Shown: positions 1-64,000 of the stretch, piece after piece | Position numbering within the stretch: the first letter of the stretch is position 1 | Layout: each line of letters begins with the position of its first letter | DNA from: a virus | Virus record (IMG/VR): IMGVR_UViG_3300037847_006528 | Span: 16,871-80,870 of that record | Direction: 5' to 3' (one strand) | Length of the DNA: 64,000 bases | Made by a program: the position numbers and the translations under genes | The notes under the pieces: model-generated | Databases searched by the model: none | What the model saw: the letters and a program-made list of their open reading frames with translations, nothing else | What the model was told of the DNA's origin: nothing

Positions 1-2298
1 TTTTACCTCTCCCGCAACTTGGAATTGTTCTCTTTCAGGTAATTCTGAAATAACCTTTAGGTCTTGAAGGTTGGGGTATCTTTCTTTGAAGCATTCTCTT
101 AAGTCATGAGAGTAACTATAACCAAGTAGTGAGCTTTCGTATCTCCACTTGGCAAACATCTCATGTTTTCTATTTTGAGAATATATTTTTTTATACTGAT
201 CGAACTTAGTTTTAAATGTTTTAAATCTCTTTTCAGACATGATAGGCTTGTTGTCATCTCCTAAGATTTCCTTGCCTATAACTTCTGATATTGCATCCAG
301 TATATCATATCCAAACCTCTCCCCTATCTTACAAAAGTTTCTTTTTTCTCTGTCTGTAAGAAGGTTGAATGCTTGTGCTTCTAGGACCATGCGGGTTCTA
401 TTGGTCCCCGCATGATCCATTGTTCCAGCTTGGATTAAAGCCGCAAGCACAGAGATGTTGATACCGCACTGTCTGGCAGCTAGAAATACCTCGTATTTGT
501 TTGAAAATTCTATCCCTCTGAACTCTACAAGGCTCTCCATTGCCTTGAGAGAGATCCCTTTGATACTATTTAATCCGTATCTAATATTTTCTCCCTCTAT
601 CTTGAAATCGAAATCTGATTTAAATAAGCAAGGAGGAAGCATCTTCATCCCGAAATCCTCTAACTCTTCATTAACGCCAGATATAGTAGTTAATGGTTCT
701 GGATCAAACTCAGCGCACTCAAGAACAGACAGAAAGAATTCTTTAGGATAATTATGTTTTAGGAAAACTGTTTTAGCGGCTAAATCTGCATAAGCAAAAC
801 TGTGAGATTTGTTAAAAGAATAGTGGGAGGCGGCTATCAATGAATTCCAATAAAAGTCAGCTATCTGATCAGTCAGGTCTCTAGAACGAGCGGCTTCATA
901 AATCCTATCTTTCCACTTGGGCATTTCATCAACTTTTTTCTTGCCAACAATTCTCCTTAACACCTCCGCTTCTTCAAGGGTGAGGCCGAAAACTTTGTGA
1001 GCTATCTGCATCAATTGCTCTTGATACAAGATAACATTTTTTGACCAAGAAAGTATCTTGTCTAACTCAGGATGTATTTCCTGCACTAATGAGTTGTTTT
1101 TATTATCTCTATATGTGTCAACAAACTCAAGTGCTGCTGGTCGAGCTAGGGCTACAACGTCAGAAAGTTCATTTAAGTCATCTGGCTTGATCTGCCTACA
1201 TACCTTAAAGTTTGTTTCAGCGGATATCTGAAAAAGACCTACAGGATGTCTAAAGTCCTGCAATATATCATAAATAATTTGAGAATTAGGATCTACATCT
1301 TCAATTTTTATACCAACTTTTTCGCAGGTTTTATGAGCAATCGTTAGTGTTCTTAAGCCAAGAATGTCAAACTTAACCATTAGGTCGGCAACATCTGACA
1401 TATCATAACCCGTCACTAAATCTCCGTCTTTAGTTTTTTGCAATGGGACTACGTTCTCTATTTTCTCAGAACAGATTGCTATGCCAGATGGGTGGACCCC
1501 AGTATTCTTTGGCAAGTTCTCTATTTTTAATGCATTTTTAAAAGTCCTTTTGTGCTCTCTTGCCCATCTTTTAAATTTACCACTTTCTTCTCTAGCTTGC
1601 TCTAAGGGAAACACATTACCGTGCAGTTTAGGTATCATGTCTGATACTTGATTAGCTTGATCTTCTTTTACTTCATCAAAGTATTTCGTAGCTTCTCTTA
1701 TACACAGTTTGGCGCTAAAGGTGTTAAAGGTTAGTATTTTAGCAGTCTTTCCTTCATGCTTGCGCTCAATATATTGAATGACTTTATACCTTTGCTCGTA
1801 AGAAATATCTGAATCTACATCAGGTAAAAGGCTTCCAACTAGAAACTCTTTACCTCTTTTATCAGTGACTTTCTTTGCTCTAGATTTAGACACGAATCTC
1901 TCAAAAAACAAATCGTGGGGGATTGGGTCAATGTTTGTTACTCCGAGCAGATATAGAACAAGAGAGCCAGCAGCAGAACCACGGCCAGCACCAGTTGGAA
2001 TATTATTGTCATGACAAAAATTTAAAACGTCCCAGTTAAGCAAGATATAATCTGTAAAACCAAGCTCTTCAAAAGTTTCTAACTCTTGCTTTGCTCTATC
2101 AAAATAAACTTTTTTATTTTCATATTTTGTGATACCTTTATCACGCAAACCTTTTCTGGCTAGCTCATATAGAATCTCTTTTGTAGAACTATCAGGGCCA
2201 AGCCCTATTTCTTCTAGCTTAGTAGGGTCAACGATTGTTTTGGGAAGCTCAACTCCCGCAGGTTCGCAATCATCATATGGTGTAAAGTCTTCAAACAT
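1..2298 (-). CDS. dnaE: DNA polymerase III alpha subunit, polymerase core without PHP domain (3' end beyond window)
   Basis: Replicative C-family polymerase core. Translating the minus strand from the ATG at 2298 gives 766 codons open to the window edge. Family motifs are clear: GRGSAAGSLVLYLLG ahead of the palm, the catalytic PDVDSD at residues 159-164 (D162 and D164 match the DxD aspartates of bacterial DnaE), the third acidic site in VKFDILGL (D311), and later YQEQLMQIA, LRRIVGKKKVDEM and the FNKSHSFAYA block. In bacterial DnaE about 270 residues of PHP domain precede this region. Here the protein starts just after the PHP boundary, and the missing part is encoded two genes upstream (2899-3597). 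The ATG overlaps the stop of the exonuclease gene by one base (TAATG), which suggests coupled translation. The C-terminal tau-binding and OB regions lie beyond the window. Identification as a PolIII core is very secure. Confidence 0.95.
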   Translation of the reverse strand, partial: MFEDFTPYDDCEPAGVELPKTIVDPTKLEEIGLGPDSSTKEILYELARKGLRDKGITKYENKKVYFDRAKQELETFEELGFTDYILLNWDVLNFCHDNNIPTGAGRGSAAGSLVLYLLGVTNIDPIPHDLFFERFVSKSRAKKVTDKRGKEFLVGSLLPDVDSDISYEQRYKVIQYIERKHEGKTAKILTFNTFSAKLCIREATKYFDEVKEDQANQVSDMIPKLHGNVFPLEQAREESGKFKRWAREHKRTFKNALKIENLPKNTGVHPSGIAICSEKIENVVPLQKTKDGDLVTGYDMSDVADLMVKFDILGLRTLTIAHKTCEKVGIKIEDVDPNSQIIYDILQDFRHPVGLFQISAETNFKVCRQIKPDDLNELSDVVALARPAALEFVDTYRDNKNNSLVQEIHPELDKILSWSKNVILYQEQLMQIAHKVFGLTLEEAEVLRRIVGKKKVDEMPKWKDRIYEAARSRDLTDQIADFYWNSLIAASHYSFNKSHSFAYADLAAKTVFLKHNYPKEFFLSVLECAEFDPEPLTTISGVNEELEDFGMKMLPPCLFKSDFDFKIEGENIRYGLNSIKGISLKAMESLVEFRGIEFSNKYEVFLAARQCGINISVLAALIQAGTMDHAGTNRTRMVLEAQAFNLLTDREKRNFCKIGERFGYDILDAISEVIGKEILGDDNKPIMSEKRFKTFKTKFDQYKKIYSQNRKHEMFAKWRYESSLLGYSYSHDLRECFKERYPNLQDLKVISELPEREQFQVAGEVK

Positions 2299-2912
2299 TA
2301 TAAATCCATGTGTTTTTTAAGCTTAAGAAATACTTGGTAGCACATCTTAATATCGTAAAGAGCATTGTGTAGCTTGCTCTCATCAAATTCTATATCAAAA
2401 AACTTTAAAAGTTGGTTTTGAGAAACCTTCGCTTTGAGGGTTCTGTCGTTAATTATCTTATATTGCCAACTCAGCAGATTACCCTTGGGTCTTTCTAGCT
2501 CTTCTCTGTAAGCTTTACCCAAAGCTCTTGTGTCTAAAATACGAGGCAAGTAAGAATAATCTGGCTCTTGTCCCAACAACCTTTGCAACACAGCAAGCAT
2601 ATAAACATCGAATCCCAACAAGTTTTGCCCCACTACAATGTATTGAGGGTCGAATATATACTTTTCAAACTTGCTCCAAACTTCATCTAAAGGCTTGGCT
2701 TTTCTGTTATAAGTATCCCAATTAAACCCCGTGATCTTCTTGACCACTTCGGGGATATTTAATTCTTTGTGAATTATAAACTCGTCATGAGTTTCTAATG
2801 TTTTATTTCCCTGACAGACTATCCAAGATAGCTGCCATGTTTTAGAAGAGAATAAATTTAAACCTTCTGTTTCAGTATCGAATACTAGATATTTTTGATT
2901 ACTTGGCAACAT
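2298..2912 (-). CDS. DnaQ-like DEDDh 3'-5' exonuclease (probable proofreading subunit)
   Basis: Probable proofreading exonuclease for the phage PolIII. The 204-residue protein has the DEDDh motifs in order: FDTETEG near residues 11-17 (ExoI), a VGQNLLGFD segment (ExoII) and HNALYDIKM near the C-terminus (ExoIII, H-x4-D). This length is normal for an epsilon-type single-domain exonuclease. The gene lies between the PHP piece (14-bp overlap upstream) and the polymerase core (1-bp overlap downstream), so the three proteins should be made together. In Gram-positive PolC the exonuclease is inserted inside the polymerase chain next to the PHP domain; the gene order here resembles a broken-up version of that. 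Function as a proofreader is inferred from family and position. Confidence 0.9.
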   Translation of the reverse strand: MLPSNQKYLVFDTETEGLNLFSSKTWQLSWIVCQGNKTLETHDEFIIHKELNIPEVVKKITGFNWDTYNRKAKPLDEVWSKFEKYIFDPQYIVVGQNLLGFDVYMLAVLQRLLGQEPDYSYLPRILDTRALGKAYREELERPKGNLLSWQYKIINDRTLKAKVSQNQLLKFFDIEFDESKLHNALYDIKMCYQVFLKLKKHMDL

Positions 2913-3597
2913 TTTCTAAATATGATTCGTAGCAAAATTCGTTAGAGGAAAAATCATTAAGGCGAGGGTTGCTAAAGGTAGGCACTCTGCCCTGTTTTCT
3001 GTTGCAGACAGCTTTATACATTTGGAATGCTTCAAAGTCATCCTTATTTCTATAATATATGCTTTTGCACTTTTCTGTTTTGACTTTTAATTTCTTGAGT
3101 GCTGCGCTTATCTGAAAATCAAATGGGTGGTTATTAGATTCTTCTATGTAAAAGTGATCATACTTGTCTAAAAATAGATCGCACATTCCAAAATGAAAGA
3201 TGTTGTTGAATACATATGAATCGTAGAATGGAACCCCAATGCTTACATCATCAAGTTCTCCTTCTCCTAGATCTGATAAATTTAAGCACTCCCCTACACT
3301 GGTAAAACATTTGGTATAAAGTTTTCTAACAACATGCACTCCTTTGTTGTTTTTGGGGAAAAAAATTAATTTGCTTGTCTTTTCAGTAATACTTGACTGA
3401 ACAACGGGAACCTTTACTCCATAAACCATAGGGATTTCAGCGTGGAGGAACGCTTTATTAACAACCCTAAACCCGTAGAAGTTATCTTCTACTAATATCA
3501 TCTTCTTGACATCTCCGCTTTGAGCAATGTCAATAAGATCCTCTACTCTGAGTAAGGATCGACCTATGCTAAACGTGCTTTTAAATAAAGGAATCAC
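2899..3597 (-). CDS. Stand-alone PHP-domain piece of DNA polymerase III alpha
   Basis: The 232-residue protein aligns by eye with the N-terminal PHP domain of bacterial DnaE. Its opening (PLFKSTFSIGRSLLRVEDLI) matches the HLHxHSxxSLLDG-type start, VYGVKVPVV matches the IKPIxGxE strand, KLIFFPKNNKGVHVVRKL matches the LxLLAKNxxGYxNLxxL block, and AFQMYKAVCNRKQG followed by RLNDFSSNEFCYES matches the end of the domain (HxVLLxIQxG, RxxFxxxEFYxKS). The metal-binding histidines of active PHP domains are largely lost, so it is probably structural, scaffolding the polymerase and exonuclease as degenerate DnaE PHP domains do. Translation appears to start at GTG. The alternative, an unrelated hypothetical protein, is unlikely given collinearity with DnaE. 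This is sequence-pattern evidence, not a database search. Confidence 0.78.
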   Translation of the reverse strand: MIPLFKSTFSIGRSLLRVEDLIDIAQSGDVKKMILVEDNFYGFRVVNKAFLHAEIPMVYGVKVPVVQSSITEKTSKLIFFPKNNKGVHVVRKLYTKCFTSVGECLNLSDLGEGELDDVSIGVPFYDSYVFNNIFHFGMCDLFLDKYDHFYIEESNNHPFDFQISAALKKLKVKTEKCKSIYYRNKDDFEAFQMYKAVCNRKQGRVPTFSNPRLNDFSSNEFCYESYLENVAK

Positions 3598-3606
3598 TCC
3601 TGCACT

Positions 3607-4647
3607 TTACAGAAGCTCCATTGGCTTGTCAAATGAAAAAGCAGGGCATCCTTCATATTTGACTTTTTCTATTTTCAAATCCTTGCTTTGCTTATCTTTT
3701 AGGTCTTTTTTGAAATCGGCAGATGCGACTCTAGTGCCATCCTTGTCTACTAAAGCGTAGAACTCTCTAGGGAACTTGAAAGGGCAGTGCCACATTGGGG
3801 TCCCATCTTTTTTCAGTTGTCCTGCATATTCTGCTCTACCACAAACCACCCTACCAGCAAACCCATCATCTCTACCTAGATAACCTTTATCGTAAGCTAG
3901 ATTTTTAGATGCTGAAACTTCATTAAAATTATTAATAATTTGTTGCACTTCTGTTAAGAAGTATTCGAAGCCCTCTAACTCATCTTCATCTAAAGGCTCC
4001 ATTTCACAACATCCATCATTGTTGCAGTCGAACTTTACAAACAAGAACTCCATCTTTCTTCTTAGGAAGTCTGGGTATAAATGTTTTACCGCCAAACAAT
4101 ACATTAAATTCTGCATATTGTCGGTATACTCCTTACCAGAAAAGATTTGTTTTGATGTTTTAAAATCTCTAATAAGAGCAGTCTTTTTTCTCTTAAACAG
4201 AAAAAGCTTATCAATAAATCCTAATATGCGATAGTTTTTGCCTTGTTCATTTACAGAAATGTCAAAATCTTTCTCGCTTATAGACTTAGTTGGCTTCCCG
4301 TCTTTGTCTCCAAAAAAATCGTAATTAAGACCCTCTACCGTCATTTGGTTTATCAGGTCCATATTCTCAAAATCATCTATATTGTGCTTTTTAGCATATG
4401 CCTCTATCATCCTTTTGACTGGAGGTGAGGCAAAAGCGTTTTGAGTTTTAATTATACGGGTATAATGTTTTTTATGCTTAGGATTGCCCAAGTTTTCAAA
4501 AACAGCGTGACATATCGTTCCACGCAAACTTCCCTCGTTAGCTTTGTCTGGGAGCTTCAAGTGGTATTTGCACCAATACTGCCAAGAACACATTTGTAGC
4601 GTCTTTATGCGCGATGCAGAAAGAGGCTTGTTCTCAGAAGTCGTCAT
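3607..4647 (-). CDS. Cas4/RecB-like PD-(D/E)XK exonuclease
   Basis: The 346-residue protein carries the RecB/Cas4-type nuclease motifs: GTICHAVFE (H47), GFIDKLFLF (D146, K147), IRDFKTSK (D161-x-K163) and a helix with Q179 before YC184. Cysteines near both ends (C20 and C26 in MCSWQYWC, then VVCGRA, WHCPF and EGCPAF late in the protein) are placed like those that hold a 4Fe-4S cluster in Cas4/AddB-type nucleases; that is inference. It sits in the replication operon between primase and the PolIII pieces, as such nucleases do in many phages, where they process DNA ends for recombination or degrade host DNA. It overlaps the primase gene by 14 bp. Confidence 0.85.
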   Translation of the reverse strand: MTTSENKPLSASRIKTLQMCSWQYWCKYHLKLPDKANEGSLRGTICHAVFENLGNPKHKKHYTRIIKTQNAFASPPVKRMIEAYAKKHNIDDFENMDLINQMTVEGLNYDFFGDKDGKPTKSISEKDFDISVNEQGKNYRILGFIDKLFLFKRKKTALIRDFKTSKQIFSGKEYTDNMQNLMYCLAVKHLYPDFLRRKMEFLFVKFDCNNDGCCEMEPLDEDELEGFEYFLTEVQQIINNFNEVSASKNLAYDKGYLGRDDGFAGRVVCGRAEYAGQLKKDGTPMWHCPFKFPREFYALVDKDGTRVASADFKKDLKDKQSKDLKIEKVKYEGCPAFSFDKPMELL

Positions 4648-5680
4648 AATGAAATGAGTTTTTCTTTATAAGCTTCGAAAAAGAAGAAGAAAAACTTTTG
4701 TTTACACCTCGTTGATTCATATCTTTAGCAATCTTTATCACTTTAGACATGGATTCTTGATGTTGTATATTATAGCAATCTGAAGCGTATTTTTCTATTT
4801 GATCTTTAGACATTTCCCCGAAGTCATTCTCTTCGGGTGGAATAAAGTATATTTTGTCAAAATCAATCGACTCAACCAATTTAAAAATAGATTTAATTGC
4901 TCCTTCAAACCCTCTGTTCACAGAAGACGTATGATCATTATTGAATGACACAAAAACTTTTTTTATAGGTAATAAAGATAGCCTTGCTATAAATTTTGGA
5001 GAAATATTCAAACCAAAGGAAACAAGAACATTTTTTATGCCGTTGTTGTATAGAGAGAGACAGTCCCCTACGGACTCCACAATGTGAACCGCTTCCTTTT
5101 CTTCTATGGCTTTTCGCACCTTATCAATATTGTAATATGGGAAAAACCAACCTGATGATTTGCCCATGTGTAACCACTTTGGCCTGTCATCGCTAGTTAC
5201 CTTTCTGCCAGAAAACCCATGTATTCTACCATCTTTCCTGAAAATTGGGAATATCACCCTTTGATACATTTTTCCAGACATGGCCAAGCCGCACTTAAAG
5301 TCCTCAAGGGTTTCCTTGCTAATACCTTTCTCTAGGTAAAAATCGTGATGTGGTAAAAGCTTTGTTAGGACTTCAGGAGAATATGTCTTCTCTTCTTTCA
5401 ATAGGTGTTTTTGTTTTATTCTTACTCCTATATTTACACCGTTGTCCTTTAAATAATGCTTTACTGCATTGGGGTCTTTTGTGTTTAGGGTTTTTTGCAG
5501 GAGAGCTTCAAAGGGCATGAACTGAGAATCTTCTACATAGTCTTTCCAAACCCCAGTGTCCTTATAGATTTGAAGTGCTGTGGAATTGTCTCCAGCCCTA
5601 TATACTGCGTTAGTTCTCCAGTATGAGCCATGATCCTTGAGGCGATACCCAAGGTTTTCCAAGACCTCTTTGTAATCCAT
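4634..5680 (-). CDS. DnaG-like primase, Toprim domain, zinc cysteines absent
   Basis: Primase partner of the helicase encoded just upstream. The N-terminal 60 residues follow the layout of the DnaG CHC2 zinc-binding domain (GSYWRTNAVYRAGDNSTALQ, then GVWKDY), but the cysteine and histidine ligands are missing. A RepC-like middle region (YLEKGISKETLEDFKCGLA, RVIFPIFRKDGRIHGFSGR) leads to a Toprim core with VESVGDCLSLYNNG (E202, G205, D206). The second Toprim motif reads FNNDH (N247-x-D249) where DxD is usual, so one metal ligand is an asparagine. At 348 residues it is shorter than bacterial DnaG (about 580) and lacks the C-terminal helicase-binding domain. The start ATG overlaps the helicase stop by one base. 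Confidence 0.87.
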   Translation of the reverse strand: MDYKEVLENLGYRLKDHGSYWRTNAVYRAGDNSTALQIYKDTGVWKDYVEDSQFMPFEALLQKTLNTKDPNAVKHYLKDNGVNIGVRIKQKHLLKEEKTYSPEVLTKLLPHHDFYLEKGISKETLEDFKCGLAMSGKMYQRVIFPIFRKDGRIHGFSGRKVTSDDRPKWLHMGKSSGWFFPYYNIDKVRKAIEEKEAVHIVESVGDCLSLYNNGIKNVLVSFGLNISPKFIARLSLLPIKKVFVSFNNDHTSSVNRGFEGAIKSIFKLVESIDFDKIYFIPPEENDFGEMSKDQIEKYASDCYNIQHQESMSKVIKIAKDMNQRGVNKSFSSSFSKLIKKNSFHYDDF

Positions 5681-7218
5681 TAATCTCTAAGGTTGATCGG
5701 TATTTCTTCTACCTCGTTTGTTCTAACTTCTATACCCTCTCCATTGAATGCATCCACCACATCTTGCAAGTCTCCACACTCAGTGATTCTAAAATTTTCG
5801 ATATTTAAATTAATAAAATTTTGCTTCTTTGTTCCGTCTGGCATTTCTACTGGGTGTATCGCCCTTAATGCGCTCTTGCCTAAGTGCCTAGACTTGAGGT
5901 TTATTAGCTTATGAGTCCCGAAGTTAGAGCCTTCCTCATGGATTTCGTCTGCAACTTTTCTGCGAAGTAGAAACAAATGAGAGCAAAACTGAGTAATACC
6001 GTCAGACAAGGAAACCACGCTTTCGTCGTCTACAATTGAACCAGCATTCCTATTGTTGGTGATACCAAGCCTATTAGATTGCACAGAGGTGATCATTGAT
6101 ACGCAAGGCTTTCCGTCAAAAGCTAAATCGCGGTGGATTGTTTGTTTAAACTTGTGAACCATGTAGGAAACTTGTTGCCAACCGTCAACTTTTCCAATGC
6201 TGCCAAAATCACTTTTAATATAATCGAAGCTAAAAATTAGTGGGTTGCCTCTACCAATCTTTGAGAAGTAAAACCTCTTTAAGAGAGAACACATTTCATC
6301 AGGAGATAGGCCAGCCACATTCTCATAATAAAACTTCATATTTTTTATTTTTGACCAAGCAGATCTAACCTTTGCAACCACTTCGTCTACGGACCAGTCC
6401 TTGTATGCTGTTGTTCTCCACTTGCCTGTCTGCAAGAGCCAAACAGGTATGCCTGTCATAGCGGAACACTGCCTGAAAATAAGTTCTTCTTCGCTCATTT
6501 CACCGTTATCGAAGTGGAGCACAGGAACGTCATGCTCAGCAGATGCCTTTGTCGTGAAATCCATACAGAAGTTTGTTTTACCCACCCCTGAGCGAGCTAC
6601 AATCACTGATATATTGCCAGCGAGTAGCAATGACCCATACATTTCATTCATTCTAGGGTGAGGGCCAAGCATTCCGAAGTCCTCTACTGGATTATTCCCT
6701 CTTTCCTCCACAACCTCCTCCATCATTTCAAAGAGGTTGACAGGCCCAGCTTCTGTCATCTCAAAGTCTTTTATGTTTTTATTATAGAGTTGATCTGATT
6801 GCTCTATCAGTTCTCCATATTTTAAGTTGGGATCGGCACTTTTTACAAATGAGGCTACCTTCTTGCAGCTATTGTATATCTCTCTGCGAGCAGTGTATTT
6901 TTTGAGTTCTCTTACAGAGGAAATTAAAATCTTTTCTGTAATCTTATAGAAAGCTAGCGAGAAAATATATTCTCCTATGTCGATACTGTCAGGAAAGCTT
7001 GCCTTAAGCTGTTGGATTCTTTGGACTAAAATAGTTTCATCAATATCCTCTGCATTATTAAGAGCATTTTTTAGTAATTTAAATATTGATACATTTACTT
7101 TAGAGTCCTCTGAATAAAAATCACTTTCATTTAGAAAACTGGATACTTCTTCCCATTTGTGCTGATGTTGCAACAATCCGCTGAGAACTTTCTTTTCTAA
7201 ATCATAAGAAAATATCAT
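5680..7218 (-). CDS. DnaB-like replicative helicase
   Basis: Hexameric replication-fork helicase of the DnaB family. The 512-residue protein begins with a DnaB-type helical N-terminal domain (about 1-110), followed by a linker and a RecA-fold ATPase with Walker A ARSGVGKT (208-215). Later come the FSFDYIK segment (Walker B region), an SVQSNR sensor-type segment (about 375-380) and LRRKVADE. It lies between a small unknown gene (4-bp overlap) and the primase gene (1-bp overlap), as expected for a phage primosome. Family assignment is firm; direct pairing with the zinc-less primase is inferred from gene order. Confidence 0.92.
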   Translation of the reverse strand: MIFSYDLEKKVLSGLLQHQHKWEEVSSFLNESDFYSEDSKVNVSIFKLLKNALNNAEDIDETILVQRIQQLKASFPDSIDIGEYIFSLAFYKITEKILISSVRELKKYTARREIYNSCKKVASFVKSADPNLKYGELIEQSDQLYNKNIKDFEMTEAGPVNLFEMMEEVVEERGNNPVEDFGMLGPHPRMNEMYGSLLLAGNISVIVARSGVGKTNFCMDFTTKASAEHDVPVLHFDNGEMSEEELIFRQCSAMTGIPVWLLQTGKWRTTAYKDWSVDEVVAKVRSAWSKIKNMKFYYENVAGLSPDEMCSLLKRFYFSKIGRGNPLIFSFDYIKSDFGSIGKVDGWQQVSYMVHKFKQTIHRDLAFDGKPCVSMITSVQSNRLGITNNRNAGSIVDDESVVSLSDGITQFCSHLFLLRRKVADEIHEEGSNFGTHKLINLKSRHLGKSALRAIHPVEMPDGTKKQNFINLNIENFRITECGDLQDVVDAFNGEGIEVRTNEVEEIPINLRD

Positions 7219-7445
7219 AAACCTATTTCACCTTCTTTTTTCGCCATAGCTAACTCTATTAATTTACTAAGAGCCATCTCTACGCAAGGGTTTTCTGTTT
7301 TGGTAGTCATACTAGGACAACCATTTTTGTCAACATAAAGAAGTAAAAACCCTCTATTACCACCGTTTGCAGAGCCAGTGGAGTCATAAATTTTATCAAG
7401 AAGAGATTGAGGTAATCCTTGTTGTTCATCGTCTTGTAACTTCAT
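7215..7445 (-). CDS. Small hypothetical protein in replication operon
   Basis: A 76-residue protein of no recognised family, with a glycine/asparagine-rich middle (STGSANGGNRG) and two isolated cysteines. It overlaps its neighbours by 4 bp on both sides, which supports it being a real gene in the operon. Its position directly before the helicase is where some phages keep a helicase loader or regulator, but nothing in the sequence shows that. Confidence 0.6.
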   Translation of the reverse strand: MKLQDDEQQGLPQSLLDKIYDSTGSANGGNRGFLLLYVDKNGCPSMTTKTENPCVEMALSKLIELAMAKKEGEIGL

Positions 7446-7858
7446 TTCAATAGCTTAATCAAACTTTTTGGGTATTTTTTTGAATCCAAGACATCAGACT
7501 CTAGGACTCTAATTAATTTAATTTTATTAATTTCGCAGAAATATTCTTTCTTCTCATCTCTATGGAGTTGATGAAGGAATTTTTGGCGAGAATTAGAATG
7601 AAAAAACTGATTATATCTGTAGTGCTGATTACCGTCCACTTCTACCGCTATTTTTTGTGTAGAGTTATAAAAATCTAAACTCATTCTAGTCCCCGCGACA
7701 GGAAACTCTTCAAAAACAACATCAGCAAACCAATAATCTTTTAAGTGATTTTTTACGTCTTTTTGTATACCGCTTTTGCAGTCAGATTCCCAATCAATAA
7801 GATATTTGCTGACGTTTTTTATCTTCCTCTCTCGACCATTAGAGCATAAAAATATCAT
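7442..7858 (-). CDS. Small endonuclease of the DUF559/Vsr-like PD-(D/E)XK type
   Basis: The 138-residue protein has the compact restriction-endonuclease-like core RMSLDFYN (D62), a strand with AVEVDGNQHY (E73-x-D75), and a helix with HRDEKKEYFCE before the strand IKLIRVLES. This is the order seen in DUF559 and Vsr-type nucleases. The usual (D/E)xK lysine is replaced by D75, as happens in the DUF559 EVDG motif. It overlaps the UvsX gene by 4 bp, so a role in recombination or repair is plausible but inferred. Confidence 0.7.
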   Translation of the reverse strand: MIFLCSNGRERKIKNVSKYLIDWESDCKSGIQKDVKNHLKDYWFADVVFEEFPVAGTRMSLDFYNSTQKIAVEVDGNQHYRYNQFFHSNSRQKFLHQLHRDEKKEYFCEINKIKLIRVLESDVLDSKKYPKSLIKLLK

Positions 7859-8979
7859 TGCTTAAGAATATTCTGTTTTACAAAGTCAACGAGAAGGGAA
7901 GTTATTTTTTCATCTGACTCTAGAAACTCATACACTGCTTTAATTCCTTGATACGAATCTTTTGTTTCGATTTTCTGTTCGTTTAAATAAGTTTTTACCT
8001 TTTCATCCAGTTTAATCCAAGCTCCAGATTTCTCTAGGTAGCCCCACATAAGTAGCATGTCAACAACTTCTCTCTCAAGCCAAATAGACCTGCCATTTTT
8101 CCTTCCGTGCTTTATTGGATAGGTTACAATTTGACCTGTAGCCTCATTCGTTGATTTCAAGATCAGAACCTTGGCGTTATGTCCATAAATCTTGTTATCT
8201 GGCGTAATTTGCTCTGTTGGCTTCTCTAAAATCTTGTCTCCTTTATTTTGTTTTTTAAATTGGAGAATCCAATCTGGGTAATGCAAAATTGCATTTCCAC
8301 CACTACTGTCTGTTTGATTGTTTGGGTCTTGCTTAGCATACATGCTGGTAGTAATGCTTGATCTAACTTGAGAAATCATAATGCACATGTGTCCAAACTT
8401 GCTCATGCCCAAACTCACCCTCTTCAAAAAATCAGAGGTCATTAAAGCTCCCCCTGCTACCTTTCTAGCATCAGAAGAACCTTTTTCTAAATCTTCTTTT
8501 GTAATCAAACCGTCCATGCTGTCGATTACAATGCAGAATTTCTCTTTGTCGGGGTTGTTCTTCAGTAGCCCTCTGAGGAAATCAATCATAGTATCCATGA
8601 TATGACACTCAAGAACTAGACATGTTCCCACATCCCAATCTTCCGCTGAATGGACAAACTTAATACCCGCTCTATCTTTAATCTCTTGGCTGAGTCTTCC
8701 TTCAGCCATTACAAAAAGCCCTTTAGAATTTTCTACGGTTTTAAGCATGTTGTGCATAACATGCAGAGCTTCATTTGTTTTACCCCCTTCGTTAGCTCCA
8801 ATAAACCTATGCAAGCCAGAACCAAAACCACCGCCCAAAACGTGATCAAGAATCATAGATCCACTCGACACTAGATATGGTTCTGCCCCCTCTTCTAAAT
8901 TGTAGTGGTATTCTTTGTTTGATTTGAGGAATGCCTCTGTATAGTCCTTTGATCCGCTTTTCTTCTTCATTTTAGTCAT
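7855..8979 (-). CDS. UvsX/RecA-like recombinase
   Basis: Strand-exchange ATPase. Walker A is GANEGGKT at residues 61-68, preceded by the RecA-family lead-in SSGSMILDHVLGGG. Walker B is FCIVIDSMDGL, and ISQVRSSITTSM followed by SSGGNAILHYPDWILQF corresponds to the L1/L2 DNA-binding region and the polymerisation core. At 374 residues the length suits phage UvsX or RecA without the long bacterial C-terminal tail. It shares the operon with helicase, primase and polymerase, which fits recombination-dependent replication. A second ATG three codons in (MTKMKKK) is an equally possible start. Confidence 0.93.
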   Translation of the reverse strand: MTKMKKKSGSKDYTEAFLKSNKEYHYNLEEGAEPYLVSSGSMILDHVLGGGFGSGLHRFIGANEGGKTNEALHVMHNMLKTVENSKGLFVMAEGRLSQEIKDRAGIKFVHSAEDWDVGTCLVLECHIMDTMIDFLRGLLKNNPDKEKFCIVIDSMDGLITKEDLEKGSSDARKVAGGALMTSDFLKRVSLGMSKFGHMCIMISQVRSSITTSMYAKQDPNNQTDSSGGNAILHYPDWILQFKKQNKGDKILEKPTEQITPDNKIYGHNAKVLILKSTNEATGQIVTYPIKHGRKNGRSIWLEREVVDMLLMWGYLEKSGAWIKLDEKVKTYLNEQKIETKDSYQGIKAVYEFLESDEKITSLLVDFVKQNILKQ

Positions 8980-9415
8980 TTAAAAAATCTCTTAGTGTTC
9001 TAGTCTTTTTCTTCACAGTATCTTCTCCAACTTTTATGCCCGTGTCAACAAATTTATCTTTCTCTGGTGGCTTGTAATTAAATTCCTTGTATTTTTTGCT
9101 TAAATATTCTTTTCCGTCTTTGGTTAAAAAATATTTAATAGTGCCTTTTAATTCAAAAGGTGGTTTAATCTTGCTTAAAAAGTCGAGATCGTTGTCAAAC
9201 TGTGCGAAAATTTTTGTCACAGTAGACATTTCAAAAACATAATTTATCGGCCTTGAGCCGCCGAGCATACGTTTTAAAAACTCTTTTCTTTCTTTGAAGA
9301 AAGGCTTAGCTTGCTTCTTAGCTTTTGGCAAAAACTCATGGCCACAATCACAGACTTTTACCCGCGCTCCGAGTAGAGTATTACAGGATGGGCATGACTT
9401 TTTACCTCTTGGCAT
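8972..9415 (-). CDS. Zinc-ribbon protein at head of replication operon
   Basis: A 147-residue basic protein whose N-terminus holds four cysteines in a zinc-ribbon pattern (CPSCNTL then VCDCGHEF). A lysine-rich stretch follows, and the end is charged (TRTLRDFLND). It is the first gene of the replication operon, starting 39 bp upstream from the end of the neighbouring gmd gene, so its 5' region should hold the operon promoter. No clean one was found: TTGACT with 15-nt spacing to TTATCT is the best candidate on this strand. Function unknown; zinc-dependent DNA or RNA polymerase contact is possible. Confidence 0.7.
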   Translation of the reverse strand: MPRGKKSCPSCNTLLGARVKVCDCGHEFLPKAKKQAKPFFKERKEFLKRMLGGSRPINYVFEMSTVTKIFAQFDNDLDFLSKIKPPFELKGTIKYFLTKDGKEYLSKKYKEFNYKPPEKDKFVDTGIKVGEDTVKKKTRTLRDFLND

Positions 9416-9453
9416 ACAGTCAAGATAACTGCATATATGATAAAGTCAATGCT

Positions 9454-10431
9454 TTAGACTTTTTTTTCCCAATATGAGACCATATCATGAACTAACCCTT
9501 TAAAATCAAATTTTGGTTTCCAATTAAGAGCTTTTCTTGCCCTAGTAGAGTCTCCTTTTAATACAGCGAGTTCCTCTGGTCTCATGAATTTTGGATCTTG
9601 GGATACATAATCTTTATAATCTAAATCAAAATATCCAAAAGCTTCTTTACAGAAATCTCTAACAGAGTGACTTTCTTTAGATGAAATAACAAATTCATCT
9701 GGCTCATGATGTTGCAGCATCAAATACATTGCTTCAACATAATCTTTAGAATGACCCCAATCTCTATAAGCGTCTAGGTTTCCTAAAACCAACTTATCTT
9801 TTTTACCTGCTGCGATCTCTGCGACACCTTTAGCAATTTTTGCCGTCACGAAGTTCTCTCCCCGTCTAGGAGATTCATGATTAAAAAGAATCCCATTAGA
9901 TGCAAAAAGGTTGTATGAGTTCCTGTAATTTCTCACGATACAGTAAGCTGCCAGTTTGGAGCATCCATATGGGCTAACAGGCTTCATGTTTGTGGTTTCC
10001 CTCTGGAAGCCGTCTTCGTCTATCTCATTGCCAAACATTTCTGATGAGCTAGCTTGATAAAATTTAGAATCAGGGCAAGAAAACCTATACGCCTCCAAGA
10101 GATTTAAAGTTCCTATCATGTTTGTTTGCAAGGTAAATTGAGGAACATCGAAGCTAACTCTTACATGACTTTGGGCGGCTAAATTATAAATTTCATCTGG
10201 CTTTATTGAGGCCATAAGTCTGTTTAGAGATGATGGGTCCAATAAATCTGCATAGTGCGTGTTGACCAATCCCTTGCCTACCAAGTGGTCTATTCTGCTT
10301 TCCTGAGTGCTTGCTAAGGAATGTCTACGAATAAGACCGTGAACTTCATAATCTTTCTCAAGTAAAAGTTCGGCTAAGTAACTGCCGTCTTGACCCGATA
10401 TGCCAGTAATAAGAGCTTTTTTCTTTTTCAT
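9454..10431 (-). CDS. gmd: GDP-mannose 4,6-dehydratase
   Basis: Converts GDP-D-mannose to GDP-4-dehydro-6-deoxy-D-mannose, the precursor of GDP-fucose, GDP-rhamnose and GDP-perosamine. The N-terminus KALITGISGQDGSYLAELLL is the characteristic GMD NADP-binding motif, followed by the RRHS segment, YNLAAQSHV, the SSSEMFG active-site region, SPYGCSK (YxxxK) and a substrate motif near NHESPRRGENF. The length of about 325 residues is near normal. An in-frame ATG at 10455 would overlap the previous gene; the ATG at 10431 is preferred because it starts directly at the conserved MKKKKALITG. It is the last gene of the glycan operon. Confidence 0.93.
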   Translation of the reverse strand: MKKKKALITGISGQDGSYLAELLLEKDYEVHGLIRRHSLASTQESRIDHLVGKGLVNTHYADLLDPSSLNRLMASIKPDEIYNLAAQSHVRVSFDVPQFTLQTNMIGTLNLLEAYRFSCPDSKFYQASSSEMFGNEIDEDGFQRETTNMKPVSPYGCSKLAAYCIVRNYRNSYNLFASNGILFNHESPRRGENFVTAKIAKGVAEIAAGKKDKLVLGNLDAYRDWGHSKDYVEAMYLMLQHHEPDEFVISSKESHSVRDFCKEAFGYFDLDYKDYVSQDPKFMRPEELAVLKGDSTRARKALNWKPKFDFKGLVHDMVSYWEKKV

Positions 10432-10441
10432 TATCAGTCTA

Positions 10442-11032
10442 TTATAAGAAAACATCTAACTTTGTCAAGTCTGGCCAATCATCTACAACCCATTTTCTTG
10501 GTTTATCTTTAATTGCTTGAGGTAGTTTTTCTAAGCCAAGCTGCGCCGTTTCAGGAGTCATATAATAATGATAGCCGAAACTAGATATGTTTTGATTTCT
10601 CCAAGGAATATTGGGTTCTCTCCCATCGTAAGACATTTTTTTAAGTTCCTTAGCGGCAGTAGCGTCATCAGTTAATATCATACCCCCTCTACCAAGGCTC
10701 AAATGCTTTTGGAACTGAAAGCTCAAACACATAAAAGTTTTGGGTATGTAAGTATTCTTACCCCATAGCACGGCGGCATCTATTATGTTTGTTCCGTAAA
10801 GATAATAATAATCTTGCCAAGATTCCTCTTTCCAAGAAAGGGGGATCTTTAGTTTGTTGGCTAAAAAGGGTATAGAAATATAGGTTCTTTTGGGAATGCA
10901 TAAATTTTTCACGTTTTTATATATCATACATAACTCAATACCATGAGTGCATGAATCAACGGCAACTGCGTGAGTAGACCCAAAAAAGTCTGCTACTTGC
11001 TTTTCAAAATTTTCTACAGCTTCAAAACTCAT
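10442..11032 (-). CDS. Minimal DegT/DnrJ-type sugar aminotransferase-like protein
   Basis: A 196-residue protein matching the core of PLP-dependent sugar aminotransferases: FEKQVADFFGSTHAVAVDSCTHG (family FExxFAxxxGxxxxVxxxSGTxA), NIIDAAVLWG (the ID/EDAA strand that stacks on PLP), and SFQFQKHLSLGRGGM with the candidate PLP lysine. YHYYMTPETAQLGLEKL matches NYRMTDLQAALGLxQL. Full-length enzymes have about 370 residues; the C-terminal domain and parts of the large domain are missing. With gmd and the formyltransferase on either side it suggests GDP-perosamine formation, but a protein this short may be inactive or doing something else. Confidence 0.65.
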   Translation of the reverse strand: MSFEAVENFEKQVADFFGSTHAVAVDSCTHGIELCMIYKNVKNLCIPKRTYISIPFLANKLKIPLSWKEESWQDYYYLYGTNIIDAAVLWGKNTYIPKTFMCLSFQFQKHLSLGRGGMILTDDATAAKELKKMSYDGREPNIPWRNQNISSFGYHYYMTPETAQLGLEKLPQAIKDKPRKWVVDDWPDLTKLDVFL

Positions 11033-11033
11033 T

Positions 11034-11639
11034 TTAATCGTATTTTAAATATATTTTTTCTCCTCTTTTGTTGTAATAGTATGCTAGTTCTTTGCCTTCG
11101 AAATCGAATGCTCTTGCATATCTTGTAAGATCCTTGGCTTTTTGTATGTCTTTTTCGCGGTAAAGTTTTCGATTTTTGGTCTCTTGGGGTTTCAAAGAGA
11201 ATTTTCCTTTTAATAGATTATTATACCAATCTTGGAACATTTCTAAAATCATTTTTTCGCATTTATTAAAAACAACTTGAGCGGTATCTCCCTCACTAAT
11301 CGAGAATTCTCTAACCTCTATAATTGGGCCTGTGTCTATACCTTCATCAATTTTGTGTAGAGATACACCCCCACTTTTCTCTCTGTTAATAATAAACCAG
11401 CTAGCCAAACCAACTCCCCTGTATTTAGGAAGGGGAGCGGGGTGGAAGTTAAAACACTGTTTTTTCTCGACCGTCTCTTTGGAAAGAATTTTATCGTATT
11501 TTACGGAAATGATTATATCGCTAGCCTCTATATCGTCTGTTAGCGAAAAGCCCTGAGGGGTGTTTTCTTTAGCCCACTTTTTACACAGTTCACCTACAGG
11601 TCTAGCAGTGGCTATGCACACTTTTTTATCAACCGCCAT
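11034..11639 (-). CDS. Formyltransferase of the methionyl-tRNA/sugar N-formyltransferase family
   Basis: A 201-residue single-domain formyltransferase. The 10-formyl-tetrahydrofolate site is clear: NFHPAPLPKYRGVGLASW (the HPSLLPxYRG motif) and LHKIDEGIDTGPII (the DxGxDTGxI motif with the catalytic aspartate). The C-terminal tRNA-binding domain of Fmt is absent, as in sugar-nucleotide formyltransferases such as WbkC, which makes GDP-N-formylperosamine. The two flanking genes, gmd and an aminotransferase-like gene, would supply exactly that substrate. Family is secure; the sugar is inferred. Confidence 0.8.
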   Translation of the reverse strand: MAVDKKVCIATARPVGELCKKWAKENTPQGFSLTDDIEASDIIISVKYDKILSKETVEKKQCFNFHPAPLPKYRGVGLASWFIINREKSGGVSLHKIDEGIDTGPIIEVREFSISEGDTAQVVFNKCEKMILEMFQDWYNNLLKGKFSLKPQETKNRKLYREKDIQKAKDLTRYARAFDFEGKELAYYYNKRGEKIYLKYD

Positions 11640-12441
11640 GAGAGAGTAGTGTGTGATTATTCAAAAGCCTCATATTATTACTAAATAGTATAGCAGACAG
11701 AGAAACGGCGCTATTTCTACCTATTAAATGTTTACATTTAGAGAGAGTTAAAACTTCTATAAATAATTCAATCCAAGCTTCTTCCGAATCTGCGAATTGT
11801 TTAGTTTTAGATATAAAACTATAGTCGTCTTCTGTGTCATTTTTAAATTTAAAGTTGGGGTAGTGAATAATTTTGTTGCCGTAAATATCTTTTAATTTTT
11901 TAATAGACTCATAATTATCACTGCTAACAAAAATTTTATCATATTTCTTTTCTATTCTATTAATTTTATCCAGATAATGAGAAAAATCGTAAACACCATG
12001 TTCTGAGTGCCAGTAATTCATGTCTGTAAGGCGAATATGAACACCTAGAGTTTTATCTGTTAGTTTTTTGAGAAAAAAATTATTTACTTTTTTAATTATA
12101 TGTTTTTTAAATGCTACCTTAGAGAGAATTTTTTTTAAGTTTTTATAAGTTAGAGAATTTTTTGATAAAATTTCTCCGTTATACATTATGCCACCATTTT
12201 CTAGTAACGGGGATCTCCTGTGACCTTCTAAAATAATATCGGGATCTTCCTTTGATTTTGTTTGATCGACAACACAATTAAATGCGCTACCGCCTTGGTA
12301 TATAGAGTCGAAAACAATGTCGAACTTCCGTTTCCTTCTCATTATCTCATCTTCATTAAAAAGATCAACAACTCTAAAAACACTTAATAAGAAGTGTCCT
12401 AAAGTTCCATTATCGCAATCATTTCTAACAAGAATTTTCAT
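11629..12441 (-). CDS. Fucosyltransferase-like protein (GT23/NodZ-type motif)
   Basis: A 270-residue protein with the signature LGVHIRLTDMNYW in its middle, resembling the GDP-fucose-binding HxRxxD loop of alpha-1,6-fucosyltransferases and O-fucosyltransferases. A Rossmann-like stretch (DKIFVSSDNYESIKKLKDIYG) and the C-terminal segment LSKCKHLIGRNSAVSLSAILF follow, the latter matching the SxxS/A donor-binding helix of this superfamily. It overlaps the formyltransferase gene by 11 bp and the methyltransferase gene by 4 bp. Transfer of a 6-deoxysugar onto the phage- or host-made glycan is inferred. Confidence 0.6.
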   Translation of the reverse strand: MKILVRNDCDNGTLGHFLLSVFRVVDLFNEDEIMRRKRKFDIVFDSIYQGGSAFNCVVDQTKSKEDPDIILEGHRRSPLLENGGIMYNGEILSKNSLTYKNLKKILSKVAFKKHIIKKVNNFFLKKLTDKTLGVHIRLTDMNYWHSEHGVYDFSHYLDKINRIEKKYDKIFVSSDNYESIKKLKDIYGNKIIHYPNFKFKNDTEDDYSFISKTKQFADSEEAWIELFIEVLTLSKCKHLIGRNSAVSLSAILFSNNMRLLNNHTLLSHGG

Positions 12442-12977
12442 TTAGTAGACTCTACGTTCAAACTTATCAAGGTTCCTTTGTCTTTATCCATATGAGGTAG
12501 ATAGGCTTGAGAACAATCGTCAATGTGAGAATGATCAGTATCTCTCCAGTTATATTTTTTTATTGAATTGAACCCGACAGACTTAAGTAATGTAGACAAA
12601 GAATCAAAATCATACACAGTCTTATGATAGATGGTTTCATTTGACATGGGCATCTTGCCATAAAGAGGGCCAAGAAATCTACTTAAAGGATATTCTTCGT
12701 TTATATATAATTTACTTATTTGATGAAAATCAGGAACCGCTATCCTTAAAATGCCACCGAACTTAAGAACCCTAAACCATTCCTTTAAAACTGAAACGGC
12801 TTTTTCTCTGTCGAAATATTCAAACACATGAGAGGCATAAATAATATCTACAGATCTATCTTTAAATTTTAGTTTAGTAATATCTTCACCGTCAAGATGT
12901 TCATAATCGGCTCCATCAATGTGAGTCCATTCATTACCAAAATTTTTAGAACCGCAACCTAAGTGTAATTTAATCAT
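12438..12977 (-). CDS. SAM-dependent methyltransferase
   Basis: Class I methyltransferase. It starts directly at IKLHLGCGSKNFGNEWTHID (motif I, GxGxG-like LGCGS plus the acidic ID), followed by DRSVDIIYASHVFEYF (motif II region) and LKEWFRVLKFGGILRIAVPDF (motif III), as in WcaJ-cluster and RfbT-like sugar methyltransferases. An ATG at 13016 is in frame, but the ATG at 12977 overlaps the previous stop by 8 bp and sits at the family start, so it is preferred. It probably O-methylates a sugar in the glycan made by this operon; the substrate is unknown. Confidence 0.8.
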   Translation of the reverse strand: MIKLHLGCGSKNFGNEWTHIDGADYEHLDGEDITKLKFKDRSVDIIYASHVFEYFDREKAVSVLKEWFRVLKFGGILRIAVPDFHQISKLYINEEYPLSRFLGPLYGKMPMSNETIYHKTVYDFDSLSTLLKSVGFNSIKKYNWRDTDHSHIDDCSQAYLPHMDKDKGTLISLNVESTK

Positions 12978-13569
12978 TTCTGTTTCTGTGAGAACCGTGT
13001 ATGTGGTAGAATTCATCGTAATATGAAAAGGGCTTATTCTTTATTTCCTCATATCGTTCATTCATGCTGATTATTCTTTTTGTTGCGGATTCTTTATCCA
13101 GTTTAACATCAGGGGGCAAAAGATTTTTTAATTTTGAATACAAATTCTCTACGATTTGTTTTAGTGAGTATTCGGGTGTTTCATTTAATTCTTCAAATTG
13201 AATTCGCAGTAAATTTTCTTTCTGGTAATATTTAGGATCAATAATTCTAGGCGGTTTTAATGATCGCCTCTCAGAGCAGACAAAATACCACTTCATCCCT
13301 CTACACTCTTGGTGTTGTGCTCCAGATAAACGCTCTTCCCAATAATCTAAATCAGTATTATGAGTAACAATAATTTGTTTAGTTTCATCATTGCTTTTAG
13401 GGCAAGGTTCTGTAGGGCATATAAAGCCATGTAGCAAGTTGTGTAAAACAGTGCTCGCCGTGCGTGGCGGCGAAGCTTGTATTATTTTATAAGAGTGATC
13501 TAAGATTGGCAACGGTGTCGGACCATTCTCAACAGCAGGGAAACCAAACTTAAATGTGTGTCTATTCAT
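12970..13569 (-). CDS. Sulfotransferase-like P-loop protein
   Basis: A 199-residue protein with KIIQASPPRTASTVLHNLL near residues 28-46, resembling the PAPS 5'-phosphosulfate-binding loop (PRTGSTLL) of sulfotransferases. KWYFVCSERRSL is a possible 3'-phosphate-binding strand, and LLRIQFEELNE resembles the late RxE(D/E)L strand. Within a glycan operon it may add sulfate to a sugar. The P-loop could also belong to a short kinase, so the reaction is uncertain. Confidence 0.55.
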   Translation of the reverse strand: MNRHTFKFGFPAVENGPTPLPILDHSYKIIQASPPRTASTVLHNLLHGFICPTEPCPKSNDETKQIIVTHNTDLDYWEERLSGAQHQECRGMKWYFVCSERRSLKPPRIIDPKYYQKENLLRIQFEELNETPEYSLKQIVENLYSKLKNLLPPDVKLDKESATKRIISMNERYEEIKNKPFSYYDEFYHIHGSHRNRND

Positions 13570-13978
13570 TATTTAAAAAGGTTTTATCTTTTGCTTGCCC
13601 CATGTATGGCCCTGTTTTTATTTCGTATACTAAAGCGCCATCTTCTAAGGCTTGGTAATTATGCCCCCCTCTGAATGTGATTGTTGCGTCCCCTGCTTCT
13701 AGTATGTTTTCTTCTAAAAGATTATCTTCCTCATCGTAATGGAAGGTTTTAACTTTTCCTCCAATGACAATCCAGCATTCTTGAGTTATATCTGTTTCTC
13801 TGACAAGCCTTAAATGTTTGTGTCCCCTGAATTTATGATTGTCGGGGATTTTTATAGCCGCAAGCTGCAAAAATTCTTTCTCAGTTGAGATGTCTTCCCT
13901 AAAATCTAACGCCTCTAAATCAGATTTTCTATAAATTATATGAAGAGTTTGTCCTTCTTTGTTTTTTATTTCTTTCAT
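13562..13978 (-). CDS. Cupin-fold protein of the glycan island
   Basis: A 138-residue protein with a cupin-type beta pattern: HKFRGHKHL (metal-ligand histidines), ECWIVIGGKVKTFHYD, ILEAGDATITFRGGHNYQAL and VYEIKTGPYMG. Small cupins of this kind occur in polysaccharide clusters next to nucleotide-sugar enzymes and may be sugar isomerases, epimerases or binding proteins. It overlaps the flanking genes by 4 and 8 bp. Fold confidence is good; the activity is not known. Confidence 0.7.
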   Translation of the reverse strand: MKEIKNKEGQTLHIIYRKSDLEALDFREDISTEKEFLQLAAIKIPDNHKFRGHKHLRLVRETDITQECWIVIGGKVKTFHYDEEDNLLEENILEAGDATITFRGGHNYQALEDGALVYEIKTGPYMGQAKDKTFLNNE

Positions 13979-14757
13979 AAGCTAATCCATTCTTTCGGGA
14001 ATATATTCATATCAATACCTTTAATCCAATTATCGGGATAAATAACTTTTTTATCTATATTTTTATTTAAAAACGCGCCCCACCAAGAAAAGGTAGAGTT
14101 CGCTATTATATTGTCTGAGCACAAAGACATGCAACAAAGATCTATAAAAGCATTATACTGGGGAGGAAAACAGAAGAATCTATCTCCATCGAAATTTTCT
14201 TTAACCCAATCATAATCGTCAGAAAAAACTAAAAAACACTTTTCTGGGAAATGTTTTATAGCTTGCTCATAGTATTCCATGCTTTGCACGGGGTGACGGT
14301 CTATTTTTAAATAGTCTCCTCTCCTGACATGAATTGAAACAGTTTGCCTGACATTTATTTTTAATTTATTTAAAATATCTTTTGCCTCCTTTATGGTTTT
14401 TTTGTTGAATTCGATTCCTAGATTATCAGATAAGTCAAAATAGTCTTTGTTTTGGAAATAACCATCAAAATTAGTGTTGTCATTTATAGAGAATACTTCA
14501 TGATCAAACATATTATCTTGATGTTCCCTATAAACATACTGGATATATTTAGACAGGAATGTCGCGTCTTTTTTGGGTATCTTAATATCAAAACCCTCTT
14601 CTAGTTGCTGAATTCTTTGCCCAGAATGGTGCATAAATTCTTGAGAGGTTGGATAATACGCTTTATATTTAGTTTTTTGAGCTACTCTTAATAGAAAATA
14701 ATAATTAAAAAGAGCATTGCCTATAGCTCTATTACATATATCTAAACATGTAATCAT
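13975..14757 (-). CDS. GT11 alpha-1,2-fucosyltransferase-like enzyme
   Basis: A 260-residue glycosyltransferase with the hallmark GT11 motifs: SIHVRRGDYLK (GDP-fucose-binding HxRRGDY), CFLVFSDDYDWVKENF, and IIANSTFSWWGAFLN near the C-terminus. The family transfers L-fucose from GDP-fucose to galactose. The gmd product in the same operon is one step (GDP-fucose synthase) away from GDP-fucose, and that second enzyme is not seen in this window, so it may be host-supplied or the donor may be another GDP-6-deoxysugar. Family assignment is firm. Confidence 0.88.
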   Translation of the reverse strand: MITCLDICNRAIGNALFNYYFLLRVAQKTKYKAYYPTSQEFMHHSGQRIQQLEEGFDIKIPKKDATFLSKYIQYVYREHQDNMFDHEVFSINDNTNFDGYFQNKDYFDLSDNLGIEFNKKTIKEAKDILNKLKINVRQTVSIHVRRGDYLKIDRHPVQSMEYYEQAIKHFPEKCFLVFSDDYDWVKENFDGDRFFCFPPQYNAFIDLCCMSLCSDNIIANSTFSWWGAFLNKNIDKKVIYPDNWIKGIDMNIFPKEWISL

Positions 14758-15413
14758 TTGTAAGTATCAAATTGTTTTTCTATGGTATCTTGTCGAGGGC
14801 TAACGAATCCATCTATATCTGAATATCCGTTATATTGACAGGCGCAAAGCTTGTTGGGCATATATGAATTTCCCTCTTTTTGATATTTTCTAAGATGTAT
14901 ATCATGACAAACATTTGCTGATGTCCAGTCAATCCAAGATGATCTATCATTCCTCTCAGGAAAATCTTTTACATAGCGTAAAGCGAAATCTCTATTGTAA
15001 GTTATAGCGTGGGCAGTCCCAGCACACATTACCTTTAGTAAAAAACTTTCTTTAGTTTTTTCTAGTGGATTTTCAACCCCTTCCTCTCTGGGAGCACACC
15101 CCCAATATAAAAGATCCCAATCATTATTTTTTAGGCTATTTAGACATTTAGATATTAAAGAAGCTGTATAATCATAAAAAAATATATCATCCTCAAAAAT
15201 AGTAAATTGATCTTCTCCGCTTGATAATCCAAGTGTTATAGCGTTCCGATGAGCCGCAGAGCAACCCGCTCGCGTGATTGAGCTATCCCCCGAGCCAAAA
15301 TCCACACCATCAACCCTTGTCAAAAGAGACTCATCATCTATTGAAGAAAATTGAGATTTAAATAACTTCCACCTATCTTTTCTTTTTTCTAAGTTAATAA
15401 CATAATATTTCAT
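14754..15413 (-). CDS. GT25-family LPS-type glycosyltransferase
   Basis: A 219-residue protein beginning KYYVINLEKRKDRWKLFKSQF, the GT25 start motif (INLxxRxDR). LTRVDGVDFGSGDSSITRAGCSAAHRNAI holds the GCxxSH-like turn, FTIFEDDIFF is the DxD-type metal site, and WDLLYWGCAPRE follows. GT25 enzymes add galactose or related sugars to lipooligosaccharide in Gram-negative bacteria. The 3' end overlaps the next gene by 4 bp. Confidence 0.85.
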   Translation of the reverse strand: MKYYVINLEKRKDRWKLFKSQFSSIDDESLLTRVDGVDFGSGDSSITRAGCSAAHRNAITLGLSSGEDQFTIFEDDIFFYDYTASLISKCLNSLKNNDWDLLYWGCAPREEGVENPLEKTKESFLLKVMCAGTAHAITYNRDFALRYVKDFPERNDRSSWIDWTSANVCHDIHLRKYQKEGNSYMPNKLCACQYNGYSDIDGFVSPRQDTIEKQFDTYK

Positions 15414-16233
15414 TTACTTGACCACACTCTGGAATTACTATTTCTTCTAAAACTTCACCAGTTTGTTTATTCATTTTAACAACACCTCCATCACACCCTT
15501 TGTGACGCTCAGCCGTAGAAGCTTTTGCAGATGCGCCAACATACAAAAAATTTTCATCAGTAGCCAACCCTCTTAATAAATAAACCGCCTCAGTCTCAAT
15601 ATGATTTAATGTTTCTAGTTGGGGTGAGGTATCTGGATTTTTTACATGATGTTCCTTGTTGACAGAAAAAACACGACCGTTCAGTGAGTCACAAATCCAA
15701 AACCTATCCCGAAAATATAAAATGCTATGAGAGTGATCTCCAAGAAACCTAGATAAGCATAGCATTTCTTGTGTGTGTGGGTTGAATTCATATAAACAAG
15801 ATTGTGCATCGAAGCTATCTCTATGACAAATTATCAATAACCTGTCATTATGTCTTTTAATTGTGTTCATGTGCGATCTTTGGCAACTAGGTATGCCTTC
15901 ATGAACTTGCAAGACCTCTCCTTGAAAATTTGTTTGATATATCCTGTTTGTTTTTGTGGATAGGATATAAATAGAATCTTCAAAGATCTCTATTCCATGA
16001 ACATCTTCACAACCTTTTATATCAAATTTATTTTTTAAGTTTAAAGATTCATCAAATGAGCATATTCTTGTATCGTGACTCAAACCTGAGTGACTGCCAA
16101 TTCTAAAGGCTGCGAAAAGTGTTTTGTTAGCCTTTTTTGTTTTTGCTAATCCAAAACAAACACCCTCATTTTCGTGTGTATATTCCTTTGAGGTTAAATT
16201 ATAAATACCTCTTGATGTAGAGCATAAAATCAT
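15394..16233 (-). CDS. Beta-propeller-like protein of unknown function
   Basis: A 279-residue protein made of repeated short beta-rich blocks of the form xxIYxLxxxxxxIY, DRLLIICHRD, DRFWICDSLNGRVFSV and ENFLYVGASAKAS, suggesting a small beta-propeller. It resembles the DUF4915-type proteins found in some polysaccharide and sulfotransferase clusters. No catalytic motif was recognised. It lies between the GT25 gene (20-bp overlap) and the epimerase gene in the same operon. Confidence 0.6.
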   Translation of the reverse strand: MILCSTSRGIYNLTSKEYTHENEGVCFGLAKTKKANKTLFAAFRIGSHSGLSHDTRICSFDESLNLKNKFDIKGCEDVHGIEIFEDSIYILSTKTNRIYQTNFQGEVLQVHEGIPSCQRSHMNTIKRHNDRLLIICHRDSFDAQSCLYEFNPHTQEMLCLSRFLGDHSHSILYFRDRFWICDSLNGRVFSVNKEHHVKNPDTSPQLETLNHIETEAVYLLRGLATDENFLYVGASAKASTAERHKGCDGGVVKMNKQTGEVLEEIVIPECGQVNEILCY

Positions 16234-17075
16234 TTATTTTTAATCCAATCTTCTAAATTATTTTTTGCTTCCCAGTTTAGATGTTTTTTAGCTAGCTCCG
16301 CGTTACATTCAACACTTTGTGCCTCCCCTTTTTTGTCTTCAAGGTAAGTTATGCCAAATGATGGTTTGTAAAGTTTTGCTGCCTCGTTTAGAGAGAACTT
16401 TCTACCTCTTCCTAGCTCAAAAATTATTCCGTAGCTTTGTGTTTCCCATATCTTAACTAGGCCATCTACTATATCATCAACATGGGTGAAATCTCTCTCC
16501 TTGCTTCCATCGCCGTAAATAGTTAAAGGTTTTTTCTCTCTATGAGCCTTATCCCATCTTGCTATTACAGTGGCATATTCTCCATCCTCTATGTGGTTCG
16601 GGCCATAAACATTGTAGAATCTAGCTATACTTTGTTTTAAACCGTAAATCTTATCAAATAGCTGGCAGAGTTCCTCTGAAGAGTCTTTGGTGAAGGTGTA
16701 AGGATTTTTAAACTTGCCACTATGATGAGAAGATGAGCCAGAAAAAATCACAGGGATTCCAAAGGCAGAGCAAAGCTGACAAACATTAAATGTTCCAATT
16801 ACATTTGAATCAAAATATTTTTTAGGGTGACTAAATGATGGTTGAATGCGAGCAAGAGCAGCTAGGTGAAAAACAACACTAGCTCCTTGAATAAGATTTT
16901 CCATCGCATCATAATCAGAAATGTCTTGTGAAATATATTCTACAGATTCTATATGGTTTGATGTAAGTCCTGTCGAATAATTGTCAATAGAGGTAACATC
17001 GTGTCCTAAAGAAACCAATTTCTTGCATAAATTATAGCCAATAAACCCCGCTCCTCCTGTTACAATAGCTTTCAT
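16230..17075 (-). CDS. NAD-dependent nucleotide-sugar epimerase/dehydratase (extended SDR)
   Basis: A GalE/WbpP-like short-chain dehydrogenase. The NAD-binding GGAGFIG is at residues 7-13 (KAIVTGGAGFIGYNLCKKL), followed by VFHLAALARI, the SGSSSHH catalytic serine strand, NPYTFTK with the YxxxK pair, RFYNVYGP and ERDFTHVDDI. At 281 residues it is slightly short of the 310-340 typical of the family, with a reduced C-terminal substrate domain. It likely converts a UDP- or GDP-sugar used by the neighbouring transferases; the substrate is unknown. Confidence 0.88.
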   Translation of the reverse strand: MKAIVTGGAGFIGYNLCKKLVSLGHDVTSIDNYSTGLTSNHIESVEYISQDISDYDAMENLIQGASVVFHLAALARIQPSFSHPKKYFDSNVIGTFNVCQLCSAFGIPVIFSGSSSHHSGKFKNPYTFTKDSSEELCQLFDKIYGLKQSIARFYNVYGPNHIEDGEYATVIARWDKAHREKKPLTIYGDGSKERDFTHVDDIVDGLVKIWETQSYGIIFELGRGRKFSLNEAAKLYKPSFGITYLEDKKGEAQSVECNAELAKKHLNWEAKNNLEDWIKNK

Positions 17076-17920
17076 TTATATTTATTATAGAGATTTAAAA
17101 TATTCTGAGCAACAGTAAATTTAGAAAACTTATACTGCGCCCACTGTGTCCATTCGCTTAATATAACTGAATGATAGTGGGTAAAGTGATTTAATAATCT
17201 GTTATATGTATCATTAATGGATTTTTCATTAGGCTCCGCTACACAAAAGTCAGGGCAAAGATTTGAGTTTGGGTTGTCGCTGCAAACAAGAGGTATAGCC
17301 CCACAAGCCATTGCCTCTAAAGCCGTTAGACCTAATCCTTCAAACTTAGAAGGCAAAGCGACTATTTTGCTTGAATTATAAAATTGATTAAGGACTACAT
17401 CGCTCACATCTCCCACATAAGAGGAATTTGGGAAATGTCCTTGCGGTCCAATAACATATTTTTCTATATTATCTAATAGATTAAATCTTTTATTTGGATC
17501 TCCGTAACGCCCAACATACAGACAGTTTATTTCTCTTTTTACGTTTGGGTCAAAAGATACGTCTTTGATGGGATTCCATATAATGTGAGAATCTACTCCA
17601 ATTTTTTTTAATTGTTCTTTTACAGGAGGGCTTATACAGGTAACAATATCCGCTTCTGAGAGTTGCTCTTTTAGAGTTTGTATAGGAAAGTCTGGTATAT
17701 GAGGAGGTATATCTAAAACATTAAAAATCTTAAAGCCGTTTTGAGATAAAGCAGAATCTCTGTGTTGGCTGTCTATATCGGAATAATCAAAGTTATTACT
17801 ATAAATAAAATCATAGTCATCTCCGACCACAATGTCGTTTCCTAGACCTAAAAAGCCCTCTCCTATTCTGAGTATTTGGCATTTATATCCCTTGTTTCCA
17901 TATAGTTTTATCTTAGTCAT
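17072..17920 (-). CDS. GT4-type (GT-B) glycosyltransferase
   Basis: A 282-residue GT-B glycosyltransferase. SDSHIIWNPIKD leads to CLYVGRYGDPNKRFNLLDNIEKY (start of the nucleotide-sugar-binding domain) and IVALPSKFEGLGLTALEAMACGAIPL (the ExFGxxxxEAMAxG motif with the donor-binding glutamate region). It is shorter than usual because the N-terminal acceptor domain is reduced. It overlaps its neighbours by 4 and 8 bp. Confidence 0.87.
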   Translation of the reverse strand: MTKIKLYGNKGYKCQILRIGEGFLGLGNDIVVGDDYDFIYSNNFDYSDIDSQHRDSALSQNGFKIFNVLDIPPHIPDFPIQTLKEQLSEADIVTCISPPVKEQLKKIGVDSHIIWNPIKDVSFDPNVKREINCLYVGRYGDPNKRFNLLDNIEKYVIGPQGHFPNSSYVGDVSDVVLNQFYNSSKIVALPSKFEGLGLTALEAMACGAIPLVCSDNPNSNLCPDFCVAEPNEKSINDTYNRLLNHFTHYHSVILSEWTQWAQYKFSKFTVAQNILNLYNKYK

Positions 17921-18677
17921 CGTAAATACTGCTCACTTTAGGAATTGGCTCGCCTGTCTTTTTATAATATTCTTCATCAAACTCTAGGCAATGGTTTTCG
18001 TGGTTCCACTTGTAAGAGCAAGCCCCAAAATGTCTGTGTTGATACTCAACCTTTCTTTTGCCTATCCTGTCATTCAGCCAACTATAGTGTTTTATTAAGG
18101 CAACTCCCTCGGGGATGGTTGTTAATTCTTCTACTTGGCTGTGTCTGAAGAATTCCCCATCCTTGCCATAGGCAATATCATTATCCCAAATAAACTGCGC
18201 TAGTCTATAATCGTTAATCTTTGTTTTAAATATTCTCGGTGGACAGAAAGGTTCTTGTAAGTAATGATCTGTATCAAAAACAAAGTTTCTCAGACTTATT
18301 TTAAATAAATTTTTATCAGAATTTTCTACATATCTTTCTATCTCTTCAATATCTCTTTCGGTATAAAACTCGTCAGAGTCAACTAGCCAAATGTAGTCTA
18401 AATCATATTTTGTTAAATAAAACAATGCGTAATTCCTAGCTTCTGCTTCAGAAACATATTGAGGCGTGTCTACTAAGTATTTTAGCCTCTTTTGTTCGAC
18501 TAATTCTCTAAGTAGATCTGTCGTGTGGTCATGTAACAAATCTATACCTTTGTATTCTTTGAATGGGACAGAAACAGCAGATACTATATGGTTATCCCTT
18601 TTAAGAAAAGGCTCAATAGACTCTAATACATATTCTTCAGTATTGTAGCCGCAAAATATAATTCCAAATTTTTTCAT
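17913..18677 (-). CDS. GT2-like glycosyltransferase
   Basis: A 254-residue protein of the GT-A fold. KFGIIFCGYNTEEYVLESIEPFL is a typical opening, EAEARNYALFYLTKYDLDYIWLVDSDEFY gives the acidic DxD metal site (VDSDEF), and the C-terminal half (HYSWLNDRIGKRKVEYQ) is found in family-2 transferases of polysaccharide clusters. The donor and acceptor are unknown. Confidence 0.8.
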   Translation of the reverse strand: MKKFGIIFCGYNTEEYVLESIEPFLKRDNHIVSAVSVPFKEYKGIDLLHDHTTDLLRELVEQKRLKYLVDTPQYVSEAEARNYALFYLTKYDLDYIWLVDSDEFYTERDIEEIERYVENSDKNLFKISLRNFVFDTDHYLQEPFCPPRIFKTKINDYRLAQFIWDNDIAYGKDGEFFRHSQVEELTTIPEGVALIKHYSWLNDRIGKRKVEYQHRHFGACSYKWNHENHCLEFDEEYYKKTGEPIPKVSSIYDD

Positions 18678-19450
18678 AAGCTAGGCCAAAGTGGTATTGG
18701 TAAATTATGTGGTTGTTTTCTGGGGTCTCCAGATTTTACTTCTTCTGGTTCAAAGTCTGGTGAGTCTATACCAGTTTTTCTCTTGTGCCAGATTTTTCCC
18801 CAAAAGTTTTTGTTTATCTTGTTTTTGTCTTCTAGGTTAAGATATCCCAAGTGGATTATTTTGGGATCATGTTCAGCAAAAGACACTCGACCTATACATG
18901 GAATTAGATGACCATTGTCATCAATCAATTCACAGGTGTCGCTTTTTTCAGGATCAAAAGTGCCATCCTTATTTAAGGAGAAATTTACAGCGCCCCTATT
19001 TGTCCCATCCCTCGTATGAATATACCATTTATAACCTATATTAACAAAGCTGTGAACATCTTCATAGAGATCTATTGTAGGCAACATTATGCTACAAGGA
19101 AAGTCATGTTTATTGATTTCAAGAAACAAGTCTTTAAATGTATATTTAGACCCAGATATTCTTTCATCTAGATCTAATTGTATGACAGAATTGTGGCTAC
19201 ACGCCTTAAGACCCGCATCTTTTAGCTTTCCGTCCCAGTATAAATCTTTATTTGGGTCCAAATCAGTAGATACAATTTTTATGCGGTCAGAAAAAGTTGT
19301 TTTGTTTATTTCTGTCTTAATTTCTTCAACCTGATCTTCCAAGGTGCTAATAACCACCTCATCAACGTAATAAAACCAATTTTCAAATACTTGCTTAAAA
19401 CAAAAGTCGAAGTTGTTTAAATTGAATGCAGTTGTATATAATGAGATCAT
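18674..19450 (-). CDS. GT2-like glycosyltransferase
   Basis: A 258-residue GT-A-type protein. It opens ISLYTTAFNLNNFDFCFKQ, continues VDEVVISTLEDQ, and has the metal-site segment VIQLDLDERISG (DxD). HLGYLNLEDKNKINKNFWGK fits the acceptor-side half. It overlaps its neighbours by 4 bp on each side, placing it in the continuous glycan operon. The specific sugar cannot be told from sequence. Confidence 0.75.
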   Translation of the reverse strand: MISLYTTAFNLNNFDFCFKQVFENWFYYVDEVVISTLEDQVEEIKTEINKTTFSDRIKIVSTDLDPNKDLYWDGKLKDAGLKACSHNSVIQLDLDERISGSKYTFKDLFLEINKHDFPCSIMLPTIDLYEDVHSFVNIGYKWYIHTRDGTNRGAVNFSLNKDGTFDPEKSDTCELIDDNGHLIPCIGRVSFAEHDPKIIHLGYLNLEDKNKINKNFWGKIWHKRKTGIDSPDFEPEEVKSGDPRKQPHNLPIPLWPSL

Positions 19451-20286
19451 TTGAATATGGGTTTAAAAATTGAAAAATCATGCTTATCAATTAAGCCCTC
19501 TCTCTGATCTAGAATCTCATACCTATACCAGTCGTTTAAAAACTTGTCGAAATCAATGCACTCGCGCATATCGTCGGTTAAATGATTCTTTAAGCAATCC
19601 TCGACAGATTTTATATCGAGAGGATCAAATCCTTGATCATAGATTTCTTTCAAAAGTTTCGCTCTGTTTTGGTATCTTTTTTTAATTAGATTCTGATCAT
19701 TTTCAAAACCTAAAATAAGGTGATTACTGTTCGGGAAAAAGTAATACTTAAAATTGTGCTTAATAAAATGATATGGATCTTGCCTTCTTTCGGATCTTAC
19801 ATTTTTTTGATACTCTTTTTTCCAAAAAGGCTGGTTCGAAATTTCCATTGTTTTTGAAACACCCGTGATTCCTTCGTGCGGGTTATTAACAAAACGGGTT
19901 TCTTCATTTAATTTAAATAAGAATCTTTTATTATAAAGGTAAGTGCCATCAATATTTAAATCATCTAAATCTGCACATAATGTCTTTAAGTTTTTTGTAA
20001 AATCTGGTGAAAGTCGCTCTAGACTGTCTATCGTCAAAAACCAATCACCTATTTTAATTGGACCCTGAAACAAGCAATGGTTTCTGCTAAAATCTAGTCT
20101 GTTACACCATTTGGTATAGATGATCTCCCCTTCTCCTTTGACGCTTTCTAGATAATCTGCGCCGTTATCCTTGGGATAATGAAAAGTCCAGACCAAGCCA
20201 TCAAAATCATCTTTGATTGGTTCTATAAGTTCGCGAAGATCTTTTTCATGACCTTCGTTAGTTACTCCTATAAGCCATAATCTCAT
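19447..20286 (-). CDS. Probable glycosyltransferase-like protein
   Basis: A 279-residue protein whose N-terminal half has a GT-A flavour: RLWLIGVTNEGHEKDLRELIEPI, FDGLVWTFHYP, NRLDFSRNHCLFQGPIKIGDWFLTIDSLERLS. The usual DxD is represented only by TIDSLE, so the metal site is atypical. No other family was recognised. It belongs to the same overlapping operon (4-bp overlaps). Confidence 0.55.
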   Translation of the reverse strand: MRLWLIGVTNEGHEKDLRELIEPIKDDFDGLVWTFHYPKDNGADYLESVKGEGEIIYTKWCNRLDFSRNHCLFQGPIKIGDWFLTIDSLERLSPDFTKNLKTLCADLDDLNIDGTYLYNKRFLFKLNEETRFVNNPHEGITGVSKTMEISNQPFWKKEYQKNVRSERRQDPYHFIKHNFKYYFFPNSNHLILGFENDQNLIKKRYQNRAKLLKEIYDQGFDPLDIKSVEDCLKNHLTDDMRECIDFDKFLNDWYRYEILDQREGLIDKHDFSIFKPIFK

Positions 20287-21017
20287 CCTATGTGTTCTGA
20301 ATATATTTTATTAGTATTAAAAAAGGAAAATGGCGTTCTTGAATTTGTTGCACCTTTTAATAAATCACCAGACATTAGCTCGCAGTGATAAGAACCAAGT
20401 TTGTCTAAATAGTTTTGAGCAGATTTCCAAGCAATAAAAATCTCTGTAGTTCTGTTTATATTTGGCTGGAAAGTGAATGTAGGACCATATTTAGTATAGT
20501 TAATTGCTTGAGTATATATATTATCATTCTCAACTAAGTGTTTTCCCTCAGGCTCTCCGAAGTCTTTAGCTCCGTTAAACCTTACGCAAAGTTGATCTGG
20601 ATTATCATCAAGAAATTTTAAGGAATCTTTAAAAGCCTCCTCTAAGCAAACTTTGGAATTAAATATCCAGTCGTCTTCCAACCATAGAGAATATTTTTGT
20701 TTTCTAATTTCTAGGTCCGAGTATGCTGTATAAATATCTTTAAAATATCCTGCGGAGTGAGATAAGTGGTTCTCAGAGTGGTGAACTATATCTTCTTTTG
20801 ATTCTAGAACCCTAATATCGAGATATGAGCAAAATGATTTTATTTCATATGCTATCTCTTCTTCTCCATCTCTTGATTTCAGGTGAAGAAGTTTGTTAGC
20901 GAAAATTGACAGGTCTATCTTACTATGAAGTTTATTAAGACAATCCTGATAAGTGTGTCTGCCACCATGACCCATAGTGGTGCTAAAAACAATAAGATTT
21001 AAAGGAAGTGTAGACAT
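20283..21017 (-). CDS. Probable glycosyltransferase, first gene of glycan operon
   Basis: A 244-residue protein with a GT-A-like outline: PLNLIVFSTTMGHGGRHTYQDC at the start and YSLWLEDDWIFNSKVCLEEAF (an EDDW metal-site motif seen in phage and viral glycosyltransferases). It is the most upstream gene of the glycan island. Its ATG follows a stable hairpin (21020-21052) by only two bases, so translation or read-through from the nrd operon could be limited there. Confidence 0.65.
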   Translation of the reverse strand: MSTLPLNLIVFSTTMGHGGRHTYQDCLNKLHSKIDLSIFANKLLHLKSRDGEEEIAYEIKSFCSYLDIRVLESKEDIVHHSENHLSHSAGYFKDIYTAYSDLEIRKQKYSLWLEDDWIFNSKVCLEEAFKDSLKFLDDNPDQLCVRFNGAKDFGEPEGKHLVENDNIYTQAINYTKYGPTFTFQPNINRTTEIFIAWKSAQNYLDKLGSYHCELMSGDLLKGATNSRTPFSFFNTNKIYSEHIG

Positions 21018-21019
21018 AA

Positions 21020-21052
21020 AACCTCTGGGCCTAAGTATCAGACCCAGAGGTT
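21020..21052 (-). terminator. Hairpin between nrd operon and glycan island, abutting a start codon
   Basis: A perfect 10-bp inverted repeat, AACCTCTGGG at 21020-21029 and CCCAGAGGTT at 21043-21052, with a 13-nt loop. Read on the minus strand the stem ends in GGTT followed by TT and then the ATG at 21017. The U-tract is short, so it is a weak terminator or attenuator for transcripts from the nrd genes. It also sits where it could hide the start site of the downstream glycosyltransferase. Confidence 0.65.
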
Positions 21053-21118
21053 ACTATGACCTCAAGGAAATAAATCCTCGACCTGTCTTATTGTAGAATT
21101 AATTGTTGTTTTTGTCAA

Positions 21119-21238
21119 CTAATCCTCAATAATCTCTTCACTGATTCGCCCTAGTATATAGGCAAGTGTTTCATCAGTCTCGAAATCTGAGTCAGGAATA
21201 TCTATTTCCTCATCGTTTATTGTATGCAGGTCAGTCAT
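21119..21238 (-). CDS. Small acidic hypothetical protein (39 aa)
   Basis: A short open frame between nrdA and the glycan operon, starting ATG at 21238 and ending TAG at 21119. The peptide is strongly acidic (begins MTDLHTINDEEIDIPDSDFE, ends GRISEEIIED). It lies 37 bp after nrdA on the same strand. The upstream sequence holds GTGTAG, a one-base variant of the GTGTAA motif found before other minus-strand units. The small size makes the call tentative; no function can be assigned. Confidence 0.45.
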   Translation of the reverse strand: MTDLHTINDEEIDIPDSDFETDETLAYILGRISEEIIED

Positions 21239-21275
21239 AGTATGACTTACTACACGCAAAATTTAGAAAATGGAA

Positions 21276-22922
21276 TTAACCCTCGCAAGAAGAACAATTT
21301 AGTATAGATCTGGCTAGTTCTTGGCTAGGATTTGCACTTCTTTGATAATAAAAGCTCTTAACTCCTTGTTCCCATCCAAAAATAAGAAGTTCGCTTACCT
21401 GCTTGGGTGGGCATTTCGGGGAAATCATCACATTTAAGCTCTGGCCTTGATCAATATATTTTTGTCTTTGTGCGGCCTGTATTACTATTTCCTTCTGAGA
21501 AATCTCTCCAAAAGTTTTAAATACGTCTTTTTCGTGATCTGAAAGAAAATCTAAGTGCTGGACTGATCCTCCTTTTACTAAAATAGACTTCCAAGTAGTC
21601 GCATTATTTTTACCCTTCTCTTCAAGAAGTTGTTCTAGGTGGGGGTTTTTATATGTAAATTTACCCTTGGCTAAATCTTTAGTAAAATAATTACTATTTA
21701 ATGGTTCAATGGATGGAGAAACTTGACCGAGAATGAACGAGCTAGATGTAGTAGGGGCAATCGCCATAGTGGTCATATTGCGTCTACCGTAACCGCGAAG
21801 ATGTTCTGGTTCTCCAAACTCCTCTGCTAGTTTTGAAGTAGCTCTGTCGCAACGCTCTCTTATAATGTTGTGAATTTCTGCATTTAGAAATTGAGCTTCT
21901 AAACCCTCAAATGCAATGTTCTTAGATTGCAGTAATGAATGCCAACCCAAAACACCGAGACCCAATGCTCTTTGTCTTTTGGCAAAGTTATGACAAGATT
22001 TCATGAAGGGAATATTTTCTGTTTTATAGATATATTCCTCCATAACTGCATCAAGAAACCAAACAAGTGTTTCTACAGCGTCTGTCTCTTTAATTTCATC
22101 CCATCTAAGTAAGTTCAGAGAAGATAAACAACACACAAAAGATTCATCTTCTGATGAGTGGAGCGCAATTTCACTGCAAAGATTAGAAGCGTGAATCTTC
22201 AGCTTTTTATCTTTATATGCTTGAGGTGCATTGTTGTTAGCGTTGTCGGTGAAGAAAATGTAGGGATAACCTGTTTCAAATCTTTTCTTTATAATGTTCG
22301 CCCAAACCTTCCTTTTGTCTTTATCTCCCTCAACCATTGATTCCATCCACTTGTCATCAATGCAGACGGCAAAAGACATTTCTTGAATAGGATTACCTTC
22401 GCTTCTTATTCTCAAGAACTCCTCTATGTCAGGATGATCAACTGGAAGGTAAGCTGCGAAAGATCCTCTTCTTACATGACCTTGAGAAACAATCGCGGCA
22501 ACTTTATCATACAACTCCATGAAATATACTGCTCCAGCAGAAACTCCACCAACACTAATGGGGACACCTCTTCCCCTCAAATCGCCAAAGTAACCAGACG
22601 TTCCTGAGCCGTGTTTGGTTTGCATCCCGACTTCCGCTTGTTTGCGGAGAATGGAATCCATCTTGTCGTCAATATATACGCCGTTGCAAGATATGGGTAG
22701 TCCTCTATCCTTGCCAAAGTTAGACCACACTGGACTTGAGAGAGAGTAGAATCCTCTCTTCATGTAATCTTCAAACTTATCTGCAAATCCGCTTTGCCTG
22801 AGATATTTTTCAGCCGCCTCCGCAATAGCCCTTATTCTTTTTTTAGGACTCTCTCCTTTTTGCAAGTAGCCCCTTTCAAGGAACTGTTTTGAATCTTCGT
22901 TTAACCAGTAATAATCTTTCAT
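21276..22922 (-). CDS. nrdA: Class I ribonucleotide reductase, large (alpha) subunit, no ATP cone
   Basis: Reduces ribonucleoside diphosphates to supply dNTPs for replication. Catalytic features are present: PISCNGVYI (first redox cysteine), SNLCSEIAL (N-x-C-x-E radical and general acid-base site), FVCCLSSLNL (second redox cysteine), KSFYYQRS (tyrosine pair of the radical path) and a C-terminal CSSC thiol pair. The 548 residues, against about 760 in E. coli, reflect loss of the N-terminal ATP cone. Allosteric on/off control by dATP is therefore probably absent, as often in phage enzymes. It overlaps nrdB by one base. Confidence 0.95.
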   Translation of the reverse strand: MKDYYWLNEDSKQFLERGYLQKGESPKKRIRAIAEAAEKYLRQSGFADKFEDYMKRGFYSLSSPVWSNFGKDRGLPISCNGVYIDDKMDSILRKQAEVGMQTKHGSGTSGYFGDLRGRGVPISVGGVSAGAVYFMELYDKVAAIVSQGHVRRGSFAAYLPVDHPDIEEFLRIRSEGNPIQEMSFAVCIDDKWMESMVEGDKDKRKVWANIIKKRFETGYPYIFFTDNANNNAPQAYKDKKLKIHASNLCSEIALHSSEDESFVCCLSSLNLLRWDEIKETDAVETLVWFLDAVMEEYIYKTENIPFMKSCHNFAKRQRALGLGVLGWHSLLQSKNIAFEGLEAQFLNAEIHNIIRERCDRATSKLAEEFGEPEHLRGYGRRNMTTMAIAPTTSSSFILGQVSPSIEPLNSNYFTKDLAKGKFTYKNPHLEQLLEEKGKNNATTWKSILVKGGSVQHLDFLSDHEKDVFKTFGEISQKEIVIQAAQRQKYIDQGQSLNVMISPKCPPKQVSELLIFGWEQGVKSFYYQRSANPSQELARSILNCSSCEG

Positions 22923-23893
22923 TAGAATAAATCCTCTGCGTCAAATGTTTGCGAATTTTTCGCGTATTCAACAGGTCGAGTGTGGAAGAAATCTGTGGCG
23001 TTATTGCCGAGCAGTTCTTCCTCAAACCAAATTGTATTCACTAAAAGAGTCTTGTCAACATCAAAAGCTTTAGGGAAACCAATTTGTTCTAATGATTCAT
23101 TGATTCTGTTTTTTATAAATTCTTTTAAAATAGGTGCTGTTAATCCTTTTTCTTGATATCCGTTTATCATCCAATCAACAATCTGCGATTCTGCTTTAAA
23201 GGCGGCTTCAGATTCTTGAATTATTCTGTTCTCTAGCTCCTCATCAAATAGTTCTGGGTGCTCTTCTCTAATCGTATTGATTATTTTTATTCCAGCCAAA
23301 GCATGAATATTTTCCTCATTTCTAGTATACTTGACCTGCTGGCCAGTATCCTTGAGGACATTTTTATATCTATTGAACCAGTTGATAATGTAGAACTGAG
23401 AAAACAGCGACACATTCTCTACAAATAGGGTAAAAAGAATAATAGAATAAACATATTGCTTCTTGGAGTCCTTGTAGAACCTATGATTATATTTTCTCAG
23501 GTAATTAACGCGGCCCTCGATAAAATCTAATTTTAAATTTTCCTCAAAAATATCTTCTAAACCTAAAACTTTCAGTAGCCTTTCATAAGCATTGTTGTGA
23601 ATAACCTCTACATTAGCCATAACGTAACCGAGGTCCGTTAAGCTGGGATGGGGTAAGTTATCTCCCAACTTGCTCCAGAACTTTTTAACAGCCACCTCAA
23701 TTTGGCCAATAGCGGAAAGCGTTCTGATTATAATCTCTTTTTCTGTATCGTTTAAATTTACGTTAAAGTCTTGGACATCGCTGGTGAAACTAAACTCTTT
23801 GTCAGTCCAAAACCCATTATGCATAGCCTCAATGAATTCCTGCGCCCAAGGGTAATGGTCTGGTTTTCTGGAAATCTGCTCGTTAAAAATCAT
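22922..23893 (-). CDS. nrdB: Class I ribonucleotide reductase, small (beta) subunit
   Basis: Radical-generating subunit for NrdA. The di-iron and tyrosyl site is readable: E66, then E96-x2-H99-x3-Y103 in ANVEVIHNNAY, then RNEENIHA for the second pair. Y103 is the expected radical tyrosine, so this looks like a classical tyrosyl-radical enzyme. The C-terminus ends FDAEDLF, the kind of tail that docks on NrdA. The gene lies behind a structured leader with two sigma-70-type promoters and a terminator hairpin between them. Confidence 0.95.
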   Translation of the reverse strand: MIFNEQISRKPDHYPWAQEFIEAMHNGFWTDKEFSFTSDVQDFNVNLNDTEKEIIIRTLSAIGQIEVAVKKFWSKLGDNLPHPSLTDLGYVMANVEVIHNNAYERLLKVLGLEDIFEENLKLDFIEGRVNYLRKYNHRFYKDSKKQYVYSIILFTLFVENVSLFSQFYIINWFNRYKNVLKDTGQQVKYTRNEENIHALAGIKIINTIREEHPELFDEELENRIIQESEAAFKAESQIVDWMINGYQEKGLTAPILKEFIKNRINESLEQIGFPKAFDVDKTLLVNTIWFEEELLGNNATDFFHTRPVEYAKNSQTFDAEDLF

Positions 23894-23902
23894 CTTGTAA
23901 AG

Positions 23903-23908
23903 TTACAC
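23903..23908 (-). promoter_or_regulatory. GTGTAA motif before nrdB
   Basis: GTGTAA on the minus strand, 9 nt before the nrdB ATG. Here it lies directly after the TAAAAT -10 element of the proximal promoter. It is one of a set of GTGTAA copies at the head of minus-strand transcription units. Confidence 0.5.
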
Positions 23909-23937
23909 ATTTTAGGAGGGGGCAAGAACTGGGTCAA
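23909..23937 (-). promoter_or_regulatory. Sigma-70-type promoter proximal to nrdB
   Basis: On the minus strand, TTGACC is followed by 17 nt and TAAAAT, an excellent sigma-70 match. The -10 ends 15 nt before the nrdB ATG, so the untranslated leader would be only about 8-9 nt with no room for a Shine-Dalgarno sequence. It would initiate downstream of the leader hairpin at 23955-23969. Confidence 0.65.
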
Positions 23938-23954
23938 CCCCTTTTTGTGAAAAA

Positions 23955-23969
23955 AATGCCGAAGGCATT
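23955..23969 (-). terminator. Intrinsic terminator or attenuator in the nrdB leader
   Basis: On the minus strand AATGCC, a three-base loop and GGCATT form a hairpin closed by a CUUCGG-type loop and followed by a run of T residues. This is a classical factor-independent terminator. The only minus-strand transcription expected to reach it comes from the promoter at 24045-24072, so it would stop or regulate a short leader RNA before nrdB. Confidence 0.7.
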
Positions 23970-24003
23970 AAATTAATATGAACGTAGTGAATATTAATTT
24001 AAT
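23967..24003. repeat. Perfect 13-bp inverted repeat in divergent intergenic region
   Basis: ATTAAATTAATAT at 23967-23979 is repeated in inverse orientation at 23991-24003 with an 11-nt spacer. It could form an alternative RNA hairpin competing with the adjacent terminator (they share 23967-23969), or be an operator. No protein binding can be shown from sequence. Confidence 0.75.
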
Positions 24004-24004
24004 T

Positions 24005-24034
24005 CGTATCCTTTACGCTCGTATCCAATACGCT
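24005..24034. repeat. 15-bp direct repeat, two copies
   Basis: CGTATCCTTTACGCT at 24005-24019 is followed at once by CGTATCCAATACGCT at 24020-24034 (two mismatches). The repeat lies in the transcribed leader downstream of the distal minus-strand promoter and could be a regulator-binding or replication-related site. Confidence 0.7.
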
Positions 24035-24044
24035 CAATAATTAG

Positions 24045-24072
24045 ATTTTAGATCGTTTTTTTGGGCTGTCAA
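24045..24072 (-). promoter_or_regulatory. Sigma-70-type promoter distal to nrdB
   Basis: On the minus strand the perfect -35 TTGACA (24067-24072) is spaced 16 nt from TAAAAT (24045-24050). Transcription would begin near 24038, pass the direct and inverted repeats and meet the terminator at 23955-23969 about 70-80 nt later. Confidence 0.7.
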
Positions 24073-24085
24073 GGAAAAAATAAAA

Positions 24086-24114
24086 TTGATATTTTGGCCT
24101 GAACAACGTATAGT
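24086..24114 (+). promoter_or_regulatory. Sigma-70-type promoter of the sigma-factor gene
   Basis: TTGATA (24086-24091), 17-nt spacer, TATAGT (24109-24114). The predicted start of transcription (about 24121) is within three bases of the TTG start codon at 24124, so the message would be leaderless or nearly so. It is divergent to the distal nrdB promoter. Confidence 0.7.
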
Positions 24115-24123
24115 ATAGCACAA

Positions 24124-24720
24124 TTGATCGAAGATTTAACAGATTGCGCTCTCACTGATTTAATCAAAGAAGACAATAATGAAGATGCCTTAAACGAGTT
24201 GATTTCAAGGCATTCTGGGATATATGTCGATATGCTCAAAAAATTTGGATTCAAATGCTTGACAAGCAATCAAGTTCAGGACATTATGAGCGAAAAGGAC
24301 TATGTTATATACAAAGCGGCCCTTGAATATGATGAAACCAAAGCGAAGTTCTCTACTCATTTAGCTAATAAAGCTAAATATCTTTGTTTAACACAGAAGA
24401 CTAAAAACAAAAACAATAAGATATCTTCAAATTTCGAAGATGTGCAGTTTTCCCAAAAAGATAAAGGTTGCAACCCAGCAGAATCTTGTGATTTAAATGA
24501 TTCTTTTGCTAGAATATTAAACTTGATTAACAAACACAAGGATAAGAGGCTCCAGACTATATTCCACGAAAGATACTTTTGTGGTAGAAGGGGAAAACTA
24601 CAACCTTGGAAAGAAGTAGCTAAAAAATTAAATCTTTCTGCTCAAGGCTGTATAAATATACACGATAAAGCCATAAAAGAATTAAACTACAAAATCAATA
24701 ATGAGACGATTAAATTTTGA
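24124..24720 (+). CDS. Sigma-70-family RNA polymerase sigma factor
   Basis: A 198-residue sigma-like protein. Region 2 is recognisable in YDETKAKFSTHLANKAKYLC (family YDxxKAxFxTYxxxxIR), and region 4 in RLQTIFHERYFCG then WKEVAKKLNLSAQGCINIHDKAIKEL, a helix-turn-helix for the -35 element. It probably redirects host RNA polymerase to phage promoters. The first start codon is TTG at 24124 and no in-frame ATG occurs upstream; the next ATG would remove part of the N-terminal helix. The coding region overlaps the next gene by 20 bp. A T4 gp55-like late role is possible but inferred. Confidence 0.8.
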   Translation: MIEDLTDCALTDLIKEDNNEDALNELISRHSGIYVDMLKKFGFKCLTSNQVQDIMSEKDYVIYKAALEYDETKAKFSTHLANKAKYLCLTQKTKNKNNKISSNFEDVQFSQKDKGCNPAESCDLNDSFARILNLINKHKDKRLQTIFHERYFCGRRGKLQPWKEVAKKLNLSAQGCINIHDKAIKELNYKINNETIKF

Positions 24721-25792
24721 CGGTCCTATAAATGGTTTAAGTTTGGGCAACGTATCTCTTAATATGCTAAGAGAGCTAAAGGATAGGGAAATAGATCTTG
24801 GAATTTTTCCTATAGGTGATAAAGGCGAATTTGAAGCTTATGATAAACTGAGTGAAGATTTCAAACAATGGATAGGAGCTTTATCCATGAATCGCCTTAA
24901 GAAAATTCATCCAGAAACACCCACTTTAAAAGTGTGGCACATTAATGGTTCAGAAAGAACTCTAGCTGATCAATATTTATATACTTTTTATGAAGTAGAT
25001 TCCCCAACAGAAGAAGAAATTAATATTGTAAAACTACAAAAACATGTTTTTTTCTCTTCCTCAGAGGCTGCGGAGTGTTTTAAAGAAAAAGGTTGTGAAA
25101 ATGTATCTCATATCCCCTTAGGTTTTGATAAAGATTTCCACGAAACAGACAAAGAATATTTAGACGATGACATAATTCACTTTGGATTAATAGGCAAGTT
25201 TGAAAGAAGGAAGAACACGCAAGCCATAATCCAATTATGGGCAAACGAATTTGGAAACAATCCAAAATATCAGCTTAGTTGCTTGGTTACTAATCCGTTC
25301 TTCAATCAAGAACAAATGACCAAGGCAATCCAATCTTCTACAGGAGGAGCGTCTTTATCTAATATAAACTTTTTACCACGACTTGTTAGTAACTCAGAAG
25401 TTAACGACTTTATGAATTCAATAGATATTGATCTTTCTGGCTTGTCTAACGGAGAGGGCTGGAATCTACCAGCATTTAATTGCACAGCTTTAGGTAAATG
25501 GTCTGTAGTTAGCAACTGCACATCTCATAAAGATTGGGCAACCAAAGAAAACTCTATTTTAGTTGATCCAATTGGTAAACAACCCTGTTATGACAATTTC
25601 TTCTTCAAAGAAGGTATGCCGTTTAATCAAGGGCAATATTACAAGTTAAACGGTGATGATATGCTTGAAGCCATGAGAGAGGCTGTTAAAAAAGCGGGAC
25701 AAAAGAACACTGAAGGGACAAAATTAAGGGACAAATTTACCTATTCGGAGACCGTGGATTTAATTTTAGACCGTATTTATAGCGATTCTTGA
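24701..25792 (+). CDS. GT4-like glycosyltransferase
   Basis: A 363-residue GT-B glycosyltransferase. The N-terminus RRLNFDGPINGLSLGNVSLNML has the acceptor-domain glycine loop, IIHFGLIGKFERRKNTQAIIQLW starts the donor domain, and SGLSNGEGWNLPAFNCTALGKWSVVS corresponds to the EGxxLPxxEAxAxG region. It overlaps the sigma-factor gene by 20 bp. Pairing with a transcription gene rather than with the minus-strand glycan operon is unusual. Confidence 0.82.
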   Translation: MRRLNFDGPINGLSLGNVSLNMLRELKDREIDLGIFPIGDKGEFEAYDKLSEDFKQWIGALSMNRLKKIHPETPTLKVWHINGSERTLADQYLYTFYEVDSPTEEEINIVKLQKHVFFSSSEAAECFKEKGCENVSHIPLGFDKDFHETDKEYLDDDIIHFGLIGKFERRKNTQAIIQLWANEFGNNPKYQLSCLVTNPFFNQEQMTKAIQSSTGGASLSNINFLPRLVSNSEVNDFMNSIDIDLSGLSNGEGWNLPAFNCTALGKWSVVSNCTSHKDWATKENSILVDPIGKQPCYDNFFFKEGMPFNQGQYYKLNGDDMLEAMREAVKKAGQKNTEGTKLRDKFTYSETVDLILDRIYSDS

Positions 25793-25817
25793 AATGGCAC
25801 GGTTAATGTTATATAAT
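25789..25817 (+). promoter_or_regulatory. Sigma-70-type promoter of hsp20
   Basis: TTGAAA (25789-25794), 17-nt spacer, consensus TATAAT (25812-25817). The ATG of the small heat-shock gene is 8 nt beyond the -10, so the transcript should start at or one base before the start codon. Confidence 0.75.
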
Positions 25818-25825
25818 AATATATT

Positions 25826-26152
25826 ATGAACTATAAATTAAACACTCACCTATTAGATAATTTTTTTGATGCATTCGGGACTAGCAAACACGCTGATGTG
25901 AAAGATTGCGGAGATGTATATTCTGCTGAATTTGAGCTAGCAGGATTTGCCAAAGAAGATATTGAGATAACTGCCACTAACGACAACCTAGTCATCAAGG
26001 CAAAAAATGATAAGCGCCAAAAGGATTTTAAATTAAATTTATATGGTGCTGTTTCTGTTGAGGACATTTCTTGTGACACAGAAAATGGACTTCTAACGGT
26101 AACTATGCCTAAAAAATGTGTTAGCGAGCAACGAAAGATCAAAATTCAGTAG
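25826..26152 (+). CDS. Hsp20 small heat-shock protein (alpha-crystallin domain)
   Basis: A 108-residue small heat-shock chaperone. The alpha-crystallin core is clear: SAEFELAGFAKEDIEITATNDNLVIKAK, then KLNLYGAVSVEDISC, and ENGLLTVTMPKK, where the family has GVLxxxxPK. The N-terminal arm is very short and no I-x-I tail is obvious (it ends KIKIQ). Phage Hsp20 proteins are common in marine T4-like phages, where they may help virion assembly or protect host proteins. It has its own near-consensus promoter. Confidence 0.92.
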   Translation: MNYKLNTHLLDNFFDAFGTSKHADVKDCGDVYSAEFELAGFAKEDIEITATNDNLVIKAKNDKRQKDFKLNLYGAVSVEDISCDTENGLLTVTMPKKCVSEQRKIKIQ

Positions 26153-26532
26153 TGCCGATTTACATCTACAAGCATCCAGAGGAGGATATATATGAAGAGG
26201 TCGTTCAGGGAATGAACGACCCTCATGTATTTTCTAAAGACGGAATTGAGTGGCAAAGAGTTTTTCTCTCTCCAAACGCAGCGATATCAAGCAGTGATGA
26301 TCCTTTCAGCAGCAACGCTTTCGTAGAAAAAACAGCTAATATGAAAGGCACCTTCGGGGACATGATGGATTATTCCGCAGAACTGAGTCAGAAAAGAGCA
26401 GAAAAATCAGGTGGAGAAGATCCTTTGAAGAAAAAAATGTTTTCAGACTACGAAAAAAGAGTCGGCAAAAAACACTTCGCAGACAAAAATACTAGCTTTG
26501 AAAAAAACGGAATCAAGATAGATCTTGATTAA
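26152..26532 (+). CDS. FmdB-like protein lacking zinc cysteines
   Basis: A 126-residue protein that opens PIYIYKHPEEDIYEEVVQGM and continues EWQRVFLSP. This resembles FmdB-type zinc-ribbon proteins (MPxYxYxC...), but the zinc cysteines are missing. The rest is charged and lysine-rich. Translation starts at GTG, whose G is the last base of the hsp20 TAG stop. The end overlaps the convergent fibre gene by 4 bp. Function unknown. Confidence 0.65.
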   Translation: MPIYIYKHPEEDIYEEVVQGMNDPHVFSKDGIEWQRVFLSPNAAISSSDDPFSSNAFVEKTANMKGTFGDMMDYSAELSQKRAEKSGGEDPLKKKMFSDYEKRVGKKHFADKNTSFEKNGIKIDLD

Positions 26533-27377
26533 GAAACATGAGGAGGAGGCGTTGTTAAGCCAACGCCATACCAAGTAGCTCCCACAGACACGCAGAGTGT
26601 TTGACCTGAGATTGCCATAGCTCCTCTCTGCTGGCTCATATTCATCCCCTCCCAAGCTGGCAGCTTAAATCCGCTAACAAAATCTTTTATACCGTGGATT
26701 GTCTGATCTTCACTTAGATCTACAAATCTTCCTGTCGTATAGCCCGTTACGTCATGTATTGTAGCAATATCATAACCAGTCAAAAATCCACTGGTCTGTA
26801 TTTCAAATTTCCCAGAAACAATGCCAGAATTGTTTATACTAACACTGTTCCCGAAATAATTTTGACCATCTTCAAAATAATGGCCAGAGGCAAACTGCAC
26901 ATAAAATCTATTAGGATCTCCCACTGTTAAAGTGGAGCTTGATTGATCTTTTATAGCCGCACAACCAGTTGCAGCTTTTGCAAAAGTAACTCCAGCACCT
27001 CCTAGTGAAGTATTACTCTGACTTCCAGTATTGAAAACTATTGAGTTTCCATTCAATACGACATTATTGATACCGCTAACTCTAGTTGAATTAGCCACAA
27101 TCCCTATATTGTTTGTTCCAGCTAATTGAGTATTAGACCCAGCCAATAGAACATTACCGCTTTCTACAAGAAAGCTGTTATCTCCTGTGCTGGCAGTTCC
27201 GAAAACTTTTTTGTCTCTTATTCTTAAGTCGCCAGTAAAATTAAAATCACCAGTTAAATTTCTAGATAAAACTAGACTAATCCCAGTATCACTACTTTGA
27301 TCAATGTGAAAATCTCCAGATGGCCCTAAAAAAGTGGGCATCTGAAGCTGTTCTGGTTGAATTTTATTAAAAGGCAT
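26529..27377 (-). CDS. Putative virion fibre or appendage protein
   Basis: A protein of about 282 residues rich in N, S, T and G with irregular beta-type repeats (GDFNFTGDLRIRD, GNVLLAGSNTQLAGTNNIG, GINNVVLNGNSIVFNTGS) as in trimeric phage fibres. It closes with a segment (QRGAMAISGQTLCVSVGATWYGVG) typical of fibre C-terminal domains. The ATG at 27377 is preferred over an upstream TTG. It is alone on the minus strand among plus-strand genes and is preceded by a GTGTAA motif, so it is probably expressed with the late virion genes. No chaperone partner was identified. Confidence 0.6.
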   Translation of the reverse strand: MPFNKIQPEQLQMPTFLGPSGDFHIDQSSDTGISLVLSRNLTGDFNFTGDLRIRDKKVFGTASTGDNSFLVESGNVLLAGSNTQLAGTNNIGIVANSTRVSGINNVVLNGNSIVFNTGSQSNTSLGGAGVTFAKAATGCAAIKDQSSSTLTVGDPNRFYVQFASGHYFEDGQNYFGNSVSINNSGIVSGKFEIQTSGFLTGYDIATIHDVTGYTTGRFVDLSEDQTIHGIKDFVSGFKLPAWEGMNMSQQRGAMAISGQTLCVSVGATWYGVGLTTPPPHVS

Positions 27378-27385
27378 CCTACAAT
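27357..27385 (+). promoter_or_regulatory. Sigma-70-type promoter of the SSB-like gene
   Basis: TTGAAT (27357-27362), 17-nt spacer, TACAAT (27380-27385). The -10 is 30 nt upstream of the ATG at 27416, leaving a leader of about 24 nt without an evident Shine-Dalgarno sequence. Confidence 0.55.
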
Positions 27386-27402
27386 AGATTATCTTTAATA
27401 GA

Positions 27403-27408
27403 TTACAC
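27403..27408 (-). promoter_or_regulatory. GTGTAA motif before fibre gene
   Basis: GTGTAA on the minus strand, 25 nt before the fibre ATG at 27377. It is farther from the start than in most members of the set. Confidence 0.4.
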
Positions 27409-27415
27409 GAATTCA

Positions 27416-27982
27416 ATGAAATTTACTCTTTATAAGCCAAACTCTAAAAATACAGGGGCAGCTTTTAGCTTTGACCTAGCTAAAGACAAGAAGGGCAACG
27501 CAGTTATGTATGTATCAATGATCCAACAACATAGTTGGAATGATAAGACCAAAAGCGGCTCTTTCAAAGAAAATGCTAAAAATCCTGAAAAATCAGGCAC
27601 AATTAAGCTCTCTGCAAATGAAGCTGGAGAGATCCTTTCTTCATTTAAAACAAGAATACCATTTGTTGCTTTTCATAGAAATAATGAAGACACAACAATT
27701 ATTAAATTTACACCTTGGGATAAAAAAAGAAAAATTATGGGCAAAGACGGAGATGAGTGGCACGAAACTCCAGCCTTCGGGATAACCGTAAGTAGGAACT
27801 CATCTCAAGTATATAAACTCCCTCTTGAAGCGGGAGAAACGGAAGTGTTATCAGAATTGCTAAAAAAATATATTTTAAATTCTTTTGTTACAAATGATTC
27901 TTACACAACTCAACCTCCAAAAGAAGAAGCTCGCAAATCTGAAAAAGCCGCAGAACTTGAAGATTTAGATGTCCCATTCTAA
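27416..27982 (+). CDS. Putative single-stranded DNA-binding protein with SSB-type acidic tip
   Basis: A 188-residue protein with a beta-rich N-terminal 130 residues (GAAFSFDLAKDKKGNAVMYVSM, TIKLSANEAGEILSSF, FVAFHRNNEDTTIIKFTPW), a disordered lysine/glutamate linker, and a C-terminus ending EDLDVPF. Bacterial SSB proteins end in an acidic DDxxF-type tip such as DDDIPF, which recruits replication proteins, and this tail has the same form. The fold pattern recalls PC4/Whirly-type ssDNA-binding proteins rather than an OB fold. No other SSB candidate was seen in the window. Confidence 0.55.
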   Translation: MKFTLYKPNSKNTGAAFSFDLAKDKKGNAVMYVSMIQQHSWNDKTKSGSFKENAKNPEKSGTIKLSANEAGEILSSFKTRIPFVAFHRNNEDTTIIKFTPWDKKRKIMGKDGDEWHETPAFGITVSRNSSQVYKLPLEAGETEVLSELLKKYILNSFVTNDSYTTQPPKEEARKSEKAAELEDLDVPF

Positions 27983-29672
27983 GAAACTAAAAGTTTTAAT
28001 TCACTCTAATCATTCTCGGTTAGTCACTGGATTTGGCAAAAACGCAAGAAATGTATTACTTGGTCTGAATGAAGATCCAGATATAGAAGTAATAGAAGCA
28101 GCGAACGGACCAAGATATGGTGCTGACTTAATGACACCTTGGGAATCTTATGGGACACAACCTATAAATTCTTCCTTGATACAGGCTATTCAAGGAGACC
28201 CTGCTAAAGAGAGAGGTGCTAGCTATGGCTTCTATACCATAGATCAAATTATAGATGAATGTAAGCCAGATGTATATCTTGGGATTGAGGACATATGGGC
28301 TTTTGGAGGATACGAACACAAGCCTTGGTGGAACAAAATAAATAAAGTTCTCTGGACAACCTTGGATAGTTTACCGATTTTAGATCAAGCCTTACAAATG
28401 GAACCTCATTGTGATAAGATGCTAGTTTGGGCATCTTTCGCAGAGGAAGAAATGAAAAGACTAGGTTATAAAAACGTAGAGACCCTCCACGGTGCTGTAG
28501 ATTATACAAACTTTAAACCTCTTGATAATAAAAAAGAACTAAGAGAAAAATTTAATCTTCAAGATAATTATGTAATTGGTTTTGTTTTTAAAAACCAACT
28601 AAGAAAATCTGTCCCAAATCTTTTAAGAGGATTTAAAATTTTAAAAGAAAAAAATCCAGACTTAAAACCTAAATTGCTTTTGCATACAGATTGGGGGGAA
28701 AGGGGCTGGGATATTCCTAAATACATAAAAGAACTAGAATTAGATCCTAGTGATATTCTATCCACTTACGTTTGCCACGCTTGTGATCATTATTCAGTCT
28801 TACCATATGAAGGCGAGGACAGAAAATGCCCAAGTTGCAATGCAGAAAAATCCTTTAAAACCAAGACAAGCTCTAAAGGAGTGGGTGAAAAAGAATTAAA
28901 TGAAATTTATAATTTAATGGATGTTTATTGCCACCCATTCACCAGCGGTGGTCAAGAACTTCCAGTGCAAGAAGCTAAAGCCGCTGGGTTAATAACTTTA
29001 GTCACAGAGTATTCCTGTGGGACAGACTCTTGTTATGAACATCAAGGAGGAATTCCACTAAAATGGAATGAATACAGAGAACCTCATACTCAGTTTATTA
29101 AAGCCTCCACATGCCCCCACGACATAGCTCAACAGTTGCAAAAAGTTGGTAGAATGAGTGATGATGATAAATTTATTCTATCAAATAAAGGAACCAAGTA
29201 TGTAAAAGAAAATTTTTCCGTTTCAGCCACCGTCGAAAAGCTTAAGAAAATTCTTCTTGATCTTAAAAAACCCACTAAAGAAGAACAAGAGGAAAAAGCT
29301 ACTGAACAACCTCTAATGCTTAATGATGTTCTTGATGATGAGGGCCAAGAAAACAGAATAGCAGTTGTTCTGCCAGAGTCGGCAGGAGATATATTAATAT
29401 TGAATTCTCTAATGGATAACCTCAAAAACCTTTATCCAGAAAAAAACATATATGTATTCACTAAACCTGAGTTTTACCAAATGATTGATGATAATCCAAA
29501 TGTGCATAAACTTCTGCCATATCAACAATCTTTAGATAACTTGCTTTATTTAGAGGGAAGAGCAGATCATGAAGGATTCTTTCAAATGGCGTTTTTGCCA
29601 AACATTGGGACTCAAAGACATCTTAACTATCTTCACAATGGTGAAGATAAAACGCAATTTCAATTAACATGA
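27969..29672 (+). CDS. GT4-type glycosyltransferase with zinc-ribbon insert, fused to N-terminal half of a GT9-like domain
   Basis: A 567-residue fusion. Residues about 1-440 form a GT-B enzyme: LIHSNHSRLVTGFGKNARNV, DNYVIGFVFKNQLRKSVPNLL, and CHPFTSGGQELPVQEAKAAG (ExxxLPxxEAxAxG site). A zinc ribbon, C269-x2-C272-x14-C287-x2-C290, sits within the donor domain. After a charged linker, residues about 470-567 (RIAVVLPESAGDILILNSLMDNL, YVFTKPEFYQMIDDNP) resemble the first Rossmann domain of GT9 heptosyltransferases. The second domain is encoded by the next gene, which overlaps by ATGA. The start overlaps the SSB-like gene by 14 bp. Confidence 0.72.
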   Translation: MSHSKKLKVLIHSNHSRLVTGFGKNARNVLLGLNEDPDIEVIEAANGPRYGADLMTPWESYGTQPINSSLIQAIQGDPAKERGASYGFYTIDQIIDECKPDVYLGIEDIWAFGGYEHKPWWNKINKVLWTTLDSLPILDQALQMEPHCDKMLVWASFAEEEMKRLGYKNVETLHGAVDYTNFKPLDNKKELREKFNLQDNYVIGFVFKNQLRKSVPNLLRGFKILKEKNPDLKPKLLLHTDWGERGWDIPKYIKELELDPSDILSTYVCHACDHYSVLPYEGEDRKCPSCNAEKSFKTKTSSKGVGEKELNEIYNLMDVYCHPFTSGGQELPVQEAKAAGLITLVTEYSCGTDSCYEHQGGIPLKWNEYREPHTQFIKASTCPHDIAQQLQKVGRMSDDDKFILSNKGTKYVKENFSVSATVEKLKKILLDLKKPTKEEQEEKATEQPLMLNDVLDDEGQENRIAVVLPESAGDILILNSLMDNLKNLYPEKNIYVFTKPEFYQMIDDNPNVHKLLPYQQSLDNLLYLEGRADHEGFFQMAFLPNIGTQRHLNYLHNGEDKTQFQLT

Positions 29673-30793
29673 GTCATCTAGCAGAAGAATACGCCAAGTG
29701 CTGCGGAGTTAAAATAGGAAAACCTATTTTAAAACCTCACTATTTTCCTGTTCTTTACGATAAGTATATAACAATACATAACGATAGAAAAGTTCAAGCA
29801 AAAGAGTATGACATGTGGCCTGATGTTATCCAAATACTTAGGCCATATTTAGGAGATATAAAAATTATACAAATAGGAGCACAAGGAGAAGAAACAATAC
29901 AGGGCGTAGACAAGCATATTCCTACAGCATCTCTTAAGCAGTCTTCTTATATTATAGATAAGGGGCTAGGTCATGTAGGAATAGACAGTGTGCCAGTTCA
30001 TATAGCTTCAGCCTTAGATAAGCCAGTTGTTGGTATTTATGCACATACTTACGCTAATACATGTAAACCCTTGTGGAACGACAAATCAAAATCAATACAA
30101 ATTGAATCACACAGAAATGGAAGGAAGCCTTCTTTCTCTTTAGAAGAACATCCCAAAACAATCAACCTAATCAAACCAGAAGAAATAGCTCAAGCTATGC
30201 TTGATGTATTAGAGATAGATAAAAAAATAACACATGAAACTATTTTTATTGGCGATCACTATACTTCTAATTTTGTGGAAGTAATTCCATCTCAGCCAAC
30301 CACCGTTAAAGCCCCCCTGATTGATGTAAGAATGGATATTTGCCATAATGAAGAAGTGCTCGGTGGAGTTCTAGAAAGAAACGATGTAGAAGTCACCACA
30401 AATAAACCCATTCCGTTACCTCTATTAGATACAAGAAAAATTAAAAAAATTGTTTATAAAAGTGATTTTTTTGACTTAGACTTTTGTGAAGCTGTGAAAA
30501 GCAGAGCGATACCAATGTCCTTAGAGTGCAAGTCTTCAGATAATCTAAAAAAACAAAGAGCCAGACTTTTTGATTATTTGATAAATTCATTAGACGAGAA
30601 TGAGATAATAAAAAAGAATAAAAAAAGACTACCACAAGAAGATCTTGGGAAAATCAATATTGCGAGTAATAAAAAAGTTATTTGTGGAGATCAAATTTAT
30701 GAAAGTATGTATCATTTGAATGACAAAAAAAATTCAGACGATTTTTATCTTGATTTAGATTTTTATAGAGTTTATACTGATTCAAATGAGTGA
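29669..30793 (+). CDS. C-terminal half of GT9-like glycosyltransferase plus unknown domain
   Basis: A 374-residue protein. Residues about 1-195 match the donor-binding half of GT9 heptosyltransferases: KIIQIGAQGEET, SSYIIDKGLGHVGIDSVPVHIASALDKPVVGIYA (DSGxxHLAAALGxPxVxLFG-like) and TCKPLWNDKSK. The remaining 180 residues match nothing recognised. The start codon lies in an ATGA overlap with the gene coding the first half, so the two halves are probably made together and assemble. The split falls at the inter-domain linker of the GT-B fold. Confidence 0.62.
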   Translation: MSHLAEEYAKCCGVKIGKPILKPHYFPVLYDKYITIHNDRKVQAKEYDMWPDVIQILRPYLGDIKIIQIGAQGEETIQGVDKHIPTASLKQSSYIIDKGLGHVGIDSVPVHIASALDKPVVGIYAHTYANTCKPLWNDKSKSIQIESHRNGRKPSFSLEEHPKTINLIKPEEIAQAMLDVLEIDKKITHETIFIGDHYTSNFVEVIPSQPTTVKAPLIDVRMDICHNEEVLGGVLERNDVEVTTNKPIPLPLLDTRKIKKIVYKSDFFDLDFCEAVKSRAIPMSLECKSSDNLKKQRARLFDYLINSLDENEIIKKNKKRLPQEDLGKINIASNKKVICGDQIYESMYHLNDKKNSDDFYLDLDFYRVYTDSNE

Positions 30794-31565
30794 GAAAAAG
30801 ATCTACGGACCAGATATCTACAAGCGTAACGAGCATGGGTTGCTTGAAAATGTAGACTATAAATTTAACGAGGACGGCTCTGTCAACTGGAGAGCCATGA
30901 TCAAGGAAGAGTTTCTCTACCCTAACAAAGATTGGTTTGCATCTAGGAAGAAAGATGTCCCTACTTCTGTTGAGGGTCTCTCTGATAAGCAACTTCTCAT
31001 TATGCTTGGAGGCATCAAAGAGCTAGCTAAAATGAGGGGCTATCATTCTATTGATTTTAAAGTGAATAATGTTTCAAGTGATTATGTCACCGCCAAATGC
31101 CAAATAGACTGGATAGAAAATTATGAGAGCGCCAATACTGGCATATATCCTCGATATACAGATATAGCGAATGCCACCCTTGCAAATACAGACGCTTTTT
31201 GTGCTAAATTCCTAGAAACAATCGCCTGTAATCGTGCTTTTGTCCGTTGTGTGCGTAATTATCTCAATATCCACATTGTGGGTGCAGATGAGATTGATAA
31301 GTCAAAAGGAGCTAATAATTCCAATGCTGTTGAATATGATGCCTCTAGCGACTCTGCTATGCTGCCTTTAACGCCCTCAGGAGCACTCCAGAAGGCTTTG
31401 GATGAGGATAACGGGGTAAAGTCCTTCGACAAGTTCAAAGAGCTTCTACGGGCCTTGTGGAAGGAAGAAATCTACAGAAATGAACAAGCTGCAAACTGGA
31501 AGTCTTATGAAGACATCCCAGCCAAGGAGTGCAGAAAGCTCATTGCAATCTGTAAAAAATCATAA
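30786..31565 (+). CDS. Unknown protein, possible Rad52/Sak-like annealing factor
   Basis: A 259-residue protein. The middle (AKMRGYHSIDFKV, YVTAKCQIDWIENY, FLETIACNRAFVRCVRNYLNI) follows the pattern beta-strand, beta-strand, then a long helix with regularly placed R and N residues. Phage Rad52/Sak-type and related single-strand annealing or mediator proteins show this pattern (compare ExxAxxRAxxRALRxxxxI). The C-terminal third is helical and charged. It lies downstream of the SSB-like gene on the same strand. The assignment is weak and rests on pattern only. Confidence 0.4.
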   Translation: MSEKKIYGPDIYKRNEHGLLENVDYKFNEDGSVNWRAMIKEEFLYPNKDWFASRKKDVPTSVEGLSDKQLLIMLGGIKELAKMRGYHSIDFKVNNVSSDYVTAKCQIDWIENYESANTGIYPRYTDIANATLANTDAFCAKFLETIACNRAFVRCVRNYLNIHIVGADEIDKSKGANNSNAVEYDASSDSAMLPLTPSGALQKALDEDNGVKSFDKFKELLRALWKEEIYRNEQAANWKSYEDIPAKECRKLIAICKKS

Positions 31566-34163
31566 TTTAAGCCTATTTCTCTGAGTCGCATTATATGTGC
31601 TAGGCACATTTGACTTAGAATTCATAGCCTCCATTCCTTTATTCATCAATAACTCAGGATCTGGCGGTATTAACTTAATACTAGATTCTGAAATTGTCGT
31701 TGTAATTCCTTGCGGCCCTATCGACACAGAAACAGAGTTCATTGTTGATTTAAAGGCAGGTATATGTAACCCATATAAAGTTCTAGACGAGGAAGACGGT
31801 CTATCTGACTGCTCCCTGTATTCTCCCCTCAAGCCTTTCAAAACTTCTATTTCTGCCATAGACCCATTATGAGTCGAAAGACTTAAGTGATTTAAAATAT
31901 TTGGAGCAGTTGGAGCCTCAAGGGTATAAGACTTAAGATCAAATCTATCTGCAAGGTCTGACATTTTTTGAGAACTCTCATCACCCCTAGCTATATCTCT
32001 ATCCTCTTTGTCTGCCCTATCTTTTTCCTCCTCTTCTTCATCCACCTTATTAACTCTTGTTTTACTTCTAGTATATTCTAATCTTATTCGCTTGTTAACA
32101 TTCTTAGCCATTGCTACCTCATAGTTTATGGCAGACTGTCTAGCTATCTCAAGAACCGAAAGAAATATATTTTTACCGTTTTGTAAGGTTGGTCCCCCGA
32201 GATACCACAAAGAGTTTCTTCTAGGGTGTTGAAAAAATTCTAATTTATTAAAAACAGGATCAAAGTCTATTGCTTTATCTGTTTTTTCGGCTTCTGCTTT
32301 TTTCTCCTCAACATTTTTCTTCTCAAGCTTTGGTATGTTTCTTATAGCTAAAAAGAAAAAGGACTCTCCTATAGCTTCAGATTTTACAGCCTCATCATTT
32401 GTAAACTGCTGCATCTCTCCTACTTTTCTTTTTTCTTTAGGAACACCCAAATGATCTAACAGATCATTTAACTCAGCAAGTTCATCTACGTCAGCGATAT
32501 TCTTATCTTCAGAGAGAGGTCCAAATATAGTTATATTGTTTGTATTAGTAAACTGCATCCTCTCTACCTTATATTTGCTATAACCATTTGATATAAAAAT
32601 ACCTCCAGCCACAGCAAAATAAGCCGCCATCATTTCCCTCATTTTTGTCCCTGATGGCTTGGGTAATGGTTTCACTATATCTTGATCTGCCGCCAACAAC
32701 CCTCCACGCTTGCCTAAATAAGTTAAAAGTTTGTAATAAAATCCAGCCGTGCCAGACCTCATCATTGGTTTACCATCATCAAGTCCATTGTGAGTTATTT
32801 TGCTTGGGTTTTCTTGATCAAATTTCCAACCATGACTACCTTGCCACACGAAATCAAATTCATCTGGGTTGGCATCATGTTTTGCTTGCCACGCCTTCAT
32901 TTCATCTTTAGGATCTTTTACAGACTTACCCCAAGCAAACAGCGTCCCACAATTCGGTTTTTGCATGTAAAGACTTGATTTTATCCTTACCTCTTCATTA
33001 TCATTTAGCGCCCACAAAGGAGGCATCTCATTAGGATTATTAACTCTATTTAAATGCATTAAAGCAAAAGTATATTTATCAAAAACTTCTGCATCGTCAG
33101 CCACGCCTTGGTTAAATAAAGCAAACCAGAATTTTAAATCCCTAGCCTTCATTGGGAACCTTATATCATCCCAAGCTTGTTCAAGATCAACTCTTTTGAA
33201 AAATATTGGCCTTGGTCTGTCTTCAGGAGGGCCAGTAGATTCATTTTCTTGTTTTTCTCCACTTCCAATATAACTATTTACAATTTTAGTGGTCACCAAG
33301 CTCTCTGTAAAGCTGGCGCTTATCACATTAGAATCATCAGTTTCCGTATAATCGTCTACTGGTATAGAAGCTGCCGATTGAGTATTAACAAACTCAAGGC
33401 CACCAGTATCTGGATTTACATACCAAAAATAACCAAAATAAGAAGCAATAGCCCCAACAACGCTTTCCAGTGTCCCACTGACCTCAAACAAAACATCGTC
33501 TGATACTGGCAACCCCTTGGCATCAATCCCCACTAAACCAAGCATTGATTTAAATTCACTTAAAGTATATCCAAACTTTAATTCATACTGAGCCAAATCT
33601 GGAGACGATAAATATTGATTACTAACGGCATCAATATTAAGAGATAATTCTGGGACTAATTCATGCTGATGATAACACAAGCCAACCTTCATCCCGTCAA
33701 ATTGTGCTCCAGCCTCATAGTTATAAACCTTTCCAGCTAATATAGTTGCTCCATGAAGACTTGGGCCGCTAGCTGGGAAGGGCTTCAAAGGACTTCCAAT
33801 AACTTCACTAAAGTAAGGGACCGCCCCAGTATACTCTTTACCAAAAACTGGAGCATTCACACCTCTGACCAAAACTACATAAGATTTTAAAGTCAAGGAG
33901 GTTCTATCTACATATTTTCTACTTATAGATCTTCTGGTTGGACCAGAGTTTCTTGTTAATTCAGTGCAAACAAAGTTTTCAAGTGCTTTTTGTATTTTAT
34001 CATTGGAAAAATTGTTAACATCACCCAAGGGACCAATAACTGTTCCGAGACCTTCAGTTCCATCTAAATTTTTCGCGCTCAATACAGTGCTCACGCTCGC
34101 CGTGTGACCGCCTCCTGAGTTTGTAAAATTTAAATCTACTTTTGTAATAGTCTCTTTCTTCAT
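31560..34163 (-). CDS. Large tail protein, candidate baseplate hub
   Basis: An 867-residue structural protein, the last of the tail module. A segment near residues 228-262 (LFEVSGTLESVVGAIASYFGYFWYVNPDTGGLEF) resembles hub or tail-associated proteins that have a short domain testing 'one-time' residues against a fixed frame. A highly charged helical stretch occurs near 700-740 (NKVDEEEEEKDRADKEDRDIARG). It overlaps the next upstream tail gene by 4 bp and the convergent plus-strand gene by 6 bp. Role in the tail tip is inferred from size and position downstream of the tape measure gene. Confidence 0.55.
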   Translation of the reverse strand: MKKETITKVDLNFTNSGGGHTASVSTVLSAKNLDGTEGLGTVIGPLGDVNNFSNDKIQKALENFVCTELTRNSGPTRRSISRKYVDRTSLTLKSYVVLVRGVNAPVFGKEYTGAVPYFSEVIGSPLKPFPASGPSLHGATILAGKVYNYEAGAQFDGMKVGLCYHQHELVPELSLNIDAVSNQYLSSPDLAQYELKFGYTLSEFKSMLGLVGIDAKGLPVSDDVLFEVSGTLESVVGAIASYFGYFWYVNPDTGGLEFVNTQSAASIPVDDYTETDDSNVISASFTESLVTTKIVNSYIGSGEKQENESTGPPEDRPRPIFFKRVDLEQAWDDIRFPMKARDLKFWFALFNQGVADDAEVFDKYTFALMHLNRVNNPNEMPPLWALNDNEEVRIKSSLYMQKPNCGTLFAWGKSVKDPKDEMKAWQAKHDANPDEFDFVWQGSHGWKFDQENPSKITHNGLDDGKPMMRSGTAGFYYKLLTYLGKRGGLLAADQDIVKPLPKPSGTKMREMMAAYFAVAGGIFISNGYSKYKVERMQFTNTNNITIFGPLSEDKNIADVDELAELNDLLDHLGVPKEKRKVGEMQQFTNDEAVKSEAIGESFFFLAIRNIPKLEKKNVEEKKAEAEKTDKAIDFDPVFNKLEFFQHPRRNSLWYLGGPTLQNGKNIFLSVLEIARQSAINYEVAMAKNVNKRIRLEYTRSKTRVNKVDEEEEEKDRADKEDRDIARGDESSQKMSDLADRFDLKSYTLEAPTAPNILNHLSLSTHNGSMAEIEVLKGLRGEYREQSDRPSSSSRTLYGLHIPAFKSTMNSVSVSIGPQGITTTISESSIKLIPPDPELLMNKGMEAMNSKSNVPSTYNATQRNRLKL

Positions 34164-34987
34164 AAGCTTAGATTATCGGTATAAAGTCCATTCCTTAAAC
34201 CGCTATTCACACTAGCACTTACACCAGATTTGATCATCTCGACACCAGTGTAAGTTTCCAAATAGTCGTCAGGATGCTGTAAAACGCCGTTAATATAGAA
34301 ACTAGTCCTACCTTCTACGAACCCTGTGTCGCTATACAAATCTGGGGATAGTCCTGTTACTGAATGAGTCCTTACACCTTTCTTGTAGGCAGTGTATTTA
34401 AATTTATTTTTATTACTACTAGTAACCACTCCTCCTCCCGCCGAGAAATCAGGCTGATTTGCAGCAGAAGCTCCAACCCCAAGGCCAGAATAAACTTTTT
34501 GACCATTTAGAAAATATTCAAAATCTACAAAATTGTCTGCCGCTGACGCAAAGGCGGGGTATCTGTCCTCTATGCTTGTTTTAAGAGATGCCCCCAAATC
34601 ACCAGTTCCGATAAAAATCCCACCAGTATCAAAGCTGTAAATACCTCTATAATTAGATTTATGAGAAGTAGTGGACACAAAATTCAATACATTTCTTTCA
34701 ACAGGATCTACTCCTGTTCCTTTGACGAAAAAATCTCCCGTTTCTATTTTAAATACAGTTTTATTTGTGATCACTGTTTGAGAAGGGACTTCTTGAGTAT
34801 AATTCATCCCATTCATAGACAACCTTATAGTATCCTGCCCAGTGACTATTTTTGGATTATAATGAAACTCATCAAGAGTTCCCCCAACTTCTAAATTAAA
34901 ACCATTAAAATTATTAGTTGAAAGATCCTTTGAGTGACAACCAGAAACAGTTTTATCACCTGTGACTATAGTGAAATCGTAAATCAT
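34160..34987 (-). CDS. Tail appendage structural protein
   Basis: A 275-residue beta-rich protein with FYINGVLQHPDDYLETYTG near the C-terminus and FEYFLNGQKVYSG in the middle. Both are of the 'xxFxxNGxxL' kind common in phage baseplate and fibre-attachment proteins. It overlaps both neighbours by 4 bp in the tail operon. Exact role unknown. Confidence 0.55.
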   Translation of the reverse strand: MIYDFTIVTGDKTVSGCHSKDLSTNNFNGFNLEVGGTLDEFHYNPKIVTGQDTIRLSMNGMNYTQEVPSQTVITNKTVFKIETGDFFVKGTGVDPVERNVLNFVSTTSHKSNYRGIYSFDTGGIFIGTGDLGASLKTSIEDRYPAFASAADNFVDFEYFLNGQKVYSGLGVGASAANQPDFSAGGGVVTSSNKNKFKYTAYKKGVRTHSVTGLSPDLYSDTGFVEGRTSFYINGVLQHPDDYLETYTGVEMIKSGVSASVNSGLRNGLYTDNLSL

Positions 34988-36393
34988 AATCCTATCTGCC
35001 CCCCTAAATATTTAATAAAGTTTTTCTTAAGAGTATAAGAATCGCCTAAGAAATGAACTCCAGAAGACGCTGGAATTTGTTGATTTATAACAGTTTCATA
35101 AAGAGGTTCTTGAATAACCCCGCTAATACCAGAAGTCACTCCTGTTTGCATCCTAGACCCAAAAAGCTGGACAGCCACTGTCGCAGCCCCAGAGATGCCT
35201 TTTTGTTCAACATATTCATTTACTGCAATATCTATATCCCTTAAACCTAATGTATCAAAAGCTTGCTCTCCTGTTGGCGTATATTGGTAACCTGAACCCA
35301 TACTCCCATATAAAGCGCCAACTTCTTCTTTTACAAAAGTGCTAACACCGCTATCAGATAACGCATCATTAAAAGAACGATATACAAAGTATCTGTCGCC
35401 TTCTCCAGTATTTACGCTTGTGGCATTAAAAAAACTACCAGTTAACATATATCTTCCTGTAGATATATTAACACTGCCTGTGCTTTCGTAGTCGTAACCC
35501 GTTATACCAGTTTTATATACTATAGTCTGCGAATACCCAGTTACGTTCTTCTTGAAAGTAGTGGTCCCTGCATTTTCAAAGTAATTCCCCACCAAACCAC
35601 TACCAAAATCAAACATTACGTTTGCGGGTATATATCCACTTAGCAATGCAAAAGAATTTAAACTAACATTAGCGGTCTTAAATGAACCATTAGTGCCTCT
35701 AAAGTATTCATCAGATCCTCCTATGTAAAATTTATCATTATTGGATATGAATTTAGTATCTAATGAAAATGTTGAGCTATTAACAACATTATTCAAATAG
35801 TCGCAACTAAATAAAGATATACTATTAGCTCCTACGGAAAAACCAACAATATTTCTTTTGCTTAGCTCTATAGAACTATCAAACTTAATAAAATCACCCT
35901 TTTCATTAAAGCTCTGATAGAAAAGATGACCTCTGTCAGTTAGACCAAAATTATACCCTTTAGCCCCAATAAAAACTTCGTCATTCACAGTGTTAGAAGT
36001 TTTTTCTAAAGAACCAAATAAAACACAATTACCTACTTGGTTGTTGAATTCAAAATCAAATAAAGCAGAGCATGAAGAAAAATCCAAACTAGAGATTCCA
36101 GTTACCTCAATATTGGAGTCGTTCAAATGAGCTTGATCACCATTTAGAAAAGTTCCAGTAGTAAAAAGTAAAGAGGTTGCTTCCACCGCATGTGCAGAAT
36201 CTCTAACGATGCCGCTATAAAGACCTGTATTAAAAGCGGGATCTGAGTTTTCAAAAACGGTGTAATACAAAGAATCATCAAGGTTATCACCCATACTTCT
36301 CCCGCTAAGCCCAGAAAAATCATAATAAGCCAGCAAACGCTTGTTACTACCAAACGTGGCTTTCGTGATATAATCCATAGATTGTCGGCTCAT
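34984..36393 (-). CDS. Tail protein with LamG/concanavalin-like fold, possible glycan binding
   Basis: A 469-residue tail protein whose first 270 residues show the jelly-roll layout of LamG/concanavalin A-like domains: LLAYYDFSGLSG, CSALFDFEFN, NCVLFGSLEK, RGHLFYQSFN, IVGFSVGANSISLFSCD, KFYIGGSDEYFRGTNGSF and VSLNSFALLSGYIPA. Such domains in phage tails often bind host surface polysaccharide. The C-terminal 200 residues are different and contain repeated Y/S/G-rich turns. Receptor binding is an inference. Confidence 0.55.
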   Translation of the reverse strand: MSRQSMDYITKATFGSNKRLLAYYDFSGLSGRSMGDNLDDSLYYTVFENSDPAFNTGLYSGIVRDSAHAVEATSLLFTTGTFLNGDQAHLNDSNIEVTGISSLDFSSCSALFDFEFNNQVGNCVLFGSLEKTSNTVNDEVFIGAKGYNFGLTDRGHLFYQSFNEKGDFIKFDSSIELSKRNIVGFSVGANSISLFSCDYLNNVVNSSTFSLDTKFISNNDKFYIGGSDEYFRGTNGSFKTANVSLNSFALLSGYIPANVMFDFGSGLVGNYFENAGTTTFKKNVTGYSQTIVYKTGITGYDYESTGSVNISTGRYMLTGSFFNATSVNTGEGDRYFVYRSFNDALSDSGVSTFVKEEVGALYGSMGSGYQYTPTGEQAFDTLGLRDIDIAVNEYVEQKGISGAATVAVQLFGSRMQTGVTSGISGVIQEPLYETVINQQIPASSGVHFLGDSYTLKKNFIKYLGGQIGL

Positions 36394-36394
36394 A

Positions 36395-38020
36395 TTAGTA
36401 GTATCTACTTAGATTATAAGAAATAGTTTGATCATTTAAACTACTAGATTCACTAAATTTGTAAACCCCAGTAGAATAACCACTAACTACGTCCATTAAT
36501 TCAGGCATTTTCCCAGTTCCTCCTTCGCAGGTGGCGCTAATTGCCCATTGCCCAGCACTCCTCTTCATAATTAATTGTTTAGCGAAACCACCTATACTTG
36601 GAACAATACCACTTTTTTCAATCGGTTTAATATCGTTGATTGACAATTGCAATCCAGTCAAATTACCTGAGGCTAAATCTACTTTATTATCAAATGATGC
36701 AGAATAAGTTATAGTAGAAGTGTTTGGGTCTTTTGAGAAATCTTCTGATTTTGCCTCGCTATTAACATAATTACCACTTATATGATAGCCCGTCCCAACC
36801 TCTCTAAAATCTTGCAAAGCTTCTATAGCAAAATTCAATAATCCAGAATTTTCTATAACTCCGCTAAAAACACTATCAACCTCTAAAAACCTTGCTCCTG
36901 TTGCTGGGTCTCCTGTTCCTAATACATCAAAAGGTCCATTATAAGAAAGGTTACCGTTAACAGAAATGTTCACAATACTTTCATCTTTAGATGTAGATAC
37001 ATTTGCTGTTCTTTTATGCAAGACGTTCCCAATTTGATCTGTGTTATCTGGATCTTGAAAACTAAAAGTATAATCTACTTTATTAACACCACTATCTATC
37101 CTGTAAGAGACTGACTTTGGACCTCTGTTTATAAAACTATAAGCACCACTCTCATAATCTGAAAGAGAGGACGCTACAGCGTTAACTGCTATCTCTGTGG
37201 CTTGAGTGGAAGTAAACATACCTGTATCAACCAAACCATCTGTATTCTTTGTGGCATCCATGTTGCCTTGAACAGATGCGTTAACATTCACACTTAAACC
37301 CGCATCTTTATCAAATGCTATCTGAGTTGAAGACGTAAAGAAGCCAGAGACATTCTTTATTGGATTTTCACTAGTGCTATATTTATAGTTCTCAATTATC
37401 CCGTAAGTGTTTGAAGCTTTATCTATGTTCTCTGTCCTTGATATAAGATATGCGCCACCAGCTACAGCACCTCCTTCGGCACCTGTTTGAAAAAGGCTAA
37501 TGTTTCTACATCCAGTCGCTCTTCCCGTAACAAAATTAATTGCATTTACTAACGGAGCAGTGTTGTCAATTTTAACACCTTGCGCCGAAACAGTATGGGT
37601 AGCTGCGGTTATTTTACCAACCTCTTCCGTGAAGCTCCAATTATCTACAGGACTTTGAACTCCAAAATATTCTGAAAAAACTCCAGAGGAAAAAGATTCA
37701 AAACTAACGCTATAGGGAAGAACAGTCGTTAAATCCGAATCGCTGAAAGAAATTGAAGTAGGCTTTGAACATGTAAATTCTTTATTAGAGTCATCATTCG
37801 ATACTGTCAGGGTCTCGTATTCCGACATCAACCCGCTAATCATTTGCATTTTTTGCAAATGCAACCCGCTCAAATTTGCACCCGTCAAATTACCTATAAG
37901 CTCCACACCATCTTGATAGTGGTCTAGCTTACCCGCCACATAAACAGGATTCACGCTCTGGCCAACCAAAGGAGTGGGGTCAGGGAAAGTATATGAACCG
38001 TATGTTATGCTTTCAGCCAT
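36395..38020 (-). CDS. Tail structural protein, paralogue of next gene upstream
   Basis: A 541-residue beta-rich tail protein. It shares an overall layout with the adjacent 515-residue protein: VSFESFSSGVFSEYFGVQSPVDNWSF followed by ITAATHTVSAQG, against VSISIIEKRRLDDYSSSEFAKY then GDYTSTRKVSIGY in the neighbour. Both then have long repeated beta-strands ending ITYSASFDNKVDL and similar. It has two cysteines spaced far apart and no enzymatic motif. Probably a tail-tip or distal tail component made by tandem duplication. Confidence 0.55.
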   Translation of the reverse strand: MAESITYGSYTFPDPTPLVGQSVNPVYVAGKLDHYQDGVELIGNLTGANLSGLHLQKMQMISGLMSEYETLTVSNDDSNKEFTCSKPTSISFSDSDLTTVLPYSVSFESFSSGVFSEYFGVQSPVDNWSFTEEVGKITAATHTVSAQGVKIDNTAPLVNAINFVTGRATGCRNISLFQTGAEGGAVAGGAYLISRTENIDKASNTYGIIENYKYSTSENPIKNVSGFFTSSTQIAFDKDAGLSVNVNASVQGNMDATKNTDGLVDTGMFTSTQATEIAVNAVASSLSDYESGAYSFINRGPKSVSYRIDSGVNKVDYTFSFQDPDNTDQIGNVLHKRTANVSTSKDESIVNISVNGNLSYNGPFDVLGTGDPATGARFLEVDSVFSGVIENSGLLNFAIEALQDFREVGTGYHISGNYVNSEAKSEDFSKDPNTSTITYSASFDNKVDLASGNLTGLQLSINDIKPIEKSGIVPSIGGFAKQLIMKRSAGQWAISATCEGGTGKMPELMDVVSGYSTGVYKFSESSSLNDQTISYNLSRYY

Positions 38021-38022
38021 TT

Positions 38023-39570
38023 TTATTCATTTATATATAAAAAATTAATATTCCTACTAGATTTTCCTTCTCCTAATTTTACCGAGACTTTATCAGCAGT
38101 TATATGAGTTACACCCTCATCAACCAAATCAGTCATTTCTTGAGTTTTTGTTTCCAGAATATCCGCAGCTTTATATATACCCATGCTTTGACTCACTGTA
38201 GCTTCGGCTGTGACAGAAGCGGTGCCAAGCGTTTTTAAATCACTTGTTATAACTTGTTCCTCTAAATTTCCTAAATCTAATATTTTTTCAACTCGGTCTA
38301 TCTGAAGTTGCTTATTCATAGTTAGTTTGAACTTTAAAAGACCATCATCATTTGTTTTATAAGCTGGATCAGTGGTAAAAACAATTGAATCTTGAATAGT
38401 TCCTTCTGTCTTGCTAAAACTAGTAGACCTACTTTTTTCATGAAACTCTTCCAGCGGGTGAAATAACCTTCTAACTCTGAGGTGATTTAAATCCTGACCA
38501 CTTTTCCAAAAATCTCTACAATTATAAAACTTATCTATTTTGTTTTTTCCTAAAGACTTATACATCATTGAAAGGTTATACTCTTTAAATTTGCCAGCTT
38601 TTTTCTGAGTTCCTGTATACGATAAGTTATTATCTTGAGATTTGTTTGGGTCAGTTGAAAACTGAATAGTCAAGGTGGCATTGATGCCATCCTTTGTTAT
38701 GCCTTTCGAAATAGAAAACGGAGATCCAAACTCCTGCTCCTCATTAGATTTAACTTCATCCACTATTTCACCAAGAGCTTTTGTTAATGTATTCTCAGAA
38801 TCTTGCCTCAATGACGTTAATTGAATATTAACAGTTTTTTCTAAAAACCCCTGTGGAGTTATTTTTATGTCTTGAGTCTCTTTCCTGCCTACATTTTTAT
38901 TAGGATCTACTATCGAAGTCGTAACTGTTTCAGTTAAACTTACATTTAAATTTATAAGGTCGTAAGTCTCTGAAATGTTTCCTCTGAAATTCTCATCTAT
39001 TTTTGCTTTTTCAGAAATCCCATCTTCCTGATATCCTAAAGATGGCCTGTTAGCGAAATAATAATTAGTTAAAAATGTTTTCGCATTATTTAAAAACTGA
39101 TCTCCAGCTTCTTGAGCATAGCCTATAGAAACTTTTCGCGTAGAAGTATAGTCCCCACCAGTTCTTGAAAAATCATAAGTTTCTGAAAATGAAGTGAGCG
39201 CGTGAGGGTTTGGAATATATTTGGCGAATTCAGAAGAAGAGTAGTCATCTAGTCTTCTTTTTTCTATTATGCTTATGCTAACCGTCTCTGCGCCGACTAA
39301 GGTGCCTCCTTCAAAGTTATAACTTTGTATTTGACCATTCAGATAGTCGTCTGCACCTATCCTTGCTACTAGATTAGGTCTTCCATAAGCCTCTTTAATC
39401 GCATCTCTACCTGACAATAAAGTTGTGTCATTCTGCTCAAACTTTAAATCAGATATATCTACCTGATAGTTACCTTTTACAGTATATCCAAAAAGCTCTA
39501 TTGTTCCTTGGTAATCATAAGTGATCTCTACAGAAGAACTTAAAACATTATTTACGATTAAAGATGCCAT
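38023..39570 (-). CDS. Tail structural protein (distal tail candidate)
   Basis: A 515-residue beta-rich protein directly downstream of the tape measure gene, the place where siphovirus genomes keep the distal tail (Dit) gene. Near the N-terminus are TYDYQGTIELFGYTVKGNYQ and ARIGADDYLNGQIQSYNF, which look like tail-tube-type strands. It resembles the next protein (36395-38020) and so may form part of a two-protein tail-tip ring. No hydrolase motif is seen. Confidence 0.55.
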   Translation of the reverse strand: MASLIVNNVLSSSVEITYDYQGTIELFGYTVKGNYQVDISDLKFEQNDTTLLSGRDAIKEAYGRPNLVARIGADDYLNGQIQSYNFEGGTLVGAETVSISIIEKRRLDDYSSSEFAKYIPNPHALTSFSETYDFSRTGGDYTSTRKVSIGYAQEAGDQFLNNAKTFLTNYYFANRPSLGYQEDGISEKAKIDENFRGNISETYDLINLNVSLTETVTTSIVDPNKNVGRKETQDIKITPQGFLEKTVNIQLTSLRQDSENTLTKALGEIVDEVKSNEEQEFGSPFSISKGITKDGINATLTIQFSTDPNKSQDNNLSYTGTQKKAGKFKEYNLSMMYKSLGKNKIDKFYNCRDFWKSGQDLNHLRVRRLFHPLEEFHEKSRSTSFSKTEGTIQDSIVFTTDPAYKTNDDGLLKFKLTMNKQLQIDRVEKILDLGNLEEQVITSDLKTLGTASVTAEATVSQSMGIYKAADILETKTQEMTDLVDEGVTHITADKVSVKLGEGKSSRNINFLYINE

Positions 39571-39576
39571 GTCTCA

Positions 39577-42500
39577 TTATGATCCTTCGCTAGCTGGTTC
39601 TAGTGCAGTTGCTCCTGTTCCCTCTGCGGGTTCTTCATCCATTAAGTCTTTAATTAAATTCTCCATAGAAATCATCTTGTTCGCCAACATCTTCATGCTG
39701 TTAGTAGCAGATTTAGCAAACTTAGCTTGCTCTGCCAAAAACGGCTGCAAATCTTTAGAAGCCTGTAGATTTTCATCTAAGAATTCCAAGACCTGATCTA
39801 CGCTAGCCTCTCCACTTTCTATTTTTTCTTGTGTTTCTTTGAGTTTTTTAGCAATGTCAGCAGTATCTGAATCTGTTGCGAATTTCTCCCAAGCTTTTGT
39901 AGCTTGCGCCATAGCTTTATTCAATCCTCTTTGAGTCTCTAGTAACTCATCCATTTCTGCGGTCGCGTCTAATCCTTTGGCATCGTCCATCATGTCTTTA
40001 AATGATTCACCTTCCCCAGACCTTAATTGCATAAGCATGTTTTTGCCTTCGCCCCCTACCAGCCCAGCATCTGCCACTTTCGCTAGCACCTCCTCTAATT
40101 TTCCCTGATGAACACCAAACAGAGTAACTAGCTTATCTATACTGACCCCAGTTCCTTGATCATCATATTCAGACATCATCATGCCGATTTTCTCGTAATC
40201 AATATCAGCAGGATCTTTCAACATTTCATCAGCAATCTCTTTACCTTGAGCATGAACATAATCTAAGTCCATACCGCCTTGACCGAATGCTTGCTGAATA
40301 TGGCTAACTTGAGCTTGAATTGTTTGTGCTGTGAGTTCAGCCATTTTCTTTTCATTGGCCATCTGCAAGTCGCCAACCTGCTTCATCTTAGAAAGTATAT
40401 CTATACCAGCCTTTCTAGCTGCACTTTCAAATTGCTGGCTAGCTTTCTCAAGGTTATTCCTTGCGGCCAAACTTCCCTGCAACATCTCCCGATTTGTTGC
40501 AGTCCTTCCCTGCTCTGACGCAGTTTTTGAAGTCTCTGCATATGCCGTATCAACACCTGTTTGGGCGTTTATTATAGCACCCCTAAACTGATCCAACCCT
40601 CTCTGCTGAGTTTGGAATCCAGCCCCCATGTTCATGGCCAGAGCATTAGGACCAGTAGCAAGAGCTTGCACCAAGGCTTGTTGATCTTGAGCCTGAGCAA
40701 ACGCATCGGCAGTCTTCAGAGTTATCTTAGACTGTCTTTCTTGGAGATCTGATAGAGTGTTTGCGTAATCTTTGTGAGCTTGCGCTAATGTCGCAGTAGC
40801 CTCATCCATATCAGCTTGCCAAGACATTTGCATTTGCAAGTCTTTATATTTCCAACCTGATATATTAGCTATGACATTTGCTAACTTGTCTTGCTCCTTA
40901 GCAAGTTTGTCATCGGATTCCCGTAGTTGTTTTGCTAATTTATTTCTTTTCTTTGACCCATCCTTAGCGTCTTCAGCGGCTGCTAAAAGCTCATCGCTTT
41001 TTTTCTGTTGTTCTTCAACAGCTTTGGCTGCTTTATCATAAGCATCTGCAAGTGCTTTTGGGTCAGCGGCGTTAGCCATACCCTCTTCTAAACTTTTATT
41101 TAAAAATTCTATTTGCGACTTCTTATCCCCGAACCCCTCAAAATCAGGGGCTTTGTCAAATTTTGTCCTCCCTACTCCTACTGCTTTTTGAGTTGCCGCA
41201 ATTTTTTCTTTAGCTTCCGCTATTGCTTTCTCCTTAGGAGTTAACGCTTCTGCTGCTTTCCCAGCCGCCATGCCTCCTCCGACAGCCCCTATTATACCGC
41301 CTCCGAATGTCGTGATCGCAGCAACTAGTGGGGCAGCGGGTCCGAGAAAAGGAGCTAACACAGCCCCAAGTTTAGCGCCCCCAGCAGCCCCTGCCAGCCC
41401 TCCTGCGATTGCTCCACCGCTTTCAGATACACCTACAATTTTTTGCCGCTTAGTTAAATCTTCGTTCATCAAGGTCGAGCCAATATCATAAGCCCCAAAT
41501 AGTGCTGCGGCGGCTCCACCTCCTCTTATAAACCTCGCCCTCTTTCCCGCTTTTTGAGCTTCAACCATTCTATTGGGCTGACCCTTGAGCTTCTCCGCAG
41601 TTTTCATCTTAGTGCCTCTGCCGCTAAAAAAGCTTCCCGCCCTTGTTTTACCTACAGCCCTGCCTAGACCACCTCTAGTCGCCATATTCAATGCCGCTAA
41701 AGCACCCAAAGCTATAGCTGCCGACTTAGCAGCCTGTGCCAACCTAACATAAACAGGAGGTTGTTTTTTAATCTCATCCAATAGCCTCATTTCTTCTTGG
41801 ATCAAAGCTCTTTTCATCAAGAAGTTTTCATCTGAAGCTTCGATTTCTTCTATCCGCTTTTGTGTAGCGGCTTCCATGACAGTGATCTGTTTTTCGTATG
41901 CCGCTTCAACAAAACCTATAACACTTGATATTGCACCAAAAGCAAACTGGAGACCAAATCCCACGCTGGTAATCGAATCGAAGATACCCATCAACTTACC
42001 AATTGATCCTCCACCTACCGCAGAAGCGCCTCCCATTTTCATCCCCCTCGCATATCTAGGTATATGACCACCAGCAAATGCCTTTGTGCCTCTCCTGACC
42101 TCTCTGGTGACAAATTTTACACTGCCTTTTGCAGCGTCCTCGTTAGCAATTTTTTTAGCGAAACTTGCTACGCTGTTTTTTCTAGAATTTTCTTTGTAAT
42201 CAAATATATTAGCTTTTGGATTAGAAACTCCAAAAAGCTTTCTTATAGCTCCAGCCTTCTTGCCTGATACACCCTTCACATCAAAGTCACCACCCTCTAC
42301 TTTTCTTGCAGGGCTAATATCTAAAGCGGCATTAACTGAAGCTTCAAAAGCCGCGCCAACAATTCCCTTAAGTGCTCCTTTACCTCCTCCTTGAGACTTT
42401 AGTTTTTGAAGTATTTTTGCTGGCGAAGGCTTTCCTAAAACTGGTTTAAGGAGTCCCGCAAAGTTCGCAGCATTTGTAGTAACACTTCTTGTTATATTTT

Positions 42501-44652
42501 TCTTTAAATTTTCATCATGTGGGTCGGCAGCTTGATCAACCGCTTTCGGAACTTTGGGTCCGTCAACTTCCAAAGGTCCACCATATTCAAAGCCCATGTG
42601 TTTCCCTCCGAATTTAAATCTCCCTCTGGTCTTTTTTCCTATTGTTGCGGATCTACCAATACTAGGGATAAGCATACCCATGTTTTTAGGAGTAACCAAG
42701 ACGACCTGCTCTGTCTTTTTTGCTTTTGGTCCCTTCTTGGCCGCACCAAACCGCTGACTAACTTGACTTGGCGAATATCCTGCTGCTATTGCTTGGTCGC
42801 GAGTGGTAATATCGTCTCTTTCCGAAAGTGGTTTTGATGGCCTCCCCAATCTTACTTGTCCTCTACCTCCAGCATATCTAGGAATATTGCCGCCAGCATA
42901 CAGCGGAATCACAGCAGAGTCGGACCCTCCCGCAAAACGAGGGACTTCCACCTCATAATTGTTCATAATGAAGTCTTTGCCATTTATCTTTCCCGTCCCC
43001 ATATGAGCTTGAACATCATCGGGTGCTCCCAGCATCCTTGCTGATGCCTCCTCTGCCATGAAACCATGAGAGAAAGTTCTCCCCCTTCTGCCCGTGAAAC
43101 CACTTCCCTGAGTAAATCCTCCAACACCTCTGGCAGCAGCGGCAGCAGCCAAACTTCTCATGAGAGCGGCTTGTTGCGTTAAAAGAGCGTTTTCTCTTTT
43201 TATAGCAGCTATAACCGCCTGTTCCTTTTGAAGCTGAGTCGCTGTAGTGCTTTGTATTACTTTCCTTAAAGCAGAGTCTCTTGATAATAAACCAACAATT
43301 CCTCCTTGGATATTTTTAAGCTTTTCAGCCTCAGTCCCCATTTTGAATAGGGCTTTCATTCCGTCTAAAGCAAACTTACCCACAAGTTTCGCTATCTTTA
43401 AGAAAGCCGCCGTAAATATAACAACAGCGGGACCGCTAAGAAACGTGCTTATAGCCTTAAAGAAACCTCTTATAAAATTATTCCCTTTTTCTGGGTCTAG
43501 TGCATTGTCTAAAAACTCTGTAAACTTTATGGCTATTCCAACAAGGTTTTCTAATAATGGCCCAAATGTGATTGAACCCACCTTTTCTCCTAAACTGGTT
43601 AACCCAACTATAAGCCTGTTTATGTTGTGAGCCATGCTTTCGCTCAAGGCTGCATTTTTCTCAAATGCTTGGTTGGTTGCTTGCACCCCTGTTTGTGTAG
43701 CTTTTGCAAAAATGGATGTCTCGCTTCCTATATCTTTTAAAGCGGCACTAACTACGTTGATTTGGAAAACACCACCAGCTAACTCTTTAATCTTAGAAAC
43801 AACAGTTGGATCTGCTATATTTTCTATAGCCATAGAGAGAGCTTGTAGCTTTTGCACACCACTCATAGTAGCGTCAATCGCTACACCTAACTCTTGAAGC
43901 TCATCAATTGTTGTTCCTCTTTGTAATCTTGTAAAAATTGATTTAAATGCGTTACCGATAACGGCTCCACCTCTCGCAGTTTTTTGTTCAACTGCTGTAA
44001 CAAGACCAAGTAATTGATCAAAACTAACCCCAGCATCCTCTGCTGTAGAACCCGCTCGACTAAAAGCCTCTGCCAAATCTTGAGCAGACACCGCAAAAGC
44101 CGTATCCACAGCAACCATCTTATTAACAATCTGGTTGGCACTTAAACCAGCGGAAGTAAATCCATTGATCGCAGCAGTTAATGACTTAACAGATTTTTCT
44201 GCGTCTAGACCCGATATCCTTGTTAACACCAATGCAGCCTTTAACCTTTTCGCGGTTTCTTCAGCACTTAGACCTTGACGAGCTAACTCAGCAGCACCCT
44301 CTGCAACTGTGCTAAATGATTGGCCAGTCTCTTTAGCTACTTGGAAAATTGAATTCCTGAACCTGTTAAAAGTGGTTTCTGTAGCCTGAAAAATAGAATT
44401 AATTTCTATTAATCTTTTTTCTACCTCTATAGTAGTTGCTACAAGCTTTTTAAAAGACTGTGTTATACTGTTTAAGACTACAGTGGTAGCTCCAAATGCA
44501 AAAACACGGGCTGTAGAAGCATCCAGAGATTTTTGAAACTCTGACGCTTGTCCAGTAATTCTTCCTAATGCATTAGATATCTGCTTAGTCGAAGCATTTA
44601 GACTAGCAGTATTTAACTGAACATTTAGGGAAGCATTGAAACTTTGAGCCAT
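39577..44652 (-). CDS. Tape measure protein with possible embedded nuclease-like domain
   Basis: Sets tail length and lines the tail tube. At 1691 residues it predicts a tail of roughly 250 nm by the usual 0.15 nm per residue. The N-terminal 300 residues are a TP901-type tape measure domain (AFGATTVVLNSITQSFKKL, VAKETGQSFSTVAEGAAELA, AVEQKTARGGAVIGNAFKSI). The middle has PRxAGG-type repeats (VPRFAGG, LYAGGNIPRYAGG, FAGGHIPRYARG). Between them lies a region with E770 (GAAFEA), D789/D791 (GGDFDVKG) and D818-x-K820 (FDYKEN). Hydrophobic Ala/Gly-rich segments (about 1075-1215) and long charged coiled coils follow to the C-terminus. A GTGTAA motif precedes the ATG by 10 nt. Confidence 0.92.
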   Translation of the reverse strand: MAQSFNASLNVQLNTASLNASTKQISNALGRITGQASEFQKSLDASTARVFAFGATTVVLNSITQSFKKLVATTIEVEKRLIEINSIFQATETTFNRFRNSIFQVAKETGQSFSTVAEGAAELARQGLSAEETAKRLKAALVLTRISGLDAEKSVKSLTAAINGFTSAGLSANQIVNKMVAVDTAFAVSAQDLAEAFSRAGSTAEDAGVSFDQLLGLVTAVEQKTARGGAVIGNAFKSIFTRLQRGTTIDELQELGVAIDATMSGVQKLQALSMAIENIADPTVVSKIKELAGGVFQINVVSAALKDIGSETSIFAKATQTGVQATNQAFEKNAALSESMAHNINRLIVGLTSLGEKVGSITFGPLLENLVGIAIKFTEFLDNALDPEKGNNFIRGFFKAISTFLSGPAVVIFTAAFLKIAKLVGKFALDGMKALFKMGTEAEKLKNIQGGIVGLLSRDSALRKVIQSTTATQLQKEQAVIAAIKRENALLTQQAALMRSLAAAAAARGVGGFTQGSGFTGRRGRTFSHGFMAEEASARMLGAPDDVQAHMGTGKINGKDFIMNNYEVEVPRFAGGSDSAVIPLYAGGNIPRYAGGRGQVRLGRPSKPLSERDDITTRDQAIAAGYSPSQVSQRFGAAKKGPKAKKTEQVVLVTPKNMGMLIPSIGRSATIGKKTRGRFKFGGKHMGFEYGGPLEVDGPKVPKAVDQAADPHDENLKKNITRSVTTNAANFAGLLKPVLGKPSPAKILQKLKSQGGGKGALKGIVGAAFEASVNAALDISPARKVEGGDFDVKGVSGKKAGAIRKLFGVSNPKANIFDYKENSRKNSVASFAKKIANEDAAKGSVKFVTREVRRGTKAFAGGHIPRYARGMKMGGASAVGGGSIGKLMGIFDSITSVGFGLQFAFGAISSVIGFVEAAYEKQITVMEAATQKRIEEIEASDENFLMKRALIQEEMRLLDEIKKQPPVYVRLAQAAKSAAIALGALAALNMATRGGLGRAVGKTRAGSFFSGRGTKMKTAEKLKGQPNRMVEAQKAGKRARFIRGGGAAAALFGAYDIGSTLMNEDLTKRQKIVGVSESGGAIAGGLAGAAGGAKLGAVLAPFLGPAAPLVAAITTFGGGIIGAVGGGMAAGKAAEALTPKEKAIAEAKEKIAATQKAVGVGRTKFDKAPDFEGFGDKKSQIEFLNKSLEEGMANAADPKALADAYDKAAKAVEEQQKKSDELLAAAEDAKDGSKKRNKLAKQLRESDDKLAKEQDKLANVIANISGWKYKDLQMQMSWQADMDEATATLAQAHKDYANTLSDLQERQSKITLKTADAFAQAQDQQALVQALATGPNALAMNMGAGFQTQQRGLDQFRGAIINAQTGVDTAYAETSKTASEQGRTATNREMLQGSLAARNNLEKASQQFESAARKAGIDILSKMKQVGDLQMANEKKMAELTAQTIQAQVSHIQQAFGQGGMDLDYVHAQGKEIADEMLKDPADIDYEKIGMMMSEYDDQGTGVSIDKLVTLFGVHQGKLEEVLAKVADAGLVGGEGKNMLMQLRSGEGESFKDMMDDAKGLDATAEMDELLETQRGLNKAMAQATKAWEKFATDSDTADIAKKLKETQEKIESGEASVDQVLEFLDENLQASKDLQPFLAEQAKFAKSATNSMKMLANKMISMENLIKDLMDEEPAEGTGATALEPASEGS

Positions 44653-44662
44653 ATAGTGTAAA

Positions 44663-44668
44663 TTACAC
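44663..44668 (-). promoter_or_regulatory. GTGTAA motif before tape measure gene
   Basis: GTGTAA on the minus strand, 10 nt before the ATG at 44652. It is followed by TTTACAC, so the site is nearly palindromic. Confidence 0.5.
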
Positions 44669-45556
44669 CTATCCGCTCAAAAAGTCTTCGGCTTTAAGCT
44701 CTCCACCCCTTGCTTTAATCTTGGCTTTTAGGTCTTCCGTGCCATGAGATACCTTTCTGTCAGCCTCATCTGGCTTCTCCTCATAGTTAAACATTTTAAC
44801 TGGATCTCCGTAAATCTCATCGGGTATTGAGGTATTTCTAATTTTATTCAATAAAGAGCTAGACAAAACTAATAGAGTTTTTTGAAAAACTGTTATTTCT
44901 TGAAATGTGGTATCAATCAAACCGATAGGATTATTTCTTTGGGTTACATAAAGATCAAAGAAACCGCCTTTGTAAGAAGCTTCTAATACCCTTTCATGGC
45001 TCATTAAATCATTATACCTAGAAAATAACATAACCGTTAAAGCGTCCCTGTTTTTGGGGTCTGGGGCTGAATCAAAATCTTTAGAAGAAAAGACACAGCG
45101 ATCATAAGTTCTCTTAACTTTTTTAAGCTCTGCTAAATGTTCTGCGCTATATGCTATTAATTTACCCCTTTCAGCCTGAATCTCTTTTAAGTCTTTTTCT
45201 TGAGAGAGCAGTGAATTATTGAAAATCTTTCTTTGAGTGGGGTCAGTAATTTTTGCCAAAGCCGCAGTAGATTTTTTAATCATCCACTTTTGCGATTTAA
45301 TAGACTCTTCTTTTTCCTTCGACCAAGCTCCTGATTGTATAGCTTGTTCTATAAGTTCATCAGACGTAGAGATACCTGATTTTATTGATTTTTTTATGTC
45401 CTCTATTTGTTCATTATCGACTTCAATAGCATCCATTAACTTCAGATGCTTGAAGTAATATTGCTGACCAGAATACTCTAAAACACTAAAACCTCTTATT
45501 ATGTCTAATAAGTCAATAGAAGCGTTCTCATACCTCTTCTTCTTTTTCTCCTTCAT
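44669..45556 (-). CDS. Probable tail assembly chaperone, second of pair
   Basis: A 295-residue, strongly helical and lysine/glutamate-rich protein immediately upstream of the tape measure gene, the fixed position of tail assembly chaperones in long-tailed phages. No enzymatic motif is seen. Its start overlaps the preceding gene by 29 bp in the +1 frame. That geometry is reminiscent of chaperone pairs fused by programmed frameshift, although no canonical slippery heptamer is visible in the overlap. Confidence 0.5.
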   Translation of the reverse strand: MKEKKKKRYENASIDLLDIIRGFSVLEYSGQQYYFKHLKLMDAIEVDNEQIEDIKKSIKSGISTSDELIEQAIQSGAWSKEKEESIKSQKWMIKKSTAALAKITDPTQRKIFNNSLLSQEKDLKEIQAERGKLIAYSAEHLAELKKVKRTYDRCVFSSKDFDSAPDPKNRDALTVMLFSRYNDLMSHERVLEASYKGGFFDLYVTQRNNPIGLIDTTFQEITVFQKTLLVLSSSLLNKIRNTSIPDEIYGDPVKMFNYEEKPDEADRKVSHGTEDLKAKIKARGGELKAEDFLSG

Positions 45557-46346
45557 CCTCGCTGAAAAGATCCTTCAAGGTCTTATCTATCGACTTTTGA
45601 TCTGTTGCTAATTTGTTATACCAAATAGTAATAACCCTTATTAGTGTTTCAAAAGAAGAATTATAAAGAGTTTTTAATCTAAGTAAATGAGGGTCTTTTG
45701 TCTCTTCCTCTTCTAGATCTTGTAAATCTACAAGAAATTCTCGCCTTTCTTTAAAACTCTCTCCTTCAAACAAAGGAAAGAGTTCTTTCTTACCTTCCTT
45801 GTCGTCTTTTACTTCATCTTCGTAATACGAAAAGTTAACAACAAACCATTCGACTAGTTTTTGTTCTGCCTTAGCATCAGCGGTCTGGCTGAATTGATCC
45901 CTTAAGCTAGATTCATATTGATGAATTGATTTTTGAGTTGAAGCAAAAGTTAGCTTAGCTTCTTTTAACTTTTCTTTTTGCTCCTCATCCAAATCTTTCG
46001 CGCCCTCAAAAAATTCAATAACCCTGCTAGCCTCAAGGTTTTCTAAGACCATTTCAGATATCGCATCATCGGTCCTCTTTGAAGTCATTCCTCCAAGATC
46101 GCCCATTTTTTTAGCGAGCATCGCCTTAGTTAAAAACCCAGCATTAATAAAAGAATTATACTTTTGACCAAAATAAAACTCCGCATCCTCCATATCGCTG
46201 ATAGTAGGCTTTATGATAGCCATTCTTGTCTGCACGGTTTTTTTTTGTTTTTTAGTGCTCTCTACAGGGCCATTCTTGGTTTTTTTAATATAAGGGACTT
46301 CCTTTATAATTTCCCTTTTTACATCAAATGAGTATAGCTCTTTCAT
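45528..46346 (-). CDS. Probable tail assembly chaperone, first of pair
   Basis: A 272-residue charged helical protein (EFFEGAKDLDEEQKEKLKEA, WFVVNFSYYEDEVKDDKEGK) ending in an acidic tail (EDEGEKEEEV). With the following gene it sits between the tail-tube-like genes and the tape measure, where paired chaperones are usual. The ATG lies 7 nt downstream of a TATAAT -10, suggesting a leaderless message from its own sigma-70-type promoter. Confidence 0.5.
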   Translation of the reverse strand: MKELYSFDVKREIIKEVPYIKKTKNGPVESTKKQKKTVQTRMAIIKPTISDMEDAEFYFGQKYNSFINAGFLTKAMLAKKMGDLGGMTSKRTDDAISEMVLENLEASRVIEFFEGAKDLDEEQKEKLKEAKLTFASTQKSIHQYESSLRDQFSQTADAKAEQKLVEWFVVNFSYYEDEVKDDKEGKKELFPLFEGESFKERREFLVDLQDLEEEETKDPHLLRLKTLYNSSFETLIRVITIWYNKLATDQKSIDKTLKDLFSEDEGEKEEEV

Positions 46347-46353
46347 CTATATT

Positions 46354-46381
46354 ATTATATAAATAAAATAGCTAAAATCAA
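46354..46381 (-). promoter_or_regulatory. Sigma-70-type promoter before tail chaperone pair
   Basis: On the minus strand TTGATT (46376-46381), 16-nt spacer, consensus TATAAT (46354-46359). The -10 ends 7 nt before the ATG at 46346, so the predicted message starts at or one base before the start codon. Confidence 0.6.
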
Positions 46382-46393
46382 TCTTTTTTAACC

Positions 46394-46825
46394 TTAGACT
46401 GCATCAGTCATGATTGATTCTATTCCACTGATATCTACAAAAGCTGTAGAATTTCCATGTTTATGGAAAAGAGCAAAATTAACTTCTCCTATCTCAGTGA
46501 CAGGAGCACCAGTTATCAGCATACCGTTCGCCATCAATACATCATTGTGATAATATGAATAACCCTCGCTACTATCTCCACCTCCCCATTTAAATTTAAT
46601 ATTAAAAGGAACTCCGCTTTCATAGCCCCCAAAAAACTTTCCGCTCTGATCAAACAAGTATCCACTAACTCCCGAAACTGTCATCATATTATTCGTTCGA
46701 AAAGTTCCACCTAAAACCCCTGTTTCCATCATCGCAAACTCAAACCCACTTTCAGGGGTATGAATATTTAAATCTACACTATATGTAGATGTCTGTAGTC
46801 CATTAAAACCTCCAGTAGCTATCAT
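46394..46825 (-). CDS. Small virion protein of the tail module
   Basis: A 143-residue beta-rich protein (STYSVDLNIHTPESGFEFAMME, GVPFNIKFKWGGGDSSEGYSYYHNDVLM) with no cysteine and no known family. It overlaps the upstream tail gene by 4 bp and is followed by a 47-bp gap containing the chaperone promoter. Likely a tail-tube-associated or tail-terminator protein; this is inferred from position. Confidence 0.55.
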   Translation of the reverse strand: MIATGGFNGLQTSTYSVDLNIHTPESGFEFAMMETGVLGGTFRTNNMMTVSGVSGYLFDQSGKFFGGYESGVPFNIKFKWGGGDSSEGYSYYHNDVLMANGMLITGAPVTEIGEVNFALFHKHGNSTAFVDISGIESIMTDAV

Positions 46826-47676
46826 TTTAATATTGGGAAATAGTATGAGAAATCAACAGAAGTATTATCATCTAAATCAGTCGATTCGTCTATTGATTCT
46901 AAACAACATCCACTTGTAGTAAAATCCATAACAGAGTTGCCTTCATTGTCTTTTAAATCAATTTTAATTACACCACTCTGACAGACTAGGCTCGATAAGT
47001 CTATTCCAGTCACTTGATTTTTAACAGCACTAAAAGAAAGACTGCCTTGGCTGGGTAAGTCTGGATATCTGAATTTTGGAGTTCTTGTCCCAAGTCTAGT
47101 AACTTTTTTTCTAGGAGTATCTACTGATAAGGTAAAATTCTGTATATTAAAAGACGCTGAACTAATTGACTCTAAGCCGTCTGGAGTTGTCGATATCTCT
47201 ATATTTTGCGGCCTAAAGAAACCCCCGAAAGTATCGCTTGTTGAGTCGGAAAAAGTTAAAGCTCCATCAGGCGTAAAAATAGCAGCATCTCCTTCATATG
47301 CAGTGCTACCTTCAACAAGTGCTCCCACGGAACCATTGAGAGAGTATGAGGTCATAGAGGCTCCAGAAACAGTGGTAACACCCACAGTATCTTTTATCTG
47401 AAAATCAAATTTTCCTGTATTAAGAAATCCAGACCCTGCCATTTGGCATTGATAGAAAGGATCTATTCCAGACGCACCAGTGGTGATCAAAAGCCCCATA
47501 TCCAAGGATGAGCTTTGACTGCTTGCTAAGACTCTATCTGATATATGAGAAACCCCCAATCTAGGTATATCGACTAATTCTTTTTCTGTGTTTACAGAAA
47601 GAGAGTTGATAGCAGGTATTCGTTCTCCATTAACGAAAACCTGAATATCACTAGAATGAACTCTCTCTATAGCCAT
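46822..47676 (-). CDS. Tail-tube-like structural protein
   Basis: A 284-residue beta-rich protein. The opening (ERVHSSDIQVFVNGERIPAINSLSV) and the closing (DDNTSVDFSYYFPI) follow the tail-tube pattern, where the N-terminal strand and a last strand with ETIDMTFSAQI-like sequence frame the fold, as also seen in the next protein upstream (47747-49069). It is probably a second tail-tube or tube-capping protein. A GTGTAA motif precedes the ATG by 8 nt. Confidence 0.55.
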   Translation of the reverse strand: MAIERVHSSDIQVFVNGERIPAINSLSVNTEKELVDIPRLGVSHISDRVLASSQSSSLDMGLLITTGASGIDPFYQCQMAGSGFLNTGKFDFQIKDTVGVTTVSGASMTSYSLNGSVGALVEGSTAYEGDAAIFTPDGALTFSDSTSDTFGGFFRPQNIEISTTPDGLESISSASFNIQNFTLSVDTPRKKVTRLGTRTPKFRYPDLPSQGSLSFSAVKNQVTGIDLSSLVCQSGVIKIDLKDNEGNSVMDFTTSGCCLESIDESTDLDDNTSVDFSYYFPILK

Positions 47677-47684
47677 ACTTTAGT

Positions 47685-47690
47685 TTACAC
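47685..47690 (-). promoter_or_regulatory. GTGTAA motif before tail-tube-like gene
   Basis: GTGTAA on the minus strand, exactly 8 nt before the ATG at 47676. It sits just after the terminator of the major tail gene, so it marks the start of a new unit. Confidence 0.55.
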
Positions 47691-47693
47691 AAA

Positions 47694-47719
47694 AAAGCCC
47701 CGCATCTCTGCGGGGCTTT
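47694..47719 (-). terminator. Strong intrinsic terminator after major tail protein gene
   Basis: AAAGCCCCGC (47694-47703), 6-nt loop, GCGGGGCTTT (47710-47719). On the minus strand the GC-rich stem is followed by a run of six T residues. It ends transcription of the gene at 47747-49069, consistent with high-level expression of the main tail subunit. Confidence 0.92.
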
Positions 47720-47746
47720 AATTGTAAGCCTTAAAAGACCGTTAAA

Positions 47747-49069
47747 TTACTCGTTATAAGGAGCAACGCCATTAGGTGTATTACCACCACCGCCTTTACT
47801 CTTGGCATAGTAAAAGCCATTAGCTAATTGGCAGTCTACATAGTTTTCTACAGGAGCATTTCCAGCAGCACCTGAGTAGAATAAACCTTGGTCAGTAGTA
47901 TCTGGACCACCAATCTGAGCCGAGAAGGTCATATCAATAGTCTCATTATCATCAAGACCAACCGAGAAGTTTTGGCTATCCAATACTGCCTTCTGGAGAA
48001 CGAAGTGGTGAGCTACTGCTCCATTTTCAGAGTCCTTGACTTTGATAGTGGCATTTGTGGTAGCGTCTCCCGCTGTTCCAGTTAAGATCTTATCAATAGC
48101 TCCACTGTGCATATTCTTAAGGATGGCACTTACACTCAAGGTTACATTAATTGGGAATTCAAGAGGTTTAGCAACAGCCCTTTCAGCGCCGAGCGCCTGA
48201 ATATTTCCGCGAGACATTGGAACTTCGATGGAAGCACTTTGGACATGCATGTCACTTGTATCAGTTCCACCAAAGTCAAATGTGTTTTTGCTGAGACTAA
48301 GAGTAACGTCTTCGGGGCGCAGAACGAGAACATTCATATCTCCCGTGCTTGGAACACCAAGCATGAATTGTCCAGTGTCTGCTCTCTTCGCATTTCTATC
48401 AAGAGCAGGGTTATAAAGACCTGAACTCTGTCCAACATCAAACTGAATGTTTTGAGCTTCTCCTTCTAGATCAACTCTCGGAATTTCTCCGACAGCGAAG
48501 TTTACGGTATAGCTGTTAAATGTGCAGTTTCCGAACGCCACAACATCATGAGTGGTTCTATCAGCAGAGCTAAAGTAGCCTGTTGCGGCATTGATGCTTG
48601 TAGTAGTGGAACTCGTAGAGTTATTAAATGCATCATCACCTTCTCCAACGGTAAGGACATAAAGGTTCTTTTCCCTCTTAAGAGCATTCTCTGTCATTAC
48701 GCCAGAAATAAATTGTGAAGAGGGTGCAGCCGCGCTAGTTAGCCCCCCGCAATCAAAGCCCAAAAGACCTTCGTTTTCTCCATTGCCCAAGTAGTATCCT
48801 ACAGAGAAACTTGGATTTAATTCTGACATTGTTAATGTCCCGATTCGGGCTAACTGTCCAAACTCCCTGACATCCTGCCTTGCTCCAGCAAGGTCAATAT
48901 CAAAGGAAAAGGTGTCAACTCGATGAAGCTGTGTCGGCATTATGCCTGAGTGAGCAGCAGCGTCTTTTGCTGAATCTGCATTGCTATCAGCACTGCCACT
49001 ACATAAAATACCAGTAGGAGACACATACAAAGCTTTGCTTTGTGAGATTATTCTAGTTCTAGAAGCCAT
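47747..49069 (-). CDS. Probable major tail protein
   Basis: A 440-residue beta-rich structural protein without enzymatic motifs, alone between a strong terminator and a doubled GTGTAA motif, the arrangement expected of the most abundant tail protein. Its codons look more GC-rich than those of neighbours, like the capsid gene. Core strands include VDTFSFDIDLAGARQDVREFGQ, FNSYTVNFAVGEIPRVDLEGEA and NFSVGLDDNETIDMTFSAQIGG, which fit tail-tube proteins. A sheath was considered, but no sheath C-terminal signature is present, so a tube or major tail protein is the better call. Confidence 0.7.
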   Translation of the reverse strand: MASRTRIISQSKALYVSPTGILCSGSADSNADSAKDAAAHSGIMPTQLHRVDTFSFDIDLAGARQDVREFGQLARIGTLTMSELNPSFSVGYYLGNGENEGLLGFDCGGLTSAAAPSSQFISGVMTENALKREKNLYVLTVGEGDDAFNNSTSSTTTSINAATGYFSSADRTTHDVVAFGNCTFNSYTVNFAVGEIPRVDLEGEAQNIQFDVGQSSGLYNPALDRNAKRADTGQFMLGVPSTGDMNVLVLRPEDVTLSLSKNTFDFGGTDTSDMHVQSASIEVPMSRGNIQALGAERAVAKPLEFPINVTLSVSAILKNMHSGAIDKILTGTAGDATTNATIKVKDSENGAVAHHFVLQKAVLDSQNFSVGLDDNETIDMTFSAQIGGPDTTDQGLFYSGAAGNAPVENYVDCQLANGFYYAKSKGGGGNTPNGVAPYNE

Positions 49070-49098
49070 ATTGTAAAAAAGTTAAGAATGTAATTTGT

Positions 49099-49104
49099 TT
49101 ACAC
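49099..49104 (-). promoter_or_regulatory. GTGTAA motif, proximal copy, before major tail gene
   Basis: GTGTAA followed by ACAAATTAC on the minus strand, 29 nt before the ATG at 49069. One of two copies spaced 10 bp apart. Confidence 0.45.
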
Positions 49105-49108
49105 TTTC

Positions 49109-49114
49109 TTACAC
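49109..49114 (-). promoter_or_regulatory. GTGTAA motif, distal copy, before major tail gene
   Basis: GTGTAAGAAAG on the minus strand, the same 11 bases that precede the protease-scaffold gene (from 55433). Distance to the ATG is 39 nt. Confidence 0.45.
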
Positions 49115-49118
49115 GGAT

Positions 49119-50003
49119 TTACAGTCTAGGGAAACGATAAGTGCATAATTCAAAGTCCAAAAAGCCAATTGATATGTTTTTATTAAGATTTTCCCTTATT
49201 TGCTCAGATACTACTTTTGAGGCTCTCACCTCCTTAATGAAGGACTTCACTGGGCTAGACTGATCTGAGACTAGATTATTGTAATTATAAGGAAAATTCT
49301 TTATGGAGAAAGAAAACCCATAAGGAAAATCTTCATATGGTATATGGGTTAAATCCTCTCTTACCGTGTCTCTAAAAAGAGATAAAATTGAGTCTAAAAT
49401 ATAATTATCAAAAGAAAGCACCATCACCCTAATATTAGATCTGGTATCCTCCTCTCCCCCAAAAGAAAATTCTGTATTATCAGAGGAAGCTAAAGAAATA
49501 AAACATGCGGGTAGAAAGTAAGTGTTCTCGTCATATTCTGAAGTTTTACCGTATTGATAGGGTAACTCTGTAGCACTATCCTTGAAATCAGAATGCAAAA
49601 TGGTTTGAGCATCTGTATCATTTGATATGTAAGTGTTTACTTCCTTTACAGTAGAATTTGCCGTTAAATCCTTACTACCAATTGGTGTCCCAGACTCTTG
49701 TGGAAATATCAATCTTCCATTGTCGTAGTCAGTGAAAACACCGCCATTTATATCAGAGTTACCTGTTATAAACTCACCGTCTAAAAAGAAACCAGAGTTA
49801 GGTTGTGATACTCCGTGATCACCAACAAGCTGTCTAAATTTGCCTTGAAAAGCGACATGACTAGGAGGCACATCAGGGAACACGCCTGAGGTAAAAGCAT
49901 TATCTAAGTTTATTTTATAAGCCTCTGCTTTACTTCCAATTAACTGGTTCTCAAACCATAGATAGAAGCTAGATAAAATATTCTGGTCAAACTGTGCTTT
50001 CAT
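49119..50003 (-). CDS. Head-tail connector or neck protein
   Basis: A 294-residue protein between the neck genes and the major tail gene. It opens KAQFDQNILSSFYLWFENQLIG and has mixed alpha/beta character (VMVLSFDNYILDSILSLFRDTVRED, YGFSFSIKNFPYNYNNLV). No family was recognised. Position points to a tail-completion or neck protein. It overlaps the upstream gene by 4 bp. Confidence 0.5.
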   Translation of the reverse strand: MKAQFDQNILSSFYLWFENQLIGSKAEAYKINLDNAFTSGVFPDVPPSHVAFQGKFRQLVGDHGVSQPNSGFFLDGEFITGNSDINGGVFTDYDNGRLIFPQESGTPIGSKDLTANSTVKEVNTYISNDTDAQTILHSDFKDSATELPYQYGKTSEYDENTYFLPACFISLASSDNTEFSFGGEEDTRSNIRVMVLSFDNYILDSILSLFRDTVREDLTHIPYEDFPYGFSFSIKNFPYNYNNLVSDQSSPVKSFIKEVRASKVVSEQIRENLNKNISIGFLDFELCTYRFPRL

Positions 50004-50641
50004 TTATCCAATCTCAATAAAGACTTCTTAAATTCGTTTATTAATTTACCGACATAAGGTGTCCTACTAAGACTTACACCAGAAGACCTATTTTTGACCT
50101 GTATACCTGTTCCAGAGCTAGAGTCGCCAAAACCTTTTGAACTATACAGATATTGTCCGAGGTTAGTTATGCTCCCCGCTTCGATACCTTCTACCCAGCT
50201 TTTTCCAGTCATCCAAGGTATAGGGGTCAAGCTATAAATTTCCTCTATACTAGGTATAAAAAACGTAACACGATATCTCCCTCTGGTATTAATTCTTCTT
50301 ACCTTGAACCTTATTTTTTCATTAAAAATCTTAGAAATAATATCGGTGGGATTACTTCCAGCGGAAAAGCCTATAAATGAAAACAAGTTACCATATCCAC
50401 CCAGAACACCACTGCTATTGCTGGCTCTTGGTCCAGCGTTTAGTTCAACTGTTATAGGGTGAACCTCAAACTTCTTAGCTAATTCTTTTCTCCTTTCCTC
50501 CAACTTCGGCTGAATGACACCCCTTAGAGCCATTCCCATAGTTTTATCATTTGGATTATCTGAAGTTAACTCTCTTAGAAGCTCTTTAGCGTTAACTGTC
50601 ACTACGGGCTTTGAGGCCGAAATGAATGGTTTTCTTGCCAT
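50000..50641 (-). CDS. Neck/head-closure protein
   Basis: A 213-residue basic protein in the connector cluster. VIQPKLEERRKELAKKFEVHPITVELNAGP suggests the long helix followed by strands seen in HK97 gp10-type minor tail and neck proteins. The assignment is by position and general pattern only. It overlaps both neighbours by 1-4 bp. Confidence 0.5.
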   Translation of the reverse strand: MARKPFISASKPVVTVNAKELLRELTSDNPNDKTMGMALRGVIQPKLEERRKELAKKFEVHPITVELNAGPRASNSSGVLGGYGNLFSFIGFSAGSNPTDIISKIFNEKIRFKVRRINTRGRYRVTFFIPSIEEIYSLTPIPWMTGKSWVEGIEAGSITNLGQYLYSSKGFGDSSSGTGIQVKNRSSGVSLSRTPYVGKLINEFKKSLLRLDK

Positions 50642-51087
50642 TAGTTTTCACGCTTTAAAAATATAGAATAAAATTGAGAGCCAAATGGACCTATAACTTT
50701 AGCATCGCTATCAACAACGAAAAGCTCTTCATCAACCTCTATCTTTGAACATATCTTAATTTTCTCGTAAGCGTCTGACTTTACCTTTATCCTTATCTTT
50801 CCGTCAGATGCCGTCAAATTCATTTGACCGTTACCATCCACAAGCTCCTCTTCTTGTTCATTCTTGTAAAAAACTCTGGCCGAATAGGTATACCTAGTTA
50901 GCGTTTCCTCAGAAGAAATTTCAGCAGTATTCTTATTCCTGCCATAAAGGGGGTTATAGTTAAGTTCCGCAGGAACGCTGGCCCTCTCTTCTACATAAAC
51001 ATATATGTCTTTTGCAAAAGTATCATGAACATCGCTAAGGGCAGAATTTATACCTGCCTTTTCAGCCTCTGTAAGTAATGATGCCAT
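50641..51087 (-). CDS. Small connector protein
   Basis: A 148-residue protein with a helical start (TEAEKAGINSALSDVHDTFAKDIYVYVEE) and beta-rich remainder (TLTRYTYSARVFYKNEQEEEL, RIKVKSDAYEKIKICSKIEV). It resembles short head-tail stopper proteins in outline, although no specific family could be confirmed. It lies between two other neck genes with end-to-start spacing of one base or less. Confidence 0.5.
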   Translation of the reverse strand: MASLLTEAEKAGINSALSDVHDTFAKDIYVYVEERASVPAELNYNPLYGRNKNTAEISSEETLTRYTYSARVFYKNEQEEELVDGNGQMNLTASDGKIRIKVKSDAYEKIKICSKIEVDEELFVVDSDAKVIGPFGSQFYSIFLKREN

Positions 51088-51576
51088 TTATTGTAGTATG
51101 CCTGATAGATTGAAAGTTCCATCTGTTCCAGCTACTTGTATTGGGGAGGATTTTTGATAATTATACTGATATAGCAAATTATCTAATCTTTCATTAACCT
51201 CTGTTGTTAAATCTTTGTAAGTCTTAGCAACAGAATTTTTATTCTGTCTTTGTATCGTTGTATCTCCTTCTTTGATTGTAACCCAATCAACAGAATCAGA
51301 ATAAGTAAAAGACCTTAAAGACTCTCGCGCAGACTTTTGAAGATACCAAATTTCATACAGAGTAGCGAAGATGTTATTTTCCACAGGAGCTAATCCTGTG
51401 CCGTCGATTCTCAATGCTCCAGTTGAATCTATTGAAGCTTCTTCATGAATCAACCCATTTAGCTCCCCCACATTTTCTTCAAGCCAACCAGATACAAACA
51501 CCATGTTATAAGTGCCTGTATCGTTAGGGAAATCGTAAGTAACGATTCCACTGGCTAAATTCCCAAGGTCATTCAT
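51088..51576 (-). CDS. Small connector protein
   Basis: A 162-residue protein (FPNDTGTYNMVFVSGWLEENVGELN, then helices IWYLQKSARESLRSFTY and LTTEVNERLDNLLYQYNY). The helical second half is like head-tail adaptor proteins of long-tailed phages. It is packed end to start with its neighbours, in the interval between capsid and tail genes. Specific role inferred from position. Confidence 0.5.
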   Translation of the reverse strand: MNDLGNLASGIVTYDFPNDTGTYNMVFVSGWLEENVGELNGLIHEEASIDSTGALRIDGTGLAPVENNIFATLYEIWYLQKSARESLRSFTYSDSVDWVTIKEGDTTIQRQNKNSVAKTYKDLTTEVNERLDNLLYQYNYQKSSPIQVAGTDGTFNLSGILQ

Positions 51577-51580
51577 AAAG

Positions 51581-52012
51581 TTATATATCTTTAAATAACT
51601 TTACAGCATTTTCGTAGTCTGGGGAACTTGGATCTATAATTGGTTTAGCTTCTCCTTGAACAGTGACATCGTGTTTTATCGCGTAAAAGTCAAAAGATTT
51701 CATCAAAGACTTCTTTAATAATTGCATATTACGCTCCCTTGGGAGACCCACTCTAGCGGCTAAATCTGTTAAATCAGAAGCCGAAGAATCATCTAATCTG
51801 CGTCTAAAAATTTCTCTGTTAAGAGTCCCATAAGGATTCATCTGAGGCATCCCTAGCAAATCTTCAAGCTCTTTGACCTTTTTAACTTCTTCTTCAAAAG
51901 CATCCCTATCTTTACCATCGGTAACCTCAAGTTCCTCTAAATGCTCTTCGCCAACCCCCTTAGACACTTGCATTTCGATATCAATTTCTTCTTCAGGATT
52001 ATTATCGCTCAT
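51581..52012 (-). CDS. Hypothetical protein between capsid and connector genes
   Basis: A 143-residue protein with a very acidic N-terminal 55 residues (NPEEEIDIEMQVSKGVGEEH, KDRDAFEEEVKKVKELEDLL) and a basic helical C-terminal half (AARVGLPRERNMQLLKKSLMKSF). It follows the capsid terminator, so it begins a new unit, and on the minus strand TATAAT abuts its ATG with no convincing -35 at normal spacing. Function unknown. Confidence 0.5.
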   Translation of the reverse strand: MSDNNPEEEIDIEMQVSKGVGEEHLEELEVTDGKDRDAFEEEVKKVKELEDLLGMPQMNPYGTLNREIFRRRLDDSSASDLTDLAARVGLPRERNMQLLKKSLMKSFDFYAIKHDVTVQGEAKPIIDPSSPDYENAVKLFKDI

Positions 52013-52051
52013 ATTATATGATAACTAAAACTTATAAAAAATCAAAAAAAA

Positions 52052-52077
52052 AGAGTCGCCCCTTCCGAGGCGACTCT
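52052..52077 (-). terminator. Strong intrinsic terminator after major capsid gene
   Basis: AGAGTCGCC (52052-52060) pairs with GGCGACTCT (52069-52077) across an 8-nt loop. On the minus strand the stem is followed by a run of nine T residues. It closes the head operon after the capsid gene. Confidence 0.92.
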
Positions 52078-52102
52078 CTCTTTATAATTGAGTTTTAACT
52101 CT

Positions 52103-53254
52103 TTAGGAGCTAGTTCCAATCGAAAGACCGATAAGGGCTTTGTCATCAATACAGATACGACCCTCTTCGACTTTACCATAGTAACCAATCTTGTTCTGAC
52201 GAACAGAGAACTGATCATCAACAAGAACCTGCAAGTCATCAGAAGTTCCCTCCTGAATAACGGTAGGACGGATAAGCGCATCCTTACTACGATCAACTCC
52301 GATAAGGATCTGATCAGCAGATTGAGTGAATGAGCCTCCAGCACCACCAACGATGTTACCTTCTGCCGCAGCGATAGTAGCAAACAGCTTGTTGAAGGTT
52401 TGGTTTAGACCCATCTGGTTGACTTCCATGATATTGATACCATAGAAAGATGGGAGACCAGCACCAGCGTAAAGCTCTTGACGAAGTTGATCAGGAGCAA
52501 CCTGACCGTCTCCACCAGAGTCTGGAGCATTACCATCCGAATCAACAGTGTTGATTGGGTTGTATGCCATTGCGCGGAGATCCTCAACCATTTCTGGAGA
52601 AACCAGAAGGTCAGTGATCCCAGACTTGACTCCACCAATAGGAGTGCCTCCACTCCAAGAGCTATTAACACGCTTGCTCGCAGTGATCAAGTTGTTCAGG
52701 TCATGAAGGATAAACCTACCCGACTGTGTTCCTTGAATAACTTGGCTTCCCTGAGTATTATTGCTGCCCTTACCTTTACACAAGGCAGTAGCGAGCACGT
52801 TGAAAGCGGTTTTAGTCTGCTTAAGCAGAATTTCCTGAGCCATCCTAGTGAAAGTCTTGCTAACAACGTCAAGACGCGCCCTACGGACATACTTGCGATC
52901 AAACGCAAGAGCACTGTCTAAGCTGTAGGTTTGGAACTTGAGTTCGTTGTGAGCGGGAAAGACTTGACTATATGGAAGACCCCCAGCAACCTGCTGAGAA
53001 TACACCTGAATGTAGTTCTCATCAGTGATATCGTGGAAAAGATCCAAAGGCAAAGACGGGTTATCATCCTCTCCGTAAGAAATCGTGGTATACAGATTTC
53101 CAACAGTTGGAGCATTGTTGATAACTTCGGAAACGATAGGTCCGAGCAGTTCAGCAACTGCTGCCTGAGCCTCATAAGCCTCTTCACGATTATTAGATCC
53201 CATTGCCCTAATAAGAGCTAACTGATCTTCAGTTCTTTTAATAGTGATTTTCAT
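52103..53254 (-). CDS. Major capsid protein (HK97 fold expected)
   Basis: A 383-residue protein between the head decoration gene and a strong terminator. Typical capsid-like elements include an N-terminal helical arm (EEAYEAQAAVAELLGPIVSEVINN), an E-loop region (GNLYTTISYGEDDNPSLPLDLF), the long spine helix (FTRMAQEILLKQTKTAFNVLATALCKG), and the P-domain/A-domain strands (GITDLLVSPEMVEDLRAMAYNP, DQILIGVDRSKDALIRPTV). It lies directly downstream of the protease-scaffold and decoration genes, in standard head order. Codons are visibly more GC-rich than the genome average, as expected for the most highly expressed gene. Confidence 0.85.
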   Translation of the reverse strand: MKITIKRTEDQLALIRAMGSNNREEAYEAQAAVAELLGPIVSEVINNAPTVGNLYTTISYGEDDNPSLPLDLFHDITDENYIQVYSQQVAGGLPYSQVFPAHNELKFQTYSLDSALAFDRKYVRRARLDVVSKTFTRMAQEILLKQTKTAFNVLATALCKGKGSNNTQGSQVIQGTQSGRFILHDLNNLITASKRVNSSWSGGTPIGGVKSGITDLLVSPEMVEDLRAMAYNPINTVDSDGNAPDSGGDGQVAPDQLRQELYAGAGLPSFYGINIMEVNQMGLNQTFNKLFATIAAAEGNIVGGAGGSFTQSADQILIGVDRSKDALIRPTVIQEGTSDDLQVLVDDQFSVRQNKIGYYGKVEEGRICIDDKALIGLSIGTSS

Positions 53255-53266
53255 GATCGTAAAATA

Positions 53267-53893
53267 TTAGCAGTCGAGTTTAAGAATTGCATATGCGCCA
53301 GCGAACGCATCCGTTGTAGGGCCAGACTCACGAAGACCAGTGGCAATAAACTTACCAATGGAGTGTGCGTGATGTTTGTGATGGTTTGCAGCAGTTCCCG
53401 CAATACCGCTAATGGTTCCATTATCAGTAGGAACGGCGAAGGAGTTAATTGCAGGAGCAAGACCTCCACCTAAACCTTTTGAGTTGATAGTGAATAAACC
53501 TTTAGTGGCTACAGGCACAACCTCACCAGAGACAACGCACTGGAGTTCAGCCTTCTTCTGAGGATAATACAAAAGATTCTCCCCATTTTCATCTTTGCTA
53601 CGCACATCGCGCAACAGGATTCCCAATGGTCGCACACCCGCACCAGTATCACTGACTTTGGTCACCTTGTAAGGTGTCTCAGGATAAAGGGAAAGCGCAT
53701 TACCGAGAGTATTGTCGTAAGAATTTGCATCAGTTCTTTCGACATACTTTACAGGCTCATTACTAAGGTTAGCATCGCTTACCCTAACAACAGAACCCGC
53801 CTCGCCCGTTTCCAAATCATACGAATAGAAATTGATAACATCATTTTCATCGTATTGACGGAAGGGCAGTAAACGTGTAATTTCGTTTGCCAT
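53267..53893 (-). CDS. Head decoration-like protein with histidine cluster
   Basis: A 208-residue protein between protease-scaffold and capsid, the usual position of head decoration proteins. Strands include INFYSYDLETGEAGSVVRV and KKAELQCVVSGEVVPVATKGLF, like trimeric gpD-type decoration folds. Near the C-terminus is a NHHKHHAHSIGKF cluster with five histidines in six positions, a possible metal-binding site. It ends KLDC. Confidence 0.6.
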   Translation of the reverse strand: MANEITRLLPFRQYDENDVINFYSYDLETGEAGSVVRVSDANLSNEPVKYVERTDANSYDNTLGNALSLYPETPYKVTKVSDTGAGVRPLGILLRDVRSKDENGENLLYYPQKKAELQCVVSGEVVPVATKGLFTINSKGLGGGLAPAINSFAVPTDNGTISGIAGTAANHHKHHAHSIGKFIATGLRESGPTTDAFAGAYAILKLDC

Positions 53894-53916
53894 GATTAAT
53901 AATAGTTGTGTTTAAA

Positions 53917-55419
53917 TTAAGAGACTTCTACTTGGAAGCCTTTCTTGAGTCTCTCGACCAAAGAAACCTGTTCACTGGATTCACCGTTATTATTAGGAAT
54001 AGAAGCCTCTGCTTCGTCTCCCTCTGCCTCAAGCTCCTCTTCAGGCTCCTCCTCTTCCGTAGCTTCCTCGTCTTCATCAGGGTCGTCGCCCTCCTCGCGG
54101 CTTGCTACAGCTTCGTCTATACGAGCCTTAATCTCAGCTTCTTTAGCTTCGATGTTTTTCTTGAGCTTATGAGCAAAAATAACCTCCAGTTTTTCCTTAT
54201 AGGAATTAAAATCTTCTTCAGAAGAACCAAGCTCTTTTACTTCAGCGGTGACAAGAGCCATTTCCTTTTCGTTAAGGTCATAGTCACTGTCAATGAAGTT
54301 CATGCGATCATTAAAGAGATCGACCGCAGCTTTTGCTTCAACTTCAGCCTTAAGACTATCAAGTTCTTCTTTGGCTTGCTTAAATGAGTCTTGTAACTCA
54401 GCAAGCTCAGCTTCAGCCTTAGCCTTAGCTTCCTGTTCAATTTCGATCTTGGAAGTCCAAGATTGATTGTGTTCTGTTAGCGCATCACGCATGACATCGC
54501 CAACAGTGCTAGCTTCAGAGTCTTCCTTCACCACTGAAGCAACACTCTTGGTTAACTTTAAAATAAGTTCTTCGAATTGTTCTTTATCCATATTAAAAAT
54601 GTTTTTTAATTTGTCAGACTTTACATTAATATTAGTGTTTCGGGAAATTTTTTCTATTTTTTTGTCTTCTGGCTCATCTTTACTTGTATAAATACCCCTC
54701 ACAGAAGCGGCAGGGTTTCTTGTTAATGCTGCTCCTAGCGGGTATGTCTGACCGACGATTAATCTGTTAACAAGGTTGCCTTCGTCATCTATTCCTTTGC
54801 CACCCAACCCCTTGATATACTGCTTAAGATCTTCTTTTCGAGAACCTTCCGCTATAGTCGAATCTTGTAAAAACTTAGAACCTACCGCTACCTCAAACTC
54901 CTTGAATGCTAACTCCCAGCTTGTAGATATACTCTGATAAGAATCATCTTCCTTTTCAGAAGCTTCTATAATTGCTTCTGCCAATTCTGGATAAATAGAT
55001 TTGTAAATTAGGCCAGCCGCATTTAAGTAAAAAGGTTCTTTTTTGTCGGCATAAGATTCAATATCGTTGTTTTTAAAGTCAAACTCTCGATCTGAGAAGG
55101 ACGCATTGATCATGTGACCAACAATTTTATCTTTTTTATGCTCAATATTTATTGGCTTATTGATAAATCTTTTTACAGCGGCTACAGCAGTTCTGGCATC
55201 TATGCCGTCTCCGTTTTTATTGAATTCATTAACTTTTGCCAAATTAAAGACGACTGGTAATACATCAATATTCTGCTTAGGATCAAAATCATCAGGAAGC
55301 AAAGATTGTGCAGCCTCTTGAACAGACCCTTGAGAAAGACCAAAGGAATTAAATTCCTCTTCGCTTATCTGTTTTACGAAACCTTCAAAGTGACAAATAT
55401 CAAAATCATTCACTGACAT
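53917..55419 (-). CDS. Prohead protease fused to scaffold
   Basis: A 500-residue fusion. Residues about 1-240 are a herpesvirus-type prohead protease: NIEHKKDKIVGHMI (H94, with H102 nearby) and SYQSISTSWEL (candidate nucleophile among S163-S167, then E169). The remaining 260 residues are an acidic, coiled-coil scaffold (repeated A/E/K heptads at about 325-370 and an E/D-rich tract at 450-480). In-cis cleavage would release the scaffold. An internal ATG at 54591 could make scaffold alone, but no start signal supports it. The gene follows the portal by 8 bp and precedes the decoration gene. Confidence 0.88.
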   Translation of the reverse strand: MSVNDFDICHFEGFVKQISEEEFNSFGLSQGSVQEAAQSLLPDDFDPKQNIDVLPVVFNLAKVNEFNKNGDGIDARTAVAAVKRFINKPINIEHKKDKIVGHMINASFSDREFDFKNNDIESYADKKEPFYLNAAGLIYKSIYPELAEAIIEASEKEDDSYQSISTSWELAFKEFEVAVGSKFLQDSTIAEGSRKEDLKQYIKGLGGKGIDDEGNLVNRLIVGQTYPLGAALTRNPAASVRGIYTSKDEPEDKKIEKISRNTNINVKSDKLKNIFNMDKEQFEELILKLTKSVASVVKEDSEASTVGDVMRDALTEHNQSWTSKIEIEQEAKAKAEAELAELQDSFKQAKEELDSLKAEVEAKAAVDLFNDRMNFIDSDYDLNEKEMALVTAEVKELGSSEEDFNSYKEKLEVIFAHKLKKNIEAKEAEIKARIDEAVASREEGDDPDEDEEATEEEEPEEELEAEGDEAEASIPNNNGESSEQVSLVERLKKGFQVEVS

Positions 55420-55427
55420 ATTCTTTC

Positions 55428-55433
55428 TTACAC
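55428..55433 (-). promoter_or_regulatory. GTGTAA motif before protease-scaffold gene
   Basis: GTGTAA on the minus strand, exactly 8 nt before the ATG at 55419. The TAA within it is also the stop codon of the portal gene (last two codons GTG TAA). Confidence 0.5.
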
Positions 55434-57407
55434 AGAAATTTGAGTAGAATGATATAAAATCGCAGAAGATAAGTCATCTAATTGATGCTCAGTGCCTAAT
55501 TCTAAAACTTTACTATGCACATTAAGCTCTGTTATAGCATCTAGATTTTCTACAACATTAGCTAATGTTGATTCCCATTCATCCTTGTCTTTAGCAATAA
55601 CTATGGTCTCACAAACCTGAGCAACCATTTCTTTTTTCTGCTTGGACATTCTCTTTAAACCAAATTTAGAAGCAAACTCTCTGAAGGCTAATAATTCAAA
55701 CTCATTAATCTTTTTAGTAGCCTCAACGATATGTTTCTTGGAAAATGTTTTTGAATTCGATACACCCAAAGGTCTACCTCCAGATGGAGCTATTGGAGCA
55801 GTCGGCTCTGGTTTTTGAGCGTCCTTAGGCTCTGGGTCTCCACCTTCTTCTCCTTCATTGTAGAGATTAATAGTGTTGACTAGAGGCATATAATGTCCCT
55901 TTTCCCTATCGTCTTTAAATTTATCTTGAGCCTTCTCCATGTCTTTCCCCTCTGGGAATACCCCAGTGTGAACAACCTGCATACCCTGCTCAGGAGTTAG
56001 AACTCCAAGCTCCATAAGCCTTGTGGCGAGTTTGGCTAAATTGTTATCATCCATAGTATCAGTTCTCGCGAAATGAGCTTTCGGCCAAGACCGAAGACCT
56101 GCCGCCTTACAGACTCTAGCTATTTCTGGATTGATAAAGTCCTCTAAAAAGGAGGCTCTTGATTCTTCTAGTCGCTGAAAGAAAACTTTCATTTTAACTT
56201 GAAGATCAGAGTATTTAGAATCCCCAATTAAAACATTTTGCAATCCATCCTCAATATCCTTGTTGATAACATCATATTTTTCTGGCCCAACAACCTTCTT
56301 AATATCAGGAATAACAAAATTTGCTTTTGTCGTATAGTCAGAAACCAAAACTCTACCCACACTTTGATTTTTGAAGATTTGCTGCATCGCAGCTAAATTC
56401 TTATGGTTAATCCCGCCCTTATCTGGCTCATTGCCCATAGTAACAAGCAAGACTACATTTTCAATAGAACGGCTAATTGCTTGATCAATATTTTTTAATT
56501 CTATTTTTCTGTTAATATCATCGAGAACAGAATATCCTACAGGTATAGCCAAAGGCTCATAATCTTGTTTCTTACAAAAAACCACATGAAGCAAACTTGG
56601 ATCTAATTTAATTTGAATCCTAGTCATCGCATAACCTGTTTTAGAATTAGCAATAAGCTTCTTGGTTTCTTCTGGCAAAGAGTCATAGAGTTCTTGCTCA
56701 TGCTCTGTTTGCGGGTTTCTCAAACGAGAAATTTCAAATGGAGTTAAAACTTTAAAATACTCATAACCACTAAAAGATATCGCACCCTTTGTCGCGATGT
56801 CTGTTGGGTTAATTAACAAATATCTAATTGGTATTTCTTTTCGAACACTTGCCCCGTAGGTTTCAAGCATCTTTTGGGAATTTTTCAAAGGTATCTTCCC
56901 ATCCATTCGGTAAAGGAAAACATTTCCTGACCTGTAGTATTCTCTAAAATATTGTGATTTTAAATCATGCATCCTGATTCTTTTGAACCATGCTTTAATA
57001 AATTTTCTAGATTTTTCATTACCGCCTTCAATATACAAATCTGAATTAGCGAACTCAGCTAAAAGATCAATTGTGCCTCTGAAATTTGCTATGTTGAAGT
57101 AGGCTTTTTGGCAAAGCTCAATAGATTCCCTAGCGTCAGCGGAATTTCCATCATAATTAAACGGTAGTATCCCATTTTTAATATTGGAAAAATTATTCCC
57201 AAGCCCATCTGTAGCAGCCCTATTTGTTCTCGCTGCTGTCCGACTAGTGGGGGCTGACAACCTAGAGGCTGTCGAGGAACTATATATCGAATCTCCAATC
57301 AACTCAGGAGAGAAGTCTTCTTGCGCTTCTACTAAGTTTTCTATAGGTTGTTCTCTCTTTTTGAACTTCTCCCAATATTCTGATCTTTTGGTATATTTCC
57401 GAGGCAT
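55428..57407 (-). CDS. Portal protein
   Basis: The dodecameric vertex through which DNA is packaged. From the ATG at 57407 the protein has 659 residues (PRKYTKRSEYWEKFKK...). Features of long portals are an acidic N-terminal segment, a core with YFREYYRSGNVFLYRMDGK, a long stretch containing NQSVGRVLVSDYTTKANFVIPDIKK, EKYDVINKDIEDGLQNVLIG (stem helices), and a proline-rich spacer plus C-terminal helical barrel (KHIVEATKKINEFELLAF). A longer form from 57470 would overlap the terminase gene by 20 bp and lacks support; the 57407 ATG lies 8 nt after a GTGTAA motif. Confidence 0.85.
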   Translation of the reverse strand: MPRKYTKRSEYWEKFKKREQPIENLVEAQEDFSPELIGDSIYSSSTASRLSAPTSRTAARTNRAATDGLGNNFSNIKNGILPFNYDGNSADARESIELCQKAYFNIANFRGTIDLLAEFANSDLYIEGGNEKSRKFIKAWFKRIRMHDLKSQYFREYYRSGNVFLYRMDGKIPLKNSQKMLETYGASVRKEIPIRYLLINPTDIATKGAISFSGYEYFKVLTPFEISRLRNPQTEHEQELYDSLPEETKKLIANSKTGYAMTRIQIKLDPSLLHVVFCKKQDYEPLAIPVGYSVLDDINRKIELKNIDQAISRSIENVVLLVTMGNEPDKGGINHKNLAAMQQIFKNQSVGRVLVSDYTTKANFVIPDIKKVVGPEKYDVINKDIEDGLQNVLIGDSKYSDLQVKMKVFFQRLEESRASFLEDFINPEIARVCKAAGLRSWPKAHFARTDTMDDNNLAKLATRLMELGVLTPEQGMQVVHTGVFPEGKDMEKAQDKFKDDREKGHYMPLVNTINLYNEGEEGGDPEPKDAQKPEPTAPIAPSGGRPLGVSNSKTFSKKHIVEATKKINEFELLAFREFASKFGLKRMSKQKKEMVAQVCETIVIAKDKDEWESTLANVVENLDAITELNVHSKVLELGTEHQLDDLSSAILYHSTQISV

Positions 57408-57415
57408 ATCAAAGT

Positions 57416-57421
57416 TTACAC
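57416..57421 (-). promoter_or_regulatory. GTGTAA motif before portal gene
   Basis: GTGTAA on the minus strand followed by ACTTTGAT, exactly 8 nt before the ATG at 57407. This is part of why that start is preferred over 57470. Confidence 0.55.
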
Positions 57422-57450
57422 TAAAGTTATAAAAGTTACTTTTAAACTTT

Positions 57451-59349
57451 TCAAATTGCAAATGGAACAAATGTGCTATCGACTGTTTTTTCTGGAGTAG
57501 CGTTTTCTGCGTCGAAATAAACCTTGGCGAACCAATTGCCTAAAACTAGAGCAGAATAAGAGTCTTTTCTAGCTCTGTTCGGCCCCTTTTGCCTTCTTAG
57601 GTTTTGCGGCAAATTAAAAGACTGAGATCCTTGAGGGTTACCTATAACCTCGATATTAGCACATTCAGCTTTAGTAAGTTCAACAATTGACTTTTGATGG
57701 TCTATCAAATCTATCATCATAGCACCCTTAGATGCCTTTGGTGCCTTAATATCCCATTTTAATTTTTCTATAGGTATATTTTTCTTTCTCTGCTCATTGA
57801 AATGAGAATCAACCGCCCTAGAACCAAATAAAATTCTTTTATGATCTATGGCAGCTTGCAGCATCTCATTACCAGTTCTTATCCAGTTAGATGTAGGTTT
57901 TCTTAGGATGCAGTAATTTCTCTCCCTAGAGTTATATTGATTTTTAAAACTTAAAATATCAGAGTGCCAGTTTTCTGGTTTTTCTAAATCAACATCTATA
58001 ACACCAATTTTTATATTTTCTTTTTTAAACAAAGCACTCTCATTACAAGAGTTTATGAATTGAACCCCTCCATTGTAGTCACCGCAAATACCAACAATAT
58101 TAAAATGTTGTATTAGGTATAAGAAATATTGCATATGCTCTTTCAAAGAAACACCCGCTATTGCATAACTATGGACTAGGCATATTTTTTGTGAATCCCT
58201 GTCTATCTTGAAAACATGCATGGCAAAATGGTCTGCACTTGTGTTACCTGCCCAGTTAGGGTCAAAGGCCAGTAAATACTCATCGCTAGGATTCCCTACT
58301 ACTTCTACAGCAGGAAACTCTCCGTCTGGTATCGTGCAAGCAGCCATCTTAGAAAGCCTGAAATATCCGTCACTCTCATCTATAAATTGTGCTCCAAATT
58401 CCCTCTTGAACTGCATTTCACTCATGGTCGCCTTAGCTTGTTTAAGCAGGTTTTGATCATAGAGTCTTGGTGGAGCGCAGTCATAACTTAACTGCATAAT
58501 CAGTCTATAAGCATCATCTTTAAAATCGTCCTCTTCATCACCTTCCCCTTCTTTAACGGTCAAGCCGTCTATCAAGTCTACATATTTCTTGTAGAGCTTA
58601 TACATATACTCAAACTTAAATGATGGAGATGAAAGAATTATTAACTTGTTGTTAGGCCAGATATATCTGTCCTCTTCTGTCATCTCGCCTTTGTCGATTA
58701 ATTTGGATTCTAAGTTGTATAGCTCCTCCCTTTCGATAGGATTCTCTACCACCCCAAGGAAAGGAATAATAACTTCATTAAATATTTTTTCAGGTATAGT
58801 TAAGAACTCATCCAATACAATCCTGTTAAATCGAAATCCACGAAGTCTATCACCGTTAGCTAACGGAAGGGCTATCGCCCTAGCCTTACCTAAAGTCATA
58901 GTCCACTGGTCAGTTCCTTTTTGTATTTTAAATCCACACTCTTTAATTAGGCTTGCCTCTGACTTAGAGACAATATCCTCCATCTTTTGGAAGATCTGTT
59001 TTGATTGCCTAAAGCTACCTGCAATAACACCTATATTTGCATTAGGGTTAAGCAGACACTCTAGTAAAACATAAATGGCTGTAGAGAATGTCTTCGACAT
59101 ACCCCGCGAAAATACGAACATGGAGTAGTCAGAAACCATCATCCCCTTGATGGCCATTGCCTGAAACGGAAATAATTTAACCCCTAAAAACAACTCAGAG
59201 GTAAATGCTATATTGTTCCGTAGAAACTTATACAGCAAATACTTTGCCTCTTCTTCTTTGATACTGCCTTCTAGCTCTTTAAGAGTCTTATTTAACTCTT
59301 GTGAAGAATGTTCAAGCCGATATCCTTGTTTTCCCTTTGTCCAAGACAT
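57451..59349 (-). CDS. terL: Terminase large subunit
   Basis: ATPase and nuclease that packages the genome into proheads. The 632-residue protein has a modified Walker A, SRGMSKT (81-87, consensus G replaced by S), preceded by MFVF. FNRIVLDEFL is the Walker B strand with the catalytic acidic pair, followed by LIILSSPSF (coupling motif). The C-terminal RNase H-like nuclease has LLAFDPNWAGN (first aspartate), VGICGDYNG (second acidic site) and a late strand with MIDLIDHQKS. Length and motif order are normal. Its start overlaps the zinc-finger nuclease gene upstream by 38 bp. Confidence 0.93.
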   Translation of the reverse strand: MSWTKGKQGYRLEHSSQELNKTLKELEGSIKEEEAKYLLYKFLRNNIAFTSELFLGVKLFPFQAMAIKGMMVSDYSMFVFSRGMSKTFSTAIYVLLECLLNPNANIGVIAGSFRQSKQIFQKMEDIVSKSEASLIKECGFKIQKGTDQWTMTLGKARAIALPLANGDRLRGFRFNRIVLDEFLTIPEKIFNEVIIPFLGVVENPIEREELYNLESKLIDKGEMTEEDRYIWPNNKLIILSSPSFKFEYMYKLYKKYVDLIDGLTVKEGEGDEEDDFKDDAYRLIMQLSYDCAPPRLYDQNLLKQAKATMSEMQFKREFGAQFIDESDGYFRLSKMAACTIPDGEFPAVEVVGNPSDEYLLAFDPNWAGNTSADHFAMHVFKIDRDSQKICLVHSYAIAGVSLKEHMQYFLYLIQHFNIVGICGDYNGGVQFINSCNESALFKKENIKIGVIDVDLEKPENWHSDILSFKNQYNSRERNYCILRKPTSNWIRTGNEMLQAAIDHKRILFGSRAVDSHFNEQRKKNIPIEKLKWDIKAPKASKGAMMIDLIDHQKSIVELTKAECANIEVIGNPQGSQSFNLPQNLRRQKGPNRARKDSYSALVLGNWFAKVYFDAENATPEKTVDSTFVPFAI

Positions 59350-60262
59350 TTACTCGTTCATCTATAAAATATTGTAAATCTGTATTCCACAATCTATCTC
59401 CATAGTGCAGAATAAGTGGAATTATTTTTTTAGCTCCTGCTCTATTGTGTGCAAAAATGATTTGTAGATTCTGTGGGTAGTCTATAAGCAGATTGCGTAT
59501 ATTGTGCCACAAATACCCTAAGTTAGATTTAAACTTAGAAGTTTTATTGTGTTCTTCTAGTTTGCTAATAGTTGTCTCTGCTACTACAAACATATATGAA
59601 TTAAACTGAACACACCTATCCATCTCTCTCCTAAATCTATCTATATCTTTGCCGAAGGTCTGCCTGAAATCATCCTGAGCTTTTCTATCTACAAATGTAG
59701 ATGTATAGTAATCACCTCTAGCTGTATAATCCCCGAAATCTAATTTGTTAATTACAGAGTCCTTAAATTTTAACGGAGCTTTTTCTCTTGTGTCAGTAAA
59801 TAAAGGAATACTACTTCTATCAACCTCCCAGAAATCTCTAGGCAGTCCTCCACAAAAATGATTATCTATTCCTAGCTCATCCAAGAAACTTTTATAAGAC
59901 CCCCATAGTTTTTTATAATAAAAAATACCAGCCATCTCTGACAAATCATAAAAAAGGTTGGGTGGAGAGCTTTTTATACCTTTTAAGTCAAATTTTTGCT
60001 GCGCTCTTTCTTTGAGGTAATTCTTGACCTCATTCTCTGGAGCCGAGTCCATCCATAACTTAAAATTATCATAACTGATAAAATTATCCCTAAAGTATTG
60101 ATCGTAAGATTTGAAAGGGATCTTTTCACACGAATACAAATCCCTTCTCCCATAGTGCTTGACATAGTAATCGCCAATAGTAAGTGCGTGAGCTTTCAGG
60201 TGTGCGTGAAAACTCCTCTTGTTGTCAAACTCCTTACCACACTCTAGACAAGTAAATTCCAT
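59312..60262 (-). CDS. C2H2 zinc finger fused to XPF/ERCC4-type nuclease
   Basis: A 316-residue protein. The N-terminus is a classical C2H2 finger: C5-x2-C8-x12-H21-x3-H25. The second half is an ERCC4/XPF nuclease: FTDTREKAP (D157-x-R159-E160), LDFGDYTARGD (G177-D178-Y179) and FVDRKAQDDF (D192-R193-K194, where the family has ERKS), then YMFVVAE. The intervening 110 residues are helical. The gene overlaps the terminase gene by 38 bp. It may process packaging substrates or recombination structures, or be a mobile endonuclease; which cannot be told from sequence. Confidence 0.8.
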   Translation of the reverse strand: MEFTCLECGKEFDNKRSFHAHLKAHALTIGDYYVKHYGRRDLYSCEKIPFKSYDQYFRDNFISYDNFKLWMDSAPENEVKNYLKERAQQKFDLKGIKSSPPNLFYDLSEMAGIFYYKKLWGSYKSFLDELGIDNHFCGGLPRDFWEVDRSSIPLFTDTREKAPLKFKDSVINKLDFGDYTARGDYYTSTFVDRKAQDDFRQTFGKDIDRFRREMDRCVQFNSYMFVVAETTISKLEEHNKTSKFKSNLGYLWHNIRNLLIDYPQNLQIIFAHNRAGAKKIIPLILHYGDRLWNTDLQYFIDERVNVLDKGKTRISA

Positions 60263-61323
60263 TACAATATTTCTTTTTTAGAGATACCTAAAATACGAGC
60301 CTTATACTCGTCCATCGTTTCAAGTCGGTCAGCTTCTTCCTCAATTAACTTGTTTTGCATTTCTGCCATCAAAATCATACGGTCACGCTCTTCTTTCTCT
60401 TGGAAAGCCTCAACAAGCGCAGCGATACTCCCATTCTGCTCCCCTCTTGCCTTTAAACGCGCCTGACGGCTTCCATTAAGGTCTTTCGTCAAAGATTCGA
60501 TTCTTTTCTCACATTGATTCAACTCCTCGCTGGTGGCCTTTATAAGCTCAGTAAGACGTAATGTTAAATCTCGCTCATTGTCAGTGTCATTGAGCATCGT
60601 ATTCAATTTGTCGATGCGTTGCTGAATATGCTTCTGCCTGACGTAGTTTGTGCAGACGGTAATATACAAATTTAACTCATCGTTTGTTAAATCTGGCTTA
60701 TCCCAAACAGTTCTTACAAATTCACTCTCAAATAGATCTCTATCTGCTATTGTTGAGTATTGGTTTATAAAATGAACGAAGCGAGGGCTTTTTAAATAAA
60801 ATAAAAGCGTCTCCATCATTCTTTTCTGTTTTGTTTGAATTTCTATCTCATCAAACTTCTGCCCAGCCCAGTCGTTTACTTTTTTTATGGCTCTGGACAG
60901 AGATTTTGGCGGTGACCACTTATCGTTAGTGATCATTTCGTTATCGTCTACAATCTCTGGCCTGTAACGCCGCAGAAACTCCATAACGGTTCTATGCTGC
61001 TGACTAAGCGGCTGTATATCCCTGTCTTTAAAAGCTAATCTCGTTATCTCTAGAGCGTTCATGCCTCTTTCGACATTATTACTCATTAAGAATTCTTTTT
61101 GTTCTGCATCCAAATCTACTTCTTCAACTCTTGGAGCTAAAGTAGTAGTAAAAGTTAAATTATTACTAATTAAAAATGCCCTAACAGCCCTACCCTCTTT
61201 AGAACGTCCATCTAAACTTTCATCTCCAAACACAGTTTGCGTAATGTGCTTTAGATCAGGGTTTTTTGAGAACTCATCTTGTATTTGAGTTTTTTGTTCG
61301 TCTGTTAATTCTATGTTATTCAT
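60262..61323 (-). CDS. Candidate small terminase or DNA-binding coiled-coil protein
   Basis: A 353-residue protein with an N-terminal helical region (LTDEQKTQIQDEFSKNPDLKHIT) that could be a helix-turn-helix, a middle FxxxYLKSPRFVHFINQY region and a long C-terminal charged coiled coil (about 240-330: LRLTELIKATSEELNQCEKRIESL, EKEERDRMILMAEMQNKLIEEEADRLE). Position one gene upstream of the terminase, separated by the nuclease, and the DNA-binding plus coiled-coil layout suit a small terminase subunit. No family match was recognised. Confidence 0.45.
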   Translation of the reverse strand: MNNIELTDEQKTQIQDEFSKNPDLKHITQTVFGDESLDGRSKEGRAVRAFLISNNLTFTTTLAPRVEEVDLDAEQKEFLMSNNVERGMNALEITRLAFKDRDIQPLSQQHRTVMEFLRRYRPEIVDDNEMITNDKWSPPKSLSRAIKKVNDWAGQKFDEIEIQTKQKRMMETLLFYLKSPRFVHFINQYSTIADRDLFESEFVRTVWDKPDLTNDELNLYITVCTNYVRQKHIQQRIDKLNTMLNDTDNERDLTLRLTELIKATSEELNQCEKRIESLTKDLNGSRQARLKARGEQNGSIAALVEAFQEKEERDRMILMAEMQNKLIEEEADRLETMDEYKARILGISKKEIL

Positions 61324-61997
61324 AAGATATCGTGCTCCTTCATGATTTTAACAGCAATATTATAAAATTTCTTCTTTAAGTTAGCCATTTGTTTGTATCT
61401 AGGTTTTTTTCTTTTTGCAGAGTCTGCCTTAAACCCAAATTTTTTAGCGACATCGTTTTCGTCAATGTTGTCAATATAAAGCATATAGTATATTTTTTTA
61501 TGCTTTTCATTTAATTGCTCCATAACAAGACCATGCAATTTGTTAGAAGCATTTTTATAATCAACAAAATCCTTTAAAGTGGCTACACCTGTGGAAACCC
61601 CCTCCTCTAGAGCTAAGGGAAGCTTTATGTTAAAAGCTCTTTCTTTTTTCTTTTTCCACTTAGCAAAGTCAGGACACGTTTCATCTTGCTCTTTGCTCTT
61701 TGTCAATTCACAGCTAGTAGCCCCCATGTTATGGGGACAGCGTAAACAGGGCTTAGCGAAACTTGAATAATTGTTACGAATCAAATTTTTAATCTGATTC
61801 GATATAATCATCGAAGCCCAAGGCTTGAAGGGGCGCGATTGGTCCCAAAGATCCCACTTTTTATAAATATGAAGACGAATTATTTGGCAGACATCATCGT
61901 AGTCAATCCACGCTAAGGCGCTTAGTTGCCATTTCGGTCTATATTTTTTAAGGAGTTCTTCTAAATCTTCGCGTTGACTATCAAAATCATGACTCAT
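61320..61997 (-). CDS. Second sigma-factor-like protein with cysteine-rich insert
   Basis: A 225-residue protein with sigma region 2 in IDYDDVCQIIRLHIYKKWDLWDQSRPFKPWASMIISNQIKNLIRNN (DxxDxxQxxxLxxxxxxxxFDxxRPFxxWxxxIxxNxxxxxxR). Region 4 resembles LNEKHKKIYYMLYIDNIDENDVAKKFGF. Between them lies a cysteine-rich insert (CLRCPHNMGATSCELTK then ETCPDF) that may bind zinc. It precedes the packaging genes in the late operon, as late-transcription sigma factors often do. It overlaps the next gene by 11 bp. Confidence 0.68.
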   Translation of the reverse strand: MSHDFDSQREDLEELLKKYRPKWQLSALAWIDYDDVCQIIRLHIYKKWDLWDQSRPFKPWASMIISNQIKNLIRNNYSSFAKPCLRCPHNMGATSCELTKSKEQDETCPDFAKWKKKKERAFNIKLPLALEEGVSTGVATLKDFVDYKNASNKLHGLVMEQLNEKHKKIYYMLYIDNIDENDVAKKFGFKADSAKRKKPRYKQMANLKKKFYNIAVKIMKEHDIL

Positions 61998-62355
61998 CTA
62001 CGTCTTTCATACGCGAAGAAGCGCACTCATTCATGATTTGATCTAAAAGAGCCTGACCCTCTGGGTCTTTTGAAGGTGCGCGTTCCATACGCCCCATACC
62101 TCCAGCCTTAGCTTCCTGCTCAGTAACACCTCCCCATATATCCTTTAGGCTTTGTTTACTGGAGTTAGTCTCAACCGAGATTCCTCTTTTTAATTTATTT
62201 AAATCTATACTAGCCGTCGAAGTTTCTTCAAGCTTTTCTACCTTAGCTGAAGATGAAATAGACCCAATAGGCTCCCCACAACTAGAGCAAAACTTGGGTT
62301 TATTTATTTCATATAGAATTTTGAATCCACACGATACACAAAAAACTTTATTCAT
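61987..62355 (-). CDS. Zinc-ribbon protein
   Basis: A 122-residue protein with an N-terminal zinc ribbon (FCVSCGFKI and FCSSCGEPIG, two CxxC knuckles) and a disordered S/K/E-rich C-terminus. It lies between PhoH and the sigma-like gene. A co-activator of late transcription is possible but not shown. Confidence 0.6.
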   Translation of the reverse strand: MNKVFCVSCGFKILYEINKPKFCSSCGEPIGSISSSAKVEKLEETSTASIDLNKLKRGISVETNSSKQSLKDIWGGVTEQEAKAGGMGRMERAPSKDPEGQALLDQIMNECASSRMKDVDES

Positions 62356-62363
62356 GGCTAATT

Positions 62364-63044
62364 TTATTTATTTAAATCACTTTTTTCAATTTTATCTACT
62401 AAATAGCTTATTATTTTGTCTCTCATGACATCATCTTTAGTAAATTGTAAGTGATGTATTCCGTATCCCCTACTCTCTTCGTCATCGAAGACTTTGCAGA
62501 ACTTTTCAAAACCTGTGGCATTGATATCACTCTGCATTGTGTCCCCACATATGTATAATGTAGAGTTAGTGCTAATTCGGGTTATCACCGTTGTAAGTTC
62601 CTTTACACTCATATTCTGTGCCTCGTCTACAATAACAATTTTATTTTTCCACGTTGCGCCTCTCAGGAAGTTAATCGGGGCCGCATCTATCGCATCCCGC
62701 TGTTGTAATTGGTGTTTTTCATGTGCATTTAAAAGTTCATCCAGCTTATCTTCTAAAGGACCAATATAAGGATTAAATTTATCATCCATACTTCCTTTCA
62801 GAAAACCCATCCCCTTATCCGCACTCTCAGCCAAGCTTCTTAAATAGAGTATTTTAAGCAGATTGTCCTTATTGTGTTTATATAGTGCTGTATACACTGA
62901 CAAAAATGTCTTTGCCGTCCCTGCTGGCCCACTAATAAATACTACCCGCGTTTCGGGGTTTCTCATTATCTTGTGGAATTGACTTTGTTTTTCTGTAAGT
63001 TCTATATGCCCCAACAATAATGAGTTTTTATACTTGAATGACAT
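62364..63044 (-). CDS. phoH: PhoH-like ATPase
   Basis: A 226-residue P-loop ATPase. Walker A is GPAGTAKT (39-46; one glycine of the family GTGKT is alanine), followed by ILYLRSLAESADKGMGFLKGSMDDKFNPY, the highly conserved PhoH block. IVIVDEAQNMS is Walker B and YICGDTMQSDIN is motif III. Phage phoH genes are common in aquatic phages; the cellular function is not settled, although RNA helicase/nuclease-associated roles are discussed. It is the first gene of the leftward late region, with a GTGTAA motif 12 nt before the ATG. Confidence 0.92.
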   Translation of the reverse strand: MSFKYKNSLLLGHIELTEKQSQFHKIMRNPETRVVFISGPAGTAKTFLSVYTALYKHNKDNLLKILYLRSLAESADKGMGFLKGSMDDKFNPYIGPLEDKLDELLNAHEKHQLQQRDAIDAAPINFLRGATWKNKIVIVDEAQNMSVKELTTVITRISTNSTLYICGDTMQSDINATGFEKFCKVFDDEESRGYGIHHLQFTKDDVMRDKIISYLVDKIEKSDLNK

Positions 63045-63056
63045 GTATGTTCTTTT

Positions 63057-63062
63057 TTACAC
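63057..63062 (-). promoter_or_regulatory. GTGTAA motif before phoH
   Basis: GTGTAA on the minus strand followed by AAAAGAACATAC, 12 nt before the phoH ATG. This would be the first leftward start of the late region. Confidence 0.5.
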
Positions 63063-63202
63063 GAATAACTGAATGAAAGGCTTCTTGTTTATAGAATTCA
63101 CCACCCCCCCGCGCTTTGCGTGTCAAGTGAAAAGTCAAGAATTCTGAAAAAACCCTCCCCTAGCCACCCGTCAAAAAAAGTGATAAAAAAACAAAATAAA
63201 GC

Positions 63203-63231
63203 TTGCTTTTTCTGTGAAAGTGTGGTATACT
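63203..63231 (+). promoter_or_regulatory. Rightward promoter P1 (repeated cassette)
   Basis: TTGCTT (63203-63208), 17-nt spacer, TGG-TATACT (extended -10; TATACT at 63226-63231), preceded by an A-rich tract. TGTGGTATACTTAC (63221-63234) recurs in P2 and, with one change, in P3. The -10 ends 6 nt before the ATG of the 47-residue gene, so transcription should begin at that ATG. Confidence 0.75.
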
Positions 63232-63237
63232 TACCGC

Positions 63238-63381
63238 ATGATAAAAGACACATATACAGTTTACCACAACTACTCTCTCGATGCCGAGTTTTCTGGCACA
63301 CGCGAAGAGTGCGAGGAGTGGATCGCAAAGGTTGACCGCAAAGGTCTAGGTTGGTTCTTCATCGAGAAGGACAGCCAATAA
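63238..63381 (+). CDS. Small hypothetical early protein (47 aa)
   Basis: A 47-residue protein (opens MIKDTYTVYHNYSLDAEFSG, ends WFFIEKDSQ). The start codon lies 6 nt after the -10 of promoter P1, so the message is predicted to be leaderless. Its codons are more GC-rich than those of the late genes. Reading-frame length, promoter and the directly adjoining next promoter support it as a real gene. No known function; host-takeover proteins often have this size and location. Confidence 0.65.
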   Translation: MIKDTYTVYHNYSLDAEFSGTREECEEWIAKVDRKGLGWFFIEKDSQ

Positions 63382-63408
63382 AAAAACAAAATAAAAACAC
63401 TTTTCCCC

Positions 63409-63437
63409 TTGACTTTTTCCTCAATCTGTGGTATACT
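63409..63437 (+). promoter_or_regulatory. Rightward promoter P2 (repeated cassette)
   Basis: TTGACT (63409-63414), 17-nt spacer, TATACT (63432-63437). The 20-mer TCAATCTGTGGTATACTTAC at 63421-63440 differs from P3 by one base. The downstream leader is about 33 nt of A/T with no Shine-Dalgarno sequence before the ATG at 63477. Confidence 0.8.
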
Positions 63438-63476
63438 TACGAAGTAATAAATAAATAAACAATAAATAAAAAATCT

Positions 63477-63776
63477 ATGTTAGCAAATCTTATATCCGAT
63501 GCCGTCCGTCTCGCTCCTCGCTTCGCCAATGAAGATGGCGAGCTTTTGTTCGATCACCTTACAACTAAGTTTCCTGATGCCGCAACTGATGCGGTGGACT
63601 TGGTTGTCCGTCGTGTATGCGCCAACGCTACAGCGGGATTGTCTCGCGACTGTTGGGCATCGCTTGCCACTTCACTACTTGACGAGATCGAAGACTGGGG
63701 CGACCTGTCCAAGCCTTCGCCCTTCGGCATCGACTTTGAACTCGACCGCCTCGCTAAGTTAGTGATAACAAAGTGA
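63477..63776 (+). CDS. Hypothetical early protein (99 aa), GC-rich codons
   Basis: A 99-residue mostly helical protein (ISDAVRLAPRFANEDGELLF, TAGLSRDCWASLATSLLDEI, FGIDFELDRLAKLVITK) of no recognised family. It is preceded by promoter P2 and an A/T-rich leader. By eye its base composition is near half G+C, unlike the much more AT-rich replication and glycan genes. That fits either selection for strong early expression or recent acquisition. Confidence 0.7.
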   Translation: MLANLISDAVRLAPRFANEDGELLFDHLTTKFPDAATDAVDLVVRRVCANATAGLSRDCWASLATSLLDEIEDWGDLSKPSPFGIDFELDRLAKLVITK

Positions 63777-63797
63777 GAAAAAAAACGAAAATAAAAC

Positions 63798-63825
63798 TTG
63801 CAATCATCTCAATCTGTGGTATAGT
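63798..63825 (+). promoter_or_regulatory. Rightward promoter P3 (repeated cassette)
   Basis: TTGCAA (63798-63803), 16-nt spacer, TATAGT (63820-63825), inside the 20-mer TCAATCTGTGGTATAGTTAC (63809-63828). The -10 ends 6 nt before the ATG at 63832, as in P1. Confidence 0.75.
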
Positions 63826-63831
63826 TACATC

Positions 63832-64000
63832 ATGAAAACGAAAGAAACCAAAAAGTCCGACTTCGACAAGTTCACCACCGAGCGCAGTGCCGCACAGGTA
63901 ATGCGGGATGACCTTTGCTTCCTTGTTGGTTGGATCAAGTCCGACTGTCCACAAGGCGCATCTGCCATTGAGCGCATCTTGAAAGCGCACGAACAGAACA
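63832..64000 (+). CDS. Hypothetical early protein, partial at window edge
   Basis: An open frame running off the right edge (at least 56 residues, opening MKTKETKKSDFDKFTTERSA, with SDCPQGASAIERIL further on). Promoter P3 places the transcription start at its ATG. Codons are GC-rich, like those of the other rightward genes. No function recognised. Confidence 0.6.
   Translation, partial: MKTKETKKSDFDKFTTERSAAQVMRDDLCFLVGWIKSDCPQGASAIERILKAHEQN

Follow-up and report, generated by a model that had tools for sequence, protein, structure and literature searches.

An ERCC4-type nuclease gene bearing an N-terminal zinc finger belongs, as a fixed component, to the packaging operon of an uncultivated clade of marine phages, where it lies directly before terL, the gene for the terminase large subunit ('marine' is taken from the sample series in IMG/VR and from the contigs as a set, rather than from each sample). 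Sequence, a structure model and synteny provide its fold, its intact catalytic residues, its fixation, the selection on it and its place in the gene order. As judged from profiles and a predicted structure, the encoded protein has the ERCC4 fold and belongs to the ERCC4/XPF-MUS81 nuclease superfamily. In the functional reading that we prefer, to which we give about an even chance, it would be a structure-specific endonuclease adapted to packaging that debranches recombining concatemers for packaging.

The gene occurs in a window of 64,000 nucleotides (the whole stretch of DNA that was analysed), which is part of an 82,224-bp viral contig. Its surroundings are arranged as follows.

55428..57470, minus strand: gene after terL, a probable portal gene by position only, in conserved order
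57451..59349, minus strand: terL, terminase large subunit, 632 aa (PF03237, E=5.8e-7; PHROG 2, E=5.1e-28)
59312..59349, minus strand: overlap of 38 bp between the nuclease 3' end and the terL 5' end, from the ORF coordinates
59312..60262, minus strand: zinc-finger ERCC4-type nuclease gene, 316 aa, ATG start, assigned from the ORF, from ERCC4 and PHROG 3490 and from AF2 and Foldseek
60262..61323, minus strand: conserved helical/coiled-coil protein of 353 aa, upstream of the nuclease, with an all-helical AF2 model
61320..61997, minus strand: sigma-70 region 2 protein (PF04542, E=4.3e-8)

The first-pass annotation had described an ORF with a C2H2 finger and an ERCC4 nuclease just upstream of terL, overlapping it by 38 bp, and both the coordinates and the domains were confirmed. 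When the surrounding 8.1 kb was shuffled 200 times, the longest open frame to arise had 232 codons, compared with 316 for the nuclease gene. Packing is tight here: the 353-aa gene upstream ends at 60262. The 353-aa product is a possible small terminase; its AF2 model found no PDB fold match in a structure search, and a profile comparison with the genes that precede terL in Bacillus phage Stahl and Microcystis phage MaeS gave no match either. The gene at 55428..57470 matched no Pfam or PHROG family. It usually overlaps terL, and in two relatives (L046 and L055) about 850 bp of extra sequence lies between terL and this presumed portal gene. To the right of 63 kb (window 63100-64000) there are short plus-strand genes, and G+C is higher; a run of N just past the window (G000 80871-80880) is possibly a scaffold join, yet similar small genes follow phoH in G007.

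Within the nuclease gene, the following regions were delimited.

60188..60256, minus strand: C2H2 zinc finger, residues 3-25, ligands C5, C8, H21 and H25 (PF00096/PF13894)
59867..60187, minus strand: helical middle region, residues about 26-132, from AF2 helices, with no recognised family
59351..59806, minus strand: ERCC4 nuclease domain, residues about 153-304, containing D157-T-R-E160, G177-D178-Y and D192-R-K-(X3)-D198

The window protein scores below the curated Pfam cut-offs for both named domains, with E=4.7e-4 and 20.5 bits for ERCC4 (PF02732, cut-off 24) and E=4.8e-4 and 20.9 bits for zf-C2H2 (PF00096, cut-off 25.2). PHROG 3490, 'ERCC4-type nuclease', matches residues 155-289 with E=1.5e-8, and 33 of 35 aligned relatives, scanned singly, matched ERCC4 independently (best 4.2e-6). 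In Foldseek, the top PDB hits of an AF2 model (mean pLDDT 80) were A. pernix XPF, P. furiosus Hef, human XPF and MUS81 (2bhn at E 8e-4 and probability 1.00; 1j24 also matched). The worry voiced with the original description, that a profile search might expose the ERCC4 motifs as coincidence, is ruled out by the PHROG 3490 match, the Foldseek matches and the independent ERCC4 matches of the relatives.

The finger is likewise real. A C2H2 model was matched by 28-29 of the 35 relatives scanned singly, and the four zinc ligands, which follow the pattern C-X2-C-X12-H-X3-H, are invariant in 81 of the 81 sequences that cover them. To call it 'eukaryote-like', as was done initially, is too strong for a single finger; similar fingers are found in bacterial Ros/MucR proteins, whose model (PF05443) gives E=0.05 with the window protein. 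The helical middle region holds invariant Y, W, F and P positions in the alignment columns, and a search of the N-terminal half against phage proteins returned nothing usable.

Residue conservation was read from 96 distinct sequences, 81-87 of which cover the positions concerned. In all of these covering sequences D157, R159, E160, G177, D178, D192, R193, K194, D197 and D198 are invariant. Catalytic members of the ERCC4 family carry GDXnERKX3D (PMC3905867), and the active-site motif of the present clade is GD-X13-DRK-X3-D. The initial remark that the motif reads DRK rather than ERK proved to hold for every covering sequence, as a fixed property of the clade; because it is invariant across the clade, we regard it as a conservative change of E to D and not as decay. 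D-x-K falls inside the wider PD-(D/E)XK pattern.

With XPF, MUS81 and Hef of archaea and eukaryotes, the phage protein has in common the nuclease fold and the GD...(D/E)RK...D pattern. It differs from them in reading DRK, in lacking both the (HhH)2 and the helicase domain, in adding an N-terminal C2H2 finger and a helical region, and in occurring in a tailed phage whose gene content looks bacterial. No (HhH)2 was found after the nuclease domain, there being no HhH Pfam match and the protein ending some 12 residues past the last helix; it is therefore a member of the nuclease superfamily and not an orthologue of XPF or MUS81. Among viral proteins, the phage nuclease is nearest to the haloviral ERCC4 endonucleases (HRTV-5 gp85, HSTV-2; PHROG 3490), both in sequence (about 29% over 100 aa) and in structure; its best viral match in Foldseek is the ERCC4 protein from Halorubrum sodomense tailed virus 2. 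The haloviral proteins are about 155 aa long and consist of the nuclease domain alone, and HRTV-5 gp85 keeps VERK. None of the flanking genes shown for HRTV-5 is annotated as a terminase, whereas the window nuclease adjoins terL. ERCC4-domain proteins named EP364R also appeared among the weak Foldseek matches, which would fit a counter-defence enzyme, for example one cleaving cyclic nucleotides as reported for ASFV EP364R, whose target is cGAMP (PMC9364804). With the gene sitting inside a packaging operon, a finger of the DNA-binding type and a PADLOC search without a match, we consider such a function highly improbable.

Relatives were collected by nuclease-led and terL-led searches with exact peptide seeds, taking the best 80 matches of each. 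Among the matches listed, the nuclease is present in 129 of 134 distinct contigs. Of the five contigs without it, four break off inside the start of terL or no more than about 50 bp from it; the fifth, L200, has an FkbM-type methyltransferase-like gene (by eye; L200:5-760, plus strand) before terL and ends there. In all 128 listed contigs with sufficient downstream sequence, terL is the next gene of the operon after the nuclease (the single other nuclease contig ends too early), and the 353-aa gene lies upstream in all 114 of the listed contigs where it is detectable. The 128 include L069, in which a LAGLIDADG-like gene (L069:5416-6057, plus strand), identified by eye and giving no NCBIfam match, stands between nuclease and terL. 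The spacing between nuclease and terL is mostly -38 or -35 bp, with -1 in one contig and +4 in one subclade. Since it varies, and since L069 has a gene in between, the overlap is not essential.

The synteny comparison called for at the outset thus places the nuclease in essentially all close relatives listed, and always before terL. As the searches used exact seeds and the best 80 matches, this rule is valid for the clade whose terL is at least about 76% identical. An alignment-led search aimed at more distant nucleases brought back essentially the same contigs. In the distant cultured relatives Stahl, TR-TP1 and MaeS, with terL 24-27% identical, inspection by eye found no ERCC4 motif upstream of terL. 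No cultured member of the clade was found among the relatives gathered, and a plasmid search gave no plasmid-borne relative. The single candidate from a cellular genome, a 30,177-bp MAG contig (L241) from a Flavobacteriaceae bin, is likely a phage contig; its binning with that MAG is the only hint of a host.

These distributions also bear on the proposal of a selfish endonuclease that has become fixed, in which the finger and helical region would bind a target in the packaging genes while the nuclease drives the spread of a homing element. Homing endonuclease genes are known to concentrate around terminase genes (PMC10448857); T5orf172, IPA-HNH and LAGLIDADG genes near terL resemble the present case in that a nuclease gene adjoins terL, and the L069 insertion lies at this very place. 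Those genes are, however, sporadic and mobile, whereas the window nuclease is fixed and of ERCC4 type. Occupancy is full save for the contigs that end early and for L200, and no clean empty site was seen among the 134 contigs listed; in L200 the methyltransferase-like gene at the contig end may be either an insertion or a replacement. The catalytic and zinc residues are without exception invariant, and ERCC4 is not known as a homing fold. At the 66 loci where all four genes are complete, the nuclease diverges in step with terL (Mantel r=0.86, p=0.001) and with the two remaining neighbours (r=0.89-0.93, p=0.001). The nuclease has a median dN/dS of 0.06, against 0.04 in terL; both ratios are approximate since dS is high. 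This pattern is, on the sequences compared, that of a long-resident core gene under purifying selection. The selfish proposal is weakened by the occupancy, the co-divergence with terL and the want of an empty site, and we consider a homing endonuclease, even a recently fixed one, improbable. The N-terminal half may have an origin of the homing type.

We favour instead an endonuclease of the XPF/MUS81/Hef superfamily, metal-dependent and structure-specific, that the phage would have adapted to genome packaging. The C-terminal domain would cut DNA, and the N-terminal finger and helical region would stand in for the missing (HhH)2 as a DNA- or protein-binding part. The nuclease would be made from the same operon as the terminase. 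Its likely substrates would be branched or flapped intermediates of UvsX-driven recombination and replication, and cutting them would leave linear concatemers for the TerL motor to take up, in the manner of T4 endonuclease VII (gp49). Among the phage's gene products are a UvsX-like recombinase, a DnaB-type helicase, a primase and exonucleases, so that branched intermediates are expected; the phage also encodes a ribonucleotide reductase, a tape measure protein, the sigma-70-region-2 protein and PhoH. T4 gp49 is essential (PMC3485210), and in T4 a portal-bound resolvase frees packaging that has stalled at branches (PMC9958956). The likeness of T4 endonuclease VII and T7 endonuclease I to the window protein lies in the proposed role in debranching for packaging; the folds are unrelated, and whereas portal binding links gp49 to packaging (PMC9958956), the link proposed for the window nuclease is read from gene order. 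An operon position suggests co-expression, not mechanism, and we infer from it and from the family that the enzyme is catalytically active, specific for branches, timed to packaging and in contact with terminase or portal. A stronger version, in which an XPF/MUS81-type branch cutter with a finger in place of (HhH)2 would be an obligatory component of the packaging machinery at the motor throughout a widespread marine lineage, we put forward only tentatively. Against debranching stands the absence of (HhH)2, which helps XPF/MUS81 to bind junctions.

The main rival would have the protein assist the terminase, making or stimulating the initiating or terminating pac/cos cut with TerL and perhaps with the 353-aa protein, the finger reading the site. 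An analogous arrangement is that of HK97-type gp74, likewise encoded by a small nuclease gene beside the terminase and counted in the packaging module; it differs in having an HNH fold and no ERCC4 domain and in stimulating cos cleavage by TerL (PMC9410871), an effect attributed to Kala et al. 2014 in PMC9611059. The constant adjacency to terL, interrupted by a gene in L069 alone among the listed contigs, the fixed finger and the tight co-divergence with terL would all be in keeping with assistance of this kind. The terminase, on the other hand, has a conserved Walker B motif and RNase H-type acidic residues (D363, D424 and D596; 81 sequences), and because it retains these, the ERCC4 protein is not needed merely as a substitute for TerL nuclease residues. 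Characterised XPF/MUS81 enzymes are, moreover, structure-specific and not sequence-specific, and a single finger confers little sequence specificity. On balance, we regard assistance to the terminase as rather unlikely.

A general recombination or replication nuclease, cutting flaps or forks or acting in repair, could also happen to be encoded in a late operon and be tied to packaging by transcription alone. XPF, MUS81 and Hef work in repair and fork restart, small ERCC4 nucleases occur in haloviruses, and magroviruses have an ERCC4 nuclease among their replication genes (PMC10160649). In the window, by contrast, the replication genes are clustered some 50 kb away, and in no contig does the nuclease join them; we judge this explanation unlikely. 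A competing candidate lies beside the uvsX-like gene.

7442..7858, minus strand: DUF559/Vsr-like small nuclease, directly beside the uvsX-like gene (PF04480, E=4.7e-4)

It was found beside uvsX in 18 of 19 long contigs. Just as conserved as the ERCC4 gene, it competes with it as a candidate for roles in recombination and may be the real resolvase, which counts against debranching by the ERCC4 protein. The suggestion, made when the gene was first noticed, of branch or flap cutting ahead of packaging therefore remains the most plausible by family and position, with the qualification that the nuclease at 7442-7858 could serve instead. A family search of the 19 long contigs gave no match to RuvC or RusA, with a tool so insensitive that PF02732 was recovered in 6 of 19 and 13 of the 19 known ERCC4 genes were missed; at that rate of recovery, the lack of other resolvases has weak support. 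Endo VII-type matches appeared in two of the 19 (G009:12222-12668 and G007:53959-54381, both minus strand), and the G009 gene is probably mobile because it lies between primase and helicase and is found in two relatives only.

A list from 2012 gives five superfamilies of viral resolvases (Endo VII, Endo I, Rap, RusA and RuvC), none of them ERCC4-type (PMC3485210). XPF/MUS81 enzymes have been studied mainly in archaea and eukaryotes, and here one of their superfamily is found in a phage packaging operon. Its fixation there suggests that branch removal can be coupled genetically with packaging. Being small, single-chain and free of (HhH)2, this ERCC4 enzyme also offers a system in which to study the origin of junction specificity.

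Two further observations concern other genes of these phages. A 177-aa protein of no known family (L082:5071-5604, minus strand; 74% in G001) looks by eye like a PD-(D/E)XK nuclease. These phages also seem to have a DNA polymerase of family C (by eye DnaE-like), together with a separate DnaQ-like exonuclease and a PHP-domain gene (window 2298-3597 and G009:8001-8861, both minus strand), which is unusual at such a phage size.
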